Shown here: positions 1-37,972 of the stretch, one piece after another
How positions within the stretch are numbered: position 1 is the stretch's first letter
How the letters are laid out: each line of letters begins with the position of its first letter
IMG/VR virus record: IMGVR_UViG_3300046000_007017
Coordinates: 1-37,972 of that record
Origin: a virus
DNA: 37,972 nucleotides
Strand: one strand, 5' to 3'
Notes under the pieces: generated by a model
The model's database searches: none
Seen by the model: the letters and a program-made list of their open reading frames with translations, nothing else
Told to the model about the DNA's origin: nothing
Made by a program: the position numbers and the translations under genes

Positions 1-48
1 ATGCTGATCCACACGTTTACGATTATATCACCAAACAATGTCCTTCGA
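1..48. repeat. Terminal direct repeat, left copy (circular join)
   Basis: These 48 bases are identical to 37925-37972. A gene that starts at 37798 continues in frame through the repeat and on to the stop at 467. This is what an assembler produces at the ends of a circular or circularly permuted molecule, so one copy is redundant. A true short terminal repeat of the virion DNA is less likely because the repeat lies inside a coding sequence and no packaging signal is visible in it. Confidence 0.93.
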
Positions 49-467
49 TGACGCCGGGAATGCTGAACACGTTGGAGCGCATCGGACGCGGGCAGATCAT
101 CCCGGCGCTGGCGATGGACAATTCGCCTGGATCGCGGAAGTTGAAGAGCTTGCCGATTTCGCTTCAGCAACGATTCGAGACGGAACCAATCCCGCTCATC
201 GTCATGAGGAATGATGAGCCGGATGTTCTCCTAGTGAAGAGGGAGGACATGACCGCAGCGCAGGCCAACCAGGCGTTTCGTAATGGCAGGCTATCTACCG
301 AGGGTGAACAACGCGCTTGGATCGAGGACTACAAGATGAAGGCGCAAACGGCGAAACCAGCGGGATCGGAGGCAGCTTCATGGGAGATCCGCGGCAAGGT
401 GCTGGTCGTCGGCAACGTTCGATTCAGTCAGAAACAACTTCTCTCGTTCGCCGCACAAATGGCGTGA
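3..467 (+). CDS. Conserved phage protein of unknown function, C-terminal part (gene crosses the join)
   Basis: This is the 3' part of the gene that starts at 37798. Joining the two pieces at the 48-base overlap gives one 197-residue protein. The ATG at 48 is internal (residue 59), not the true start, because the upstream frame stays open through the join. The protein looks soluble, with no signal peptide or membrane segment. It has a helical N-terminus, a central motif ERIGRG, and a C-terminal stretch rich in beta-type residues (GKVLVVGNVRF). I recognise the overall pattern from other phage and prophage genomes but know no function. It is the last gene of the replication and repeat-protein run, before the non-coding block at 468-822. 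Confidence 0.75.
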   Translation, partial: ADPHVYDYITKQCPSMTPGMLNTLERIGRGQIIPALAMDNSPGSRKLKSLPISLQQRFETEPIPLIVMRNDEPDVLLVKREDMTAAQANQAFRNGRLSTEGEQRAWIEDYKMKAQTAKPAGSEAASWEIRGKVLVVGNVRFSQKQLLSFAAQMA

Positions 468-554
468 GGTCAATGGGATTCTCTGGAATAATTTTAAGCA
501 AAATCGTCAAGCGTAATGCAAGCACCAATATGACGGAGGGAGACGCAGGGGCAC

Positions 555-616
555 GAAGGGGGCAGGAAGGGGGCAGGAAGGGGGCAGGAAGGGGGCAGGA
601 AGGGGGCAGGAAGGGG
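555..616 (+). repeat. G-rich 11-bp tandem repeat, about five copies, quadruplex-capable
   Basis: The unit GAAGGGGGCAG repeats with exact 11-base spacing; the single C of each unit falls at 563, 574, 585, 596 and 607. Runs of four to five G separated by 6-nt spacers match the pattern for a G-quadruplex on the + strand. Copies are identical, suggesting recent expansion or active upkeep. An imperfect lead-in lies at 536-554. Confidence 0.9.
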
Positions 617-662
617 CCTACAAACCAATTTGGCGGGTTCTCTTTGAGAAGCGTCACAAATG

Positions 663-704
663 CTCCCCCTCCCCCCTTCCCGCTAGGCCTTTACCTCCCC
701 CCCC
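663..704 (-). repeat. C-rich tracts (G-runs on the minus strand)
   Basis: Runs of five, six and eight C lie at 665-669, 671-676 and 697-704, with a CCC at 679-681, so the minus strand carries four G-runs. This mirrors the G-rich repeat about 50 bases upstream. The two blocks could form alternative quadruplexes on opposite strands or pair with each other imperfectly. Confidence 0.7.
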
Positions 705-783
705 ATTAAGGAATCTTTTTAATGACAGGAGAGAGGCAGGTTTGGGGCGCGTGCCTTGACCGTGTGCGGAAAAAATTTTCAAC

Positions 784-813
784 TTGTAAACGCAACAAAA
801 ATCAAACTAGATC
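784..813 (+). promoter_or_regulatory. Possible promoter for the ParB / ABC-GNAT / terminase operon
   Basis: TTGTAA, an 18-base spacer and TAGATC end nine bases before the ATG at 823. Match to the sigma-70 consensus is weak (4/6 and 3/6). It is reported because the position fits and because the spacer carries an AATCAA motif also seen at the better promoters at 25079 and 28428. Confidence 0.3.
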
Positions 814-822
814 CAGCCAGAA

Positions 823-1359
823 ATGAAAATCGAACAAATCAAAACAGCCGATCTGATTCCGTATGCGCGAAATTCCCGAAGCCATTCCGAAGCCCAAGTC
901 GCGCAGATCGCAGGATCCATCCGCGAGTTTGGATTCACCAACCCCATCTTGATCGACGCCGACAATGGGATTATTGCCGGTCACGGTCGAGTCATGGCGG
1001 CGGGCAAGCTCGACATGGAAAAGGTGCCGTGCATCCGGCTGACGCACCTGACCGACACCCAGCGCCGGGCCTACATCATCGCCGACAATAAGCTCGCCCT
1101 GAATGCCGGGTGGGATGAGGAGATGCTTGGGCTTGAGTTGGCAGACTTGCGAGAATTGGATTTTAATTTTGATTTGCTTGGGTTTGATAATTCAGAAATG
1201 GAAGAACAGTTGAATCCAGAAAACAAAAAAACCACTGATGACATTAAAATCAATTCTTGTTTTGAAGTAATTGCAGAATGCGAGCATGAAGAAGAACAGC
1301 AAATGGTTTACAATATACTTACTGAAAAACAAATTAAATGCAGAATCTACACATTGTAA
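823..1359 (+). CDS. ParB/sulfiredoxin-like domain protein
   Basis: This 178-residue protein has the ParB/Srx fold signature: an N-terminal YARNSRSH stretch (14-21), a helix followed by FGFTNPILID (37-46), the core motif IIAGHGR (50-56) and the typical DNKLALNAGWD (88-98). The ParB N-terminal family includes partition NTPases, nucleases and parts of phage modification enzymes. There is no partition helix-turn-helix, so plasmid-type segregation is unlikely. The C-terminal 35 residues (FEVIAECEHEEEQQ onward) resemble a tail I associate with ParB proteins paired with ABC-GNAT fusions. The gene overlaps the next one by 22 bases, indicating coupling. Base composition changes from GC-rich to AT-rich near 1130, inside the gene, pointing to a recombination joint. 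Confidence 0.8.
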   Translation: MKIEQIKTADLIPYARNSRSHSEAQVAQIAGSIREFGFTNPILIDADNGIIAGHGRVMAAGKLDMEKVPCIRLTHLTDTQRRAYIIADNKLALNAGWDEEMLGLELADLRELDFNFDLLGFDNSEMEEQLNPENKKTTDDIKINSCFEVIAECEHEEEQQMVYNILTEKQIKCRIYTL

Positions 1360-2417
1360 GAGAAACAAAAATTGAAAAATCATTTCGAGTTTCTCAAATT
1401 TGCGGAATGTTTGATTTTGACCAAACAACAATTCGTGAAGAATGGAATTCAAATTTGCCTATAAATGAAAAAAAATGGGGAATTGGTTTAATAGTTGGTT
1501 CTTCAGGTTCCGGGAAAACAACTTTAGCTCGTGAAGCTTTCAAACATTTTAAATTTCACGAAGGTTATAAATGGGACTCAGCAAAATCGGTAGCTGACGG
1601 TTTTCCTGATGAATTTACCGTGAAGCAAATTATTTCCGCTTTTAATTCGGTTGGATTTAGTTCTCCTCCACATTGGTTAAAACCTTTTTTTCATTTAAGC
1701 AACGGTCAAAAATTTAGGGTTGAATTAGCTCGATGTATTTTAACCGAAAAAACCGGTGTGGTTTTTGATGAGTTTACATCAGTCGTTGATCGAGACGTTG
1801 CAAAAATAGGTTGCGCCGCTATTTCAAAATTTATCAGAAGGAATGAAAGCCCTCCGTTCGTCGCGGTTTCTTGTCATTATGACATCATTGACTGGCTTGA
1901 TCCAGATTGGGTGTTTGATGTCAACTTGCAGCGATTTGAATGGAGGGAGCGAAGGCGATTCCCTAAAATCATCATCAACATTGAAAAAACAGATAGAAAA
2001 ACATGGGACCTATTTAGGAAATATCACTATTTAGATCATAATTTAAGCAATGCTGCTCAATGCTATTTAGCAACTTGGGAAGAAAAGCCAGTTGGTTTTT
2101 GTTCCGTAATTCATTTTCCTCATCCAAGTTCTAGAGTTTTGAAAAGAGAACATCGCACCGTGGTGCTTCCGGATTTTCAAGGAATTGGAATTGGAAATCG
2201 TTTATCTGAATTTGTGGCTAAAGTTTACATAAAGCTTGGATATCGCTTTATAAGCACAACTTCTGCGCCCAGTATGATTAAATATCGTAGCAATTCAAAA
2301 AATTGGAAATGTCATCGTTTTGGCAGAGTTGCAATGCCAAAAACGGGCATTCAAAGCAAAGACAAATCTATATCCATAAAAAGAATCACGGGAGGATTTG
2401 AATACGTCGGACCATGA
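1338..2417 (+). CDS. ABC-type ATPase fused to GNAT acyltransferase (COG2401-like), candidate DNA modification enzyme
   Basis: Residues 1-205 form an ABC ATPase: Walker A GSSGSGKTT (54-62), signature LSNGQ (120-124), Walker B VVFDEF (141-146) with E145, and H-loop His180. There are no membrane segments, so it is not a transporter subunit. Residues 210-359 form a GNAT-like domain: HYLDH (230-234), RTVVLPDF (273-280) and acyl-CoA loop QGIGIG (281-286). This order matches the family described as ABC-type ATPase fused to a predicted acetyltransferase (COG2401, from memory). The GNAT half resembles the fold of Mu Mom, so a role in modifying phage DNA together with the ParB-like partner is my inference. 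The gene is markedly AT-rich compared with the terminase genes it abuts (overlap 2414-2417). Confidence 0.82.
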   Translation: MQNLHIVRETKIEKSFRVSQICGMFDFDQTTIREEWNSNLPINEKKWGIGLIVGSSGSGKTTLAREAFKHFKFHEGYKWDSAKSVADGFPDEFTVKQIISAFNSVGFSSPPHWLKPFFHLSNGQKFRVELARCILTEKTGVVFDEFTSVVDRDVAKIGCAAISKFIRRNESPPFVAVSCHYDIIDWLDPDWVFDVNLQRFEWRERRRFPKIIINIEKTDRKTWDLFRKYHYLDHNLSNAAQCYLATWEEKPVGFCSVIHFPHPSSRVLKREHRTVVLPDFQGIGIGNRLSEFVAKVYIKLGYRFISTTSAPSMIKYRSNSKNWKCHRFGRVAMPKTGIQSKDKSISIKRITGGFEYVGP

Positions 2418-3013
2418 GCGCAAAGAAAGAACCAGATCGTCAACACGGAATTTCTGCCGACATAGCGGAAAAGATCCGCAACGCCAACCTCGCCAACCTT
2501 ATCAAAAAGGTGAAGAGCGGCAAGACACTGACAGCGGCAGAAATAAAGTTGATCGACGAAGCTGAAAGCCAAACGGTAAGAAAAACATCCGCCACGCCAA
2601 AAATACCGGATATTGCGCAGTCAATGTCACAGGCAGCATCCATCTGGGGCATCCCCAAAAACATCCTGCGGGTCGCGAAGGCGTCGGGCTGCCCGGCGTT
2701 TGTCGAGCACAGGATCCACCGGGATGCGCTCCTGAAATGGCTGGATGAAAACCCGGACACCGCGACGAAGGGCGAAACCATTTCCGACGCCTCCGAGCTG
2801 AAGCGGCAAAAGTTGCAAGCCGAGGTGGAGTTGCTCCGCGTCAAAATCGACATGCAAAAGCGCACGCTGATATCGATGGACGAAGCTCGCTTCGAGTGGT
2901 CCCGATCCTTGGCTATTGGTCAGGAGGAGGCAAAGAACCTCATGGAGTCAGACGTTTATCGAGTGTTCTGCGAGCGGTGGAAATCGCGATGCGGGGAGGT
3001 TCTTCCGACATGA
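2414..3013 (+). CDS. Terminase small subunit (Nu1-like)
   Basis: At 199 residues it precedes the large terminase by an ATGA overlap. Residues 68-111 look like an excisionase-type winged helix-turn-helix (AQSMSQAASIWGIPK, then HRIHRDALLKWL), the DNA-recognition module of lambda Nu1-type subunits. Residues 127-152 (ELKRQKLQAEVELL) form a coiled helix for self-association, as is usual for the family. Its job would be to recognise the packaging site and recruit the large subunit. The first 60 residues are charged and not recognised. The start ATG at 2414 overlaps the preceding stop. Confidence 0.78.
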   Translation: MSAKKEPDRQHGISADIAEKIRNANLANLIKKVKSGKTLTAAEIKLIDEAESQTVRKTSATPKIPDIAQSMSQAASIWGIPKNILRVAKASGCPAFVEHRIHRDALLKWLDENPDTATKGETISDASELKRQKLQAEVELLRVKIDMQKRTLISMDEARFEWSRSLAIGQEEAKNLMESDVYRVFCERWKSRCGEVLPT

Positions 3014-4863
3014 CCCCGCGCCAAATCCTCGCTGACCTCATCGTCATTCCACACTCCGGCGATCTTGTCGAGTGGGCGGATGGCAAGCTGAAGCTGCCCT
3101 ATTCAGTCCGCTATCCAGTTTTCATGGCCGGGGAATCGCCGTGGCTGCTCGAGCCGATGCGAGCCATGTCAGACCCGAAAATTCGGCGCGTGGACTTTCG
3201 CGCTCCCGCAGGCGCCGCCAAGTCGCTCGTGGGCGAAATCCACATCGCGCATTCAATCGTTGAGACGCACGGCCTTTACTATTACGTATGGCAATCCGAT
3301 GACGACGCGAAGGACGCGATGGAAGATCGGATCATGCCGATGATCGAGGCCAACGATTTCCTTTCGCAGCGATTGCCAGCCGACAAAGACAAGGTGCGCA
3401 GGCAGAAAATTGTTTTCCCCGGGCTGTCATTCTATTGCATTTCGGCGAAACCATCGAAGGCAAACTCAAAGCGAGTCAAAACCCTCGTCATGGAGGAACC
3501 TCACCTTTACGATCCGGGCATGATGAAAGCATTTGAGGACCGCGTGACCGGCGTGAAAGGTTACAAAATCCTGACGCTATCCACCGGCTCGGTCCTTGAG
3601 GATGAATCAGACCTCGCGTATTGCGACGGATCATGCGAGGAGTGGCAGGTTCCGTGTCCGCACTGTCATCAGTTCCAGACCATGACCGATGCACGGGACC
3701 GCCTGCGCGCGCAAATCGATGGTGAGACACTGAGCGAAAGCGGCGAATACGATTGGAAGAAGCTCGCGGCAACCGTTCGTTACAACTGCGAGCACTGCGG
3801 GCTGGACTGGCCAACGGATCGGAAGTTCCGGCACGAGCAATCCAAGCTCGGCCGCTACATCGCGACAAACCCCAATGCATCGGAAGACCATCGGAGCTTC
3901 CACCTTGAGGCGGTTTCTATCCACTACGATGGATTTGAACTAGCGACGACGCTTATAAAAAAGCTGAAAGCCGTGGCCGCTTACAAACGGGGCGCAATTC
4001 AGCCGTTCATGAACTACATGCAGAAAACGCGGGCGATGGCGTGGGATGAATCACCAACATCGAGCGACGACGCCGCCGCCTTTGACCGCATGAAGGGTGA
4101 ATATTTCAAAAAAGATCCGCACGAATTCGAGATTGCCCGGTTCCTGACGATCGACAACCAAGCCGGAAAAGCAAGCCAAGGACAAGGCGCGCACCGATGG
4201 TTCGTCTGCCGGTCACTCGGGCCGACGGAATGCAGGCTAGTCGACGAAGGCCGGATTACATCATGGGAGGAACTGGAAGAGAAACGGATCGAACTGGGCG
4301 TGGAACCCGGGCGCACTCTCGTTGACATCGCCTTTGATACCGTGGCGGTGCAAGCCGTCTGCGTCCGCTATGGCTGGCAAGGCCTATGGGGAGACAGCAC
4401 GGGCAAAAAGTCATTTCCTCATCACGAAACGGTCATGATTCAAAACCAGCCGCAGCGAGTGGTTCGACACTATCCGTTTTCGTCCGTTAACATCGGTCAC
4501 GTCGGGATCGGCAAGTCCGGCGTTCGCAGGCAGGCGCGCTACTTCTTCTGGTGCCAACATCCGATCAAAAACATGTGGCATCGTCTTAAATCCGGCATGA
4601 CCCCACTTTACCGGTGGACCGTGGCGCAGGACGTGAGCGACGAATACAAAGCGCAAACGAACGTCGAGTTCAAGAAAATGCAGACCGACAGGAACGGCAA
4701 AAAGTCGTGGCAATGGTTCACGCAATCGAAGAAGGACAATCACCTAACGGACTGCGATCAAATGTGCCTCGTCGGCGCTCTCATGGATTCAAGGCTGCGG
4801 GAAATCCTCTGGAGCGGTGGCGGCGAAGAAACGCCGGTGACCGAGGTCCAAGAAACGAAATGA
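3010..4863 (+). CDS. Terminase large subunit, GpA family
   Basis: The packaging motor ATPase and nuclease, 617 residues from the ATG at 3010. The frame stays open further upstream to 2896, but that part only overlaps the small-subunit gene; the ATGA overlap at 3010-3013 and the family-like N-terminus support the later start. Visible features: deviant Walker A APAGAAKS (65-72), Walker B LVMEE (159-163), a zinc-binding pair CPHC (216-219) and CEHC (260-263), and a C-terminal RNase H-like nuclease region with acidic motifs FLTIDNQ, LVDIAFD and LTDCDQ. This matches the lambda gpA type (PF05876), which usually cuts at cohesive or defined sites. It acts at the portal during DNA packaging. Confidence 0.95.
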   Translation: MTPRQILADLIVIPHSGDLVEWADGKLKLPYSVRYPVFMAGESPWLLEPMRAMSDPKIRRVDFRAPAGAAKSLVGEIHIAHSIVETHGLYYYVWQSDDDAKDAMEDRIMPMIEANDFLSQRLPADKDKVRRQKIVFPGLSFYCISAKPSKANSKRVKTLVMEEPHLYDPGMMKAFEDRVTGVKGYKILTLSTGSVLEDESDLAYCDGSCEEWQVPCPHCHQFQTMTDARDRLRAQIDGETLSESGEYDWKKLAATVRYNCEHCGLDWPTDRKFRHEQSKLGRYIATNPNASEDHRSFHLEAVSIHYDGFELATTLIKKLKAVAAYKRGAIQPFMNYMQKTRAMAWDESPTSSDDAAAFDRMKGEYFKKDPHEFEIARFLTIDNQAGKASQGQGAHRWFVCRSLGPTECRLVDEGRITSWEELEEKRIELGVEPGRTLVDIAFDTVAVQAVCVRYGWQGLWGDSTGKKSFPHHETVMIQNQPQRVVRHYPFSSVNIGHVGIGKSGVRRQARYFFWCQHPIKNMWHRLKSGMTPLYRWTVAQDVSDEYKAQTNVEFKKMQTDRNGKKSWQWFTQSKKDNHLTDCDQMCLVGALMDSRLREILWSGGGEETPVTEVQETK

Positions 4864-4867
4864 AGAG

Positions 4868-4940
4868 TTGCGGGAGCCGGACTCGAACCGGCGACCTCCT
4901 GATTATGAGTCAGACGTTCTACCAACTGAACTATCCCGCG
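4868..4940 (-). tRNA. tRNA with CAT anticodon (Met, possibly initiator-like)
   Basis: The minus strand folds into a full 73-nt cloverleaf: D-stem GTTC/GAAC, anticodon loop CTCATAA (anticodon CAT at 4907-4905), T-stem GCCGG/CCGGC with loop TTCGAGT, and acceptor pairs 2-71 to 7-66. The first acceptor pair is C1-A72, unpaired, which in bacteria marks initiator tRNA. The three G-C pairs that initiators carry in the anticodon stem are absent. CCA is not encoded. The gene lies five bases downstream of the stop of the reverse-strand protein gene, so the two are probably co-transcribed. A lysidine-type Ile tRNA is an alternative reading of CAT. Confidence 0.92.
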
Positions 4941-4945
4941 ATTGA

Positions 4946-5932
4946 TTAGAAAATGACCCGCGCATCCATCTTTGCATTCGTCGTGTTCGCATTCGTGACG
5001 ATCACGAACCGGATGAACTCGTGCAAATCGGCAAGCGTGACGAGGGTTAGCGTGTTCGCTGTTAGCGTGGCCGTTCCCTCGGTGGTATCCGTAAAGTTTA
5101 CCAAATCCGTCGTGGATTGGATTTTGTAGGTGATCGTCTTATCGGAAAAAAGCCGGAGCATGCACTTATCGCCGCCGATGGCAACCGAGGGACTGGTGCC
5201 GGTCATGAGCGCCGGGAGAGTATCAGTCAGATGATCCTCGGTCGAGAAGGTCAGGGGATTTGCCGAGCTGGTAATACCTGCCGCGAATGAGAACAGCGCC
5301 AGGCCGTCGATTCCGCCGAGAGGCACCCGCTTTGCAAAGTTCGATGCTGACTCAGTAAAGGTCCACTCAAGCTGCCGGTCGCAAGCGATCCTGTCCGTCG
5401 TCGTGACAACCGAAGTGGAAACCGTCGCCAACAGGTAGGGATTCGCGAGCGTTCCGGCAAAGTATTCAGTTCCCGGAGTTCCATCGGCATTCAGCGCCGC
5501 TTTGAGATTTGCCGCGCAATCCGCGACCGACGCGCCAATTTTCACATCGTAGGCAGCGGCTAAGGTGTTTTTAAATCTATACGCCTGAGTGGATCCGACA
5601 AGGCCGAGGGTCAGCGTGGCACCATCCGCCGGGATGACGTCCACCCGGATGTCGCCGATTGCGGCAGTGCCCGACGCGAACGCGGTGACCGATCCTGCGG
5701 GAGCGGAAGCAAGAATCGCCTGCGTGATGGCAGTAAACGAGGCGCTGGTCTGCACCTCGATTTTGCCGGTCAAGGTCTTTGCGGATGAACCGGGAGCGGC
5801 GCTGATCGTGCCGAAGACGGTGGCACTCATCGTGTCGGCCGTCGAGGTCGAGCGCAAGACGATGGGCGTGGCGGAGACAGGCTGGGAAGCGAGCTGATTT
5901 GTGGCGACTGTCGTAAAAATGACGTTGGACAT
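4946..5932 (-). CDS. Virion-like beta-rich protein on the reverse strand, function unknown
   Basis: This 328-residue protein is the only convincing minus-strand protein gene. It is rich in Thr, Ser, Ala and Val, with few charged residues and no signal peptide, as in phage surface proteins. Segments such as LTLGLVGSTQAYRFKNT and DVKIGASVADCAANLKAALN (positions roughly 105-150) resemble repeats I know from phage head-fibre and tail proteins. The C-terminal part (TYKIQSTTDLVNFT) looks like a beta-sandwich. It lies between the terminase and head-joining genes with its own promoter at 5939-5966 and a tRNA behind it. I infer an independently expressed accessory virion gene. An adhesin or decoration role is possible but not shown. 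Confidence 0.75.
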   Translation of the reverse strand: MSNVIFTTVATNQLASQPVSATPIVLRSTSTADTMSATVFGTISAAPGSSAKTLTGKIEVQTSASFTAITQAILASAPAGSVTAFASGTAAIGDIRVDVIPADGATLTLGLVGSTQAYRFKNTLAAAYDVKIGASVADCAANLKAALNADGTPGTEYFAGTLANPYLLATVSTSVVTTTDRIACDRQLEWTFTESASNFAKRVPLGGIDGLALFSFAAGITSSANPLTFSTEDHLTDTLPALMTGTSPSVAIGGDKCMLRLFSDKTITYKIQSTTDLVNFTDTTEGTATLTANTLTLVTLADLHEFIRFVIVTNANTTNAKMDARVIF

Positions 5933-5938
5933 GCCCGA

Positions 5939-5966
5939 GACATAGCGAAAAAAAAATAGCTTTCAA
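5939..5966 (-). promoter_or_regulatory. Promoter of the reverse-strand cassette, predicted leaderless
   Basis: On the minus strand TTGAAA (5966-5961), a 16-base T-rich spacer and TATGTC (5944-5939) stand six bases before the ATG (5932-5930). Transcription would begin at or next to the start codon, leaving no room for a ribosome binding site. The same geometry is seen at 28428-28456, 27950-27977 and 29669-29696. Confidence 0.5.
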
Positions 5967-6041
5967 GTGAAATTAACTCTTGCCAAGAATCTTGGGCTAG
6001 GCTAATTGTCCCGCATGTGGGGCTACCCAAACGATTCGGAA

Positions 6042-6087
6042 GAACGGTTCTTCTGTCAGAATTTCATTTCTGACGGAGGAGCCGTTT
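6042..6087 (+). terminator. Long RNA hairpin between the reverse cassette and the head genes
   Basis: Arms 6043-6061 and 6068-6086 pair over 19 positions with a 6-nt loop. Sixteen are Watson-Crick pairs and three are U-G wobbles (6048/6081, 6051/6078, 6054/6075), with a fourth wobble at 6042/6087. The wobbles pair only in + strand RNA, so the structure is meant for rightward transcripts. A U-rich stretch TTTCCTTTTC follows, so it may be an intrinsic terminator. The 3' arm also buries GGAGGAG (6075-6081), a strong anti-16S sequence that is too far from the ATG at 6119 to serve it. Confidence 0.7.
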
Positions 6088-6118
6088 CCTTTTCGCTCTT
6101 GTCGAGAGGCTGCTTTTA

Positions 6119-6379
6119 ATGGCAGACATTAACGCGCTGGTCGGGCTGGAATCTGCCGACCTCATCGAAATCCGGGACGCCTGCAAGGCCGCCATTGTGG
6201 CTGGTGCCGTTCGCGGGATTTCATACACCATCGCGGGCCGGTCGTTCTCATTCCCGTCCCTAGCGGACTGCCAAAGCACGCTCGCCGCCGCTGTTTATGC
6301 CCTCGGGATTTTGAATGGCACTAGGTCCACTAACGTGCGGGCCAATTTTAACCCTAGCGTTGGGAGGGGCACGCGATGA
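6119..6379 (+). CDS. gpW-like head-tail joining protein
   Basis: 86 residues. A short helical protein lies between terminase and portal in lambda-type gene order, the place of gpW. It has an N-terminal helix (DLIEIRDACKAAIVAGA), a beta hairpin (GISYTIAGRSFSFPS) and a second helix (DCQSTLAAAVYALG), matching the helix-hairpin-helix layout of gpW-like proteins. A purine-rich GAGAGG about nine bases before the ATG is a usable ribosome binding site. The stop overlaps the portal start (ATGA at 6376-6379). In the particle it would sit at the bottom of the portal channel. Confidence 0.6.
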   Translation: MADINALVGLESADLIEIRDACKAAIVAGAVRGISYTIAGRSFSFPSLADCQSTLAAAVYALGILNGTRSTNVRANFNPSVGRGTR

Positions 6380-9300
6380 AATCCGACCTCAAGCTCGGCG
6401 TGCTCGACAGCATGATTTGCGCGATTTCGCCAGAGCGAGGGCTGAAGCGCCTTGCCGCTCGCCGCGTGCTGCACCAGTTCCGCTACGACGGCGCCATCGC
6501 CGACAGCCGCCGGGGAACTGCCCCGCAGAACATGTCGCCAAACTCGTTCGATGTGCAGCGCGATCGCCTGCAACTCATGCGCGAGGCCGAGGACATGGAG
6601 CGAAATTTTGCGCCGGCCAAGATGTTGAACCGCAAATTCGCGAGCTACGTCACGCCGAATAGCTACCATGCGCAGACCGGGGACACCGTGCTCGACAAGG
6701 AGATTGAGGAGTATCTCATCGAGGATGCTTTCCTAAATTGCGACATCACCCGCCGGTATGATTTCTACCGAATGCTGGAGTTCGCAGTCCTTGGATGCAA
6801 TCGCGGCGGGGATTACGGGTTTGCATTCCAACGCCCAGGGTCGCACCCGGACATGTCCGAGGATGAGCTAGTTCAGCTTCCATTCCGCATTCAGGCCATC
6901 GAGCCGGACCGCATCGGTGGCATTTACCAAAACGTCGTTTCCAACGATTACGTCTCCGGGCTGAACATCGGCGAGCATGGCCAAATTGATTCGTTCCGCG
7001 TGTTTCACCGGTCGATGACGACAAATACATACGACAATCCCATCGATGTCCCTGCGGCCGATTTCGTCCACCTGACGGACCCAATGCGGATCGACCAATA
7101 TCGGGGCGTGTCGATCCTTGCGACCGCCATCCAGAACTTGCGGGATCTTTACGAGATGATTGATTTCGTGAAGGGCAAAGCCAAGCTGGCCAGCGCGCTG
7201 ACGGTTTTCACAAACTCAAATGGTGCATTGGCAGGCAGCAGCGCGATGGATGCATACGCTACGAACCTTTTCCCCGGCGATGCCACCGGCCTTCAGCAGG
7301 ATATCCAATTCGGCCAAATCAACCACCTAGCCGCCGGGACCGACATAAAGTTCCCCGCCAGCTCATCGCCATCGAGCGAAGAGCAATGGTTGATGACCCA
7401 GCTCCTAAAGTTCGTGGCCATGAGTTACGATCTGCCCTACTCGTTCGCGCTCGATGCGTCCGCCCTCGGTGGCGTTTCCAGCCGCTTGGAATCTGAGATG
7501 GCGAAGGCAACCTTCGAGCGTTTCCAGCTAGTTCTCGCACCGCACGCGAACAGGATAAAAAACGCCATGCTTTTCGACGCAACGGCAAAGGGCATTTTCC
7601 CAGCCTCAAAACTCTCGATCATCCATCGGGGCCGCTGGGGCTATCGTCCGCATCCGCAGCCGGACCTCGGCAGGGAAGCCAGCGCCGCCGTGAACCTTTA
7701 TCAAAACGGCCTGCTCGATCCAATGAAACACTGGGTTGATAATGGGCAAGACCCAGAATCGGTGGCGACATCGATGGCGCGCTGGGCACTCATTAAAAAG
7801 GCGACCGCAGAAAAGGCCGGGCTGGAAATCTTCGACATCTTCGGCAGCGGACCGACGACCCCAACCGCTACTTCGGAAAGCACCTCGATTGCCGAAGAGG
7901 CAACGAAGGAATTTTCGGCTCGCAAAGAATATCGCGAGTCCGACAAATCCATCGATTCCCAGATCGACGAAGAGCGCGACAACGTGGAATTCGGCACTGA
8001 TTGGGTGGCAGATATCAGGGAGGGAATTGCTGACCTTGCCAACGGCGAAAACCCGGAAACGTTGCAACGCCTGCGCGTGGAATTGGACAAAGCCAACGCT
8101 TATCTAAAGAAGCATCAAGATGTCCTCGATAAGTTGCAAGACCGCCGCCAACGCCGTGACAAGGAGAAGCCGAAGAAGCCAGTTGCGGACCGTGAGTCGA
8201 AGGAAACCCGCGCCAAAAAAATCAATGATCGCCACGCATTAACCGAAGCGCTTAAAGCGAGCGGCAAAGGTGAAGCGGAAGCATACGCGATTGCATACGC
8301 AATCATTGAAAAAGGTCAGTTTGACAAGAGCAAGCTGCCTTCCGACATCAAAGAGAAGTATTTCTCTTCTAAGTGTTTTAAATCAAATGTTCCATTTGAT
8401 GAATCAAAACACAAACGCGCTGATGATGGAAAATTTGGACCCGGAGGAAACAAATCATCATCTGGCAGAAGTCAGCGTGCATCTATAGGAAATCTTGTTG
8501 CAGCGACTCGTGAAGGTTCTGGCAAAGAATCAAAAATTACAATTGAAGGCAAACCAGCCCCAGATTTCATTAAGCCCGGAATGATTCCGCCCGCGTATTC
8601 TTACAACATTCGTCTGGCAACCGATAAAAATTCGGACGTTTGGGCTATTAGCGAAGACGAAAAAGGAAACACCAAGCGTGTTTATAATCCAGAATTTGAA
8701 AAGCGAAATGCCGCGATTAAATGGGCAAGGACTAACGAAGGAGTTGGAAAAATTGACGCCATTCGCTCACAGATCCAAAACGACCGCAATCAAGGCAAAA
8801 ACAAGGAGCAGGCAGATGCTGCATGGTTAATGTCCGCGCAGGCAACTCGACCCGGAAGTGAAGAAGACACCAAAGGTAACAAATCGCTTTGGGCAAAACC
8901 CGTATCAACTAATAATTTCACGCTTACTCCACAATCAAAGGGCCCTCCAAAAGTTACACTTAATGTAGGCGATTCCAAAATCACCATTCGTGATGAAGGG
9001 GCAAGGGCAGAAATTGCCAACCGCATTGAGCGCGGAGAAAGTATGGGAGACGCTGGATATTGGCTGAAATCCCACGGAGCCACCACGCTAGAAGGTCGTC
9101 ACATCATTGAAAGCCCGGATGGAAGAGCAAACCTCCGGTTCATGGGAAAAGAAGGTGTTTGGCACGATCACAAGGTTTCTGATTCAAACCTTTCCGCAAT
9201 GCTGCTGGAACGAAAAGCAAAGTCAGGCGATACAGGGAAAATTTTCAATACCGATTATGACAAAGTTTCTAAATACGTGGGCACGCTCGGCGGCGGAGGT

Positions 9301-9519
9301 TTTTCCCCCAAAGACATGCGAACAATTCGCGCCAACGAATTGGCCACAAATCTAATTGGCGGAGCAATCAACGTAAATGGGGAAGATGAACGAAAAGCCA
9401 TAATCAAGGACATCGCCATTAAGGTTTCCCGTGTCCTTGGCAACCGACCTCAACAGGCTTTGGAAAGCTACATCAACCCGATAATTTTTGATGCAATCAA
9501 ATTGAAAAAATCCGCATGA
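6376..9519 (+). CDS. Portal protein (lambda gpB type) fused to a type IB DNA topoisomerase domain
   Basis: 1047 residues, about twice the usual portal length. Residues 1-500 are a lambda-family portal: FRYDGAIADSRRG, a Thr/Asn-rich loop, FAVLGCNRGGDYGF, the EPDRIGG segment and the FVAMSYDLPYSF...GGVSSRLESE region. Residues 505-625 are helical and highly charged. Residues 671-692 hold FDESKHKRADDGKFGPGG, a spacer type common in phage head proteins before accessory domains. Residues about 728-1040 match type IB topoisomerase in order: Arg825 in ATRPGSE, TTLEGRHI (903-910), Lys925 in FMGKEG, Arg982 in KDMRT, Asn1023 in VLGNRP and nucleophile Tyr1032 in SYINP. The active-site residues are thus retained, with Asn replacing His as in bacterial members. 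DNA becomes AT-rich from about 8330, where the extra domain begins, suggesting acquisition. It could relax DNA during packaging or ejection. Confidence 0.88.
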   Translation: MKSDLKLGVLDSMICAISPERGLKRLAARRVLHQFRYDGAIADSRRGTAPQNMSPNSFDVQRDRLQLMREAEDMERNFAPAKMLNRKFASYVTPNSYHAQTGDTVLDKEIEEYLIEDAFLNCDITRRYDFYRMLEFAVLGCNRGGDYGFAFQRPGSHPDMSEDELVQLPFRIQAIEPDRIGGIYQNVVSNDYVSGLNIGEHGQIDSFRVFHRSMTTNTYDNPIDVPAADFVHLTDPMRIDQYRGVSILATAIQNLRDLYEMIDFVKGKAKLASALTVFTNSNGALAGSSAMDAYATNLFPGDATGLQQDIQFGQINHLAAGTDIKFPASSSPSSEEQWLMTQLLKFVAMSYDLPYSFALDASALGGVSSRLESEMAKATFERFQLVLAPHANRIKNAMLFDATAKGIFPASKLSIIHRGRWGYRPHPQPDLGREASAAVNLYQNGLLDPMKHWVDNGQDPESVATSMARWALIKKATAEKAGLEIFDIFGSGPTTPTATSESTSIAEEATKEFSARKEYRESDKSIDSQIDEERDNVEFGTDWVADIREGIADLANGENPETLQRLRVELDKANAYLKKHQDVLDKLQDRRQRRDKEKPKKPVADRESKETRAKKINDRHALTEALKASGKGEAEAYAIAYAIIEKGQFDKSKLPSDIKEKYFSSKCFKSNVPFDESKHKRADDGKFGPGGNKSSSGRSQRASIGNLVAATREGSGKESKITIEGKPAPDFIKPGMIPPAYSYNIRLATDKNSDVWAISEDEKGNTKRVYNPEFEKRNAAIKWARTNEGVGKIDAIRSQIQNDRNQGKNKEQADAAWLMSAQATRPGSEEDTKGNKSLWAKPVSTNNFTLTPQSKGPPKVTLNVGDSKITIRDEGARAEIANRIERGESMGDAGYWLKSHGATTLEGRHIIESPDGRANLRFMGKEGVWHDHKVSDSNLSAMLLERKAKSGDTGKIFNTDYDKVSKYVGTLGGGGFSPKDMRTIRANELATNLIGGAINVNGEDERKAIIKDIAIKVSRVLGNRPQQALESYINPIIFDAIKLKKSA

Positions 9520-9800
9520 AAATAACAGGACTACCAATTAACGTGTCTTTTGGGGAAAGCGATGGCCCTGATTGGAGAAAAAATGCTTCAGCGCCTTCAC
9601 CGCATGATGAGGCAGAGGATTCCGAAGATGCCGAAGAGGATTATAAAAATGCTGTAGCATCAACTTTGGGATTTGATCCTTCAGAGCTTTTCAAAGACGA
9701 AAAGCATTTCTCCGCCAACCAAAACGAAGTTCATTTCGCAAAGGTCAGCGAGCGCGGCGCAATCGTCGCGTCTGAAAAAGCGCCGAAGGCCACGAAATAA
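9516..9800 (+). CDS. Small acidic protein between portal and protease
   Basis: 94 residues, overlapping the portal stop (ATGA at 9516) and the next start (TAATG at 9798-9802). The middle is a run of Asp/Glu (DEAEDSEDAEEDYK, 31-44). No recognised domain, signal peptide or membrane segment. The gene shares the AT-rich composition of the topoisomerase segment before it, so the two may have arrived together. An assembly-chaperone or scaffold role fits its place in the head module but is only a guess. Confidence 0.6.
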   Translation: MKITGLPINVSFGESDGPDWRKNASAPSPHDEAEDSEDAEEDYKNAVASTLGFDPSELFKDEKHFSANQNEVHFAKVSERGAIVASEKAPKATK

Positions 9801-11152
9801 TGAAAGCCCCCCAATACATTATCGACGCGGCAGAACGCGGGCTGGAGTTACTCCGGGAAGGCAAGGGCGGGGATGGCCTTACCGAAGGCACGAAGGACGC
9901 GGCGCGCAAAATGGCCGATGGCGAAGTGAGCGAAGAGAAGATCGTCAAGGCCAGTGCTTGGCACGCCAGGCACAAAGTTGACTTGGATTCGCCTAACAAT
10001 AGCAACCCGCAGGACAAGGACTATCCAGCCGCTGGCGCAGTGGCGCACTTCTTGTGGGGCATCAATCCGCTCGATCCGCAACCGGCCAGAGATTGGTTTG
10101 ATCGGCAATCCGAGAAGATACAAAACGAAAAATCTTTCGCTATGGGAACTTCCAAAAAGCACTACTTCACAGCACTCGAAACCGAGCAAATCGACTTTGA
10201 GAACGGAATCATCCGATCCGTTTCACTCATGGAAATGGGCGATGCGAAAGGCCATTTCGACAAGAAAGGTCGGCAGGTCATCATCGACACCGTCACGCTC
10301 CAACAGGTCTTCAACGCCTGCAACAAGCTAGGCTCGATCAAGGTCAAGGCCGATCACGGGAGCGGCATTTTCGAGATCGTTGGATGGGCCGACAACTTCT
10401 CGCTCAAGGCCGACAAGGTTTGCGCCGACGTTCACATCTATGAGTCGGAGCCTAACCGCAAACGCTTGTTTGAAATCGCAGAGAAGAATCCGACTCACAT
10501 GGGCGTCAGCATGGAATTCACCGGCGAAGACAAGCCATCGGGAGCTACCAGCATGTCCCGTTGCGATGCCGTTTACGCCGCCGCGCTCGTCGATGACCCC
10601 GCCGCCAACAGCTCACTTTTTTCCGTTCCAGCAACAAAAGCGGAACAATACCTAGAAGAACAAACCAACACCAATAACAAAATGGAATCAGAAACTGACG
10701 ACGTTAAAAAAGACCCAACCATCGCTGACCTTATGGCAAAATATGAGGAGCTTGGGAAGCGCATGTCTGCGCTCGAAATGCCTATCGAAAAGATGGAAAT
10801 CGAGATCGAGCAAGACGATGAAGAGCCAGCTCTCGAAATGAAGGAGTGCGAGGAAAAAACCAAATCCGAAGAAAAGGAAGAGGACAAAAAAATCGAGATG
10901 GCCGCTAAGCTCGGGGCCGAATCCGCAATTAAATTGTTCGCTGCAAAACTCGGAATCACCAACCTCGGTAAAGCCGGACCGCTTAACTCGAATGCCAAAG
11001 AAAAGCATTTTGAAGAGCACGTCGCAGACTTGGCCGTGAAGGAATTTTCCGGCGACCAAGGCAAAGCCCGCACCGCGATTCTGACAAACACAGGGAAATA
11101 CAACGATGCGTGGAATGCTTACAAAGCGGCCCGCCTCGTGAAGACCGCATAA
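9800..11152 (+). CDS. Capsid maturation protease with scaffold-like C-terminus
   Basis: 450 residues in three parts. Residues 1-110 (MKAPQYIIDAAERG...MADGEVSEEKI...HFLWG) are a helical module I have seen attached to or next to phage head proteases. Residues 120-275 look like a herpes-assemblin-type prohead protease: likely catalytic His186 in VKADHGSG and Ser237 in MGVSMEF, with a conserved DAVYAAALVDDPAANSSLF end (256-274). Residues 285-450 are strongly charged (EEKTKSEEKEEDKK), then a helical tail (GDQGKARTAILTNTGKYNDAW), typical of a scaffold. The enzyme would sit inside the procapsid, guide shell assembly and then trim scaffold. An internal ATG at 10682 could give a separate scaffold form, as in lambda C/Nu3, but it lacks a visible ribosome site. 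Confidence 0.78.
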   Translation: MKAPQYIIDAAERGLELLREGKGGDGLTEGTKDAARKMADGEVSEEKIVKASAWHARHKVDLDSPNNSNPQDKDYPAAGAVAHFLWGINPLDPQPARDWFDRQSEKIQNEKSFAMGTSKKHYFTALETEQIDFENGIIRSVSLMEMGDAKGHFDKKGRQVIIDTVTLQQVFNACNKLGSIKVKADHGSGIFEIVGWADNFSLKADKVCADVHIYESEPNRKRLFEIAEKNPTHMGVSMEFTGEDKPSGATSMSRCDAVYAAALVDDPAANSSLFSVPATKAEQYLEEQTNTNNKMESETDDVKKDPTIADLMAKYEELGKRMSALEMPIEKMEIEIEQDDEEPALEMKECEEKTKSEEKEEDKKIEMAAKLGAESAIKLFAAKLGITNLGKAGPLNSNAKEKHFEEHVADLAVKEFSGDQGKARTAILTNTGKYNDAWNAYKAARLVKTA

Positions 11153-11183
11153 AAATCAAACCAACAAAAAAAGAACCAAAATC

Positions 11184-11534
11184 ATGGCCAGTCAAAACGA
11201 CAACGGATTCAAATCCTTCATCGCATCGGGCGCGGTTTCCGCGTATCGCATCGTCGATGTGCTTTCCGACGGAAGCATCACCGCCGCAACTAACAACACA
11301 AAAGGAATCGGCGTCACCCAAGAGGACGTTGCCGATGCTAACTACGGAAATGTCAAACTCTGGAGCGCCCCCGGCAGCTTCATGGTGGCCGCGTCTGGAT
11401 CCGCCATCACGGCAGCGACCAGTTACGGAACGATCACCGGCGGATTCGTCGGCGTGGTCACGACCTCGCGCTACGAAGCGCTTGTTTCGGCAGTCGCATC
11501 CAACGGAATCGTCACCGAATTTGTGCAAGTCTAA
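11184..11534 (+). CDS. Capsid decoration protein
   Basis: 116 residues directly before the major capsid gene. Gly/Ala/Thr/Val-rich beta protein with the layout of small head-stabilising proteins (DUF2190-like): an early FIASGAVSAYRIVDV strand pair and a repeated SAITAATSYGTITGGFVGVV stretch. It would cap the three-fold sites of the shell. The ATG follows an A-rich leader (AACCAAAATC) with no Shine-Dalgarno sequence, as for several highly expressed structural genes here. Assignment rests on size, composition and position. Confidence 0.65.
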   Translation: MASQNDNGFKSFIASGAVSAYRIVDVLSDGSITAATNNTKGIGVTQEDVADANYGNVKLWSAPGSFMVAASGSAITAATSYGTITGGFVGVVTTSRYEALVSAVASNGIVTEFVQV

Positions 11535-11567
11535 CCCTAAAAATTCAGAACCTAACTAACTACAACG

Positions 11568-12533
11568 ATGCCTTATACCAACGCACAAGCAACTCCTCGG
11601 AGCGATATTGCCGCCCTCGTCATGCAGGCGAACGCGGACTTCAACAAAATGTTCATCGGCGATTTGATCCTTCCCGTTAAGGGCGAGGATGTGAAACGCG
11701 GAATCTACATGAAGGCGAAGCTCGCCAATGCCGAACTGATGAACGGCGATGCTAAGCCCCGCGCAAACGGTGCCGCATACGACCGCATCAATCGCGCATA
11801 CGATGTGGACCAATACGACGCCATTGAGTACGGCCTTGAAGCCGTTATCGATGATGCCTATGAGGCCGAAGTCGAGCGCTTCATGAACCTGGAAGCTACC
11901 GAAGCCATGCTCCTTGAGCGTTCGCTTCGTATTTCCTACGAGGTTCGTGTGGCCGCCGCCGTGATGAACTCCAGCACGTTCACCGCTACCGCTGCCGCTG
12001 TCGCTTACACCGAGGCCAACCTCGCAACGATCAACCTTCCTGCCGATGTCGCCGCCGCCAAGCTGCGCCTCCTGAAGAAGGGCATCGTTCCGAACGCCAT
12101 CATCATGTCTGCAAACGTGTTCAATCGCATTCAGCGTTCGACACTTATGCAGAACCAGATCTTCGGTGTCGTGCCGAAGTCGGCTGGCCAGTTCACTCTT
12201 CCGGGTGAAGACGACGTTGCCCGCGCTCTCGGCGTGGACAAATTGTATGTCGCCAAGGCCGCGAAGAATGGCAATGCAAAGGGTCAAACCTTTTCGGGAT
12301 CGTTCATCTTTCCCGACACGCACGTCAATGTCTGCCAGGTCATGGGTGGCGAGTATCAATCCGGCGGAATCGGACGGACAATCCAGTGGTCTAAAGACAC
12401 CACAGGACTTTTCACCCCCGAGACCTACCGTTCGGATGAGCGCCGCTCCAACATCATCCGCGTTCGCCAGCACGTCGCGGAGAAGATCGTAGACGAAACC
12501 GCCGGTGAGCTTATCACCACTAGCTTCGCCTAA
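11568..12533 (+). CDS. Major capsid protein
   Basis: 321 residues in the usual place between decoration protein and head-tail genes. It looks like an HK97-fold subunit of the lambda E-like class: a long N-terminal helix region (SDIAALVMQANADFNKMF), an extended E-loop-like stretch (60-90), a helical P-domain (ATEAMLLERSLRISYEVRVA), and a beta-rich end (GGIGRTIQWSKDTTGLF). No long delta domain is present, consistent with the scaffold function lying in the protease gene. The start lacks a Shine-Dalgarno sequence. A 10-bp hairpin follows the stop at 12550. Confidence 0.88.
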   Translation: MPYTNAQATPRSDIAALVMQANADFNKMFIGDLILPVKGEDVKRGIYMKAKLANAELMNGDAKPRANGAAYDRINRAYDVDQYDAIEYGLEAVIDDAYEAEVERFMNLEATEAMLLERSLRISYEVRVAAAVMNSSTFTATAAAVAYTEANLATINLPADVAAAKLRLLKKGIVPNAIIMSANVFNRIQRSTLMQNQIFGVVPKSAGQFTLPGEDDVARALGVDKLYVAKAAKNGNAKGQTFSGSFIFPDTHVNVCQVMGGEYQSGGIGRTIQWSKDTTGLFTPETYRSDERRSNIIRVRQHVAEKIVDETAGELITTSFA

Positions 12534-12549
12534 TAGCTAACACCGGAAA

Positions 12550-12576
12550 CCCCGCAGAGTTCGACCCTCTGCGGGG
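12550..12576 (+). repeat. Intergenic hairpin with T-arm-like loop (after the capsid gene)
   Basis: Perfect 10-bp stem CCCCGCAGAG / CTCTGCGGGG closing a 7-nt loop TTCGACC, 16 bases after the capsid stop. The loop fits the tRNA T-loop pattern TTCRANY. No U-run follows, so it is not a standard terminator. It belongs to the family also seen at 25325, 25562, 25920, 26968, 28743, 29212 and 29591. Confidence 0.88.
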
Positions 12577-12586
12577 AATCCACCCC

Positions 12587-12760
12587 ATGAAATACCCCAT
12601 GAATACACCTCAAATCGTTTGGCTGTCGATCCAATCCCTTGGAATCCTAGGATCGTTTTATCAACTCGGAAAAGACAAGAAGGGCACCGATTGCACAGCC
12701 AGAATCACCTTCGTTCTCATCAATAATTCCATCCTGTATTGGGGAGGATTTTTCTCATGA
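12587..12760 (+). CDS. Small membrane protein
   Basis: 57 residues starting at the ATG at 12587. It begins MKYPMNTPQIVWLSIQ, has a hydrophobic segment near residues 10-26 and another near 41-57 ending LYWGGFF, so it probably spans the membrane once or twice. I have seen small phage proteins with the same start and YWGGFF ending, of unknown function. The stop overlaps the glycosyltransferase start (12757-12760). It could anchor or cooperate with that enzyme, or act as a minor lysis or exclusion protein; neither is shown. A second ATG at 12599 is possible. Confidence 0.68.
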   Translation: MKYPMNTPQIVWLSIQSLGILGSFYQLGKDKKGTDCTARITFVLINNSILYWGGFFS

Positions 12761-14595
12761 AGATCGTTCTTTCATGCATCATCGGAAATGAGGAGAAAGT
12801 CATCGAGCGTTTCATCCGCTCGTTCGCTCCCGCTGTCGATTCGTTCGTTCTCGTTTCCGCTACTGGAACCGCCGGGACCGATCTTTCGCTGCAAACTGCG
12901 ACCCTCATTTGCGAGGAGTTGAAAAAACCGCTTTACCAAACCCGCTACGTCAACGCCGACGATTTGCCGCATGTCGATAACTTCGGGGCCGCTCGCCAAA
13001 AGGCGTGGGAGATCGCCAATGGATGCGCCCGCGAAGAGGATTTCATCATGTGGGCAGACGCAGATGACATCCTCGCCGAAGGTGCCGCAGAAGCGATCCG
13101 TGCCGCCGCAGAAGATGGCAAGCACGATGTCTATCTCATTCCCTACCATGTCCGGGGCGACAAGCAGATCGTCATGCGCGAACGTATGGTTCGCGCCCGC
13201 ATCGGATCCAAATGGCAATTCCCGATCCACGAGCAGCTATCGTTCCAGACGCCAGCAACCTATCGCATCCTCCGGGACGCAGCATTTATTCACGCGCCAT
13301 CGTCGGACAAATCCGGCGGCCATGAGCGCAATCTGGCCATCCTGAATTCGGCCACGGCGGAAACCTCGCGCAACTTCTTCTATTTGGCGCAGGAATACTT
13401 CCAGCGCGGGAAAGAAAAGCAGTTCAAGCAAATGGCAACCGTTGCCCTCGCCTGCCCGGACCTCGGGGAGATCGAGCGATATGAGCTTCTCCTGCAACAG
13501 GCGCAGACGCCCGGCATGGATTCCCGCAGGCTGGCCGCAGAGGCATTCGCCATCATGCCAGATCGGCGCGAAGCCCTGGCGCTTCTCGTTAGCTATTGCC
13601 TCATGGATGGCGACAACGTCAAGGCGTTGCGTCTGGCCGAAATTATGATCCAGACGGACAAGCCGACCCGTTCATACTGGAGCCAGAATAACGAATGGTA
13701 TGGCTGGAAAGGCGCAGAGCTTTACCGGCAATGCCTGCGGTTGAACGGCAAGGAAAAGGAAGCGGATATTGAGTTTGACCTCGGGATGACAAGCCCGTTT
13801 GAGGTGCCGCAATTTTCCATCATCCACGCCACGCTCGACCGGCCTGAGCAAGCGCTTGCCATCCGCGAGATGTGGCTTTCCCGCGCCAGCCGTCCAGAAA
13901 ATGTCGAATACGTTTTCGGCGTTCATGCGTTCGATGAGAAAAGCGTTAAGATGCTGTCAGGATTCAAGCACTCGGTGACCGATCAGAAAGGGCCAGGCTG
14001 GAACTACGACGTTGCCGCCGGCATCTCAACCGGCCAAATAATCATCCAGGCACAGGACGATTGCTACCCGCCGCAAGGCTGGGACGATTCACTTTTGCTT
14101 CTCATCGAGGACACGACAAAGCCCGTATTCATCGCCGTTAATGATGGTCATCGGACGGATCGCCTAAGCGTCAATACCATCATGACCCGCGCCTACATGG
14201 AGCGGAAAGCTAAGCGAGACTCGGGCGAAAACGGATTCTTCCATCGAGGATATGCCACGATTTACGCGGACACCGAAAACAGTTTCCGCGCCATCCAAGA
14301 CGGCATTGCTGGCGAGTGCGAATATATCGACGCGCAAGACTTCGTTCTATATCACGACCACCCGGCCTTTAATCCCTCGGTGCCGTGGGACAAAACCTAT
14401 GAGTGGGAAAATTCCCCGGAAAATTACAAATCCGGCGCGGAATTATTCGCCAAACGCAACCCGCAAGCCGGGCCGAACTGTTTGGACCGGCACGTCAAAA
14501 AACATCCAATCATGGACGACGCAGGCAAGATCCAGCTTTACGCCATCACTGAGCCGCTGATGCCGGAACCTGAACGTGAGGAGGCATTCGTATGA
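12757..14595 (+). CDS. Two-domain glycosyltransferase (GT2-like) inside the head-tail module
   Basis: 612 residues from the ATG at 12757, chosen over an upstream in-frame TTG because GGGGAGGA sits seven bases ahead. Residues 1-200 are a GT-A domain: MKIVLSCIIGNEE at the start, then ADADD (100-104), the metal/sugar-binding DxD. Residues 200-345 are helical with tetratricopeptide-like spacing. Residues 350-540 form a second GT-A-like domain (FSIIHATLDRP at 353-363, AQDD at 432-435, YHDHPAF at 532-538). It should transfer sugars from nucleotide donors. Lying between capsid and connector genes, its target may be a virion protein, but DNA or host surface polysaccharide cannot be excluded. No membrane segment or signal peptide. 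Confidence 0.82.
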   Translation: MKIVLSCIIGNEEKVIERFIRSFAPAVDSFVLVSATGTAGTDLSLQTATLICEELKKPLYQTRYVNADDLPHVDNFGAARQKAWEIANGCAREEDFIMWADADDILAEGAAEAIRAAAEDGKHDVYLIPYHVRGDKQIVMRERMVRARIGSKWQFPIHEQLSFQTPATYRILRDAAFIHAPSSDKSGGHERNLAILNSATAETSRNFFYLAQEYFQRGKEKQFKQMATVALACPDLGEIERYELLLQQAQTPGMDSRRLAAEAFAIMPDRREALALLVSYCLMDGDNVKALRLAEIMIQTDKPTRSYWSQNNEWYGWKGAELYRQCLRLNGKEKEADIEFDLGMTSPFEVPQFSIIHATLDRPEQALAIREMWLSRASRPENVEYVFGVHAFDEKSVKMLSGFKHSVTDQKGPGWNYDVAAGISTGQIIIQAQDDCYPPQGWDDSLLLLIEDTTKPVFIAVNDGHRTDRLSVNTIMTRAYMERKAKRDSGENGFFHRGYATIYADTENSFRAIQDGIAGECEYIDAQDFVLYHDHPAFNPSVPWDKTYEWENSPENYKSGAELFAKRNPQAGPNCLDRHVKKHPIMDDAGKIQLYAITEPLMPEPEREEAFV

Positions 14596-14927
14596 GCATG
14601 CAATCGCTCATGGGCGCGGACCTTGCGCAACTGTTCGCTCGTGACATGCCTGCGGAATGTCAGATCGGGGCGCAGATTTTTCTGGTGCTCGCCGACGACC
14701 TTCTCACCGGAGAGATCGAAAACTACGGCGGTCCCGAGGATGTCGAGATGCAACGAATTCATTTCCTAGCGTCGGAGAAGCCATCCATCGAAAACGGATC
14801 CAAACTTGCACTTCGCCAGAAAGCCGCCGATGGAAAAGCGCCCGGGCCGTGGAGGTCAAAAATCGTCATTTCGTCCATCGCCTCCGAGGATGGAAACGAA
14901 CTGATCGCAACTGTTCGAGGAGATTAA
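14592..14927 (+). CDS. Probable head-tail joining protein
   Basis: 111 residues, ATGA overlap with the glycosyltransferase. A compact alpha/beta protein with a FLVLADDLLTGEIENYGG stretch, then a beta-rich end (KIVISSIASEDGNELIATVRGD). Size and position, between capsid and tail-terminator-like gene, match head completion or stopper proteins of lambda-type phages. No specific family motif is recognised. Confidence 0.6.
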   Translation: MSMQSLMGADLAQLFARDMPAECQIGAQIFLVLADDLLTGEIENYGGPEDVEMQRIHFLASEKPSIENGSKLALRQKAADGKAPGPWRSKIVISSIASEDGNELIATVRGD

Positions 14928-14932
14928 ACCCC

Positions 14933-15367
14933 ATGATTCTACGCACCACAGAAAAAGCCATTCAAGGGCTATTGCAAGCCGTCATGGACGACATAGCTGG
15001 AGTTCCTGGCGCAATCCCGGTGCTCCTGTCAGACGAGGCGGAAAACAAGCCGCAGATGCCATACATCGTTGTGAACTGCTCGGACGAGGAAGAAGAGATC
15101 ACGCCGAACAGCGGAATTTTCAGAGTCGATGGCGAATTGATTTTTCGGAGTCATACCAAGGAAACATCGCCGGAAGATCGGCAAGTGATCTTGGATGCGA
15201 TCAATAATTTCGCCTACGACGCAACAGCTGCAAAGCTCTCGGGAGTGGACAATTTCCACTGCCATGGCTGGCACCCAACCAGCGGGACGATGACGCCAGA
15301 AAACGAAACAAAGTCAGTTCTCTACTCCATGAAATACTTCGTTCACTGCATGGCATTGAACAACTAA
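14933..15367 (+). CDS. Probable tail terminator / minor tail protein (gpU-like position)
   Basis: 144 residues from the ATG at 14933; the frame is open upstream but only as a shadow of the previous gene, and GAGGAG precedes this ATG. Order of elements: N-terminal helix (TTEKAIQGLLQAVMDDIAG), strand with PYIVVNCSDEEEE, GELIFRSHT, helix (DRQVILDAINNFAYD) and a C-terminal strand VLYSMKYFVHCMA. This alternation fits the tail-terminator fold that caps the tail tube. It lies directly before the tube-like gene. Confidence 0.62.
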   Translation: MILRTTEKAIQGLLQAVMDDIAGVPGAIPVLLSDEAENKPQMPYIVVNCSDEEEEITPNSGIFRVDGELIFRSHTKETSPEDRQVILDAINNFAYDATAAKLSGVDNFHCHGWHPTSGTMTPENETKSVLYSMKYFVHCMALNN

Positions 15368-15393
15368 CAACACCGAACCAACCATACAAAATC

Positions 15394-15756
15394 ATGCCTG
15401 TTATCACTATTGGAACCACCGGCGTTACCTGGGGCCTTACCGCCGAAACGGGATTGCTCGTCCAGACTACGTCCGAAAAAGTCAACCGGGAAAAAAATGA
15501 AGTCCGCGATTCCCAAGGCGATTTTGCCCTTGTCGCGTATTTCAATCCATTGCGAAAAATGAGCGTTTCCGGCGTGATCGTCGGGAGCACTGGCATTGCC
15601 GCCGCCGCCCCCGGAGTCGCGCTAACGATTGCAAACATCGGCACGACGAACGGCATTACCACCGGAGGCGTCTACACCGACGACATCGACATCACCGGCG
15701 GCAACACCGCATTCAAAATGATTAGCGTTAACGCAACGCAATACAAGTTCGCTTAA
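15394..15756 (+). CDS. Probable tail tube protein
   Basis: 120 residues, rich in Gly, Thr, Val and Ile with beta-strand alternation throughout (TIGTTGVTWGLTAETGLLVQ, MSVSGVIVGSTG). It lacks helices at the start and has a central EKVNREKNEVRDSQGDF loop. Its place between the terminator-like and chaperone genes fits the major tail protein of a siphovirus; 120 residues is at the short end. The start has an AT-rich leader (CATACAAAATC) without a Shine-Dalgarno site, as for the capsid gene. Confidence 0.62.
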   Translation: MPVITIGTTGVTWGLTAETGLLVQTTSEKVNREKNEVRDSQGDFALVAYFNPLRKMSVSGVIVGSTGIAAAAPGVALTIANIGTTNGITTGGVYTDDIDITGGNTAFKMISVNATQYKFA

Positions 15757-15769
15757 CTGACTTGAAATT

Positions 15770-16174
15770 ATGAGATCAATCTTTGTTACTGACATTGCGC
15801 TCGCGTCCATTCTGGATTCGTTCGGAGTTCCAAAACGCCAGACCGACCCCATCACACGGGAGATCCGGGAGCGCGATGGCAGGACCGTCGAGTCCGGGAA
15901 ATGGTGGTTTGACGTTTCGACTGACGACGCCAACGAGAAAGCGAAATGGATTATTGAAGCGTATTCCAAGGCGCGCAACTGGGAGGAATACACGCTGGAC
16001 CTCGAGCATCCGCTTTTCTGGATGAAAGGCGTTCTCGAGAACCGCGTTGCCAACCTTCATCTTTACCACCACGGAGCAACGCCAATGAAGGTCATCGAAA
16101 AGGGCGACCGCACCGTTTACATCGGGCCGCGACTTTCGCAGGCCGACAGAGATTTACTGAAAGCGAAATTATGA
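15770..16174 (+). CDS. Conserved tail-region protein, unknown function
   Basis: 134 residues, overlapping the chaperone start (ATGA at 16171). Mixed alpha/beta, with EKAKWIIEAYSKARNWEEYTL as a long amphipathic helix and a final TVYIGPRLSQADRDLLKAKL. No catalytic motif, signal or membrane segment. From position it probably takes part in tail assembly. Confidence 0.6.
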   Translation: MRSIFVTDIALASILDSFGVPKRQTDPITREIRERDGRTVESGKWWFDVSTDDANEKAKWIIEAYSKARNWEEYTLDLEHPLFWMKGVLENRVANLHLYHHGATPMKVIEKGDRTVYIGPRLSQADRDLLKAKL

Positions 16175-16530
16175 ACAACGACACACTACACAAGACATGG
16201 GAATTTAAAGGCATCGAGATCAAGCCCCTCAGCTACGGCAGGCGGGCCAACATCCGATCGATCGCCATGATCTACCCGCCCGGGCCTACGATGTTCGCCG
16301 CCGCTATCTACGGCGCAACCTGCGACATCAAAGACCTTAACAAGGGCCTGCGCGATCCAGATTGGTTTACTGAAAAGGTCACCGCATGGATGGATGCGAT
16401 CAAGCTCACGCAGGACGATGACGAGCAACTCGGCACCGTCTTTAAAGAGATCATGGAGCACTCCGAGGCCAATAGGGCATCACCCATTTCTGACCCGTCG
16501 CTAATGCCTGACCCGCTGGGAAACGACTAG
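16171..16530 (+). CDS. Tail assembly chaperone, short form (gpG-like)
   Basis: 119 residues read in the zero frame to the TAG at 16528. It lies between tube and tape-measure genes, where lambda gpG sits, and ends in a Pro/Asp/Ser-rich stretch (SDPSLMPDPLGND). Helices WFTEKVTAWMDAIKL and QLGTVFKEIMEH suit a chaperone that coats the tape measure before tube polymerisation. A slippery heptamer six bases before the stop codon lets some ribosomes continue as the long form. Confidence 0.78.
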   Translation: MNNDTLHKTWEFKGIEIKPLSYGRRANIRSIAMIYPPGPTMFAAAIYGATCDIKDLNKGLRDPDWFTEKVTAWMDAIKLTQDDDEQLGTVFKEIMEHSEANRASPISDPSLMPDPLGND

Positions 16531-16721
16531 AGCCGCCAGACGAAGCGGCATACATCGCACTGATCGCAAGATACACAGGATGGACCGAGCAATTCATACT
16601 TTGGGAACTACCGATGGCGCGGGGCAATGCCTATTGCCATGCGTTCATGCGTATGCAAAACATCTCGACCGAATCACCGCCAGACAACACCGAACTCTTC
16701 AAACAAATTGATGCGCTTTGA
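16171..16721 (+). CDS. Tail assembly chaperone, long form by programmed -1 frameshift (gpGT-like)
   Basis: Codons 16171-16524 followed by -1 frame codons 16524-16718 give a 183-residue fusion ending at TGA 16719-16721. The added 65 residues begin RLEPPDEAAYIALIARYTGW and include FILWELPMARGNAYCHAFM, the pattern typical of the T half of gpG-T chaperones. The slip site G GGA AAC at 16518-16524 is in the exact phase needed. In lambda a few percent of ribosomes shift and the G:GT ratio matters for tail assembly; the same use is inferred here. Confidence 0.85.
16518..16524 (+). promoter_or_regulatory. -1 ribosomal frameshift site GGGAAAC
   Basis: Fits the X XXY YYZ rule, read as G GGA AAC in the zero frame, and differs from the lambda site GGGAAAG by one base. 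The zero-frame stop TAG is two codons downstream, and the -1 frame is open for 65 codons with a chaperone-like translation. Confidence 0.87.
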
Positions 16722-17157
16722 TATGTCAGGAATGAGCCAGGCGTTTGACAAGATGGGCGAGAACGCATCGAAACAAGGCAAGACCTTGGCCGAGGTGCTC
16801 GCCGCTGGCTTCCTGAAGGACATCAAGGAGCAGGCGCAGATGGTCGCGCCAACACCGCAGGAGATAACCACGACCGCAAGGCAACTTGGCTGGAGGATTA
16901 AGCGCAAACCCGGAATGACACCTGCGAAAGAACTTGCTCGCCGGATCCGCGCCATTGGCACCTTTGCCCGTGGCTGGAAAATCTTGCGAACGGAGAGCAA
17001 GAATCTGAAGGTCATCATCTATCTGATCGACACCGCGTCGCAATCCGGCAAGGTTGATTCGGAAAAGAAGGTTTCCGAAAAGGCCGCGAAAATCACCGGC
17101 ACGAAATTCAAAACCAAACTCGGCGCAATGGCCGATAGAATCATGAGGGCATTTTAA
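16711..17157 (+). CDS. Tail completion-like protein
   Basis: About 148 residues from the ATG at 16711, which overlaps the stop of the long chaperone form; an ATG at 16723 is an alternative. The frame is open further upstream, but that part overlaps the T domain. The protein is basic and helical at the start (FDKMGENASKQGKTLAEVLAAGFLKDIKEQA), followed by KRKPGMTPAKELARRIRAIGT. It looks like HK97 gp10-type or related minor tail proteins in size and charge, though its place after the chaperone is unusual. Function is inferred from position. Confidence 0.6.
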   Translation: MRFDMSGMSQAFDKMGENASKQGKTLAEVLAAGFLKDIKEQAQMVAPTPQEITTTARQLGWRIKRKPGMTPAKELARRIRAIGTFARGWKILRTESKNLKVIIYLIDTASQSGKVDSEKKVSEKAAKITGTKFKTKLGAMADRIMRAF

Positions 17158-17159
17158 AC

Positions 17160-18605
17160 ATGGCGACCAAGGCAACTGGCTATCTGGAACTCGACATCAA
17201 GGGTTTTGACTCGGCGATCAAAACGGCGAAGAATCTAATGGTTGGATTTGCCGCCGCATTCGGCGCGTTCAAACTCGGCAGCTTTTTAGCGGATGGCGTA
17301 AAAGACGCTATCAATTTCGGCAAGGAGATGCAGAGCGCTGGCCGCGCAATGGGAGGATTTGACCCCGGCAAGCTATTGCTGGCGCAGAAGGCGCTGGAGA
17401 AGGTCGGCATGGGAGCGGAGGAGGCACGCGGCCACATTGGCGACTTCATCAAAGAGGGCCGGAACATTTCCGAAATCTTTGGTGGAGCGGACAACTACGC
17501 AAAAGCGTTGCAATCTGCCGCTAAGGATTATGGGGCGCAAGCCGACGTTCTGACTCGATCCGGCAAAGCGTTGCAAACTGTCTTTAATACGATGGAGGCC
17601 ATCAGCTCAAAGGTGCGCACGTTCTTCCTCGTGATGACCGAGCAATTTGTTGGGCCGTTGCAAGTGGCGCTGGACCTCCTAAACTCAATCAATCTGGCAG
17701 GCGTTGGAGCTGACTTTGGAAAAGCTATTGGAAACGCGGCAACCGTTCTTTTCGGCTTATTAAAAAATGGAGACGCAATAAATACTTTTGGCCTAGCGCT
17801 AAAAGTTGCGTTTCAAGAAGGCGTCAACTATCTTGTCGGAGCGCTCAATTATGCAGGAACCGTTTTAGGACCGCTTATCTTAGATGGATTTTCTGTCGCA
17901 ATAGGATTTTTGAGCAAAGGTATCAAAATTATCTTATCCAAAGAAACACTTATTGATATGTTTCTTTCAGCTGCTGCTGCGTTCTCCGCAAGTATACTAA
18001 ATGGATTAAATGGTATTTTCAAAGGGATAATTGCAGGAGCGGTTTTTGCTTTACAGACCGCATTTGAAAACATACCAGGACTTGATATTTTTTTAAAAGG
18101 CGAACACATGACTTTTAAATATCTTTACGAGGGATCGCCTGATATAATTCCTAAAACATTTATCGATTCAATTTCCAACGCATCTAAAGAATTAAACAAA
18201 GGAATCGGAGAAAGATTGGCAGATGGCGTTTTTGCGGAAAACAAAGACAAGAAATTTCAAAAGGGAAATGTTTTTGATACTGATGAAGACACAAAAAGGC
18301 TAAAAGAATTGTTTGAGGAAGCAAAGAAAACAGGAGAAGGACTAAACAAAAACGCTCAAACAAATAACAAAAACGCAGCACCTGAAGGAGTTCTCACCAA
18401 CTTCACAGGTTCATCCTCAAGAGTTATTGCTGACAGCCTTGCGAAGATTGGCGGCGGCGGTAATTTCCTGCGCGTCGGCATGTCGCTGCAAGAGCAGCAA
18501 GCTCTGCAAAATTTGTTAGCAAACAAGCAAACGGCAGAATCAACAACCGCACTGCTTACCGTGGTAAAAGAAACCAAAGCCAAACCAGTTCTAATTGGAC
18601 AATAA
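17160..18605 (+). CDS. Tape measure protein
   Basis: 481 residues. The N-terminus (ATGYLELDIKGFDSAIKTAK) is the usual start of tape measure proteins, followed by hydrophobic segments (MVGFAAAFGAFKLGSFLA; further ones between about 165 and 310) that could form membrane helices when DNA enters the host. It fixes tail length: at about 1.5 angstrom per residue a tail near 70 nm is expected. It is the longest gene of the tail module. The DNA is noticeably AT-rich from about 17700 to 18400 compared with both ends, suggesting exchange of the central part. Confidence 0.83.
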   Translation: MATKATGYLELDIKGFDSAIKTAKNLMVGFAAAFGAFKLGSFLADGVKDAINFGKEMQSAGRAMGGFDPGKLLLAQKALEKVGMGAEEARGHIGDFIKEGRNISEIFGGADNYAKALQSAAKDYGAQADVLTRSGKALQTVFNTMEAISSKVRTFFLVMTEQFVGPLQVALDLLNSINLAGVGADFGKAIGNAATVLFGLLKNGDAINTFGLALKVAFQEGVNYLVGALNYAGTVLGPLILDGFSVAIGFLSKGIKIILSKETLIDMFLSAAAAFSASILNGLNGIFKGIIAGAVFALQTAFENIPGLDIFLKGEHMTFKYLYEGSPDIIPKTFIDSISNASKELNKGIGERLADGVFAENKDKKFQKGNVFDTDEDTKRLKELFEEAKKTGEGLNKNAQTNNKNAAPEGVLTNFTGSSSRVIADSLAKIGGGGNFLRVGMSLQEQQALQNLLANKQTAESTTALLTVVKETKAKPVLIGQ

Positions 18606-18606
18606 T

Positions 18607-19425
18607 ATGGACGCAAGCATCAGAATCGGAAATTTGACCGGGGCAATCTACCAAGCCGCTCGACCAGTCCGCATGAGTCCAGACGGAAGCGGAGACGCCA
18701 CGTTGACCTACAAATGCGCCTCGGAGTCATCGGTTATAACTTTGCCAGCGTATCTCACGCCGCATCCGTTCATTCCGCAGTTGCTTTGCTATGAGGCATC
18801 ATTAGACCGTGAGAACGGCGGCGTCTATGTCATCATCGCGACATTCAAAGGAGTTCTTGCGCCAAACCCCGGAGCGCTTGCGCAATATGATTTTTCGCGC
18901 ACCACATCGGAAGCACCTATTGAAACGCATCCGCTTTTTTCTTTTCCATTCGACAATCCGCCGATCACTCCGCAAGACATCGCTCTGATCGAAAAGACCT
19001 TGGCGAATAGTCATCCTCAGTTGCCAGTAGTTGGCGGAAAACAACCATCCGATATCGCCAAACTTCTCTTTGCAAAAAAACGCCGGGGAATCGATTCGTA
19101 TCTAAAAATCGGATCGGTCTTCAAGAAGACGTATATCAGTGAAACGATTCCGACCACGGCGCTCATGTCGAAGGTCGGGCAAATCGTAAGCGCTCCCAGC
19201 CCTGCGCCTAACCCACCATCAGGTCAGGACTATCTTCTGTCAGGAGTCTCATGGAATAAGCAAGCCGGAGTGGTCCGCATCACCGAGGAATACATGCTGT
19301 CGGGAATCGGCGGATGGGATCCTGACCTTTACGACGCCGACGGAAAAGCATCCGTTGATGGCCTAACGACAGGCGGATTGGATACCGGCGGATTGACCGG
19401 CGTGAACTTCGGACCCCTAGTATAA
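18607..19425 (+). CDS. Tail tip protein (distal tail position), unknown family
   Basis: 272 residues from the ATG at 18607; an upstream in-frame TTG at 18595 lies inside the tape measure gene. Beta-rich with a Pro-rich segment (SAPSPAPNPPSGQD) before a repeated C-terminal Gly stretch (TTGGLDTGGLTGVNFG). It contains EEYMLSGIGGWDPDLYD, a strand-turn pattern common in tail proteins. Position straight after the tape measure is that of the distal tail protein of siphoviruses, but length and sequence give no firm match. Confidence 0.6.
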   Translation: MDASIRIGNLTGAIYQAARPVRMSPDGSGDATLTYKCASESSVITLPAYLTPHPFIPQLLCYEASLDRENGGVYVIIATFKGVLAPNPGALAQYDFSRTTSEAPIETHPLFSFPFDNPPITPQDIALIEKTLANSHPQLPVVGGKQPSDIAKLLFAKKRRGIDSYLKIGSVFKKTYISETIPTTALMSKVGQIVSAPSPAPNPPSGQDYLLSGVSWNKQAGVVRITEEYMLSGIGGWDPDLYDADGKASVDGLTTGGLDTGGLTGVNFGPLV

Positions 19426-20216
19426 TGAAGCTGCCCAAATTTGAATCGTTCCAGCCAGTCGAGACGCAGCTTGCCGCGTCACGCATGAATCAGATTTGCA
19501 CCGAGATCGCGGCGAATGAAGTGAAACAGGGTTTCGGAATCCGGGTCACTCGCAATCCCGGCGGCACGACAGTTGCGCTCAAATCGAGGCGCGATCCCGT
19601 CCCGCAGCCGCCGCCGTTTTTCCCCTACCTGCAAATTAACGGAACCGCCGCTAATCCAACCTACCAAGTAAGCGTTGAGCGCGGGACCGTCATCGGCCTT
19701 GTCCCGTCGCCTGGAGCAAGCCCGGAAAATCGGGACTATTGGGAAATCGCAAACATGATCGATGCCGACGGAATCCCAACGCTGTTCGACATCACAGTCG
19801 GCCAGGCGCTCTATTGCGTCGTGTCGATGACGACCACTGGGGCCATCGCATCGGCCGCGCCACCGTTCCTTGGCGTCTATGCTGAGGGAGCACCTCCGAG
19901 CGGCACCTTCGGCTCGCAGGACACCGTTTATTCGTTCAAGCTCTGCACGCTGGAGTCCGCGACTGTCGGAGGATTCGAGACGGTCCAGCTCATGCGCTAC
20001 TGGGCCGGGAATAACATCGACCTTTGCGGGAGGAATCTGGACCATCGCATTTTTAAGGTGCATATTGTGGAAGGTATATTTTATGAAGCCGGAAGCGACT
20101 ATCTGTGCTATCGTTTCGGGGATTACATCGGGAAATTTTCCAGCACCGCAACCCGCCCGCCCCACATCGGAACGCTCGACACCATAAGCTCGACTTATAT
20201 CACAAACTTCACATGA
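19425..20216 (+). CDS. Tail structural protein, unknown
   Basis: 263 residues; the start overlaps the previous stop by one base (TAATG at 19423). After a short helical N-terminus (AASRMNQICTEIAANEVKQG), the rest is beta-rich with Pro/Gly turns and eight Cys-poor strands, ending in STYITNFT. No enzymatic motif. It lies within the tail-tip gene run, so a baseplate or fibre-base role is likely. Confidence 0.58.
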   Translation: MKLPKFESFQPVETQLAASRMNQICTEIAANEVKQGFGIRVTRNPGGTTVALKSRRDPVPQPPPFFPYLQINGTAANPTYQVSVERGTVIGLVPSPGASPENRDYWEIANMIDADGIPTLFDITVGQALYCVVSMTTTGAIASAAPPFLGVYAEGAPPSGTFGSQDTVYSFKLCTLESATVGGFETVQLMRYWAGNNIDLCGRNLDHRIFKVHIVEGIFYEAGSDYLCYRFGDYIGKFSSTATRPPHIGTLDTISSTYITNFT

Positions 20217-20851
20217 TGAAAACCACGCTTAGAGCATGCTTGCACGGACTGGGGAGCAAACTGATCTTCATGTCGCGCTCCCTCGTGCTCGATGACGGCC
20301 CGGCGATTGACTGGGCAGTCGGGCCGGAATGCCCCTACGGACATCGGGAGGTTTTCCCGGATGGCGTGCCGGGAATGACGATCACGGATTCGCCCGTTAG
20401 CAACCGCATCGGCTACCTGTGGAAACCGCCCGTTGACGAGTCGAAACTTGGAGACGCCTATCGGAAATTATTTGCCGCAATGAATTTGCCGGACCCTATG
20501 CAATGTGAGCTTGGCGTCATGTTTCGGGGTCACTTTTGGGACGGACAAACTCTGGATGAATTCGCCCCTGCCATAGCGCAGGCCGTCAACGAGACGACAG
20601 GGCCAATTGCCACCGTCTGCGACTCCCAGCGTGCCTCGGTCATCGAGTCCATCGGCACGCGCGCCATCGCGCAGGAATCCGCCGAGATGGCCCACGACAC
20701 CGACCGGCATGTTTCCAGCGTCAGGGATTACCTGGCGGAGTGGTGGCGCTTGCTGAATTGCCGCCGGATCGTCACCAACTGCCCAAAATCCTCGATCATT
20801 CACGCTCACAAATTTCTTAACCCACCATCACCATGCTCTATTACGACCTGA
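20213..20851 (+). CDS. Hypothetical tail-region protein
   Basis: 212 residues from the first of two adjacent ATGs (20213, 20216), overlapping the previous stop as ATGATG. N-terminal half beta-rich with Trp and Pro (ECPYGHREVFPDG), then a helical half with AHDTDRHVSSVRDYLAEWW. No recognised domain. The last 19 bases overlap the start of the next gene. Confidence 0.58.
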   Translation: MMKTTLRACLHGLGSKLIFMSRSLVLDDGPAIDWAVGPECPYGHREVFPDGVPGMTITDSPVSNRIGYLWKPPVDESKLGDAYRKLFAAMNLPDPMQCELGVMFRGHFWDGQTLDEFAPAIAQAVNETTGPIATVCDSQRASVIESIGTRAIAQESAEMAHDTDRHVSSVRDYLAEWWRLLNCRRIVTNCPKSSIIHAHKFLNPPSPCSITT

Positions 20852-21249
20852 ACATCGAAAGCTGGGTGCGGAAGCCCGGATCCACATCTCCCCCGCAAAT
20901 GACCCCGGTTCTTACCATCGGCGGATTCTTTGAAACTGCCGTTCAATTCTGCCGAGGGGCCGACGTTGAATCGACCGGCGCATCGTCATTTTTCGCCGGG
21001 ATCAAGATCTATGGCGACTATTCCGGCAGCTATGTGGACACCGACAACGCACCGACAACCGGCGGCGACGGTTCCACCGTGTTTTCTATGGACTTGACGA
21101 CCTCGGATGCAAAAGCCTATTTTACCGCGAACCCAACAGCCGACACCGTGAACGCTGCGTTCCAGATCGCTTACACCGTCGATACCATCGAGCGCCGCAC
21201 CACCCCTCTGCCGATCGTCCTTCAAAACGACTACCTTCAAAACCAATGA
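20833..21249 (+). CDS. Hypothetical structural protein
   Basis: 138 residues. Beta-rich with YYDLNIESWVRKPG at the start and IKIYGDYSGSYVDTDNAP in the middle, like small domains that attach tail fibres. Together with the next gene it forms a pair of short beta proteins ahead of the fibre. No motif for enzymatic activity. Confidence 0.58.
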   Translation: MLYYDLNIESWVRKPGSTSPPQMTPVLTIGGFFETAVQFCRGADVESTGASSFFAGIKIYGDYSGSYVDTDNAPTTGGDGSTVFSMDLTTSDAKAYFTANPTADTVNAAFQIAYTVDTIERRTTPLPIVLQNDYLQNQ

Positions 21250-21581
21250 CCGCCGAACCGCAAGGAACTTTTAATTTCCCGGACCAAGTAAGGGGCGCGA
21301 CATTGCCTGCGCGCTCGTTCCTCTTTTATGCTGGCCAGACTCCACCGGCCAATTTGACAGCCGTGGTCTTGCGATTTTACAAGGACGGGGCTGTCACACT
21401 CACGCCGACGATGACGATCACCAGCGCGTCAACTTTCGCGTTTAACATGAATTTGGTCGCTGGCGCATCGATGACGCTGGAAGAGGGAGTTCATGATTTC
21501 GACATCAAAACCACCGACGCGGCAGGAACAATCGAGTTCTTTGTTCGTGGAACCATTAACATCCTTCCAAGCGCACCATGA
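21246..21581 (+). CDS. Small Ig-like/baseplate-type structural protein
   Basis: 111 residues, ATGA overlap on both sides. Strand pattern with FYAGQTPPANLTAVVLRFYKDG followed by TLEEGVHDFDIKTTDAAGTIEFFVRGTINI is reminiscent of the N-terminal attachment domain of upper-baseplate proteins (BppU-like). It ends just before the fibre gene and may link the fibre to the tail tip. Assignment is tentative. Confidence 0.55.
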   Translation: MTAEPQGTFNFPDQVRGATLPARSFLFYAGQTPPANLTAVVLRFYKDGAVTLTPTMTITSASTFAFNMNLVAGASMTLEEGVHDFDIKTTDAAGTIEFFVRGTINILPSAP

Positions 21582-23398
21582 GCACGCTCGTCAAAATCAC
21601 AGTTAACCAAACCACCGATCTTGTTTCTGTTAAAGTTTTTCAAGCGGAGAACGGCGCAACTGGCGCAACCGGCGCAACCGGAGACCAAGGCGACCGCGCT
21701 GGACTAAAATACACTTTCAGCAGCAACACAAATCCCGGTGCGCCAAGTCCAGGATATCTAAAATTTAATAGCGCAACTTTAAGCGCCGTCACCCAAATTG
21801 CCATTCGTGACACGGATTTCGACGGCACCGATACCACCGCATTGCTGGCTTTGATTGACGACTCGACCTCGACGACAAAAGCCCGTGTTCTCATCCGTAG
21901 CAACTCAAACTCTGACGCCAGCAATTTCAACTTTCTGGTCACCAGCGTCACCGATGAGGGAAACCATTTCCACATAAATGGCACCTACGTTTCAGGCTCT
22001 GCATTTACAAACAACGAGGTTGTTACTTTTGATTTTTACATGACCGGCGACTTGGGAGCAACTGGCCCAGCGCCATCCGGCACCGGATTTGTGAAGGTTG
22101 TCTCTGGAGTATTGCAAACTCCATCCGCCAGCATCGCGCAGTCTGTTGTGACAAACCTCACTAGTGACCTCGCGCTGAAAACTAACGCTCAAACTCCGGT
22201 GCTCGCCTCAGCAGCAAGTGGAGCTTACTTAGGTATAACATCAAGTGACCCTCTTAGCGGAGTCCACCTTATTGAAGATAACTTCGCCTCAGTCACAAGT
22301 CAATTTGTTTACCGACCACTTGGAGTGACTGAAGTTATCTATGACACTGGATACAATATCGGTTCCATCTTTTTCTGGTTTGCTGGACTTCCAGACTGCA
22401 ATATAATAACGATAAATAATGGAACAGGTTGGAACACGTTAAATCTTTTTGACGCGGAGAACATAACTTATTTAGATTTTAACGGTTCCGGTTTTGTAGG
22501 GGCATTTTCTGTGCCCTCAGGATTGTCGAGTTTATACAGCCTTAATTTTGAGAATAACGGAGATCTAGCTGGACTGAACTTTACTGCTGGAGCACATCCC
22601 GAGTTATCTATACTTTCCTTATCCGGTTGCGGCGGATTCAACACTGTGGCTGTAGATGCTACACTTTCCAGCTTAGAGTTAGCCAATACCAGCACGATGG
22701 TTGGTGCAACGTATACAGGAATGGGTCAAGGTACTACAATGACCTACACTGATTACCTTTCCACTAACGTCAATGTAAGGTTCACTCGCACTACCGCTAA
22801 TCTTGCACAGTTAGTGGTGCAACCAACCCTTACGTTGTCATACCTTTCGCCAACTGATGGACCTGTTGGACTAACGGTAGCGGGGAACACTTCCACTGGA
22901 GCAATCACAGCAAAGACTGTCACTCCTTTTGCAATTGCTGCATCTGCTATTTCTTGGTCTGTGTATGCGTATCAAACGAAAACTCTTTCACTAGCATCCT
23001 ACACGTTCACACAAAGTGGTGCTGCGAACGGCAGAAGTTTGAAACTTTACCTCACTCAAACCTACGTTGGAGCGTTGTCCGTGACTTGGTTCCCAACTAT
23101 TACTTGGTCTGGTGGAATCCAACCAACGTATACCAATGGGACGACCACCATTGTAACTCTTGTGGCTACTGGAACTAACACCTTTACCGGTTCGTTTACT
23201 ACGGCTGGAACAGTGATTGCAGCAACTACCGGAATCGAACTGATTACTGCAATCAATGCCAACACCAACGCTTCAACACTGGTTACTGCTTCCAGTGCAG
23301 GCACCAACACTGGAGCGGTAGGTCAACTATCTCTTACTAACCTAGGAAGCATTACAATCTCCAAGCTCGTCGCTCGGGGATGGACAATTAACCTATAA
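21578..23398 (+). CDS. Tail fibre / receptor-binding protein with collagen-like stretch
   Basis: 606 residues. Residues 1-22 are an attachment strand region. Residues 26-38 are Gly-X-X triplets (GATGATGATGDQG), a short collagen-like trimerisation rod. A second triplet piece (GDLGATGPAPSG) occurs near 156-167. Residues about 285-370 show a leucine-rich, repeat-like spacing of Leu/Asn/Phe strands (YLDFNGSGF, SLYSLNFENNGD, LSILSLSGCGG), suggesting a solenoid. The C-terminal half is Thr/Ser/Ala-rich beta structure, as in receptor-binding tips. Base composition shifts to AT-rich from about 22200. No chaperone-domain or lyase motif seen. Confidence 0.8.
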   Translation: MSTLVKITVNQTTDLVSVKVFQAENGATGATGATGDQGDRAGLKYTFSSNTNPGAPSPGYLKFNSATLSAVTQIAIRDTDFDGTDTTALLALIDDSTSTTKARVLIRSNSNSDASNFNFLVTSVTDEGNHFHINGTYVSGSAFTNNEVVTFDFYMTGDLGATGPAPSGTGFVKVVSGVLQTPSASIAQSVVTNLTSDLALKTNAQTPVLASAASGAYLGITSSDPLSGVHLIEDNFASVTSQFVYRPLGVTEVIYDTGYNIGSIFFWFAGLPDCNIITINNGTGWNTLNLFDAENITYLDFNGSGFVGAFSVPSGLSSLYSLNFENNGDLAGLNFTAGAHPELSILSLSGCGGFNTVAVDATLSSLELANTSTMVGATYTGMGQGTTMTYTDYLSTNVNVRFTRTTANLAQLVVQPTLTLSYLSPTDGPVGLTVAGNTSTGAITAKTVTPFAIAASAISWSVYAYQTKTLSLASYTFTQSGAANGRSLKLYLTQTYVGALSVTWFPTITWSGGIQPTYTNGTTTIVTLVATGTNTFTGSFTTAGTVIAATTGIELITAINANTNASTLVTASSAGTNTGAVGQLSLTNLGSITISKLVARGWTINL

Positions 23399-23414
23399 GA
23401 CTCATAACAAAATC

Positions 23415-23861
23415 ATGAAGCTACTTGCACTACGCGCTACTAAGAACTCTGCCACTCATACAAAAGATGGTGACTTTTTCCGGATTGTTAATACAGAAAC
23501 AACCACTGTTTTCACCGAAACCCTGCCGACCGAGGCAGAATCCGTGGAAGCGTTTTCAAACGAGTTAGGTCTTACTCCTTACACTCCTGTCCCGCGTGAA
23601 GTTCAGCCTAGACCTGTGCCACTGGTCATAGCTAACTGGAGAGCGAAAGCAGTGCTGTCCATTGCAGGGATCCTTCCTGCTGTAGAAACAGCCCTCGATG
23701 CACTCACCGAACCCGCTAGAACTGTGGCACTCGCAGCTTGGAATGGTAGTGCTCAGGTTCATCGTAACGGTCCTACTGTTACTGCCGCGATTGCCGCTCT
23801 TGGTCTAACTGATAAAGCAGTCGATGACTTGTTCATTGCTGCTGCTGCTTTGAAAGTCTGA
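23415..23861 (+). CDS. Conserved small phage protein downstream of the fibre
   Basis: 148 residues. The C-terminal half (ANWRAKAVLSIAGILPAVETAL ... LGLTDKAVDDLFIAAAAL) matches a pattern I know from many phages: a helical protein after the tail fibre gene, with a Leu-Thr-Asp-x-x-(V/I)-Asp-x-x-Phe ending. Its function is unknown; tail-fibre assembly help is the usual suggestion. The start lacks a Shine-Dalgarno site (leader AACAAAATC). Confidence 0.65.
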   Translation: MKLLALRATKNSATHTKDGDFFRIVNTETTTVFTETLPTEAESVEAFSNELGLTPYTPVPREVQPRPVPLVIANWRAKAVLSIAGILPAVETALDALTEPARTVALAAWNGSAQVHRNGPTVTAAIAALGLTDKAVDDLFIAAAALKV

Positions 23862-23892
23862 TTAATGTACTAACAACAACCACTCAATCAAA

Positions 23893-24186
23893 ATGTTCAT
23901 CCCATTCGAACCAATCCTCGGATTCACCTGCGCGACGGTTTCAACCTTCGCTCTGTGGCTTGCTCAATCCGAAATGGCTATACCCGAACCAGCAAAGGGC
24001 TGGATCGAAACTGGCGGAACCGTCGGCCTGATCGGCGGCCTGTCATTTGGATGTGCCACGCTCTGGAAAGCCAATCAGGCGCAAAAGAAGGAGATGGCCG
24101 AGCTTAACAAGGAAATCCGCTCCGACTGGAAAACGCAAAACGACCGTTTGATTGCCACGCTTGAGAAATTGGACTCTAAACACTAA
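23893..24186 (+). CDS. Holin candidate
   Basis: 97 residues directly upstream of the lipoprotein and amidase genes. Two hydrophobic segments (ILGFTCATVSTFALWLA, 8-24; GGTVGLIGGLSFGCATLW, 41-58) are followed by a charged coiled tail (QAQKKEMAELNKEIRSDWKTQNDRL). This two-helix layout plus position in the lysis cassette points to a holin that opens the inner membrane for the amidase. An i-spanin-like role is an alternative because of the long coiled tail. Confidence 0.68.
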   Translation: MFIPFEPILGFTCATVSTFALWLAQSEMAIPEPAKGWIETGGTVGLIGGLSFGCATLWKANQAQKKEMAELNKEIRSDWKTQNDRLIATLEKLDSKH

Positions 24187-24198
24187 CACAAAAACAGC

Positions 24199-24345
24199 AT
24201 GAACAAAATTGCCATTCTTTGCCTAGCCATCGCCCTCAACAGTTGCGGGACTCCGATGGACATCCGAACCTCTAACGAATACGGGACTTACACCTACTCG
24301 TCGAAACGCGGACTTTCTGTCGAGGTGATTCACTCGTTCAAATGA
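24199..24345 (+). CDS. Small lipoprotein of the lysis cassette
   Basis: 48 residues: MNKIAILCLAIALNSCGTP. A lysine, a hydrophobic stretch and a lipobox-like ALNSC place the acylated Cys at residue 16. The mature part is only about 33 residues, with Tyr/Ser-rich GTYTYSSKRGLSVEVI. Such tiny lipoproteins between holin and endolysin genes are common; an outer-membrane spanin (Rz1-like) role would fit a Gram-negative host, but the usual Pro-rich region is missing. Confidence 0.65.
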   Translation: MNKIAILCLAIALNSCGTPMDIRTSNEYGTYTYSSKRGLSVEVIHSFK

Positions 24346-24376
24346 CGCCCGCAACCCCGGATCGGGCCGCTGACAG

Positions 24377-24949
24377 ATGAAACCGAAAATCGCAATTTGC
24401 GTTGGGCATTCGCGCATCGTCAACGGCCATGCCGAGGGCGGCGCGGTATCGGTCGGCAACGTCTCCGAGTGGACCTATAACCGCGATCTAGCGAATCTGA
24501 TTTCAGCTTCGCTCGATGACCTCGGCGTCGATTCCATCATCGTCTCTGAATACGCGGGCGAGGGCTACGGGGCCGCGCAACGCTGGCTCGCTGGATGCCT
24601 GCGCACGATGGGAGCGACGGTGGCAATTGAGCTTCATTTCAACAGCGCAGACGATCCAGCCGCGAACGGTCACGAGTGGCTCCACTGGCATTCGTCGGCT
24701 AACGGGAAACGCCTGGCGGAAGCGCTCAACCGGGAAATGAGTGCCGGCGTCCCAGACCTTCGCGCCCGAGGGCTGAAACCGAAGGCCGCAGGCGACCGGG
24801 GCGCGGAGTTCCTGCGGCTGACGCACTGCCCTGCCGTCATCGTCGAGACGGGATTCGGGTCATCGCCGCATGACTGGAAAATCCTCGTGCAGCAAAAACC
24901 CAGCATTGCCCACGCCATCGCTGGCGGAATCGCGGATTTCCTGCGCTGA
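24377..24949 (+). CDS. Endolysin, N-acetylmuramoyl-L-alanine amidase (Amidase_3)
   Basis: 190 residues. Zinc ligands of the Amidase_3 fold are all visible: His11 in CVGHS, Glu31 in SEWTYN, His87 in IELHFNSA, and catalytic Glu157 in VIVETGF. It cleaves the bond between MurNAc and L-Ala of peptidoglycan. There is no signal peptide and no cell-wall binding domain, so it should depend on the holin upstream for release. It is the last gene of the late region and is followed by a strong terminator. Confidence 0.92.
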   Translation: MKPKIAICVGHSRIVNGHAEGGAVSVGNVSEWTYNRDLANLISASLDDLGVDSIIVSEYAGEGYGAAQRWLAGCLRTMGATVAIELHFNSADDPAANGHEWLHWHSSANGKRLAEALNREMSAGVPDLRARGLKPKAAGDRGAEFLRLTHCPAVIVETGFGSSPHDWKILVQQKPSIAHAIAGGIADFLR

Positions 24950-24963
24950 ATCCCGCTTTTCCC

Positions 24964-24993
24964 AGCCGGTTCCCTATCAGAACCGGCTTTTTT
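24964..24993 (+). terminator. Intrinsic terminator at the end of the late region
   Basis: Perfect 9-bp stem AGCCGGTTC / GAACCGGCT with 7-nt loop CCTATCA, followed by six T. It ends late transcription before the early promoter at 25079. Confidence 0.95.
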
Positions 24994-25065
24994 GTGCCCA
25001 ATTCCCTAATTTATTCGCCCGATTGCCTTACTCCCACAAGGGTTTGCGGAAAATCGTCATTCCCG

Positions 25066-25107
25066 CATGATTTAATCGTTGACGCAATCAAGTTCGTGAA
25101 GTAGGTT
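25066..25107 (+). promoter_or_regulatory. Early promoter P1 within a duplicated 29-bp element
   Basis: TTGACG (25079-25084), a 17-base spacer and TAGGTT (25102-25107) form a good sigma-70-type promoter. Bases 25066-25094 are identical to 28415-28443, so the -35 region and its upstream flank exist in two copies driving different genes. Short inverted ends TGATT and AATCA flank the -35 hexamer, as for a repressor site. The first gene starts at 25158, giving a leader of about 44 bases. Confidence 0.8.
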
Positions 25108-25157
25108 CTTTTCAGTTGCACGACGCAACGCCAGCCCCAACCACCAACCACCACCAA

Positions 25158-25310
25158 ATGAAATACACATTCACAATCAGTCCAGCCAACCAAGCAGCAT
25201 TCACCCGCGTCAGTGATGACCGCAACTTTGAAGAAGCGCTCCTCACCGCAAAAATGTTCCAAGAGAGCTTCCCCGGAGCGCGGATCGAAATCAATCGGCG
25301 GAAGTTCTGA
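25158..25310 (+). CDS. Small early protein, unknown
   Basis: 50 residues from the ATG at 25158 (MKYTFTISPANQAAF), first gene after P1. Longer in-frame readings reach into the promoter leader and are unlikely. A beta hairpin then a helix (RNFEEALLTAKMFQESF), and GARIEINRRKF at the end. No known motif. The leader is ACC-repeat rich without a Shine-Dalgarno site. Confidence 0.6.
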   Translation: MKYTFTISPANQAAFTRVSDDRNFEEALLTAKMFQESFPGARIEINRRKF

Positions 25311-25313
25311 AAA

Positions 25314-25372
25314 TAACCAACCCCGCCGGTTCCACCCCGGCAAAACAACCCCAACCGAAAACCACACCATGA
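25314..25372 (+). repeat. 59-bp intergenic linker, copy A
   Basis: Identical over 59 bases to 26957-27015. It runs from a TAA through a T-arm-like hairpin (25325-25341: stem GCCGG/CCGGC, loop TTCCACC) and an AC-rich leader to the start codon of the next gene plus one base. Confidence 0.92.
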
Positions 25373-25554
25373 CCGCAACAACATCCACATCCGCCCAACA
25401 ATACGTTGATCACTGCCTTGCAAAACGCGACGAGGCCCGAGACAAGGCAATTTACTCAGCAGTTCACGGTGACCCGATTCAAGCAGCAAAAGACCTGTCA
25501 TCGTTTCACGCCGCATGGGCATTGCACGCTCAAGCTGTTGGCAATCTCGCCTAA
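25369..25554 (+). CDS. Small early protein, unknown
   Basis: 61 residues from the ATG at 25369, inside the end of the 59-bp linker. Helical throughout: QQYVDHCLAKRDEARDKAIY, then AAKDLSSFHAAWALHAQAVGNLA. No signal peptide or membrane segment. A helix-hairpin peptide of this type could be a binding inhibitor, but nothing identifies a target. Confidence 0.6.
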   Translation: MTATTSTSAQQYVDHCLAKRDEARDKAIYSAVHGDPIQAAKDLSSFHAAWALHAQAVGNLA

Positions 25555-25561
25555 CCCACCC

Positions 25562-25578
25562 GCCGGTTCCACCCCGGC
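25562..25578 (+). repeat. Intergenic hairpin with T-arm-like loop
   Basis: Stem GCCGG/CCGGC, loop TTCCACC, seven bases after the preceding TAA. Followed by the AC-rich leader AACTCAACCCCAACC, related to the 59-bp linker but not identical. Confidence 0.85.
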
Positions 25579-25606
25579 TAACTCAACCCCAACCAAAAAC
25601 AATACC

Positions 25607-25912
25607 ATGACAACCACCGAAACACCCGCCCAGACCCTCGCCCGCCTTCCCATCGCCAGAACGGCACCAGCGCGAGCCGCGTTCGCCCGCTGCATTGCCT
25701 CAGCGGAGGGCGCCGCCACACGCGGCTGGACCATCCGCAAGGGCAGCGTTGCCCCCAGCGCCCGCAGGTCAACCGTCTACATCTACGCAACCCCGACCGG
25801 CGGAGACGAGCGCAGGATCTGGGAGGAGGAAACCCGCTTCGGCGGCTACAATGCCCCGCTCACCGGACCTAGACTCGCCGCCCTGGAGTCAGCCCTGAAT
25901 ACTCTCGCCTAA
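25607..25912 (+). CDS. Small early protein, unknown
   Basis: 101 residues from the ATG at 25607 (MTTTETPAQTLARLP). Basic, with helix ARAAFARCIASAEGAA, a strand pair STVYIYATPTG, and the ending GPRLAALESALNTLA. The same C-terminal wording (HAQAVGNLA versus ESALNTLA) with LA at the end is shared loosely with the gene before it. Function not recognised. Confidence 0.6.
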   Translation: MTTTETPAQTLARLPIARTAPARAAFARCIASAEGAATRGWTIRKGSVAPSARRSTVYIYATPTGGDERRIWEEETRFGGYNAPLTGPRLAALESALNTLA

Positions 25913-25919
25913 CAAACCC

Positions 25920-25936
25920 GCCGGTTCCACCCCGGC
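25920..25936 (+). repeat. Intergenic hairpin with T-arm-like loop
   Basis: Stem GCCGG/CCGGC, loop TTCCACC, seven bases after the TAA at 25910-25912, followed by an AC-rich leader to the ATG at 25964. Confidence 0.85.
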
Positions 25937-25963
25937 AACGCCAACCCCAATCGAACAAACCAA

Positions 25964-26137
25964 ATGAAAGCCATTATCGCCAGCTACATCGCCGCAGGAT
26001 ACACGGAGGAATATATCCTCCTGCAACAGGAGAAGGCCCTGGCCCATCTTCGCAATGGGACTCGCCCTGACGGCGAGGCATCCGACATGGAGTGCGATTT
26101 TTACTGTAACTCCAGCTTTGAAAAAACAACACCATGA
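25964..26137 (+). CDS. Small early protein, unknown
   Basis: 57 residues (MKAIIASYIAAGYTEEYILL...). The last codons CCA TGA overlap the next gene's ATG (26134). N-terminal helix, acidic end with two Cys (MECDFYCNSS). The last 11 bases of its coding sequence before the next ATG belong to a 31-bp repeat. Confidence 0.6.
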   Translation: MKAIIASYIAAGYTEEYILLQQEKALAHLRNGTRPDGEASDMECDFYCNSSFEKTTP

Positions 26138-26153
26138 AAATCACTAACTACCA
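26123..26153 (+). repeat. 31-bp start-associated repeat, copy A
   Basis: Identical to 26769-26799. It spans 11 bases before and 20 bases from the ATG, so two unrelated proteins share the same leader and first six codons (MKITNY). Confidence 0.9.
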
Positions 26154-26562
26154 ACTAACCATGAATCCCTATCACAACTTTACCTTGAAACCGTGGAAAG
26201 TCGTCTGGCAAACCGACCTCGCCTGCGCCAAGGAATTCTTCGCGACCGAAGACGAGGCCCGTGCCGCCATCAACGGGGCAAAAGCCCCGTTTCAACCCTC
26301 GCCCGTCCTCTGGCCCACCGACGACAAAGACCGCGCCATCCAATGCCTAGATCACCTACGCGATTTCATCGGCTCCGTCCTTACCCTCGCGATGGAGGAT
26401 CAGGAACACTCCCTCTACTACAACCTGGGAGAAATGGACTACGGCACCGTCGATGTCGTTGAAGAACTCATCGACGAGATCGAATCCGTCATCCTGCCGT
26501 ATTTCGAGGACAACGATCCCATCTCCATGGGCTGGGTCAACGGTAGAACCGGACGACCATGA
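26134..26562 (+). CDS. Early protein, unknown (acidic)
   Basis: 142 residues. Begins MKITNYQLTMNPYHNF; ATG at 26161 is an alternative start. Central helix region DKDRAIQCLDHLRDFIGSVLTLAMEDQEHS followed by acidic DVVEELIDEIESVILPYFEDNDP. Overall acidic, soluble and without a recognised domain. Translation is coupled to its neighbours (ATGA overlaps at 26134 and 26559). Acidic small proteins in phage early regions are often host-takeover or anti-defence factors; this is a general possibility only. Confidence 0.65.
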   Translation: MKITNYQLTMNPYHNFTLKPWKVVWQTDLACAKEFFATEDEARAAINGAKAPFQPSPVLWPTDDKDRAIQCLDHLRDFIGSVLTLAMEDQEHSLYYNLGEMDYGTVDVVEELIDEIESVILPYFEDNDPISMGWVNGRTGRP

Positions 26563-26783
26563 TCGCATCCATCTACCACTACGCCACGCTGCCACTCGCC
26601 GACGTGGAGCCTTGTTTCCGCGTGCCCGTTCCACCCGACAGCTTTCTAAGCCAAGACGGCACTTCCGGCGAACTCTCCCTCCTTCTCAAATCCGGATACC
26701 GATGGATTCGCACGGATGGCGAATTCTGCATCTTTGAAAAAACTCTCCGCGAGGGAATCCCCGCCAACAAAACAACACCATGA
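26559..26783 (+). CDS. Small early protein, unknown
   Basis: 74 residues, ATGA overlaps at both ends. Beta-rich start (MIASIYHYATLPLADVEPCFRVPV) and a strand pair near LLLKSGYRWIRTDGEFCIFEKT. The C-terminal AGAACAACACC-type end NKTTP mirrors the FEKTTP end of the gene at 25964 because both run through copies of the 31-bp repeat. Confidence 0.6.
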   Translation: MIASIYHYATLPLADVEPCFRVPVPPDSFLSQDGTSGELSLLLKSGYRWIRTDGEFCIFEKTLREGIPANKTTP

Positions 26784-26799
26784 AAATCACTAACTACCA
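26769..26799 (+). repeat. 31-bp start-associated repeat, copy B
   Basis: Second copy of the leader plus first codons also found at 26123-26153. Confidence 0.9.
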
Positions 26800-26959
26800 C
26801 AACGAAGAAGTCACATTCACCACCGGCCAAACCGTAACCTACGTTACGGACGACGGAACGATGATCGCCGCAACAATCGCCGGATTCTCGGAGGGATTCA
26901 TCGACCTCTCATTTTCCGACGGAGACACGGGTAGCGAACTTCCGTCCGCCTGCTTCTAA
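26780..26959 (+). CDS. Small early protein, unknown
   Basis: 59 residues: MKITNYHNEEVTFTTGQTVTY..., a beta-rich, acidic mini-protein resembling a small barrel (VTYVTDDGTMIAATIAGFSEGFIDL). No recognised domain. Its first six codons are identical to those of the gene at 26134. The stop TAA is the first three bases of the 59-bp linker copy B. Confidence 0.6.
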   Translation: MKITNYHNEEVTFTTGQTVTYVTDDGTMIAATIAGFSEGFIDLSFSDGDTGSELPSACF

Positions 26960-27015
26960 CCAACCCCGCCGGTTCCACCCCGGCAAAACAACCCCAACCG
27001 AAAACCACACCATGA
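26957..27015 (+). repeat. 59-bp intergenic linker, copy B
   Basis: Identical to 25314-25372; includes hairpin 26968-26984 (stem GCCGG/CCGGC, loop TTCCACC) and ends one base beyond the ATG at 27012. Confidence 0.92.
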
Positions 27016-27233
27016 AATACCAAGCAGAATTAAACGACAGCGGAAAATCCGAATGCTTCGACACCGAGGACGATGCACTGGCTTACATCGCAGAGAACTT
27101 CCAGACCGAATGGGAAAATATCGGAACGTGGGAAGATGAGGACGGGCGAACACTGGTCTTTATGACCCAGGATGCCGCCGACGCCGCCGCCAACAATTCC
27201 GATGTGATCGCCACCATTACCGCCCTCGCATGA
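27012..27233 (+). CDS. Small acidic early protein, unknown
   Basis: 73 residues (MKYQAELNDSGKSECFDTEDD...). Very acidic with Trp and a helical Ala/Asp end (AADAAANNSDVIATITAL). No known motif. ATGA overlap with the Mom-like gene suggests coupled expression with that modification enzyme. Confidence 0.6.
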   Translation: MKYQAELNDSGKSECFDTEDDALAYIAENFQTEWENIGTWEDEDGRTLVFMTQDAADAAANNSDVIATITALA

Positions 27234-27940
27234 AACCAAAACCAACCCACGGCGGGAAATGCCTTGGCGTCTTTGTAACTCCAATGCCAGCAAAAGAGGC
27301 CGAACCATGGATATTGATACGGCACTACGCAAAGCGCAAATGTCCAATTTCCTACGCGTTTGGCGCTTATAGAAATGGAGAGCTTTTGGGCGTCGTTACA
27401 TTTGGCACGCCCGCAAGCTCGCCGCTTAGGGAAGGCGTAGCTGGGAGGGAATGGGCGGAATCCGTTCTGGAGCTGAATAGGCTGTGTTGCATAAGCGAAA
27501 AGAACATGGCAAGCCTGCTGGTCGGAGCCGCGCTGCGGATGCTGCCAAAACCGTCTCTGGTCGTGAGCTACGCGGACACGTCACAAGGACACGTCGGCTA
27601 CATCTACCAAGCCACGAACTTCGTTTACACCGGACTGAGCGCAAAGCGCACGGACTGGAAAATAAAAGGCCGAGAACATCTTCACGGCGCAACAATAGCA
27701 GACGAAAGCAGAGGGAAAGCTAACCGCGCCGAATGGATGCGCGAGAAATACGGGGATGATTTCTACCTCGAAGATAGACCAAGGAAACACCGATACGTCT
27801 ATTTTTGCGGCAACAAGCGGCAACGTGCCGACATGCGCGCCGCGCTCCGCTACCCGCAAGAGCAATACCCAAAAGGGGAAAGCCTGCGATACGACGCAAC
27901 CGGAGAGATCAAAACCCAAAGCACCTTTATTCTTGCTTGA
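27230..27940 (+). CDS. mom: Mom-like DNA adenine modification enzyme
   Basis: 236 residues. Residues 31-135 carry the pattern of phage Mom proteins: HYAKR (32-36), YAFGAYRNGELLGVVTFG (42-59), ELNRL (81-85), ASLLVGAALRMLP (94-106), VVSYAD (111-116) and GHVGYIYQATNFVYTG (120-135). In phage Mu this GNAT-fold protein converts adenine in DNA to N6-carbamoylmethyladenine, protecting it from restriction. The first ten residues (MKPKPTHGGK) resemble the start of the small protein at 28214, suggesting a shared leader peptide or recombination point. The gene ends the first early block; the next promoter is just behind it at 27950. No Com-type translational activator is recognised. Confidence 0.85.
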   Translation: MKPKPTHGGKCLGVFVTPMPAKEAEPWILIRHYAKRKCPISYAFGAYRNGELLGVVTFGTPASSPLREGVAGREWAESVLELNRLCCISEKNMASLLVGAALRMLPKPSLVVSYADTSQGHVGYIYQATNFVYTGLSAKRTDWKIKGREHLHGATIADESRGKANRAEWMREKYGDDFYLEDRPRKHRYVYFCGNKRQRADMRAALRYPQEQYPKGESLRYDATGEIKTQSTFILA

Positions 27941-27949
27941 AAAAATAGT

Positions 27950-27977
27950 TTGCAAAATCAAAACCATCATTTAGAAT
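27950..27977 (+). promoter_or_regulatory. Early promoter P3, predicted near-leaderless
   Basis: TTGCAA, a 16-base spacer and TAGAAT (27972-27977) stand nine bases before the ATG at 27987. The expected transcription start lies about 0-5 bases before the start codon. Confidence 0.6.
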
Positions 27978-27986
27978 ACTCCCGCA

Positions 27987-28217
27987 ATGAAACTCCCGAT
28001 GCCAAAAGGCAAAATTACCATCCGCCATCGTCAGATGCGCAACGTCTTCCAGTGCTTCGCTGGAAGGAACTACATCACCGGCGCTTCTGGCGACGATGCC
28101 GATGACGCCGCCCAAGAACTCGCCAATCAATACGACGTGCCGAAAGGCTCGATAGCAACCGTCCACGGCTACAAAGAGCCAATCCAAATCACAATCCCAA
28201 TCAACGAAGAACAATGA
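27987..28217 (+). CDS. Small early protein, unknown
   Basis: 76 residues (MKLPMPKGKITIRHRQMRN...). Basic N-terminus, then DDADDAAQELANQYDVPKGS and a strand GYKEPIQITIPI. No known domain. ATGA overlap with the next gene. The promoter at 27950 belongs to this pair. Confidence 0.6.
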   Translation: MKLPMPKGKITIRHRQMRNVFQCFAGRNYITGASGDDADDAAQELANQYDVPKGSIATVHGYKEPIQITIPINEEQ

Positions 28218-28405
28218 AACCGAAACCATCCACCCACGGCGGAAAACGTGCCAACGCAGGCCGGAAAGCCACTGGCACAACCACCGTAAGCCGCTCAGTC
28301 TCGATGCCGGTCAGAACATGGGCCGCGCTCGATGCAGCCCGAGAAGGGCAACCGCGAGGCGTTTTTATTGCAGAAAGGCTTGGTTTTCAACGACTTAAAA
28401 AATAA
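28214..28405 (+). CDS. Small basic protein, possible ribbon-helix-helix regulator
   Basis: 63 residues. Starts MKPKPSTHGGKRANAGRK, a basic N-terminal tag I often see on small phage proteins, then TTVSRSVSMPVRTWAALDAAREGQPRGVFIAERL: one strand and two helices in the spacing of a ribbon-helix-helix (Arc/CopG) fold. It would bind DNA as a dimer, possibly at the inverted TGATT/AATCA ends of the promoter element 10 bases after its stop. That link is inference. Confidence 0.6.
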   Translation: MKPKPSTHGGKRANAGRKATGTTTVSRSVSMPVRTWAALDAAREGQPRGVFIAERLGFQRLKK

Positions 28406-28414
28406 TCATTTTCA

Positions 28415-28456
28415 CATGATTTAATCGTTGACGCAATCAAGTTTTTAACGTAAATT
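28415..28456 (+). promoter_or_regulatory. Early promoter P2, second copy of the 29-bp element, predicted leaderless
   Basis: Bases 28415-28443 repeat 25066-25094. TTGACG (28428-28433), 17-base spacer, TAAATT (28451-28456). The ATG at 28463 follows six bases later, so transcription should start at or beside the start codon. Confidence 0.82.
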
Positions 28457-28462
28457 TTGCGC

Positions 28463-28621
28463 ATGTCCAACACCAACCGCACCGCCGCCCAACAAGAACT
28501 CGCCAACCTGAACCGCGAAATCGCCAACCTCATCAAATACGCGCTCCTTCCAGAAAGCTTCGGAGGCAACGTCAACGCCATCAACGCCCGCAGAATGGAG
28601 CTTATCGCTTCGCTGAACTGA
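28463..28621 (+). CDS. Small helical protein from a leaderless transcript
   Basis: 52 residues: MSNTNRTAAQQELANLNREIANLIKY..., a coiled-coil-like helix, then ARRMELIASLN. The -10 box of P2 ends six bases before the ATG, so there is no untranslated leader. No function recognised. A GAAA-loop hairpin follows the stop. Confidence 0.62.
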   Translation: MSNTNRTAAQQELANLNREIANLIKYALLPESFGGNVNAINARRMELIASLN

Positions 28622-28632
28622 GAATCCAAAAC

Positions 28633-28652
28633 GGCGGGGAGAAATCCCCGCC
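28633..28652 (+). repeat. Intergenic hairpin with GAAA tetraloop
   Basis: Perfect 8-bp stem GGCGGGGA/TCCCCGCC with GAAA loop, 11 bases after a stop codon, followed by TTTCC. Same location type as the T-arm-like hairpins but with a different loop; the short T-run could make it a weak terminator. Confidence 0.8.
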
Positions 28653-28660
28653 TTTCCAAC

Positions 28661-28735
28661 ATGAAGCAAATTTCGCTCAAGCAGGCCGAGCAATTGGCGA
28701 CAGAAAACAAGATCCGCCTGATCCACTCAATCTAA
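28661..28735 (+). CDS. Possible 24-residue peptide
   Basis: MKQISLKQAEQLATENKIRL... ends TAA at 28733-28735. It sits exactly between two intergenic hairpins, in the position every real gene occupies here. Too short to judge by composition alone. Confidence 0.38.
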   Translation: MKQISLKQAEQLATENKIRLIHSI

Positions 28736-28742
28736 TAACCCG

Positions 28743-28765
28743 CCGGGGAGTTCGATCCTCCCCGG
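28743..28765 (+). repeat. Intergenic hairpin with T-arm-like loop
   Basis: Perfect 8-bp stem CCGGGGAG/CTCCCCGG, 7-nt loop TTCGATC that fits the T-loop pattern TTCRANY. Seven bases after the TAA at 28735. Confidence 0.88.
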
Positions 28766-28794
28766 AAAACCAAACATCACCAATCAAAAAAAAT

Positions 28795-29202
28795 ATGAAA
28801 ATGACAAAAAAAGAGCTGACCGACCGGGCGAAAAACCTTGGTTATTCGATCAATATTCAGGACGGCGAAATCGAAGCCTACCCCAAAGGAATGCGCGGCG
28901 ACGCATCCATTTTTGAGAGCGACGACGCCGACGGTAGCGGGCGGATTTCGATTATCGCGACGATCAAAGCAGACCGCACTTCGTGCTTCGCCGCCAAGGT
29001 GGAAGGTCAACCGATCAAAGAGGACTCCAAGGCCGCGCTCATCGAATGGCACGCCTACCACGGTGCCGAGTGGCTCGACAAGCTACAAATGGCATGGATG
29101 TATGGCCGTTATGACGGATTCTCTACATCAAATGTGAGCAGTTCGCTCCAGCAACTTAGAAACACTAACGGTCACAGCATCATCGCCGCCATCACCGCCT
29201 GA
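28795..29202 (+). CDS. Early protein, unknown
   Basis: 135 residues (MKMTKKELTDRAKNLGYSIN...). Alpha/beta with a helix-rich C-terminus (SKAALIEWHAYHGAEWLDKLQMAWMYGRYDGF). Conserved Trp/Tyr suggest a folded core. No recognised motif. Flanked on both sides by T-arm-like hairpins (28743 and 29212), so it looks like one unit of the cassette-like early region. Confidence 0.62.
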   Translation: MKMTKKELTDRAKNLGYSINIQDGEIEAYPKGMRGDASIFESDDADGSGRISIIATIKADRTSCFAAKVEGQPIKEDSKAALIEWHAYHGAEWLDKLQMAWMYGRYDGFSTSNVSSSLQQLRNTNGHSIIAAITA

Positions 29203-29211
29203 ACCCACCCC

Positions 29212-29230
29212 GGCGGGTTCCATCCCCGCC
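29212..29230 (+). repeat. Intergenic hairpin with T-arm-like loop
   Basis: Stem GGCGGG/CCCGCC, loop TTCCATC, nine bases after the TGA at 29200-29202, followed by ACC repeats up to the ATG at 29246. Confidence 0.85.
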
Positions 29231-29245
29231 ACCACCACCACCACT

Positions 29246-29584
29246 ATGAAAACCACTGAAGAAATCACCACCGCAATCAAAGCCATCAAACCGCGAGGAG
29301 CTTGGGCTCGAGCCCGCCAGACTTACGCTCTGGAATTACTCGCAGACGTGGAAGGGGATTTTTCCCATAAAAAACTCTTGAACGGCGCGGAGAACTGGCA
29401 GGCTTTCAGCGAGGGAGGTTGCGCCTTAATTTACGATAAGGACATCGCCGAGCGGGTTTGCTGCCCGTCACAATTAATCATTCGCCGCCACGGCAGGATT
29501 GACCCAAACCCCGTGGAGAACTGGATTCAATGTCAAACGCGGTGCTTGAAGCAAGCTGCTGCTCTGATCGCACGCCACGCCTGA
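29246..29584 (+). CDS. Early protein, unknown
   Basis: 112 residues (MKTTEEITTAIKAIKPRGAWARARQTY...). Helical, with ENWQAFSEGGCALIYDKDIAERVCCPS and a C-terminal helix LKQAAALIARHA. Three Cys (two adjacent at 73-74) are not spaced for zinc. I recognise the opening pattern from other phage early regions but not its function. Confidence 0.62.
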   Translation: MKTTEEITTAIKAIKPRGAWARARQTYALELLADVEGDFSHKKLLNGAENWQAFSEGGCALIYDKDIAERVCCPSQLIIRRHGRIDPNPVENWIQCQTRCLKQAAALIARHA

Positions 29585-29590
29585 CCAACC

Positions 29591-29613
29591 CGCCGGGGTC
29601 CAATCCCCCGGCG
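29591..29613 (+). repeat. Intergenic hairpin with T-arm-like loop
   Basis: Perfect 8-bp stem CGCCGGGG/CCCCGGCG with 7-nt loop TCCAATC, six bases after the TGA at 29582-29584. Confidence 0.86.
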
Positions 29614-29668
29614 CGGAAGGCCCGCCAGCCACCCTCCGAAACTATTTTCCCCAAACCGTAAATTTTCC

Positions 29669-29696
29669 TTTTCACCCTCAAATTTTCCGCTATGAG
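29669..29696 (+). promoter_or_regulatory. Possible promoter of the XRE regulator, predicted leaderless
   Basis: TTTTCA, a 16-base spacer and TATGAG end seven bases before the ATG at 29704. The alternative ATG at 29692 lies inside the -10 box, which argues for 29704 as the start. Confidence 0.42.
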
Positions 29697-29703
29697 TTTC
29701 CCC

Positions 29704-29886
29704 ATGTCCAAACCAGCACATCAAATCCGAGCCGCCAGAGACGCGGCAGGAATCACCCAGTCTCAGGCGTCCGCCGCGTCCGGCTACAGCGTCAGCGCCA
29801 TCCAGAAGTTCGAGGCCGGTCGCAGGACGCCACCGGCTCGCGCCATCCAACCGCTCATTGCAGCTATCGCCAACGCCCGTCCATGA
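29704..29886 (+). CDS. XRE-family helix-turn-helix regulator (Cro-like)
   Basis: 60 residues from the ATG at 29704; starting at 29692 would add four residues. Almost the whole protein is one XRE DNA-binding domain: QIRAARDAAGITQSQASAASGY as helices 1-2 and SVSAIQKFEAGRRTPPA as the recognition helix region. No C-terminal protease or dimer domain, so Cro-like rather than CI-like. It could control the promoters with the duplicated 29-bp element. It is the only clear transcription factor in the genome. Confidence 0.82.
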   Translation: MSKPAHQIRAARDAAGITQSQASAASGYSVSAIQKFEAGRRTPPARAIQPLIAAIANARP

Positions 29887-30014
29887 AATCAATCATCGAA
29901 CGCCGGATCCACCGGCTCAACGCCGAGTTCGCCGTTGCCCGCCAGCGCGGCCTTGGATCCGCTCCTTTTATCCGTCGCGCCAAATCATTGACCGCCATCT
30001 GGCTCACGCTATGA
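29883..30014 (+). CDS. Small basic peptide
   Basis: 43 residues (MKSIIERRIHRLNAEFAVARQ...), Arg-rich, with ATGA overlaps to both neighbours (29883 and 30011). The tight coupling supports a real gene although no function is visible. Confidence 0.5.
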   Translation: MKSIIERRIHRLNAEFAVARQRGLGSAPFIRRAKSLTAIWLTL

Positions 30015-30112
30015 AACCCATCCTTGCCTTCGCCATCATCGCCTTCGCCGTATGGGCGGAGAACTACTGCGGTTTTGATATCGAGCAAATCCTCAAATTA
30101 ACCATCCCATGA
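30011..30112 (+). CDS. Small membrane peptide
   Basis: 33 residues (MKPILAFAIIAFAVWAENYC...). Residues 3-16 are hydrophobic, a likely membrane anchor or signal. Overlaps both neighbours by four bases. Confidence 0.5.
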   Translation: MKPILAFAIIAFAVWAENYCGFDIEQILKLTIP

Positions 30113-30285
30113 CCCCACAAAACCGCCGCCACGCCGCCATCGAATATGGCAGGCACGAAGCCCTACACTCCCGCCTGGCCGACTGGGACAGCCCCAGCCC
30201 GAGAACCAAAATCGGGATCTGGCTGGCCCTATCCGCCGCCCTCTGGGTCCCGATCATCGCCGCCATCATCATCCTAACCCAATGA
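30109..30285 (+). CDS. Small membrane protein
   Basis: 58 residues. A basic N-terminal half (MTPQNRRHAAIEYGRHEALH) is followed by one hydrophobic segment (IGIWLALSAALWVPIIAAII, about 36-55), so it is probably a single-span protein with the basic half inside. With the preceding peptide it forms a membrane-protein pair of unknown role; superinfection exclusion is one possibility among several. Confidence 0.58.
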   Translation: MTPQNRRHAAIEYGRHEALHSRLADWDSPSPRTKIGIWLALSAALWVPIIAAIIILTQ

Positions 30286-30560
30286 GCATCTTCGACGACA
30301 TCCCGCTCGAGATCGGGACCACTTGGGAATATCCGGGAACACTGATGGAAATCATCGGCTGGGACGCCGCCGCCCAGCGTTACCTCGTCCGCAGGACCTG
30401 CGGGGCGAACATCGAGGAGTTTTGGCGCTCGAGGGAAAAAATCGAGGAGCTTCATGGAAACTCTCTGATGAGCGGTCTGGAGATCACCGAAATCAAATCC
30501 GCCTCGCCTGCCAACACCCGGTTTTTCCGCCGGAAAGAAAAGAACGCCGACGACCAATAA
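30282..30560 (+). CDS. Early protein, unknown
   Basis: 92 residues. Beta-rich start (PLEIGTTWEYPGTLMEIIGWD) like a small SH3-type barrel, then a charged helix and a basic end. No recognised domain. ATGA overlap with the previous gene. Confidence 0.58.
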   Translation: MSIFDDIPLEIGTTWEYPGTLMEIIGWDAAAQRYLVRRTCGANIEEFWRSREKIEELHGNSLMSGLEITEIKSASPANTRFFRRKEKNADDQ

Positions 30561-30564
30561 ACCG

Positions 30565-30807
30565 ATGACCATCACCCCCACATTCCATTTTGTCTGCCGG
30601 CACTGCGGCACCTTCCATTCGATCCCGGGCGAGCGGTCAAAGCTCGCGGACGACGCCGAGGCTAACGGCCAATGGCTGGCAGACGCGCAGGAGGCCGCTC
30701 TATGGGCCGCTGAGTGTCTCGATGACACCTGCCGGAGCTGCATGCCAATTTACCACCGGCAATTCGCGCAGGAAGCTGACAGGCAGGCCGGGGAGGACAT
30801 GAAGTGA
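30565..30807 (+). CDS. Small zinc-ribbon-like protein
   Basis: 80 residues with CRHC (11-14) and CRSC (56-59), a pair of CxxC motifs expected to bind one zinc. The part between is a helix. Such short zinc proteins are common in phage early regions and may bind DNA, RNA or a host enzyme. The reading of the Cys spacing is direct; the role is not known. Confidence 0.6.
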   Translation: MTITPTFHFVCRHCGTFHSIPGERSKLADDAEANGQWLADAQEAALWAAECLDDTCRSCMPIYHRQFAQEADRQAGEDMK

Positions 30808-30902
30808 CGCCGGCCGAAGTGATCGCCAGCTATAGCGACACCGCGCTGCACGGCATCGCCAACACCAGGCGCGCCGACAACCGCTGGGACCAACAATTTT
30901 AG
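30804..30902 (+). CDS. Possible 32-residue peptide with GTG start
   Basis: GTGA overlap with the previous stop, then VTPAEVIASYSDTALHGIAN... to TAG at 30900-30902. Coupling supports it, but it is very short. The 79 bases from 30903 to 30981 before recT hold no gene. Confidence 0.38.
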   Translation: MTPAEVIASYSDTALHGIANTRRADNRWDQQF

Positions 30903-30981
30903 ACGACCGGCAGCGGCTCGCACGGGACGAAATCCGCCGGAGAATTTTGAGAGAAGAGACAGAAACCAACACCAAGAAACC

Positions 30982-31764
30982 ATGAGTATCATCCAGAAAA
31001 ACGACATCAAAAGTCTGATAAATTCAGACGCCATGCGCGAGCAATTCGCCCGTGCCCTTCCGAAACACCTATCGCCGGAACGGTTCGCCCGCATCGCAAT
31101 CACCGCGTTGACGAGGACCCCGAAGCTAGCCGACTGCACGCCAGCCAGCGTCATGAAATGTCTCCTCGACCTGTCTGCCATGGGTCTGGAACCTGATGGC
31201 CGGCGAGCGCACCTGATTCCCTACGGCTCCGAGGCAACGCTCATCATCGACTACAAGGGCCTAGTCGAACTCATCCGCCGATCCGGCGATGTCGTTAGCG
31301 TTCGCGCCGAAACCGTCTGCGAAAAGGACCTCTTCCAATGGACGGACGGAATCGTTAGCCACTCGGTCAACTGGCGGGAAGACCGGGGCAAAATTCAAGC
31401 GGTGTATGCCGAGGCCGTGATGAAATCCGGCGAGAAACAGACTGCGGTTATGACCTGCGCCGAGGTCGATGCAATCCGCCTGAAATCAAGGGCCGGGAAG
31501 AGCGGGCCGTGGGTTGACCACTGGGGCGAGATGGCAAAGAAAACCGCGGTGCGGCGCCTGTCAAAAATGCTGCCGCTGTCATCGGAAATCATGAGTCATG
31601 TTGAGCGCGACGACGACCAGTTCGCCGGGATGCGCGACGCCAACCCGCGCAAAAATCCGTTCGCCGCGCTTCCGATGACCGAGGATGCACCGCAGGCCGA
31701 TCCGCCTGCGGTGACCGCCGAGACGCCAGCCGACGCGCAGGATGGAAAGGAAAGCGCACAGTGA
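30982..31764 (+). CDS. recT: RecT-family single-strand annealing protein
   Basis: 260 residues with the RecT core: SVMKCLLDLSAMGLEPDG, HLIPYGSEATLIIDYKGLVEL and KKTAVRRLSKMLP. It binds single-stranded DNA and pairs complementary strands in phage recombination, working with the exonuclease encoded at 31928. The C-terminus (from about 215) is acidic and Pro/Ala-rich and probably disordered, a usual RecT trait. Coupled by a GTGA overlap to the next small gene. Confidence 0.93.
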   Translation: MSIIQKNDIKSLINSDAMREQFARALPKHLSPERFARIAITALTRTPKLADCTPASVMKCLLDLSAMGLEPDGRRAHLIPYGSEATLIIDYKGLVELIRRSGDVVSVRAETVCEKDLFQWTDGIVSHSVNWREDRGKIQAVYAEAVMKSGEKQTAVMTCAEVDAIRLKSRAGKSGPWVDHWGEMAKKTAVRRLSKMLPLSSEIMSHVERDDDQFAGMRDANPRKNPFAALPMTEDAPQADPPAVTAETPADAQDGKESAQ

Positions 31765-31925
31765 ATCTCTACCTAGACCATCAAATCGAAATCTCTGGAA
31801 TCATCGAAAACCTCAAAGATTCCGAGCGGATCGAGTGGATTCGCCAGCTCGCCCAGTCCTGCGAAACGGAGGGAACCATCACCGTGATTCGTGAAATCGT
31901 CAACAACCCCAAATTGAACGACTAA
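31761..31925 (+). CDS. Small protein between recT and exonuclease, GTG start
   Basis: 54 residues from GTG at 31761 (overlap GTGA with the recT stop). Helical: ISGIIENLKDSERIEWIRQLAQSC. No domain recognised. Its place inside the recombination operon suggests it helps RecT or the exonuclease, by position only. Confidence 0.58.
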   Translation: MNLYLDHQIEISGIIENLKDSERIEWIRQLAQSCETEGTITVIREIVNNPKLND

Positions 31926-31927
31926 CC

Positions 31928-32728
31928 ATGAGAATCATCGAACATGAGCAACGCTCGCCGGAATGGTTTGCCGCCCGGAAGGGGCTGTTCACCGCATCGA
32001 AGGTCGGCATGTTTTGCGCCGAGCCGTTCGCGATTTCCCTAACTGTGGCCGAGATCAAGGCACTACTCGATACCACCGGGGAGCCCTACAAATCGGCCGC
32101 AAAACGCGATGACCTACTGGCCATGCTGCCGAATGCGGAGCAATACATGGGCCTCGTCCCTGCCGCGCAAAACCTGATCGATACAACCCTCGGCGAGGCC
32201 GCTGATGGTGAGGACAGGCCGCCGGATTTGGGCAACTACTGGACGCGCAGGGGCACCGATATGGAACCGGAAGCAATCGCCGCGTATGAGCGCAAAACAT
32301 GTCACACCGTCACCGCAGTCGGCCTTTGCATCCACGACAGCGGGCATTTTGGCGCGAGTCCCGACGGGCTGGTTTATAAGGATTTCAGCAGGCTCTGCGG
32401 CAACGTAATGGTGACGGATGTCATCGTTTCCCACGGGCTGGAGGTCAAATGCCCCGAGGGAAAAGTTCACCTGAAATACCTGCGGGCCGGCACGGTTCCA
32501 GATGAATATCTCTGCCAGGTGCATTGCCAACTCGCGGTGACCGGCTGCGCGTTCTGGGACTTCTTCAGCTACCACCCGAACCTGCCGCCGTTGTTGGTCA
32601 GGATCCAGCGCGACGAGTTCACCGAGCGACTCTCCGCGGGACTAATCGCGCTGGGCGAGGAGAAGCGCAGGCAGGAAAAGGCGCTGGCCGAGGCATGGCG
32701 GGCGGAATTTGAGGAAGGCAAACAATGA
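31928..32728 (+). CDS. YqaJ-type viral recombinase exonuclease with an inserted HeH/SAP-like domain
   Basis: 266 residues. Lambda Red-type nuclease core: RSPEWFAARKGLFTASKVG (9-27), Glu113 in DMEPEAI, Asp146 in GASPDG, Glu172 and Lys174 in LEVKCP, and QVHCQLAVTG (197-206). It digests one strand of double-stranded ends to load RecT. Residues about 37-67 (SLTVAEIKALLDTTGEPYKS ... DDLLAMLP) look like a helix-extended loop-helix (HeH/SAP/LEM) DNA-binding module inserted near the N-terminus, not part of the usual core. Active-site residues look intact. Confidence 0.88.
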   Translation: MRIIEHEQRSPEWFAARKGLFTASKVGMFCAEPFAISLTVAEIKALLDTTGEPYKSAAKRDDLLAMLPNAEQYMGLVPAAQNLIDTTLGEAADGEDRPPDLGNYWTRRGTDMEPEAIAAYERKTCHTVTAVGLCIHDSGHFGASPDGLVYKDFSRLCGNVMVTDVIVSHGLEVKCPEGKVHLKYLRAGTVPDEYLCQVHCQLAVTGCAFWDFFSYHPNLPPLLVRIQRDEFTERLSAGLIALGEEKRRQEKALAEAWRAEFEEGKQ

Positions 32729-33087
32729 AACCAAAAAACAATATGAACGAACTAATTGAAAACATCAAAGCATGGGGAATTGCAAAGGGAATCACCGGCA
32801 TCGATGGCAAGGGCACGCTGTTGAGTCAGCTTTCCAAGACGCAGGAAGAGCTAACTGAGACACGGGACGCCGCCGTGCTCGTCAACTTTCGGCAAGGATG
32901 CCGCTTCTCACAAAGAGAGGTGATGGACGGAATCGGAGATTGCACCGTCACACTTATCCTTGCCGCCGAGCTGGCCGGATTGGATTTTGAGCAATGCCTG
33001 CAATTCGCCTACGACGAAATCAAGAACCGCACCGGCGCGATGGTCGGCGGGCAGTTCGTCAAAGACTCTAACTCAACAAAACCATGA
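32725..33087 (+). CDS. MazG-like nucleotide pyrophosphohydrolase
   Basis: 120 residues, all helical. The metal-binding pattern EExxE (41-45, EELTE) and ExxD (65-68, EVMD; then D72) is that of the all-alpha NTP pyrophosphohydrolases. These hydrolyse nucleoside triphosphates to monophosphates, clearing unusual nucleotides or, in some phages, influencing ppGpp. Since this phage may modify its adenines, nucleotide-pool cleaning is plausible but not shown. ATGA overlaps on both sides. Confidence 0.75.
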   Translation: MKPKNNMNELIENIKAWGIAKGITGIDGKGTLLSQLSKTQEELTETRDAAVLVNFRQGCRFSQREVMDGIGDCTVTLILAAELAGLDFEQCLQFAYDEIKNRTGAMVGGQFVKDSNSTKP

Positions 33088-33281
33088 GAATTACAATCGA
33101 ACCCACCAAGAATCAGGACCATCAAAAACCCGGTCACAAATACCCGAAAGTCGTCATGACGATGCCGGATGATGACCTCGATCTAGCTGAAGTTCTGGAA
33201 TGCCTGGTCACCCCAGCGCTGAACGCCTTTGGATATCGGCTTATCGGAATCCTACATTCAGAAACGGAGTGGCCGGAATGA
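33084..33281 (+). CDS. Small protein upstream of rusA
   Basis: 65 residues (MRITIEPTKNQDHQKPGHKYPKV...), with a helix DLAEVLECLVTPALNAFGY. ATGA overlaps with both neighbours. I have seen short proteins with the same layout next to phage recombination genes, function unknown. Confidence 0.6.
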   Translation: MRITIEPTKNQDHQKPGHKYPKVVMTMPDDDLDLAEVLECLVTPALNAFGYRLIGILHSETEWPE

Positions 33282-33703
33282 TTCATTTCCACCTACCAAT
33301 CGTGCCATCGAAAGTGACGAGCCAGACGAAGCGGCTTGTGATGGTCGGCGGCAAGCCAAGGTTCTTTGCCAAAAAAGACCACCAAAGCGCCGAGAATGAC
33401 CTGCTTCTATTATGCTCCGCGCACGTCCCGTTTTATCCGATCATTGGGCCGGTGATCCTAACTGTGAAGTTCGTGTTTCCATGGAAAAAGAACGAGACAA
33501 AGCGGAACATGGGCATGGGGATTATACCGAACGGAGTGAGGCCGGATTGCGACAACCTCGTGAAGCTTGTCGGTGATGTTTTGACGAAGCTGCGATTTTA
33601 CAAAGACGACGGCCAAGTCTTCGATCTGCGCGTCTCAAAATACTGGGGCGAGAAGGTCGGCATCACCGTTACGATTGAGGAAATGAACCCGGCGAGACCA
33701 TGA
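33278..33703 (+). CDS. rusA: RusA-family Holliday junction resolvase
   Basis: 141 residues from the ATG at 33278; upstream in-frame sequence is a shadow of the previous gene. Family motifs: Asp90 and Asp92 in RPDCDNLVK, then FYKDDGQV (107-114) with Asp110/Asp111, the acidic residues that bind the metal. It cuts four-way junctions made by RecT/exonuclease recombination or replication, preparing DNA for packaging. Confidence 0.9.
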   Translation: MIHFHLPIVPSKVTSQTKRLVMVGGKPRFFAKKDHQSAENDLLLLCSAHVPFYPIIGPVILTVKFVFPWKKNETKRNMGMGIIPNGVRPDCDNLVKLVGDVLTKLRFYKDDGQVFDLRVSKYWGEKVGITVTIEEMNPARP

Positions 33704-33933
33704 ACGACACACCGACATACGCAATGCTGGCCGATATGAGAGATCGAGCATTGTTCGCTGAAGGCGAACTAACCACCATAACCGCACAGCGGGACAGTCT
33801 GGCGGAGGCATGTCGTTTACTCATGGCAATAGTTGGACCACTAGAAAAGAATACATGGGCAACAGATAATCAAATTGATCGAGCATACAACGCTGGAAAA
33901 CAAGCCCTCGCCACCAACCAACCAAAACCATGA
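33700..33933 (+). CDS. Small protein, tandem duplicate A
   Basis: 77 residues. The first 23 residues (NDTPTYAMLADMRDRALFAE in the core) are nearly the same as in the next gene. A coiled-coil-type helix (TTITAQRDSLAEACRLL) follows, then a different end with AYNAGKQAL. Function unknown. Confidence 0.6.
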   Translation: MNDTPTYAMLADMRDRALFAEGELTTITAQRDSLAEACRLLMAIVGPLEKNTWATDNQIDRAYNAGKQALATNQPKP

Positions 33934-34000
33934 GCGACACACCGACATACGCAATGCTGGCGGATATGAGAGATCGAGCATTGTTCGCTGAAGGCGAACT
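33700..34000 (+). repeat. 71-bp direct repeat pair at the starts of two adjacent genes
   Basis: 33700-33770 and 33930-34000 differ at only two positions (5 and 33 of the unit), one of them silent. Spacing 230 bp. It should allow deletion of one gene by recombination. Confidence 0.92.
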
Positions 34001-34271
34001 TTCCGCCATGACCGAGCAACGGGACAATTGCCAGCTTGAACTCCAAATAGTCATCGAGAGGCTAAAAGGTCGGCGGCACCCAGATGATAACGGAATGAGA
34101 TACGAAGGGGAGGTCGACGTTAAATCCATCATCGCGCAGCGGGACAGGCTGGCAGTGGCTCTTGAGCGTATCTTGGAATACAAAGGCAGATTTGCTGAAG
34201 AAGATCCAGAGAGCATCGCGGTTGAAGCACTCCGATACCTAACCAACTTTCCCCAGACCCCCGCTAAGTAG
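33930..34271 (+). CDS. Small protein, tandem duplicate B
   Basis: 113 residues. Shares the N-terminus of the gene before it; 33930-34000 matches 33700-33770 in 69 of 71 bases. The rest is a different coiled-coil-like region (CQLELQIVIERLKG, IIAQRDRLAVALERILEYK). The pair arose by duplication of the start region or of a whole gene followed by divergence. The 96 bases after the stop (34272-34367) hold nothing recognised. Confidence 0.6.
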   Translation: MSDTPTYAMLADMRDRALFAEGELSAMTEQRDNCQLELQIVIERLKGRRHPDDNGMRYEGEVDVKSIIAQRDRLAVALERILEYKGRFAEEDPESIAVEALRYLTNFPQTPAK

Positions 34272-34367
34272 CGAAGGGCCGCGCCACGCTAGTTCCGTCC
34301 AGACACTCTAACCGGGGTGGTTCGGGTTGGACTGGCGGGCAGGGAAATAACTGAAAGTAACAAAATT

Positions 34368-34565
34368 ATGACAACAACACTCTGCTTCACATGCCACGAG
34401 GATATTCCCGTGGAAGCTAAACAATACGCCGCGACATTCGCGGGCATGCAACGATTCATCTGCCGCGACTGCGCCGAGGGAATCCACGACGGAAATCAGG
34501 TTTTTGCCAAGCTCGGCGTCGTCGGCGAATTTTTGGGAGCTTGCAAAGATAACGAAACATTATGA
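34368..34565 (+). CDS. Small zinc-finger-like protein
   Basis: 65 residues from the ATG at 34368 (MTTTLCFTCHEDIPVEAK...). Two CxxC pairs, CFTC (6-9) and CRDC (34-37), should bind one zinc, a ribbon of 24 residues between pairs. C-terminal helix. No known partner; ATGA overlap with the DnaA-like gene downstream. Confidence 0.62.
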   Translation: MTTTLCFTCHEDIPVEAKQYAATFAGMQRFICRDCAEGIHDGNQVFAKLGVVGEFLGACKDNETL

Positions 34566-34900
34566 CAACAAAGACAGCACCACTATTCAAATTTATCGTC
34601 GCCGCGTCAAACGCCAGCGGGATCGCGGAAGAATACATCCTTAAACCGTCGAAGGAATCGCGGTCGCAACGTGGCGAAAAGCTCTACTTTCTAGCGTGCC
34701 GCCTGCGATGGCTGGCCTGCATTTATGCCCACGAGAAAGGCATGACACGGGCAGAGATTACACAAGCCGGTAAGTTCCATTCTGCGACTGTTTATCAGGC
34801 CGGGGACAAACTCCGCGAGATGAAGGAAAACAAGCCGCTCTGCCGGATGCTGCGGGACATCATGGGCGAACTGGCCGCGATGGACGGGAGGAAACTATGA
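34562..34900 (+). CDS. DnaA domain IV-like DNA-binding protein (first of two)
   Basis: 112 residues. SGIAEEYILKPSKESR then LYFLACRLRWLACIYAHEKGMTRAEITQ and FHSATVYQAGDKLREM follow the order of the DnaA C-terminal DNA-binding domain (helix, long helix, then the TVxxAxxK signature helix), though divergent. There is no ATPase domain. It may bind the phage origin or compete for host DnaA boxes. The similarity is pattern-level only. Confidence 0.55.
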   Translation: MTTKTAPLFKFIVAASNASGIAEEYILKPSKESRSQRGEKLYFLACRLRWLACIYAHEKGMTRAEITQAGKFHSATVYQAGDKLREMKENKPLCRMLRDIMGELAAMDGRKL

Positions 34901-35079
34901 ACCAACTATTACGCCGCGAGCGCCTGGAATCCGCACTGTTTACCCTGTCAGCATGGGCGCTGAACGAGGCCAAGCATGGGAGCGATGTGGACAGGCCGCT
35001 GGCGAAGCTGGAACGCTCGGTCGCGGAGATCCGGGGCAGCGTGGACCGGGCCGGGATGAGTGACGGGAGGAAGAAATGA
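34897..35079 (+). CDS. Small helical protein in the replication operon
   Basis: 60 residues (MNQLLRRERLESALFTLSAW...), two charged helices and a basic end. ATGA overlaps on both sides, so co-translated with the replication genes. No domain recognised. Confidence 0.58.
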   Translation: MNQLLRRERLESALFTLSAWALNEAKHGSDVDRPLAKLERSVAEIRGSVDRAGMSDGRKK

Positions 35080-35876
35080 ATTGGCTCAATATCGAAGTCG
35101 CCACAATCCGCCGCCCCGAATACGTCGGATCAGACCCATGCCACCGAGCGACGTGGTGGAATCTCATGGCTTATTGCGCCGAGCAAGAGAACAGCGGGGT
35201 GATCGATGATTGCGGGGAATGGAAATGCCGCCGGTGGCAGCAGACCTGCGGCGTCACGAAGGACGAGGCCGAGGGTAAATGCGATCTGTGGACCTTTTCC
35301 GGCGGGATTTTAACGCTTTGGGGTTACCCGGTGGAAAAGGAAAACGAGGTCAAAAAAAATCGAGAAAAAGGAAAACTTGGAGGCAGTGCCAAAACCCAAG
35401 CCAAAACCCAAGCCGCGAGGGAAAACGGCGCGAAAGGCGGAAGACCTTCTGCGAAATTGCTTACTGCCGCAACAGATTCAGAAAATAACCCAAGCCAAAA
35501 CCCAAGCCAAAATGAAAATAACCCAAGCCAAAACCCAACGGAAGAGAAGAGAAAGGAAAAGAAAGGAATAGAAAGGAAAAGAAGAAAAGAAAAGAGCGCG
35601 GGCGAGCCGCTTGTTATTTCTCGAAAAAGCGGATCGATCGATGATTTGAAGTCATTCTGCCGGGAAATCGACATGCCCGAGGCCGACGGTGAATCGATGT
35701 TTTACCACTGGACGGCCAACGGCTGGAAAAACGGATCTTGCCCGGTGCGCGACTGGCAGGCCGGAATCCGAAAGTGGAAATCGCAAGGCTGGCTCCCGAG
35801 CCAGAAAACCGCGCCGGGGCAAAAACCCGCGCACCGAAAAAACGAATACCCTCAGGAAATGCTCGAACTACCATGA
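35076..35876 (+). CDS. Phage replication initiation protein (O-like organisation) carrying the candidate origin
   Basis: 266 residues. Residues 1-95 (NWLNIEVATIRRPEYVGSDP ... LTLWGYPVEKENE) form a compact Trp-rich domain that I associate with phage and prophage replication proteins, probably a winged helix. Residues 95-180 are low complexity: Lys/Gly/Gln then repeated NPSQN and a Lys/Glu/Arg run. Residues 185-266 are a C-terminal domain (LKSFCREIDMPEADGESMFYHWTANGWKNG) of the type that contacts the helicase loader. The loader gene overlaps its end. The linker DNA contains direct repeats and a purine tract, as in lambda O, making origin function likely. Confidence 0.68.
   Translation: MNWLNIEVATIRRPEYVGSDPCHRATWWNLMAYCAEQENSGVIDDCGEWKCRRWQQTCGVTKDEAEGKCDLWTFSGGILTLWGYPVEKENEVKKNREKGKLGGSAKTQAKTQAARENGAKGGRPSAKLLTAATDSENNPSQNPSQNENNPSQNPTEEKRKEKKGIERKRRKEKSAGEPLVISRKSGSIDDLKSFCREIDMPEADGESMFYHWTANGWKNGSCPVRDWQAGIRKWKSQGWLPSQKTAPGQKPAHRKNEYPQEMLELP
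35389..35539 (+). repeat. Candidate origin iterons inside the replication gene
   Basis: The 12-mer CCAAAACCCAAG occurs at 35389, 35401, 35495 and 35528 (last base C in the final copy), with additional AACCCAAG cores at 35487 and 35520. They form two clusters, 35389-35412 and 35487-35539. Confidence 0.8.
35540..35596 (+). other. Purine tract next to the iterons, possible unwinding region
   Basis: 57 bases of A and G with a single T at 35569, directly after the last iteron. It encodes a Lys/Arg/Glu run. Its A-richness and strand asymmetry match the AT-rich arm beside iterons in lambda-type origins. Confidence 0.65.
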
Positions 35877-36541
35877 ACCCAAACGAACTTATTCAAAATC
35901 TCGATGCGCTCATCGCAGCCGCCCCGGATGAAATCCTGCCGACCGCGGAGCAAATCGCCGCCGCCGAAGAGCAACGCAGGATCAAATTGCGGGACGCTAG
36001 GGCGTGGCAAGCCCTCGGTTCGCGTACTGGGTGGCCCGAGAAGTATTTGGACGCGGTAAAAACCCCTCCGCATGGGCAAGAATGGCTTGTGGCGTTTGAC
36101 ATCGCCGCCGAAAAGGTCCGAAAAAAGGGAATTGTCGTCCTTTACGGCAAAAGAGGCGGCGGCAAAACCCGGATGGCGGCAGAGCTGGCAGTCGTCGTCG
36201 GCGGTTCGCAATATCGAACGGCGATGCGGTTCTTCCTTGAGGTCCGGGCGACCTTCCGCCGGGACGCGATGCGCTCCGAAATGGACGTTATTGACGAGCT
36301 GGCGATGGCGCCGCTACTCATCCTTGACGAGATCCAAGAGCGTGGCGAGACGGCTTTTGAGGACCGGCTTCTCACCCACGTCATCGATGCCCGCTACGCC
36401 GCGATGAAGCCCACGATTCTGATAGCCAACTTGGCCAAGTCGGATTTGGCCGAGAGCCTCGGGAAATCGATTGTGGACCGTGCCCGCGAAAATGGGAAAT
36501 CCATCGAGTTCACTTGGGAGTCTTACCGCAAACAGCCATGA
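35873..36541 (+). CDS. DnaC/IstB-like helicase loader ATPase
   Basis: 222 residues from the ATG at 35873. AAA+ core: Walker A GKRGGGKT (92-99), Walker B LLILDE (148-153), sensor 1 TILIANL (181-187) and a likely Arg finger at 203/205 (VDRAR). The first 80 residues are helical and may bind the replication protein or the helicase. It should load the host replicative helicase at the phage origin. ATGA overlaps with the initiator upstream and the DnaA-like gene downstream. No phage-encoded helicase or polymerase was found, consistent with host recruitment. Confidence 0.87.
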   Translation: MNPNELIQNLDALIAAAPDEILPTAEQIAAAEEQRRIKLRDARAWQALGSRTGWPEKYLDAVKTPPHGQEWLVAFDIAAEKVRKKGIVVLYGKRGGGKTRMAAELAVVVGGSQYRTAMRFFLEVRATFRRDAMRSEMDVIDELAMAPLLILDEIQERGETAFEDRLLTHVIDARYAAMKPTILIANLAKSDLAESLGKSIVDRARENGKSIEFTWESYRKQP

Positions 36542-36867
36542 ACCTAACCAACCCAACCGCCAAGCTGGCCGAGCGCGCATGCGCCATGACCGGCATTTCA
36601 AGGGAGCTTGTGTTTTCACCCGACAGAAGCGGGCGCGTGCCGTTGATCCGCTTTGCCGCTTGGCACATTGCCAGAAAAGCCGGATGGACATTGCACGATT
36701 TAGCCGCAGTATTTCGCAGAGATTACGGGTCAGTTATCCACGGATTGAAAGTCTCTGAGGATTTGCTGGAAACAGATCCGTGGTTCCAGCAGCTAGTCAG
36801 TCAGCTTTTGGAAAAACCAAAAGCCCGTAAATCAAAATCTAAGCCAAAAACAAAACAAACAACATGA
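36538..36867 (+). CDS. DnaA domain IV-like DNA-binding protein (second)
   Basis: 109 residues from the ATG at 36538. CAMTGISRELVFSPDRSGR, then RFAAWHIARKAGWTLHDLAAVF and RRDYGSVIHGLKVSEDLLE follow the DnaA C-terminal domain closely: the DYGSVIHG motif corresponds to DHTTVLHA of DnaA, which contacts the DnaA box. No ATPase domain. A basic KPKARKSKSKPKTKQ tail could add non-specific DNA binding. Likely binds the phage origin or host DnaA boxes to redirect initiation. Confidence 0.78.
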   Translation: MNLTNPTAKLAERACAMTGISRELVFSPDRSGRVPLIRFAAWHIARKAGWTLHDLAAVFRRDYGSVIHGLKVSEDLLETDPWFQQLVSQLLEKPKARKSKSKPKTKQTT

Positions 36868-37154
36868 TCGCAATCAACATAGACGTTAAGAAAATCGACA
36901 AGTCCGCATTATTCATTGGCAAAAAAGGCACTTATCTAAACATGACCCTGATGGAAAACCGGGAAGGCGTGGACCAATACGGCAACGAGGGATTCATCGT
37001 CCAGGATATAGGGATGGCACGGCGGCAGGCTGGCGAGCGCGGGGCCATCCTCGGGAACTGGAAGACGGTTAAGCCAGCGCAGGCGCAGGTGCAGGCAAAG
37101 GTGCAGGCTACGCAGGCGCAGGCGGATGATGACCTTGACGATATTCCGTTTTGA
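36864..37154 (+). CDS. Small single-strand DNA-binding-like protein
   Basis: 96 residues. A beta-rich N-terminal part (MIAINIDVKKIDKSALFIGKK, then TYLNMTLMENREGVDQYGNEG) is followed by a flexible Ala/Gln linker (about 75-87) and an acidic tip DDDLDDIPF. The last residues copy the hydrophobic-acidic tail by which bacterial SSB recruits partner proteins. The core is shorter than a standard OB fold, so this is a minimal SSB-like protein. It overlaps the DnaA-like gene by ATGA. Confidence 0.72.
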   Translation: MIAINIDVKKIDKSALFIGKKGTYLNMTLMENREGVDQYGNEGFIVQDIGMARRQAGERGAILGNWKTVKPAQAQVQAKVQATQAQADDDLDDIPF

Positions 37155-37156
37155 TT

Positions 37157-37801
37157 ATGGCCACGCTCCCAAAATACTGCGACACGCCGGAGAAGGTGGA
37201 AGAGTGGAAAGCAAAGCAGGCAGCCTATTGGAAAGCTCGCAACCAAACCCCAGAACGCAAAGCCTACGCCAAAGCCTACCGGCAAACCCCACAAGCAAAA
37301 GTCGCCGAAAAAATTCGCCAGCAAAGTCTGGAATATAAAGCGTATCATAAAGAACGGAAGCAAAAATTAAATTACAAAATTCAAGCTCAAGCCGCCAACA
37401 AAGTTCGCAATCAAACTTTAGAACGCAAAGATTACCAAAAAGCTTATAAGCAAACCCCACAAGCGAAAGCTCGAATCAAAGCCTATCAGCAAACCCCGGA
37501 ACGCAAAGCCATCCAAAAAGCCTATCAGCAAGCCCCACGAGCCAAAGTCGCCCGAAAAGCCTACAACCAAACCCCAGAACGCAAAGCCTACGCCAAAGCC
37601 TACCGGCAAACCCCACAAGCGAAAGTCTCAGCCAAAGCCTTGCAACAAAGCCCGAAATACAAAGCCACCGCAAAAGCCCGCTACCAAACCCTCTGCGCCG
37701 AACAATCTACCGCCGACGCATTCCGCATGATGCAAGCTGTGGCTGAAATAACCAAAGCCCTAACCAATCTCCCGAAAACCAACAACACTAAAAAGAAATG
37801 A
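37157..37801 (+). CDS. Basic 13-residue-repeat protein
   Basis: 214 residues from the ATG at 37157 (an in-frame TTG lies upstream at 37151). Residues about 28-180 are some eleven copies of a 13-residue unit close to YxQTPERKAYAKA, alternating with YRQTPQAKVxxKA. The protein is very rich in Lys, Ala, Gln and Tyr and strongly basic, with only the last 35 residues different. The repeats suggest an extended helical rod binding DNA. HNH endonucleases sometimes carry similar basic repeats, but no HNH motif is present. DNA around 37247-37300 and 37573-37627 is almost identical, showing recent expansion. Confidence 0.7.
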   Translation: MATLPKYCDTPEKVEEWKAKQAAYWKARNQTPERKAYAKAYRQTPQAKVAEKIRQQSLEYKAYHKERKQKLNYKIQAQAANKVRNQTLERKDYQKAYKQTPQAKARIKAYQQTPERKAIQKAYQQAPRAKVARKAYNQTPERKAYAKAYRQTPQAKVSAKALQQSPKYKATAKARYQTLCAEQSTADAFRMMQAVAEITKALTNLPKTNNTKKK

Positions 37802-37972
37802 AAAACGAAATCAAGACAATGACCATTAAAGAGCAAAATTCCAAAATCGTCGAACTGGCGCAGGCGATCAAAGACGGAGGCGATGCGATGCAACGCGCCG
37901 GAAATATCATGGTTGAACTCGTTGATGCTGATCCACACGTTTACGATTATATCACCAAACAATGTCCTTCGA
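37798..37972 (+). CDS. Conserved phage protein of unknown function, N-terminal part (continues at window start)
   Basis: True start ATG at 37798 overlaps the repeat-protein stop (ATGA). The first 58 residues (MKNEIKTMTIKEQNSKIVEL ... DPHVYDYITKQCPS) are cut by the window end; the frame continues at base 48 of the window. The whole protein is 197 residues. Internal ATGs at 37819 and 37870 are less likely starts because the ATGA overlap is standard for this operon. Confidence 0.75.
   Translation, partial: MKNEIKTMTIKEQNSKIVELAQAIKDGGDAMQRAGNIMVELVDADPHVYDYITKQCPS
37925..37972. repeat. Terminal direct repeat, right copy (circular join)
   Basis: Identical to 1-48. See the left copy: it shows the contig closes into a circle of 37,924 bp. 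Confidence 0.93.

What the first reader, a model, noticed from the sequence alone, without database searches (positions are those of the whole stretch)
8392..9519. Portal protein with a complete type IB topoisomerase active site at its C-terminus
Residues 728-1040 follow type IB topoisomerase order with Arg825, Lys925, Arg982, Asn1023 and Tyr1032 all in place. A DNA-relaxing enzyme fixed at the DNA entry/exit vertex would act exactly where packaging and ejection create torsion, or would be carried into the next host. I know of no characterised phage with this fusion.
Basis: partly seen in the sequence, partly recalled or inferred. Interest (0 to 1): 0.85.

Follow-up and report, generated by a model that had tools for sequence, protein, structure and literature searches.

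The report
DNA topoisomerase cassette on phage portal
This phage carries a DNA-untwisting enzyme (type IB topoisomerase) as an add-on tail on the ring protein through which its DNA enters and leaves the capsid; the add-on is a swappable cassette, like the effector tails that other phages hang on their head proteins, so it is probably cargo and not a required part of the packaging machine.

Summary
ORF 6376-9519 is a lambda-family portal (PF05136, E 5e-35) ending in a complete type IB topoisomerase domain: Pfam above cut-off, phmmer to D. radiodurans TopIB 2.6e-11, predicted fold matching variola TopIB at Z 17.9. Arg825, Lys925, Lys979, Arg982, Asn1023 and Tyr1032 are invariant in diverged relatives under strong purifying selection. 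No internal in-frame start precedes the intact domain, so it is made as a fusion.
New here: it is a swappable cassette. Portals 95% identical around the junction lack it; the difference is about 1.35 kb ending at the next gene's start codon. The cassette holds a tag (DESKHPRxxDGKFGxGG), TopIB, and a small acidic ORF (9516-9800) that follows most TopIB relatives. A second lambda-type portal (24% identical) carries the same TopIB, while its near-identical sisters carry no tail or unrelated tails behind the same tag. In other phages the tag precedes ADP-ribosyltransferase and other enzymes, and TopIB relatives sit beside MuF-toxin and polyvalent proteins.
Best reading: virion-borne, exchangeable cargo, probably inside the capsid, acting on DNA at entry. 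A required packaging role is disfavoured. Activity, release and injection are untested. No portal-TopIB fusion was found in 50,697 named phage records or the papers held.

The parts
6376..7830 (+). lambda-family portal core (residues 1-485)
   Evidence: PF05136 E 5.2e-35 and PHROG portal
7831..8367 (+). portal C-terminal tail (residues 486-664); in TopIB-less sisters the portal ends here (...SKLPSDIQKKYYS stop)
   Evidence: comparison with L021-L049
8368..8448 (+). junction tag SKCFKSNVPFDESKHKRADDGKFGPGG (residues 665-691)
   Evidence: tag found ahead of many unrelated cargo domains
8464..9516 (+). type IB topoisomerase domain, N-terminal plus catalytic parts (residues 697-1047)
   Evidence: PF01028, PDB sequence match, AlphaFold model against solved TopIBs
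8848..8850 (+). catalytic Arg825
   Evidence: invariant
8860..9057 (+). family-specific insert of about 65 residues between the catalytic Arg and the Lys hairpin, absent from stand-alone TopIBs
   Evidence: alignment A4
9148..9150 (+). catalytic Lys925
   Evidence: invariant
9310..9321 (+). catalytic Lys979 and Arg982 (KDMR)
   Evidence: invariant K and R three residues apart, as Lys247/Arg250 of P. aeruginosa TopIB
9442..9444 (+). catalytic Asn1023 (His in poxviruses, Asn in bacterial TopIB)
   Evidence: invariant
9469..9471 (+). nucleophile Tyr1032
   Evidence: invariant
9516..9800 (+). small acidic partner ORF (94 aa, pI 4.7); its ATG overlaps the TopIB stop
   Evidence: similar acidic ORF downstream of most TopIB relatives
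9800..11152 (+). putative capsid protease/scaffold ORF with an extra N-terminal domain (phrog_2859); right-hand neighbour of the cassette
   Evidence: phrog_2859; in sisters its homologue directly overlaps the portal stop; protease role inferred from position and sequence

Best explanation
The C-terminus of this portal is a docking site for exchangeable cargo, and in this phage the cargo is a complete type IB topoisomerase that travels with a small acidic protein as a two-gene cassette. Shown by sequence: the fusion; the intact active site; the cassette boundaries; presence/absence and swapping among near-identical portals; the shared tag; purifying selection. Inferred: portal C-termini face the capsid interior, so up to 12 TopIB copies would sit on the DNA inside the head. 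The tag and linker may be cut by the prohead protease, or the domain may stay tethered. The enzyme then acts on DNA at or just after entry, changing supercoiling of the incoming genome or of host DNA in the phage's favour. The acidic protein (pI 4-4.7 against 8.5-9.7 for most TopIB domains) probably binds the basic enzyme as an inhibitor or chaperone until then.
For: (1) With/without pair: L004 against L031 is 95% identical up to position 3257 and 91% from 4607, and the whole difference is the tag, TopIB and acidic ORF. (2) A second portal family (24% identical to the window portal; TopIB 64-66%) has DNA-level flanks 91-98% alike among alleles that carry no tail, a coiled coil, two tandem tagged modules, or TopIB plus acidic ORF. 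(3) In L006 the cassette split the portal gene and the portal's own tail now hangs on the acidic ORF. (4) The tag occurs with ART, ART-PolyVal, NUDIX, PBECR1 and cupin domains in other phages, several on portals. (5) TopIB relatives sit beside MuF plus ART, MuF plus kinase, portal plus 2H plus kinase, or in a 2H polyvalent-like protein. (6) pN 0.12 and pS 0.75. (7) Cassette GC 0.46 against 0.58 in the portal core. (8) Portal and MuF fusions are read as injected effectors (PMC5512222; PMC9503650).
Against: No experiment shows catalysis, virion incorporation, release or injection. A tethered portal domain cannot itself be ejected without cleavage, and no cleavage site was identified. The acidic ORF is poorly conserved beyond its charge and the LGFDP motif in the more distant relatives (21-29% identity); it lies about 0.9 kb away in L016 and was not found in L051. 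TopIB is not an obvious toxin or anti-defence enzyme. All relatives are metagenomic fragments with no known host.
Confidence: 0.6

Rival explanations
1. In-place torsion relief: TopIB tethered at the portal relaxes twist that builds up as the motor pumps DNA in or as DNA leaves, improving packaging or ejection without leaving the capsid.
For: Active site intact; fusion to the DNA channel protein, including a very distant lambda-type portal.
Against: Sister phages with 95% identical flanks lack it and no TopIB was found elsewhere in the stretches held. Sisters of the second portal carry unrelated tails. TopIB relatives also occur as separate ORFs off the portal (L015, L018, L051).
Confidence: 0.2
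2. DNA-binding remnant: the domain holds DNA near the portal but no longer needs catalysis.
For: The domain is basic (pI 9.6) and differs from known TopIBs by a 65-residue insert.
Against: All six catalytic residues are invariant across sequences down to 43% identity, with N-to-Y and K-to-R spacing as in active enzymes.
Confidence: 0.08
3. Self-mobilising element: the TopIB strand-transfer chemistry moves its own cassette between portals, as a tyrosine recombinase would.
For: Fold related to tyrosine recombinases (Z 10-12); cassettes inserted at several portal positions.
Against: The domain matches TopIB far better than any recombinase. Non-TopIB cargo uses the same tag and site, so exchange does not depend on TopIB; the window has RecT and a YqaJ-type exonuclease that could recombine at shared tag DNA.
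Confidence: 0.05

Closest known systems
Bacterial type IB topoisomerases (P. aeruginosa, D. radiodurans TopIB)
   Same: Fold, catalytic Arg, Lys, Lys, Arg, Asn, Tyr and their key spacings, N-terminal domain
   Different: Fused to a phage portal; about 65-residue insert after the first catalytic Arg; 22-26% identity to the stand-alone enzymes aligned here
Stand-alone phage TopIB (jumbo phages Motura, PaBG, RSL1, Lu11; Bacteroides phage BS162P1; Xanthomonas PhiXhv phages)
   Same: TopIB encoded by a tailed phage (PMC7824862)
   Different: Separate genes, as far as seen, without the portal fusion found here
Portal- and MuF-fused injected effectors and polyvalent proteins
   Same: Enzyme domain on a head or portal protein near packaging genes; modular exchange; same tag and same neighbours (PMC5512222, PMC5576092, PMC9503650)
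   Different: The cargo is a topoisomerase, not mentioned in the passages read; it comes with an acidic partner ORF
Poxvirus TopIB packaged in the virion
   Same: Topoisomerase 1 listed among known vaccinia virion enzymes (PMC1540416)
   Different: Not fused to a structural protein; virus of eukaryotes; that study itself did not detect it

Membership tests
Type IB topoisomerase | TopIB fold, N-terminal plus catalytic domains | tested here: met
   AlphaFold pLDDT 81.6; variola Z 17.9 over 266 residues, D. radiodurans Z 16.8
Type IB topoisomerase | catalytic Arg, Lys, Lys, Arg, His/Asn and Tyr in order | tested here: met
   all present and invariant across phage relatives and three stand-alone TopIBs
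Type IB topoisomerase | relaxes supercoiled DNA through a 3'-phosphotyrosyl link | not testable with these tools
   needs a bench assay
Lambda-family portal protein | Phage_portal_2 domain and position between terminase and capsid genes | tested here: met
   PF05136 E 5.2e-35; GpA terminase upstream, phrog_1005 major head protein downstream
Virion-borne effector fused to a head protein (MuF/polyvalent type) | enzyme domain fused to a portal, MuF or other head protein | tested here: met
   single ORF without an internal start for the intact domain
Virion-borne effector fused to a head protein (MuF/polyvalent type) | interchangeable C-terminal cargo on a conserved carrier | tested here: met
Virion-borne effector fused to a head protein (MuF/polyvalent type) | delivered into the host | not testable with these tools
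   needs proteomics or delivery assays
Toxin/immunity pair | downstream partner neutralises the enzyme | not testable with these tools
   acidic partner position and charge only

The most novel reading that the evidence does not exclude
Phage portals carry a general polymorphic tail system, marked by the DESKHPRxxDGKFGxGG tag, through which swappable enzymes ride in the virion; one of them is a topoisomerase paired with an acidic inhibitor, released or injected to reset DNA supercoiling at the start of infection.
Probability: 0.3. Interest if true: 0.85.

Novelty: new variant of a known kind. Interest (0 to 1): 0.68.

Why it matters
If true, a phage brings DNA-topology control with the particle, which would make it directly testable whether packaged or entering phage DNA needs torsion relief. 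The portal C-terminus appears as a swappable cargo site with a recognisable tag, which gives a handle for finding more virion-borne effectors. The acidic partner is a candidate protein regulator of a TopIB.

Tried and rejected
Full-length portal model (14 sequences): mean pLDDT 49.5, uninformative. Genome-contig scans, twice: no confirmed relative, so no host assignment. INPHARED and PLSDB: only distant stand-alone TopIBs. The acidic protein alone as query found only loci already known. Pfam and PHROGs gave no function for the alternative tails of the second portal. L017's N-terminal part matched no portal model, so its portal identity rests on position only. A separate internal start for the TopIB was looked for and not found. 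PF01028 missed the TopIB in L051's record in one search but a protein search found it, so a single empty HMM result is weak evidence of absence. The portal row for L006 was taken in a wrong frame and is not used.

Full report
The observation. The ORF at 6376-9519 encodes 1,047 residues. Its N-terminal part is a lambda-family portal (PF05136, E 5.2e-35; PHROG portal), lying between a GpA-type terminase (2896-4863) and a major head protein (11568-12533). Its last 375 residues match DNA topoisomerase IB: PF01028 at 34-37.8 bits against a cut-off of 23.7, and D. radiodurans TopIB at E 2.6e-11 by phmmer. An AlphaFold model of this part, built on an alignment of 10 sequences, has mean pLDDT 81.6. 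Compared with solved structures it gives variola TopIB Z 17.9 over 266 residues, D. radiodurans Z 16.8 and human Top1 Z 16.4, well above tyrosine recombinases at 10-12.

The active site. Lys979 adds the sixth. All six are invariant in phage relatives down to 43% identity and in three stand-alone TopIBs. Asn in place of the poxvirus His, nine residues before Tyr, is the P. aeruginosa and D. radiodurans arrangement, and the P. aeruginosa enzyme relaxes DNA (PMC2666729). A hallmark of this phage group is an insert of about 65 residues after the first Arg. Between the window and L004, pN is 0.118 and pS 0.755 in the TopIB domain, so the domain is under strong purifying selection. There is no in-frame ATG, GTG or TTG between 8250 and 8580, so the intact domain is made only as a portal fusion.

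It is a cassette. Thirty-two loci with related portals were fetched. Several complete ones stop at '...SKLPSDIQKKYYS' or nearby, with the next gene's ATG overlapping the stop. The window has the same tail and then continues into 'SKCFKSNVPFDESKHKRADDGKFGPGG' and the TopIB. The cleanest pair is L004 and L031 (without): 95% identical up to the portal end and 91% from the next start codon, the difference being 1,349 bases that hold tag, TopIB and a small ORF. In L006 the cassette sits directly after the portal core, and the portal's own tail is now the C-terminus of the small ORF, so the cassette split the gene. Cassette GC is 0.46 in the window against 0.58 for the portal core. Between the window and L003 the TopIB has dS 0.07 while the portal core has dS 0.42, which fits separate histories. 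Records of TopIB-less sisters show no TopIB elsewhere in the stretches held.

The same site in another portal. The portal of L007 is 24% identical to the window portal, yet its TopIB is 64-66% identical to the window group. A scan for L007-type portals returned 27 loci with cores 97-100% identical by protein. Their C-termini differ: no tail, stopping at '...AALAFDESK'; a 211-residue coiled-coil tail; two tandem tagged modules (L062/L064 and L065); or TopIB with the acidic ORF. The cargo modules begin with the tag FDE(S/G)KHPRxxDGKFGxGG or a close variant. The flanking DNA of these alleles is 91-98% identical.

The tag elsewhere. A degenerate DNA pattern for the tag matched 44 stretches in IMG/VR. 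Pfam on ten of the ORFs found portals with ADP-ribosyltransferase (L110, L119), a portal with ART-PolyVal (L114), a portal with cupin (L097), and an ORF with PBECR1 and NUDIX (L102). L087 has NUDIX, tag, a TopIB without the insert, tag and a further domain, so a second TopIB lineage occurs in the same kind of setting. A tree of 15 TopIBs puts the insert-bearing phage rows together, but supports at the base are moderate and branches long.

Neighbours of TopIB relatives. L015: a separate TopIB ORF after a MuF plus PI3/4-kinase-like protein. L018: a separate ORF after MuF plus ADP-ribosyltransferase and GNAT/kinase-like proteins. L016: the C-terminus of a 1,301-aa protein with a 2H phosphoesterase domain, followed by an ORF with a weak Kinase-PolyVal match. 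L051: a separate ORF after a portal plus 2H plus kinase protein. These are the contexts that published work reads as packaged and injected effectors (PMC5512222; PMC5576092; PMC9503650). Topoisomerase is not mentioned there as such a cargo; in PMC5512222 the word occurs only in a reference title, and in PMC5576092 not at all.

The acidic partner. The TopIB stop codon overlaps or closely precedes a 58-94 residue acidic ORF (longer in L003 and L006) in the window, L003-L008, L010, L015, L017 and L018. pI is 4.05-4.74 in the eight examined, while TopIB domains have pI 8.5-9.7 except L018 at 6.8. In L016 a similar stretch starts a large ORF about 0.9 kb downstream; in L051 none was found. Homology between the near and far members is weak (21-29% identity) and rests partly on position.

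How it probably works. Established knowledge and PMC4992974 (abstract) put portal C-terminal domains on the capsid interior, so the TopIB would face packaged DNA, in up to 12 copies. Because sisters do without it and sister portals carry other cargo at the same site, a required packaging role is disfavoured (probability 0.2). I favour exchangeable virion cargo (0.6) that acts on DNA at entry, tethered or after proteolytic release, with the acidic protein as a likely inhibitor or chaperone. Catalysis, virion location, cleavage and delivery are inferred.

Novelty. Stand-alone phage TopIBs are known (PMC7824862), and portal-fused effectors are known. The TopIB-portal fusion and the TopIB plus acidic ORF cassette were not found in the named phage records or in the papers searched. 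This makes it a new variant of a known kind. Limits: every relative is a metagenomic contig, no host could be assigned, and the paper library is partial.

Noticed in passing
L006 7122-7778: The portal's own C-terminal tail is fused to the C-terminus of the acidic ORF, as if the cassette had split the portal gene.
   Followed up: partly
L110, L119, L114, L097, L102: Same DESKHPRxxDGKFGxGG tag in ORFs with ADP-ribosyltransferase, ART-PolyVal, cupin, or NUDIX and PBECR1 domains, several on portals; its role (targeting, cleavage site or recombination point) is unexplained.
   Followed up: partly
window 9800-10190: The ORF after the acidic partner has an extra N-terminal domain (phrog_2859), seen in the window and L003 but not in the shorter homologues of sister phages.
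   Followed up: no
L003 7125-7763: Acidic ORF extended by a DUF5824-like domain (just below the Pfam cut-off) that the window copy lacks.
   Followed up: no
window 27230-27940: Mom-like DNA modification protein (PHROG 3.6e-53), likely anti-restriction.
   Followed up: no
window 30982-32728: RecT annealing protein and YqaJ/RecE-type exonuclease, possible agents of cassette exchange.
   Followed up: no
window 1338-2417: ABC-type ATPase and GNAT acetyltransferase matches in one protein (phrog_11143, 9e-103).
   Followed up: no
window 12739-14595: Glycosyltransferase-like protein right after the major head protein, with a similar-looking ORF in the same place in several sister phages.
   Followed up: no
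L018 1-4218: MuF plus ADP-ribosyltransferase protein with a weak intein-splicing match (below cut-off).
   Followed up: no
L087 12254-14443: NUDIX, tag, TopIB without the insert, tag, further domain: a second TopIB lineage in a similar setting.
   Followed up: partly
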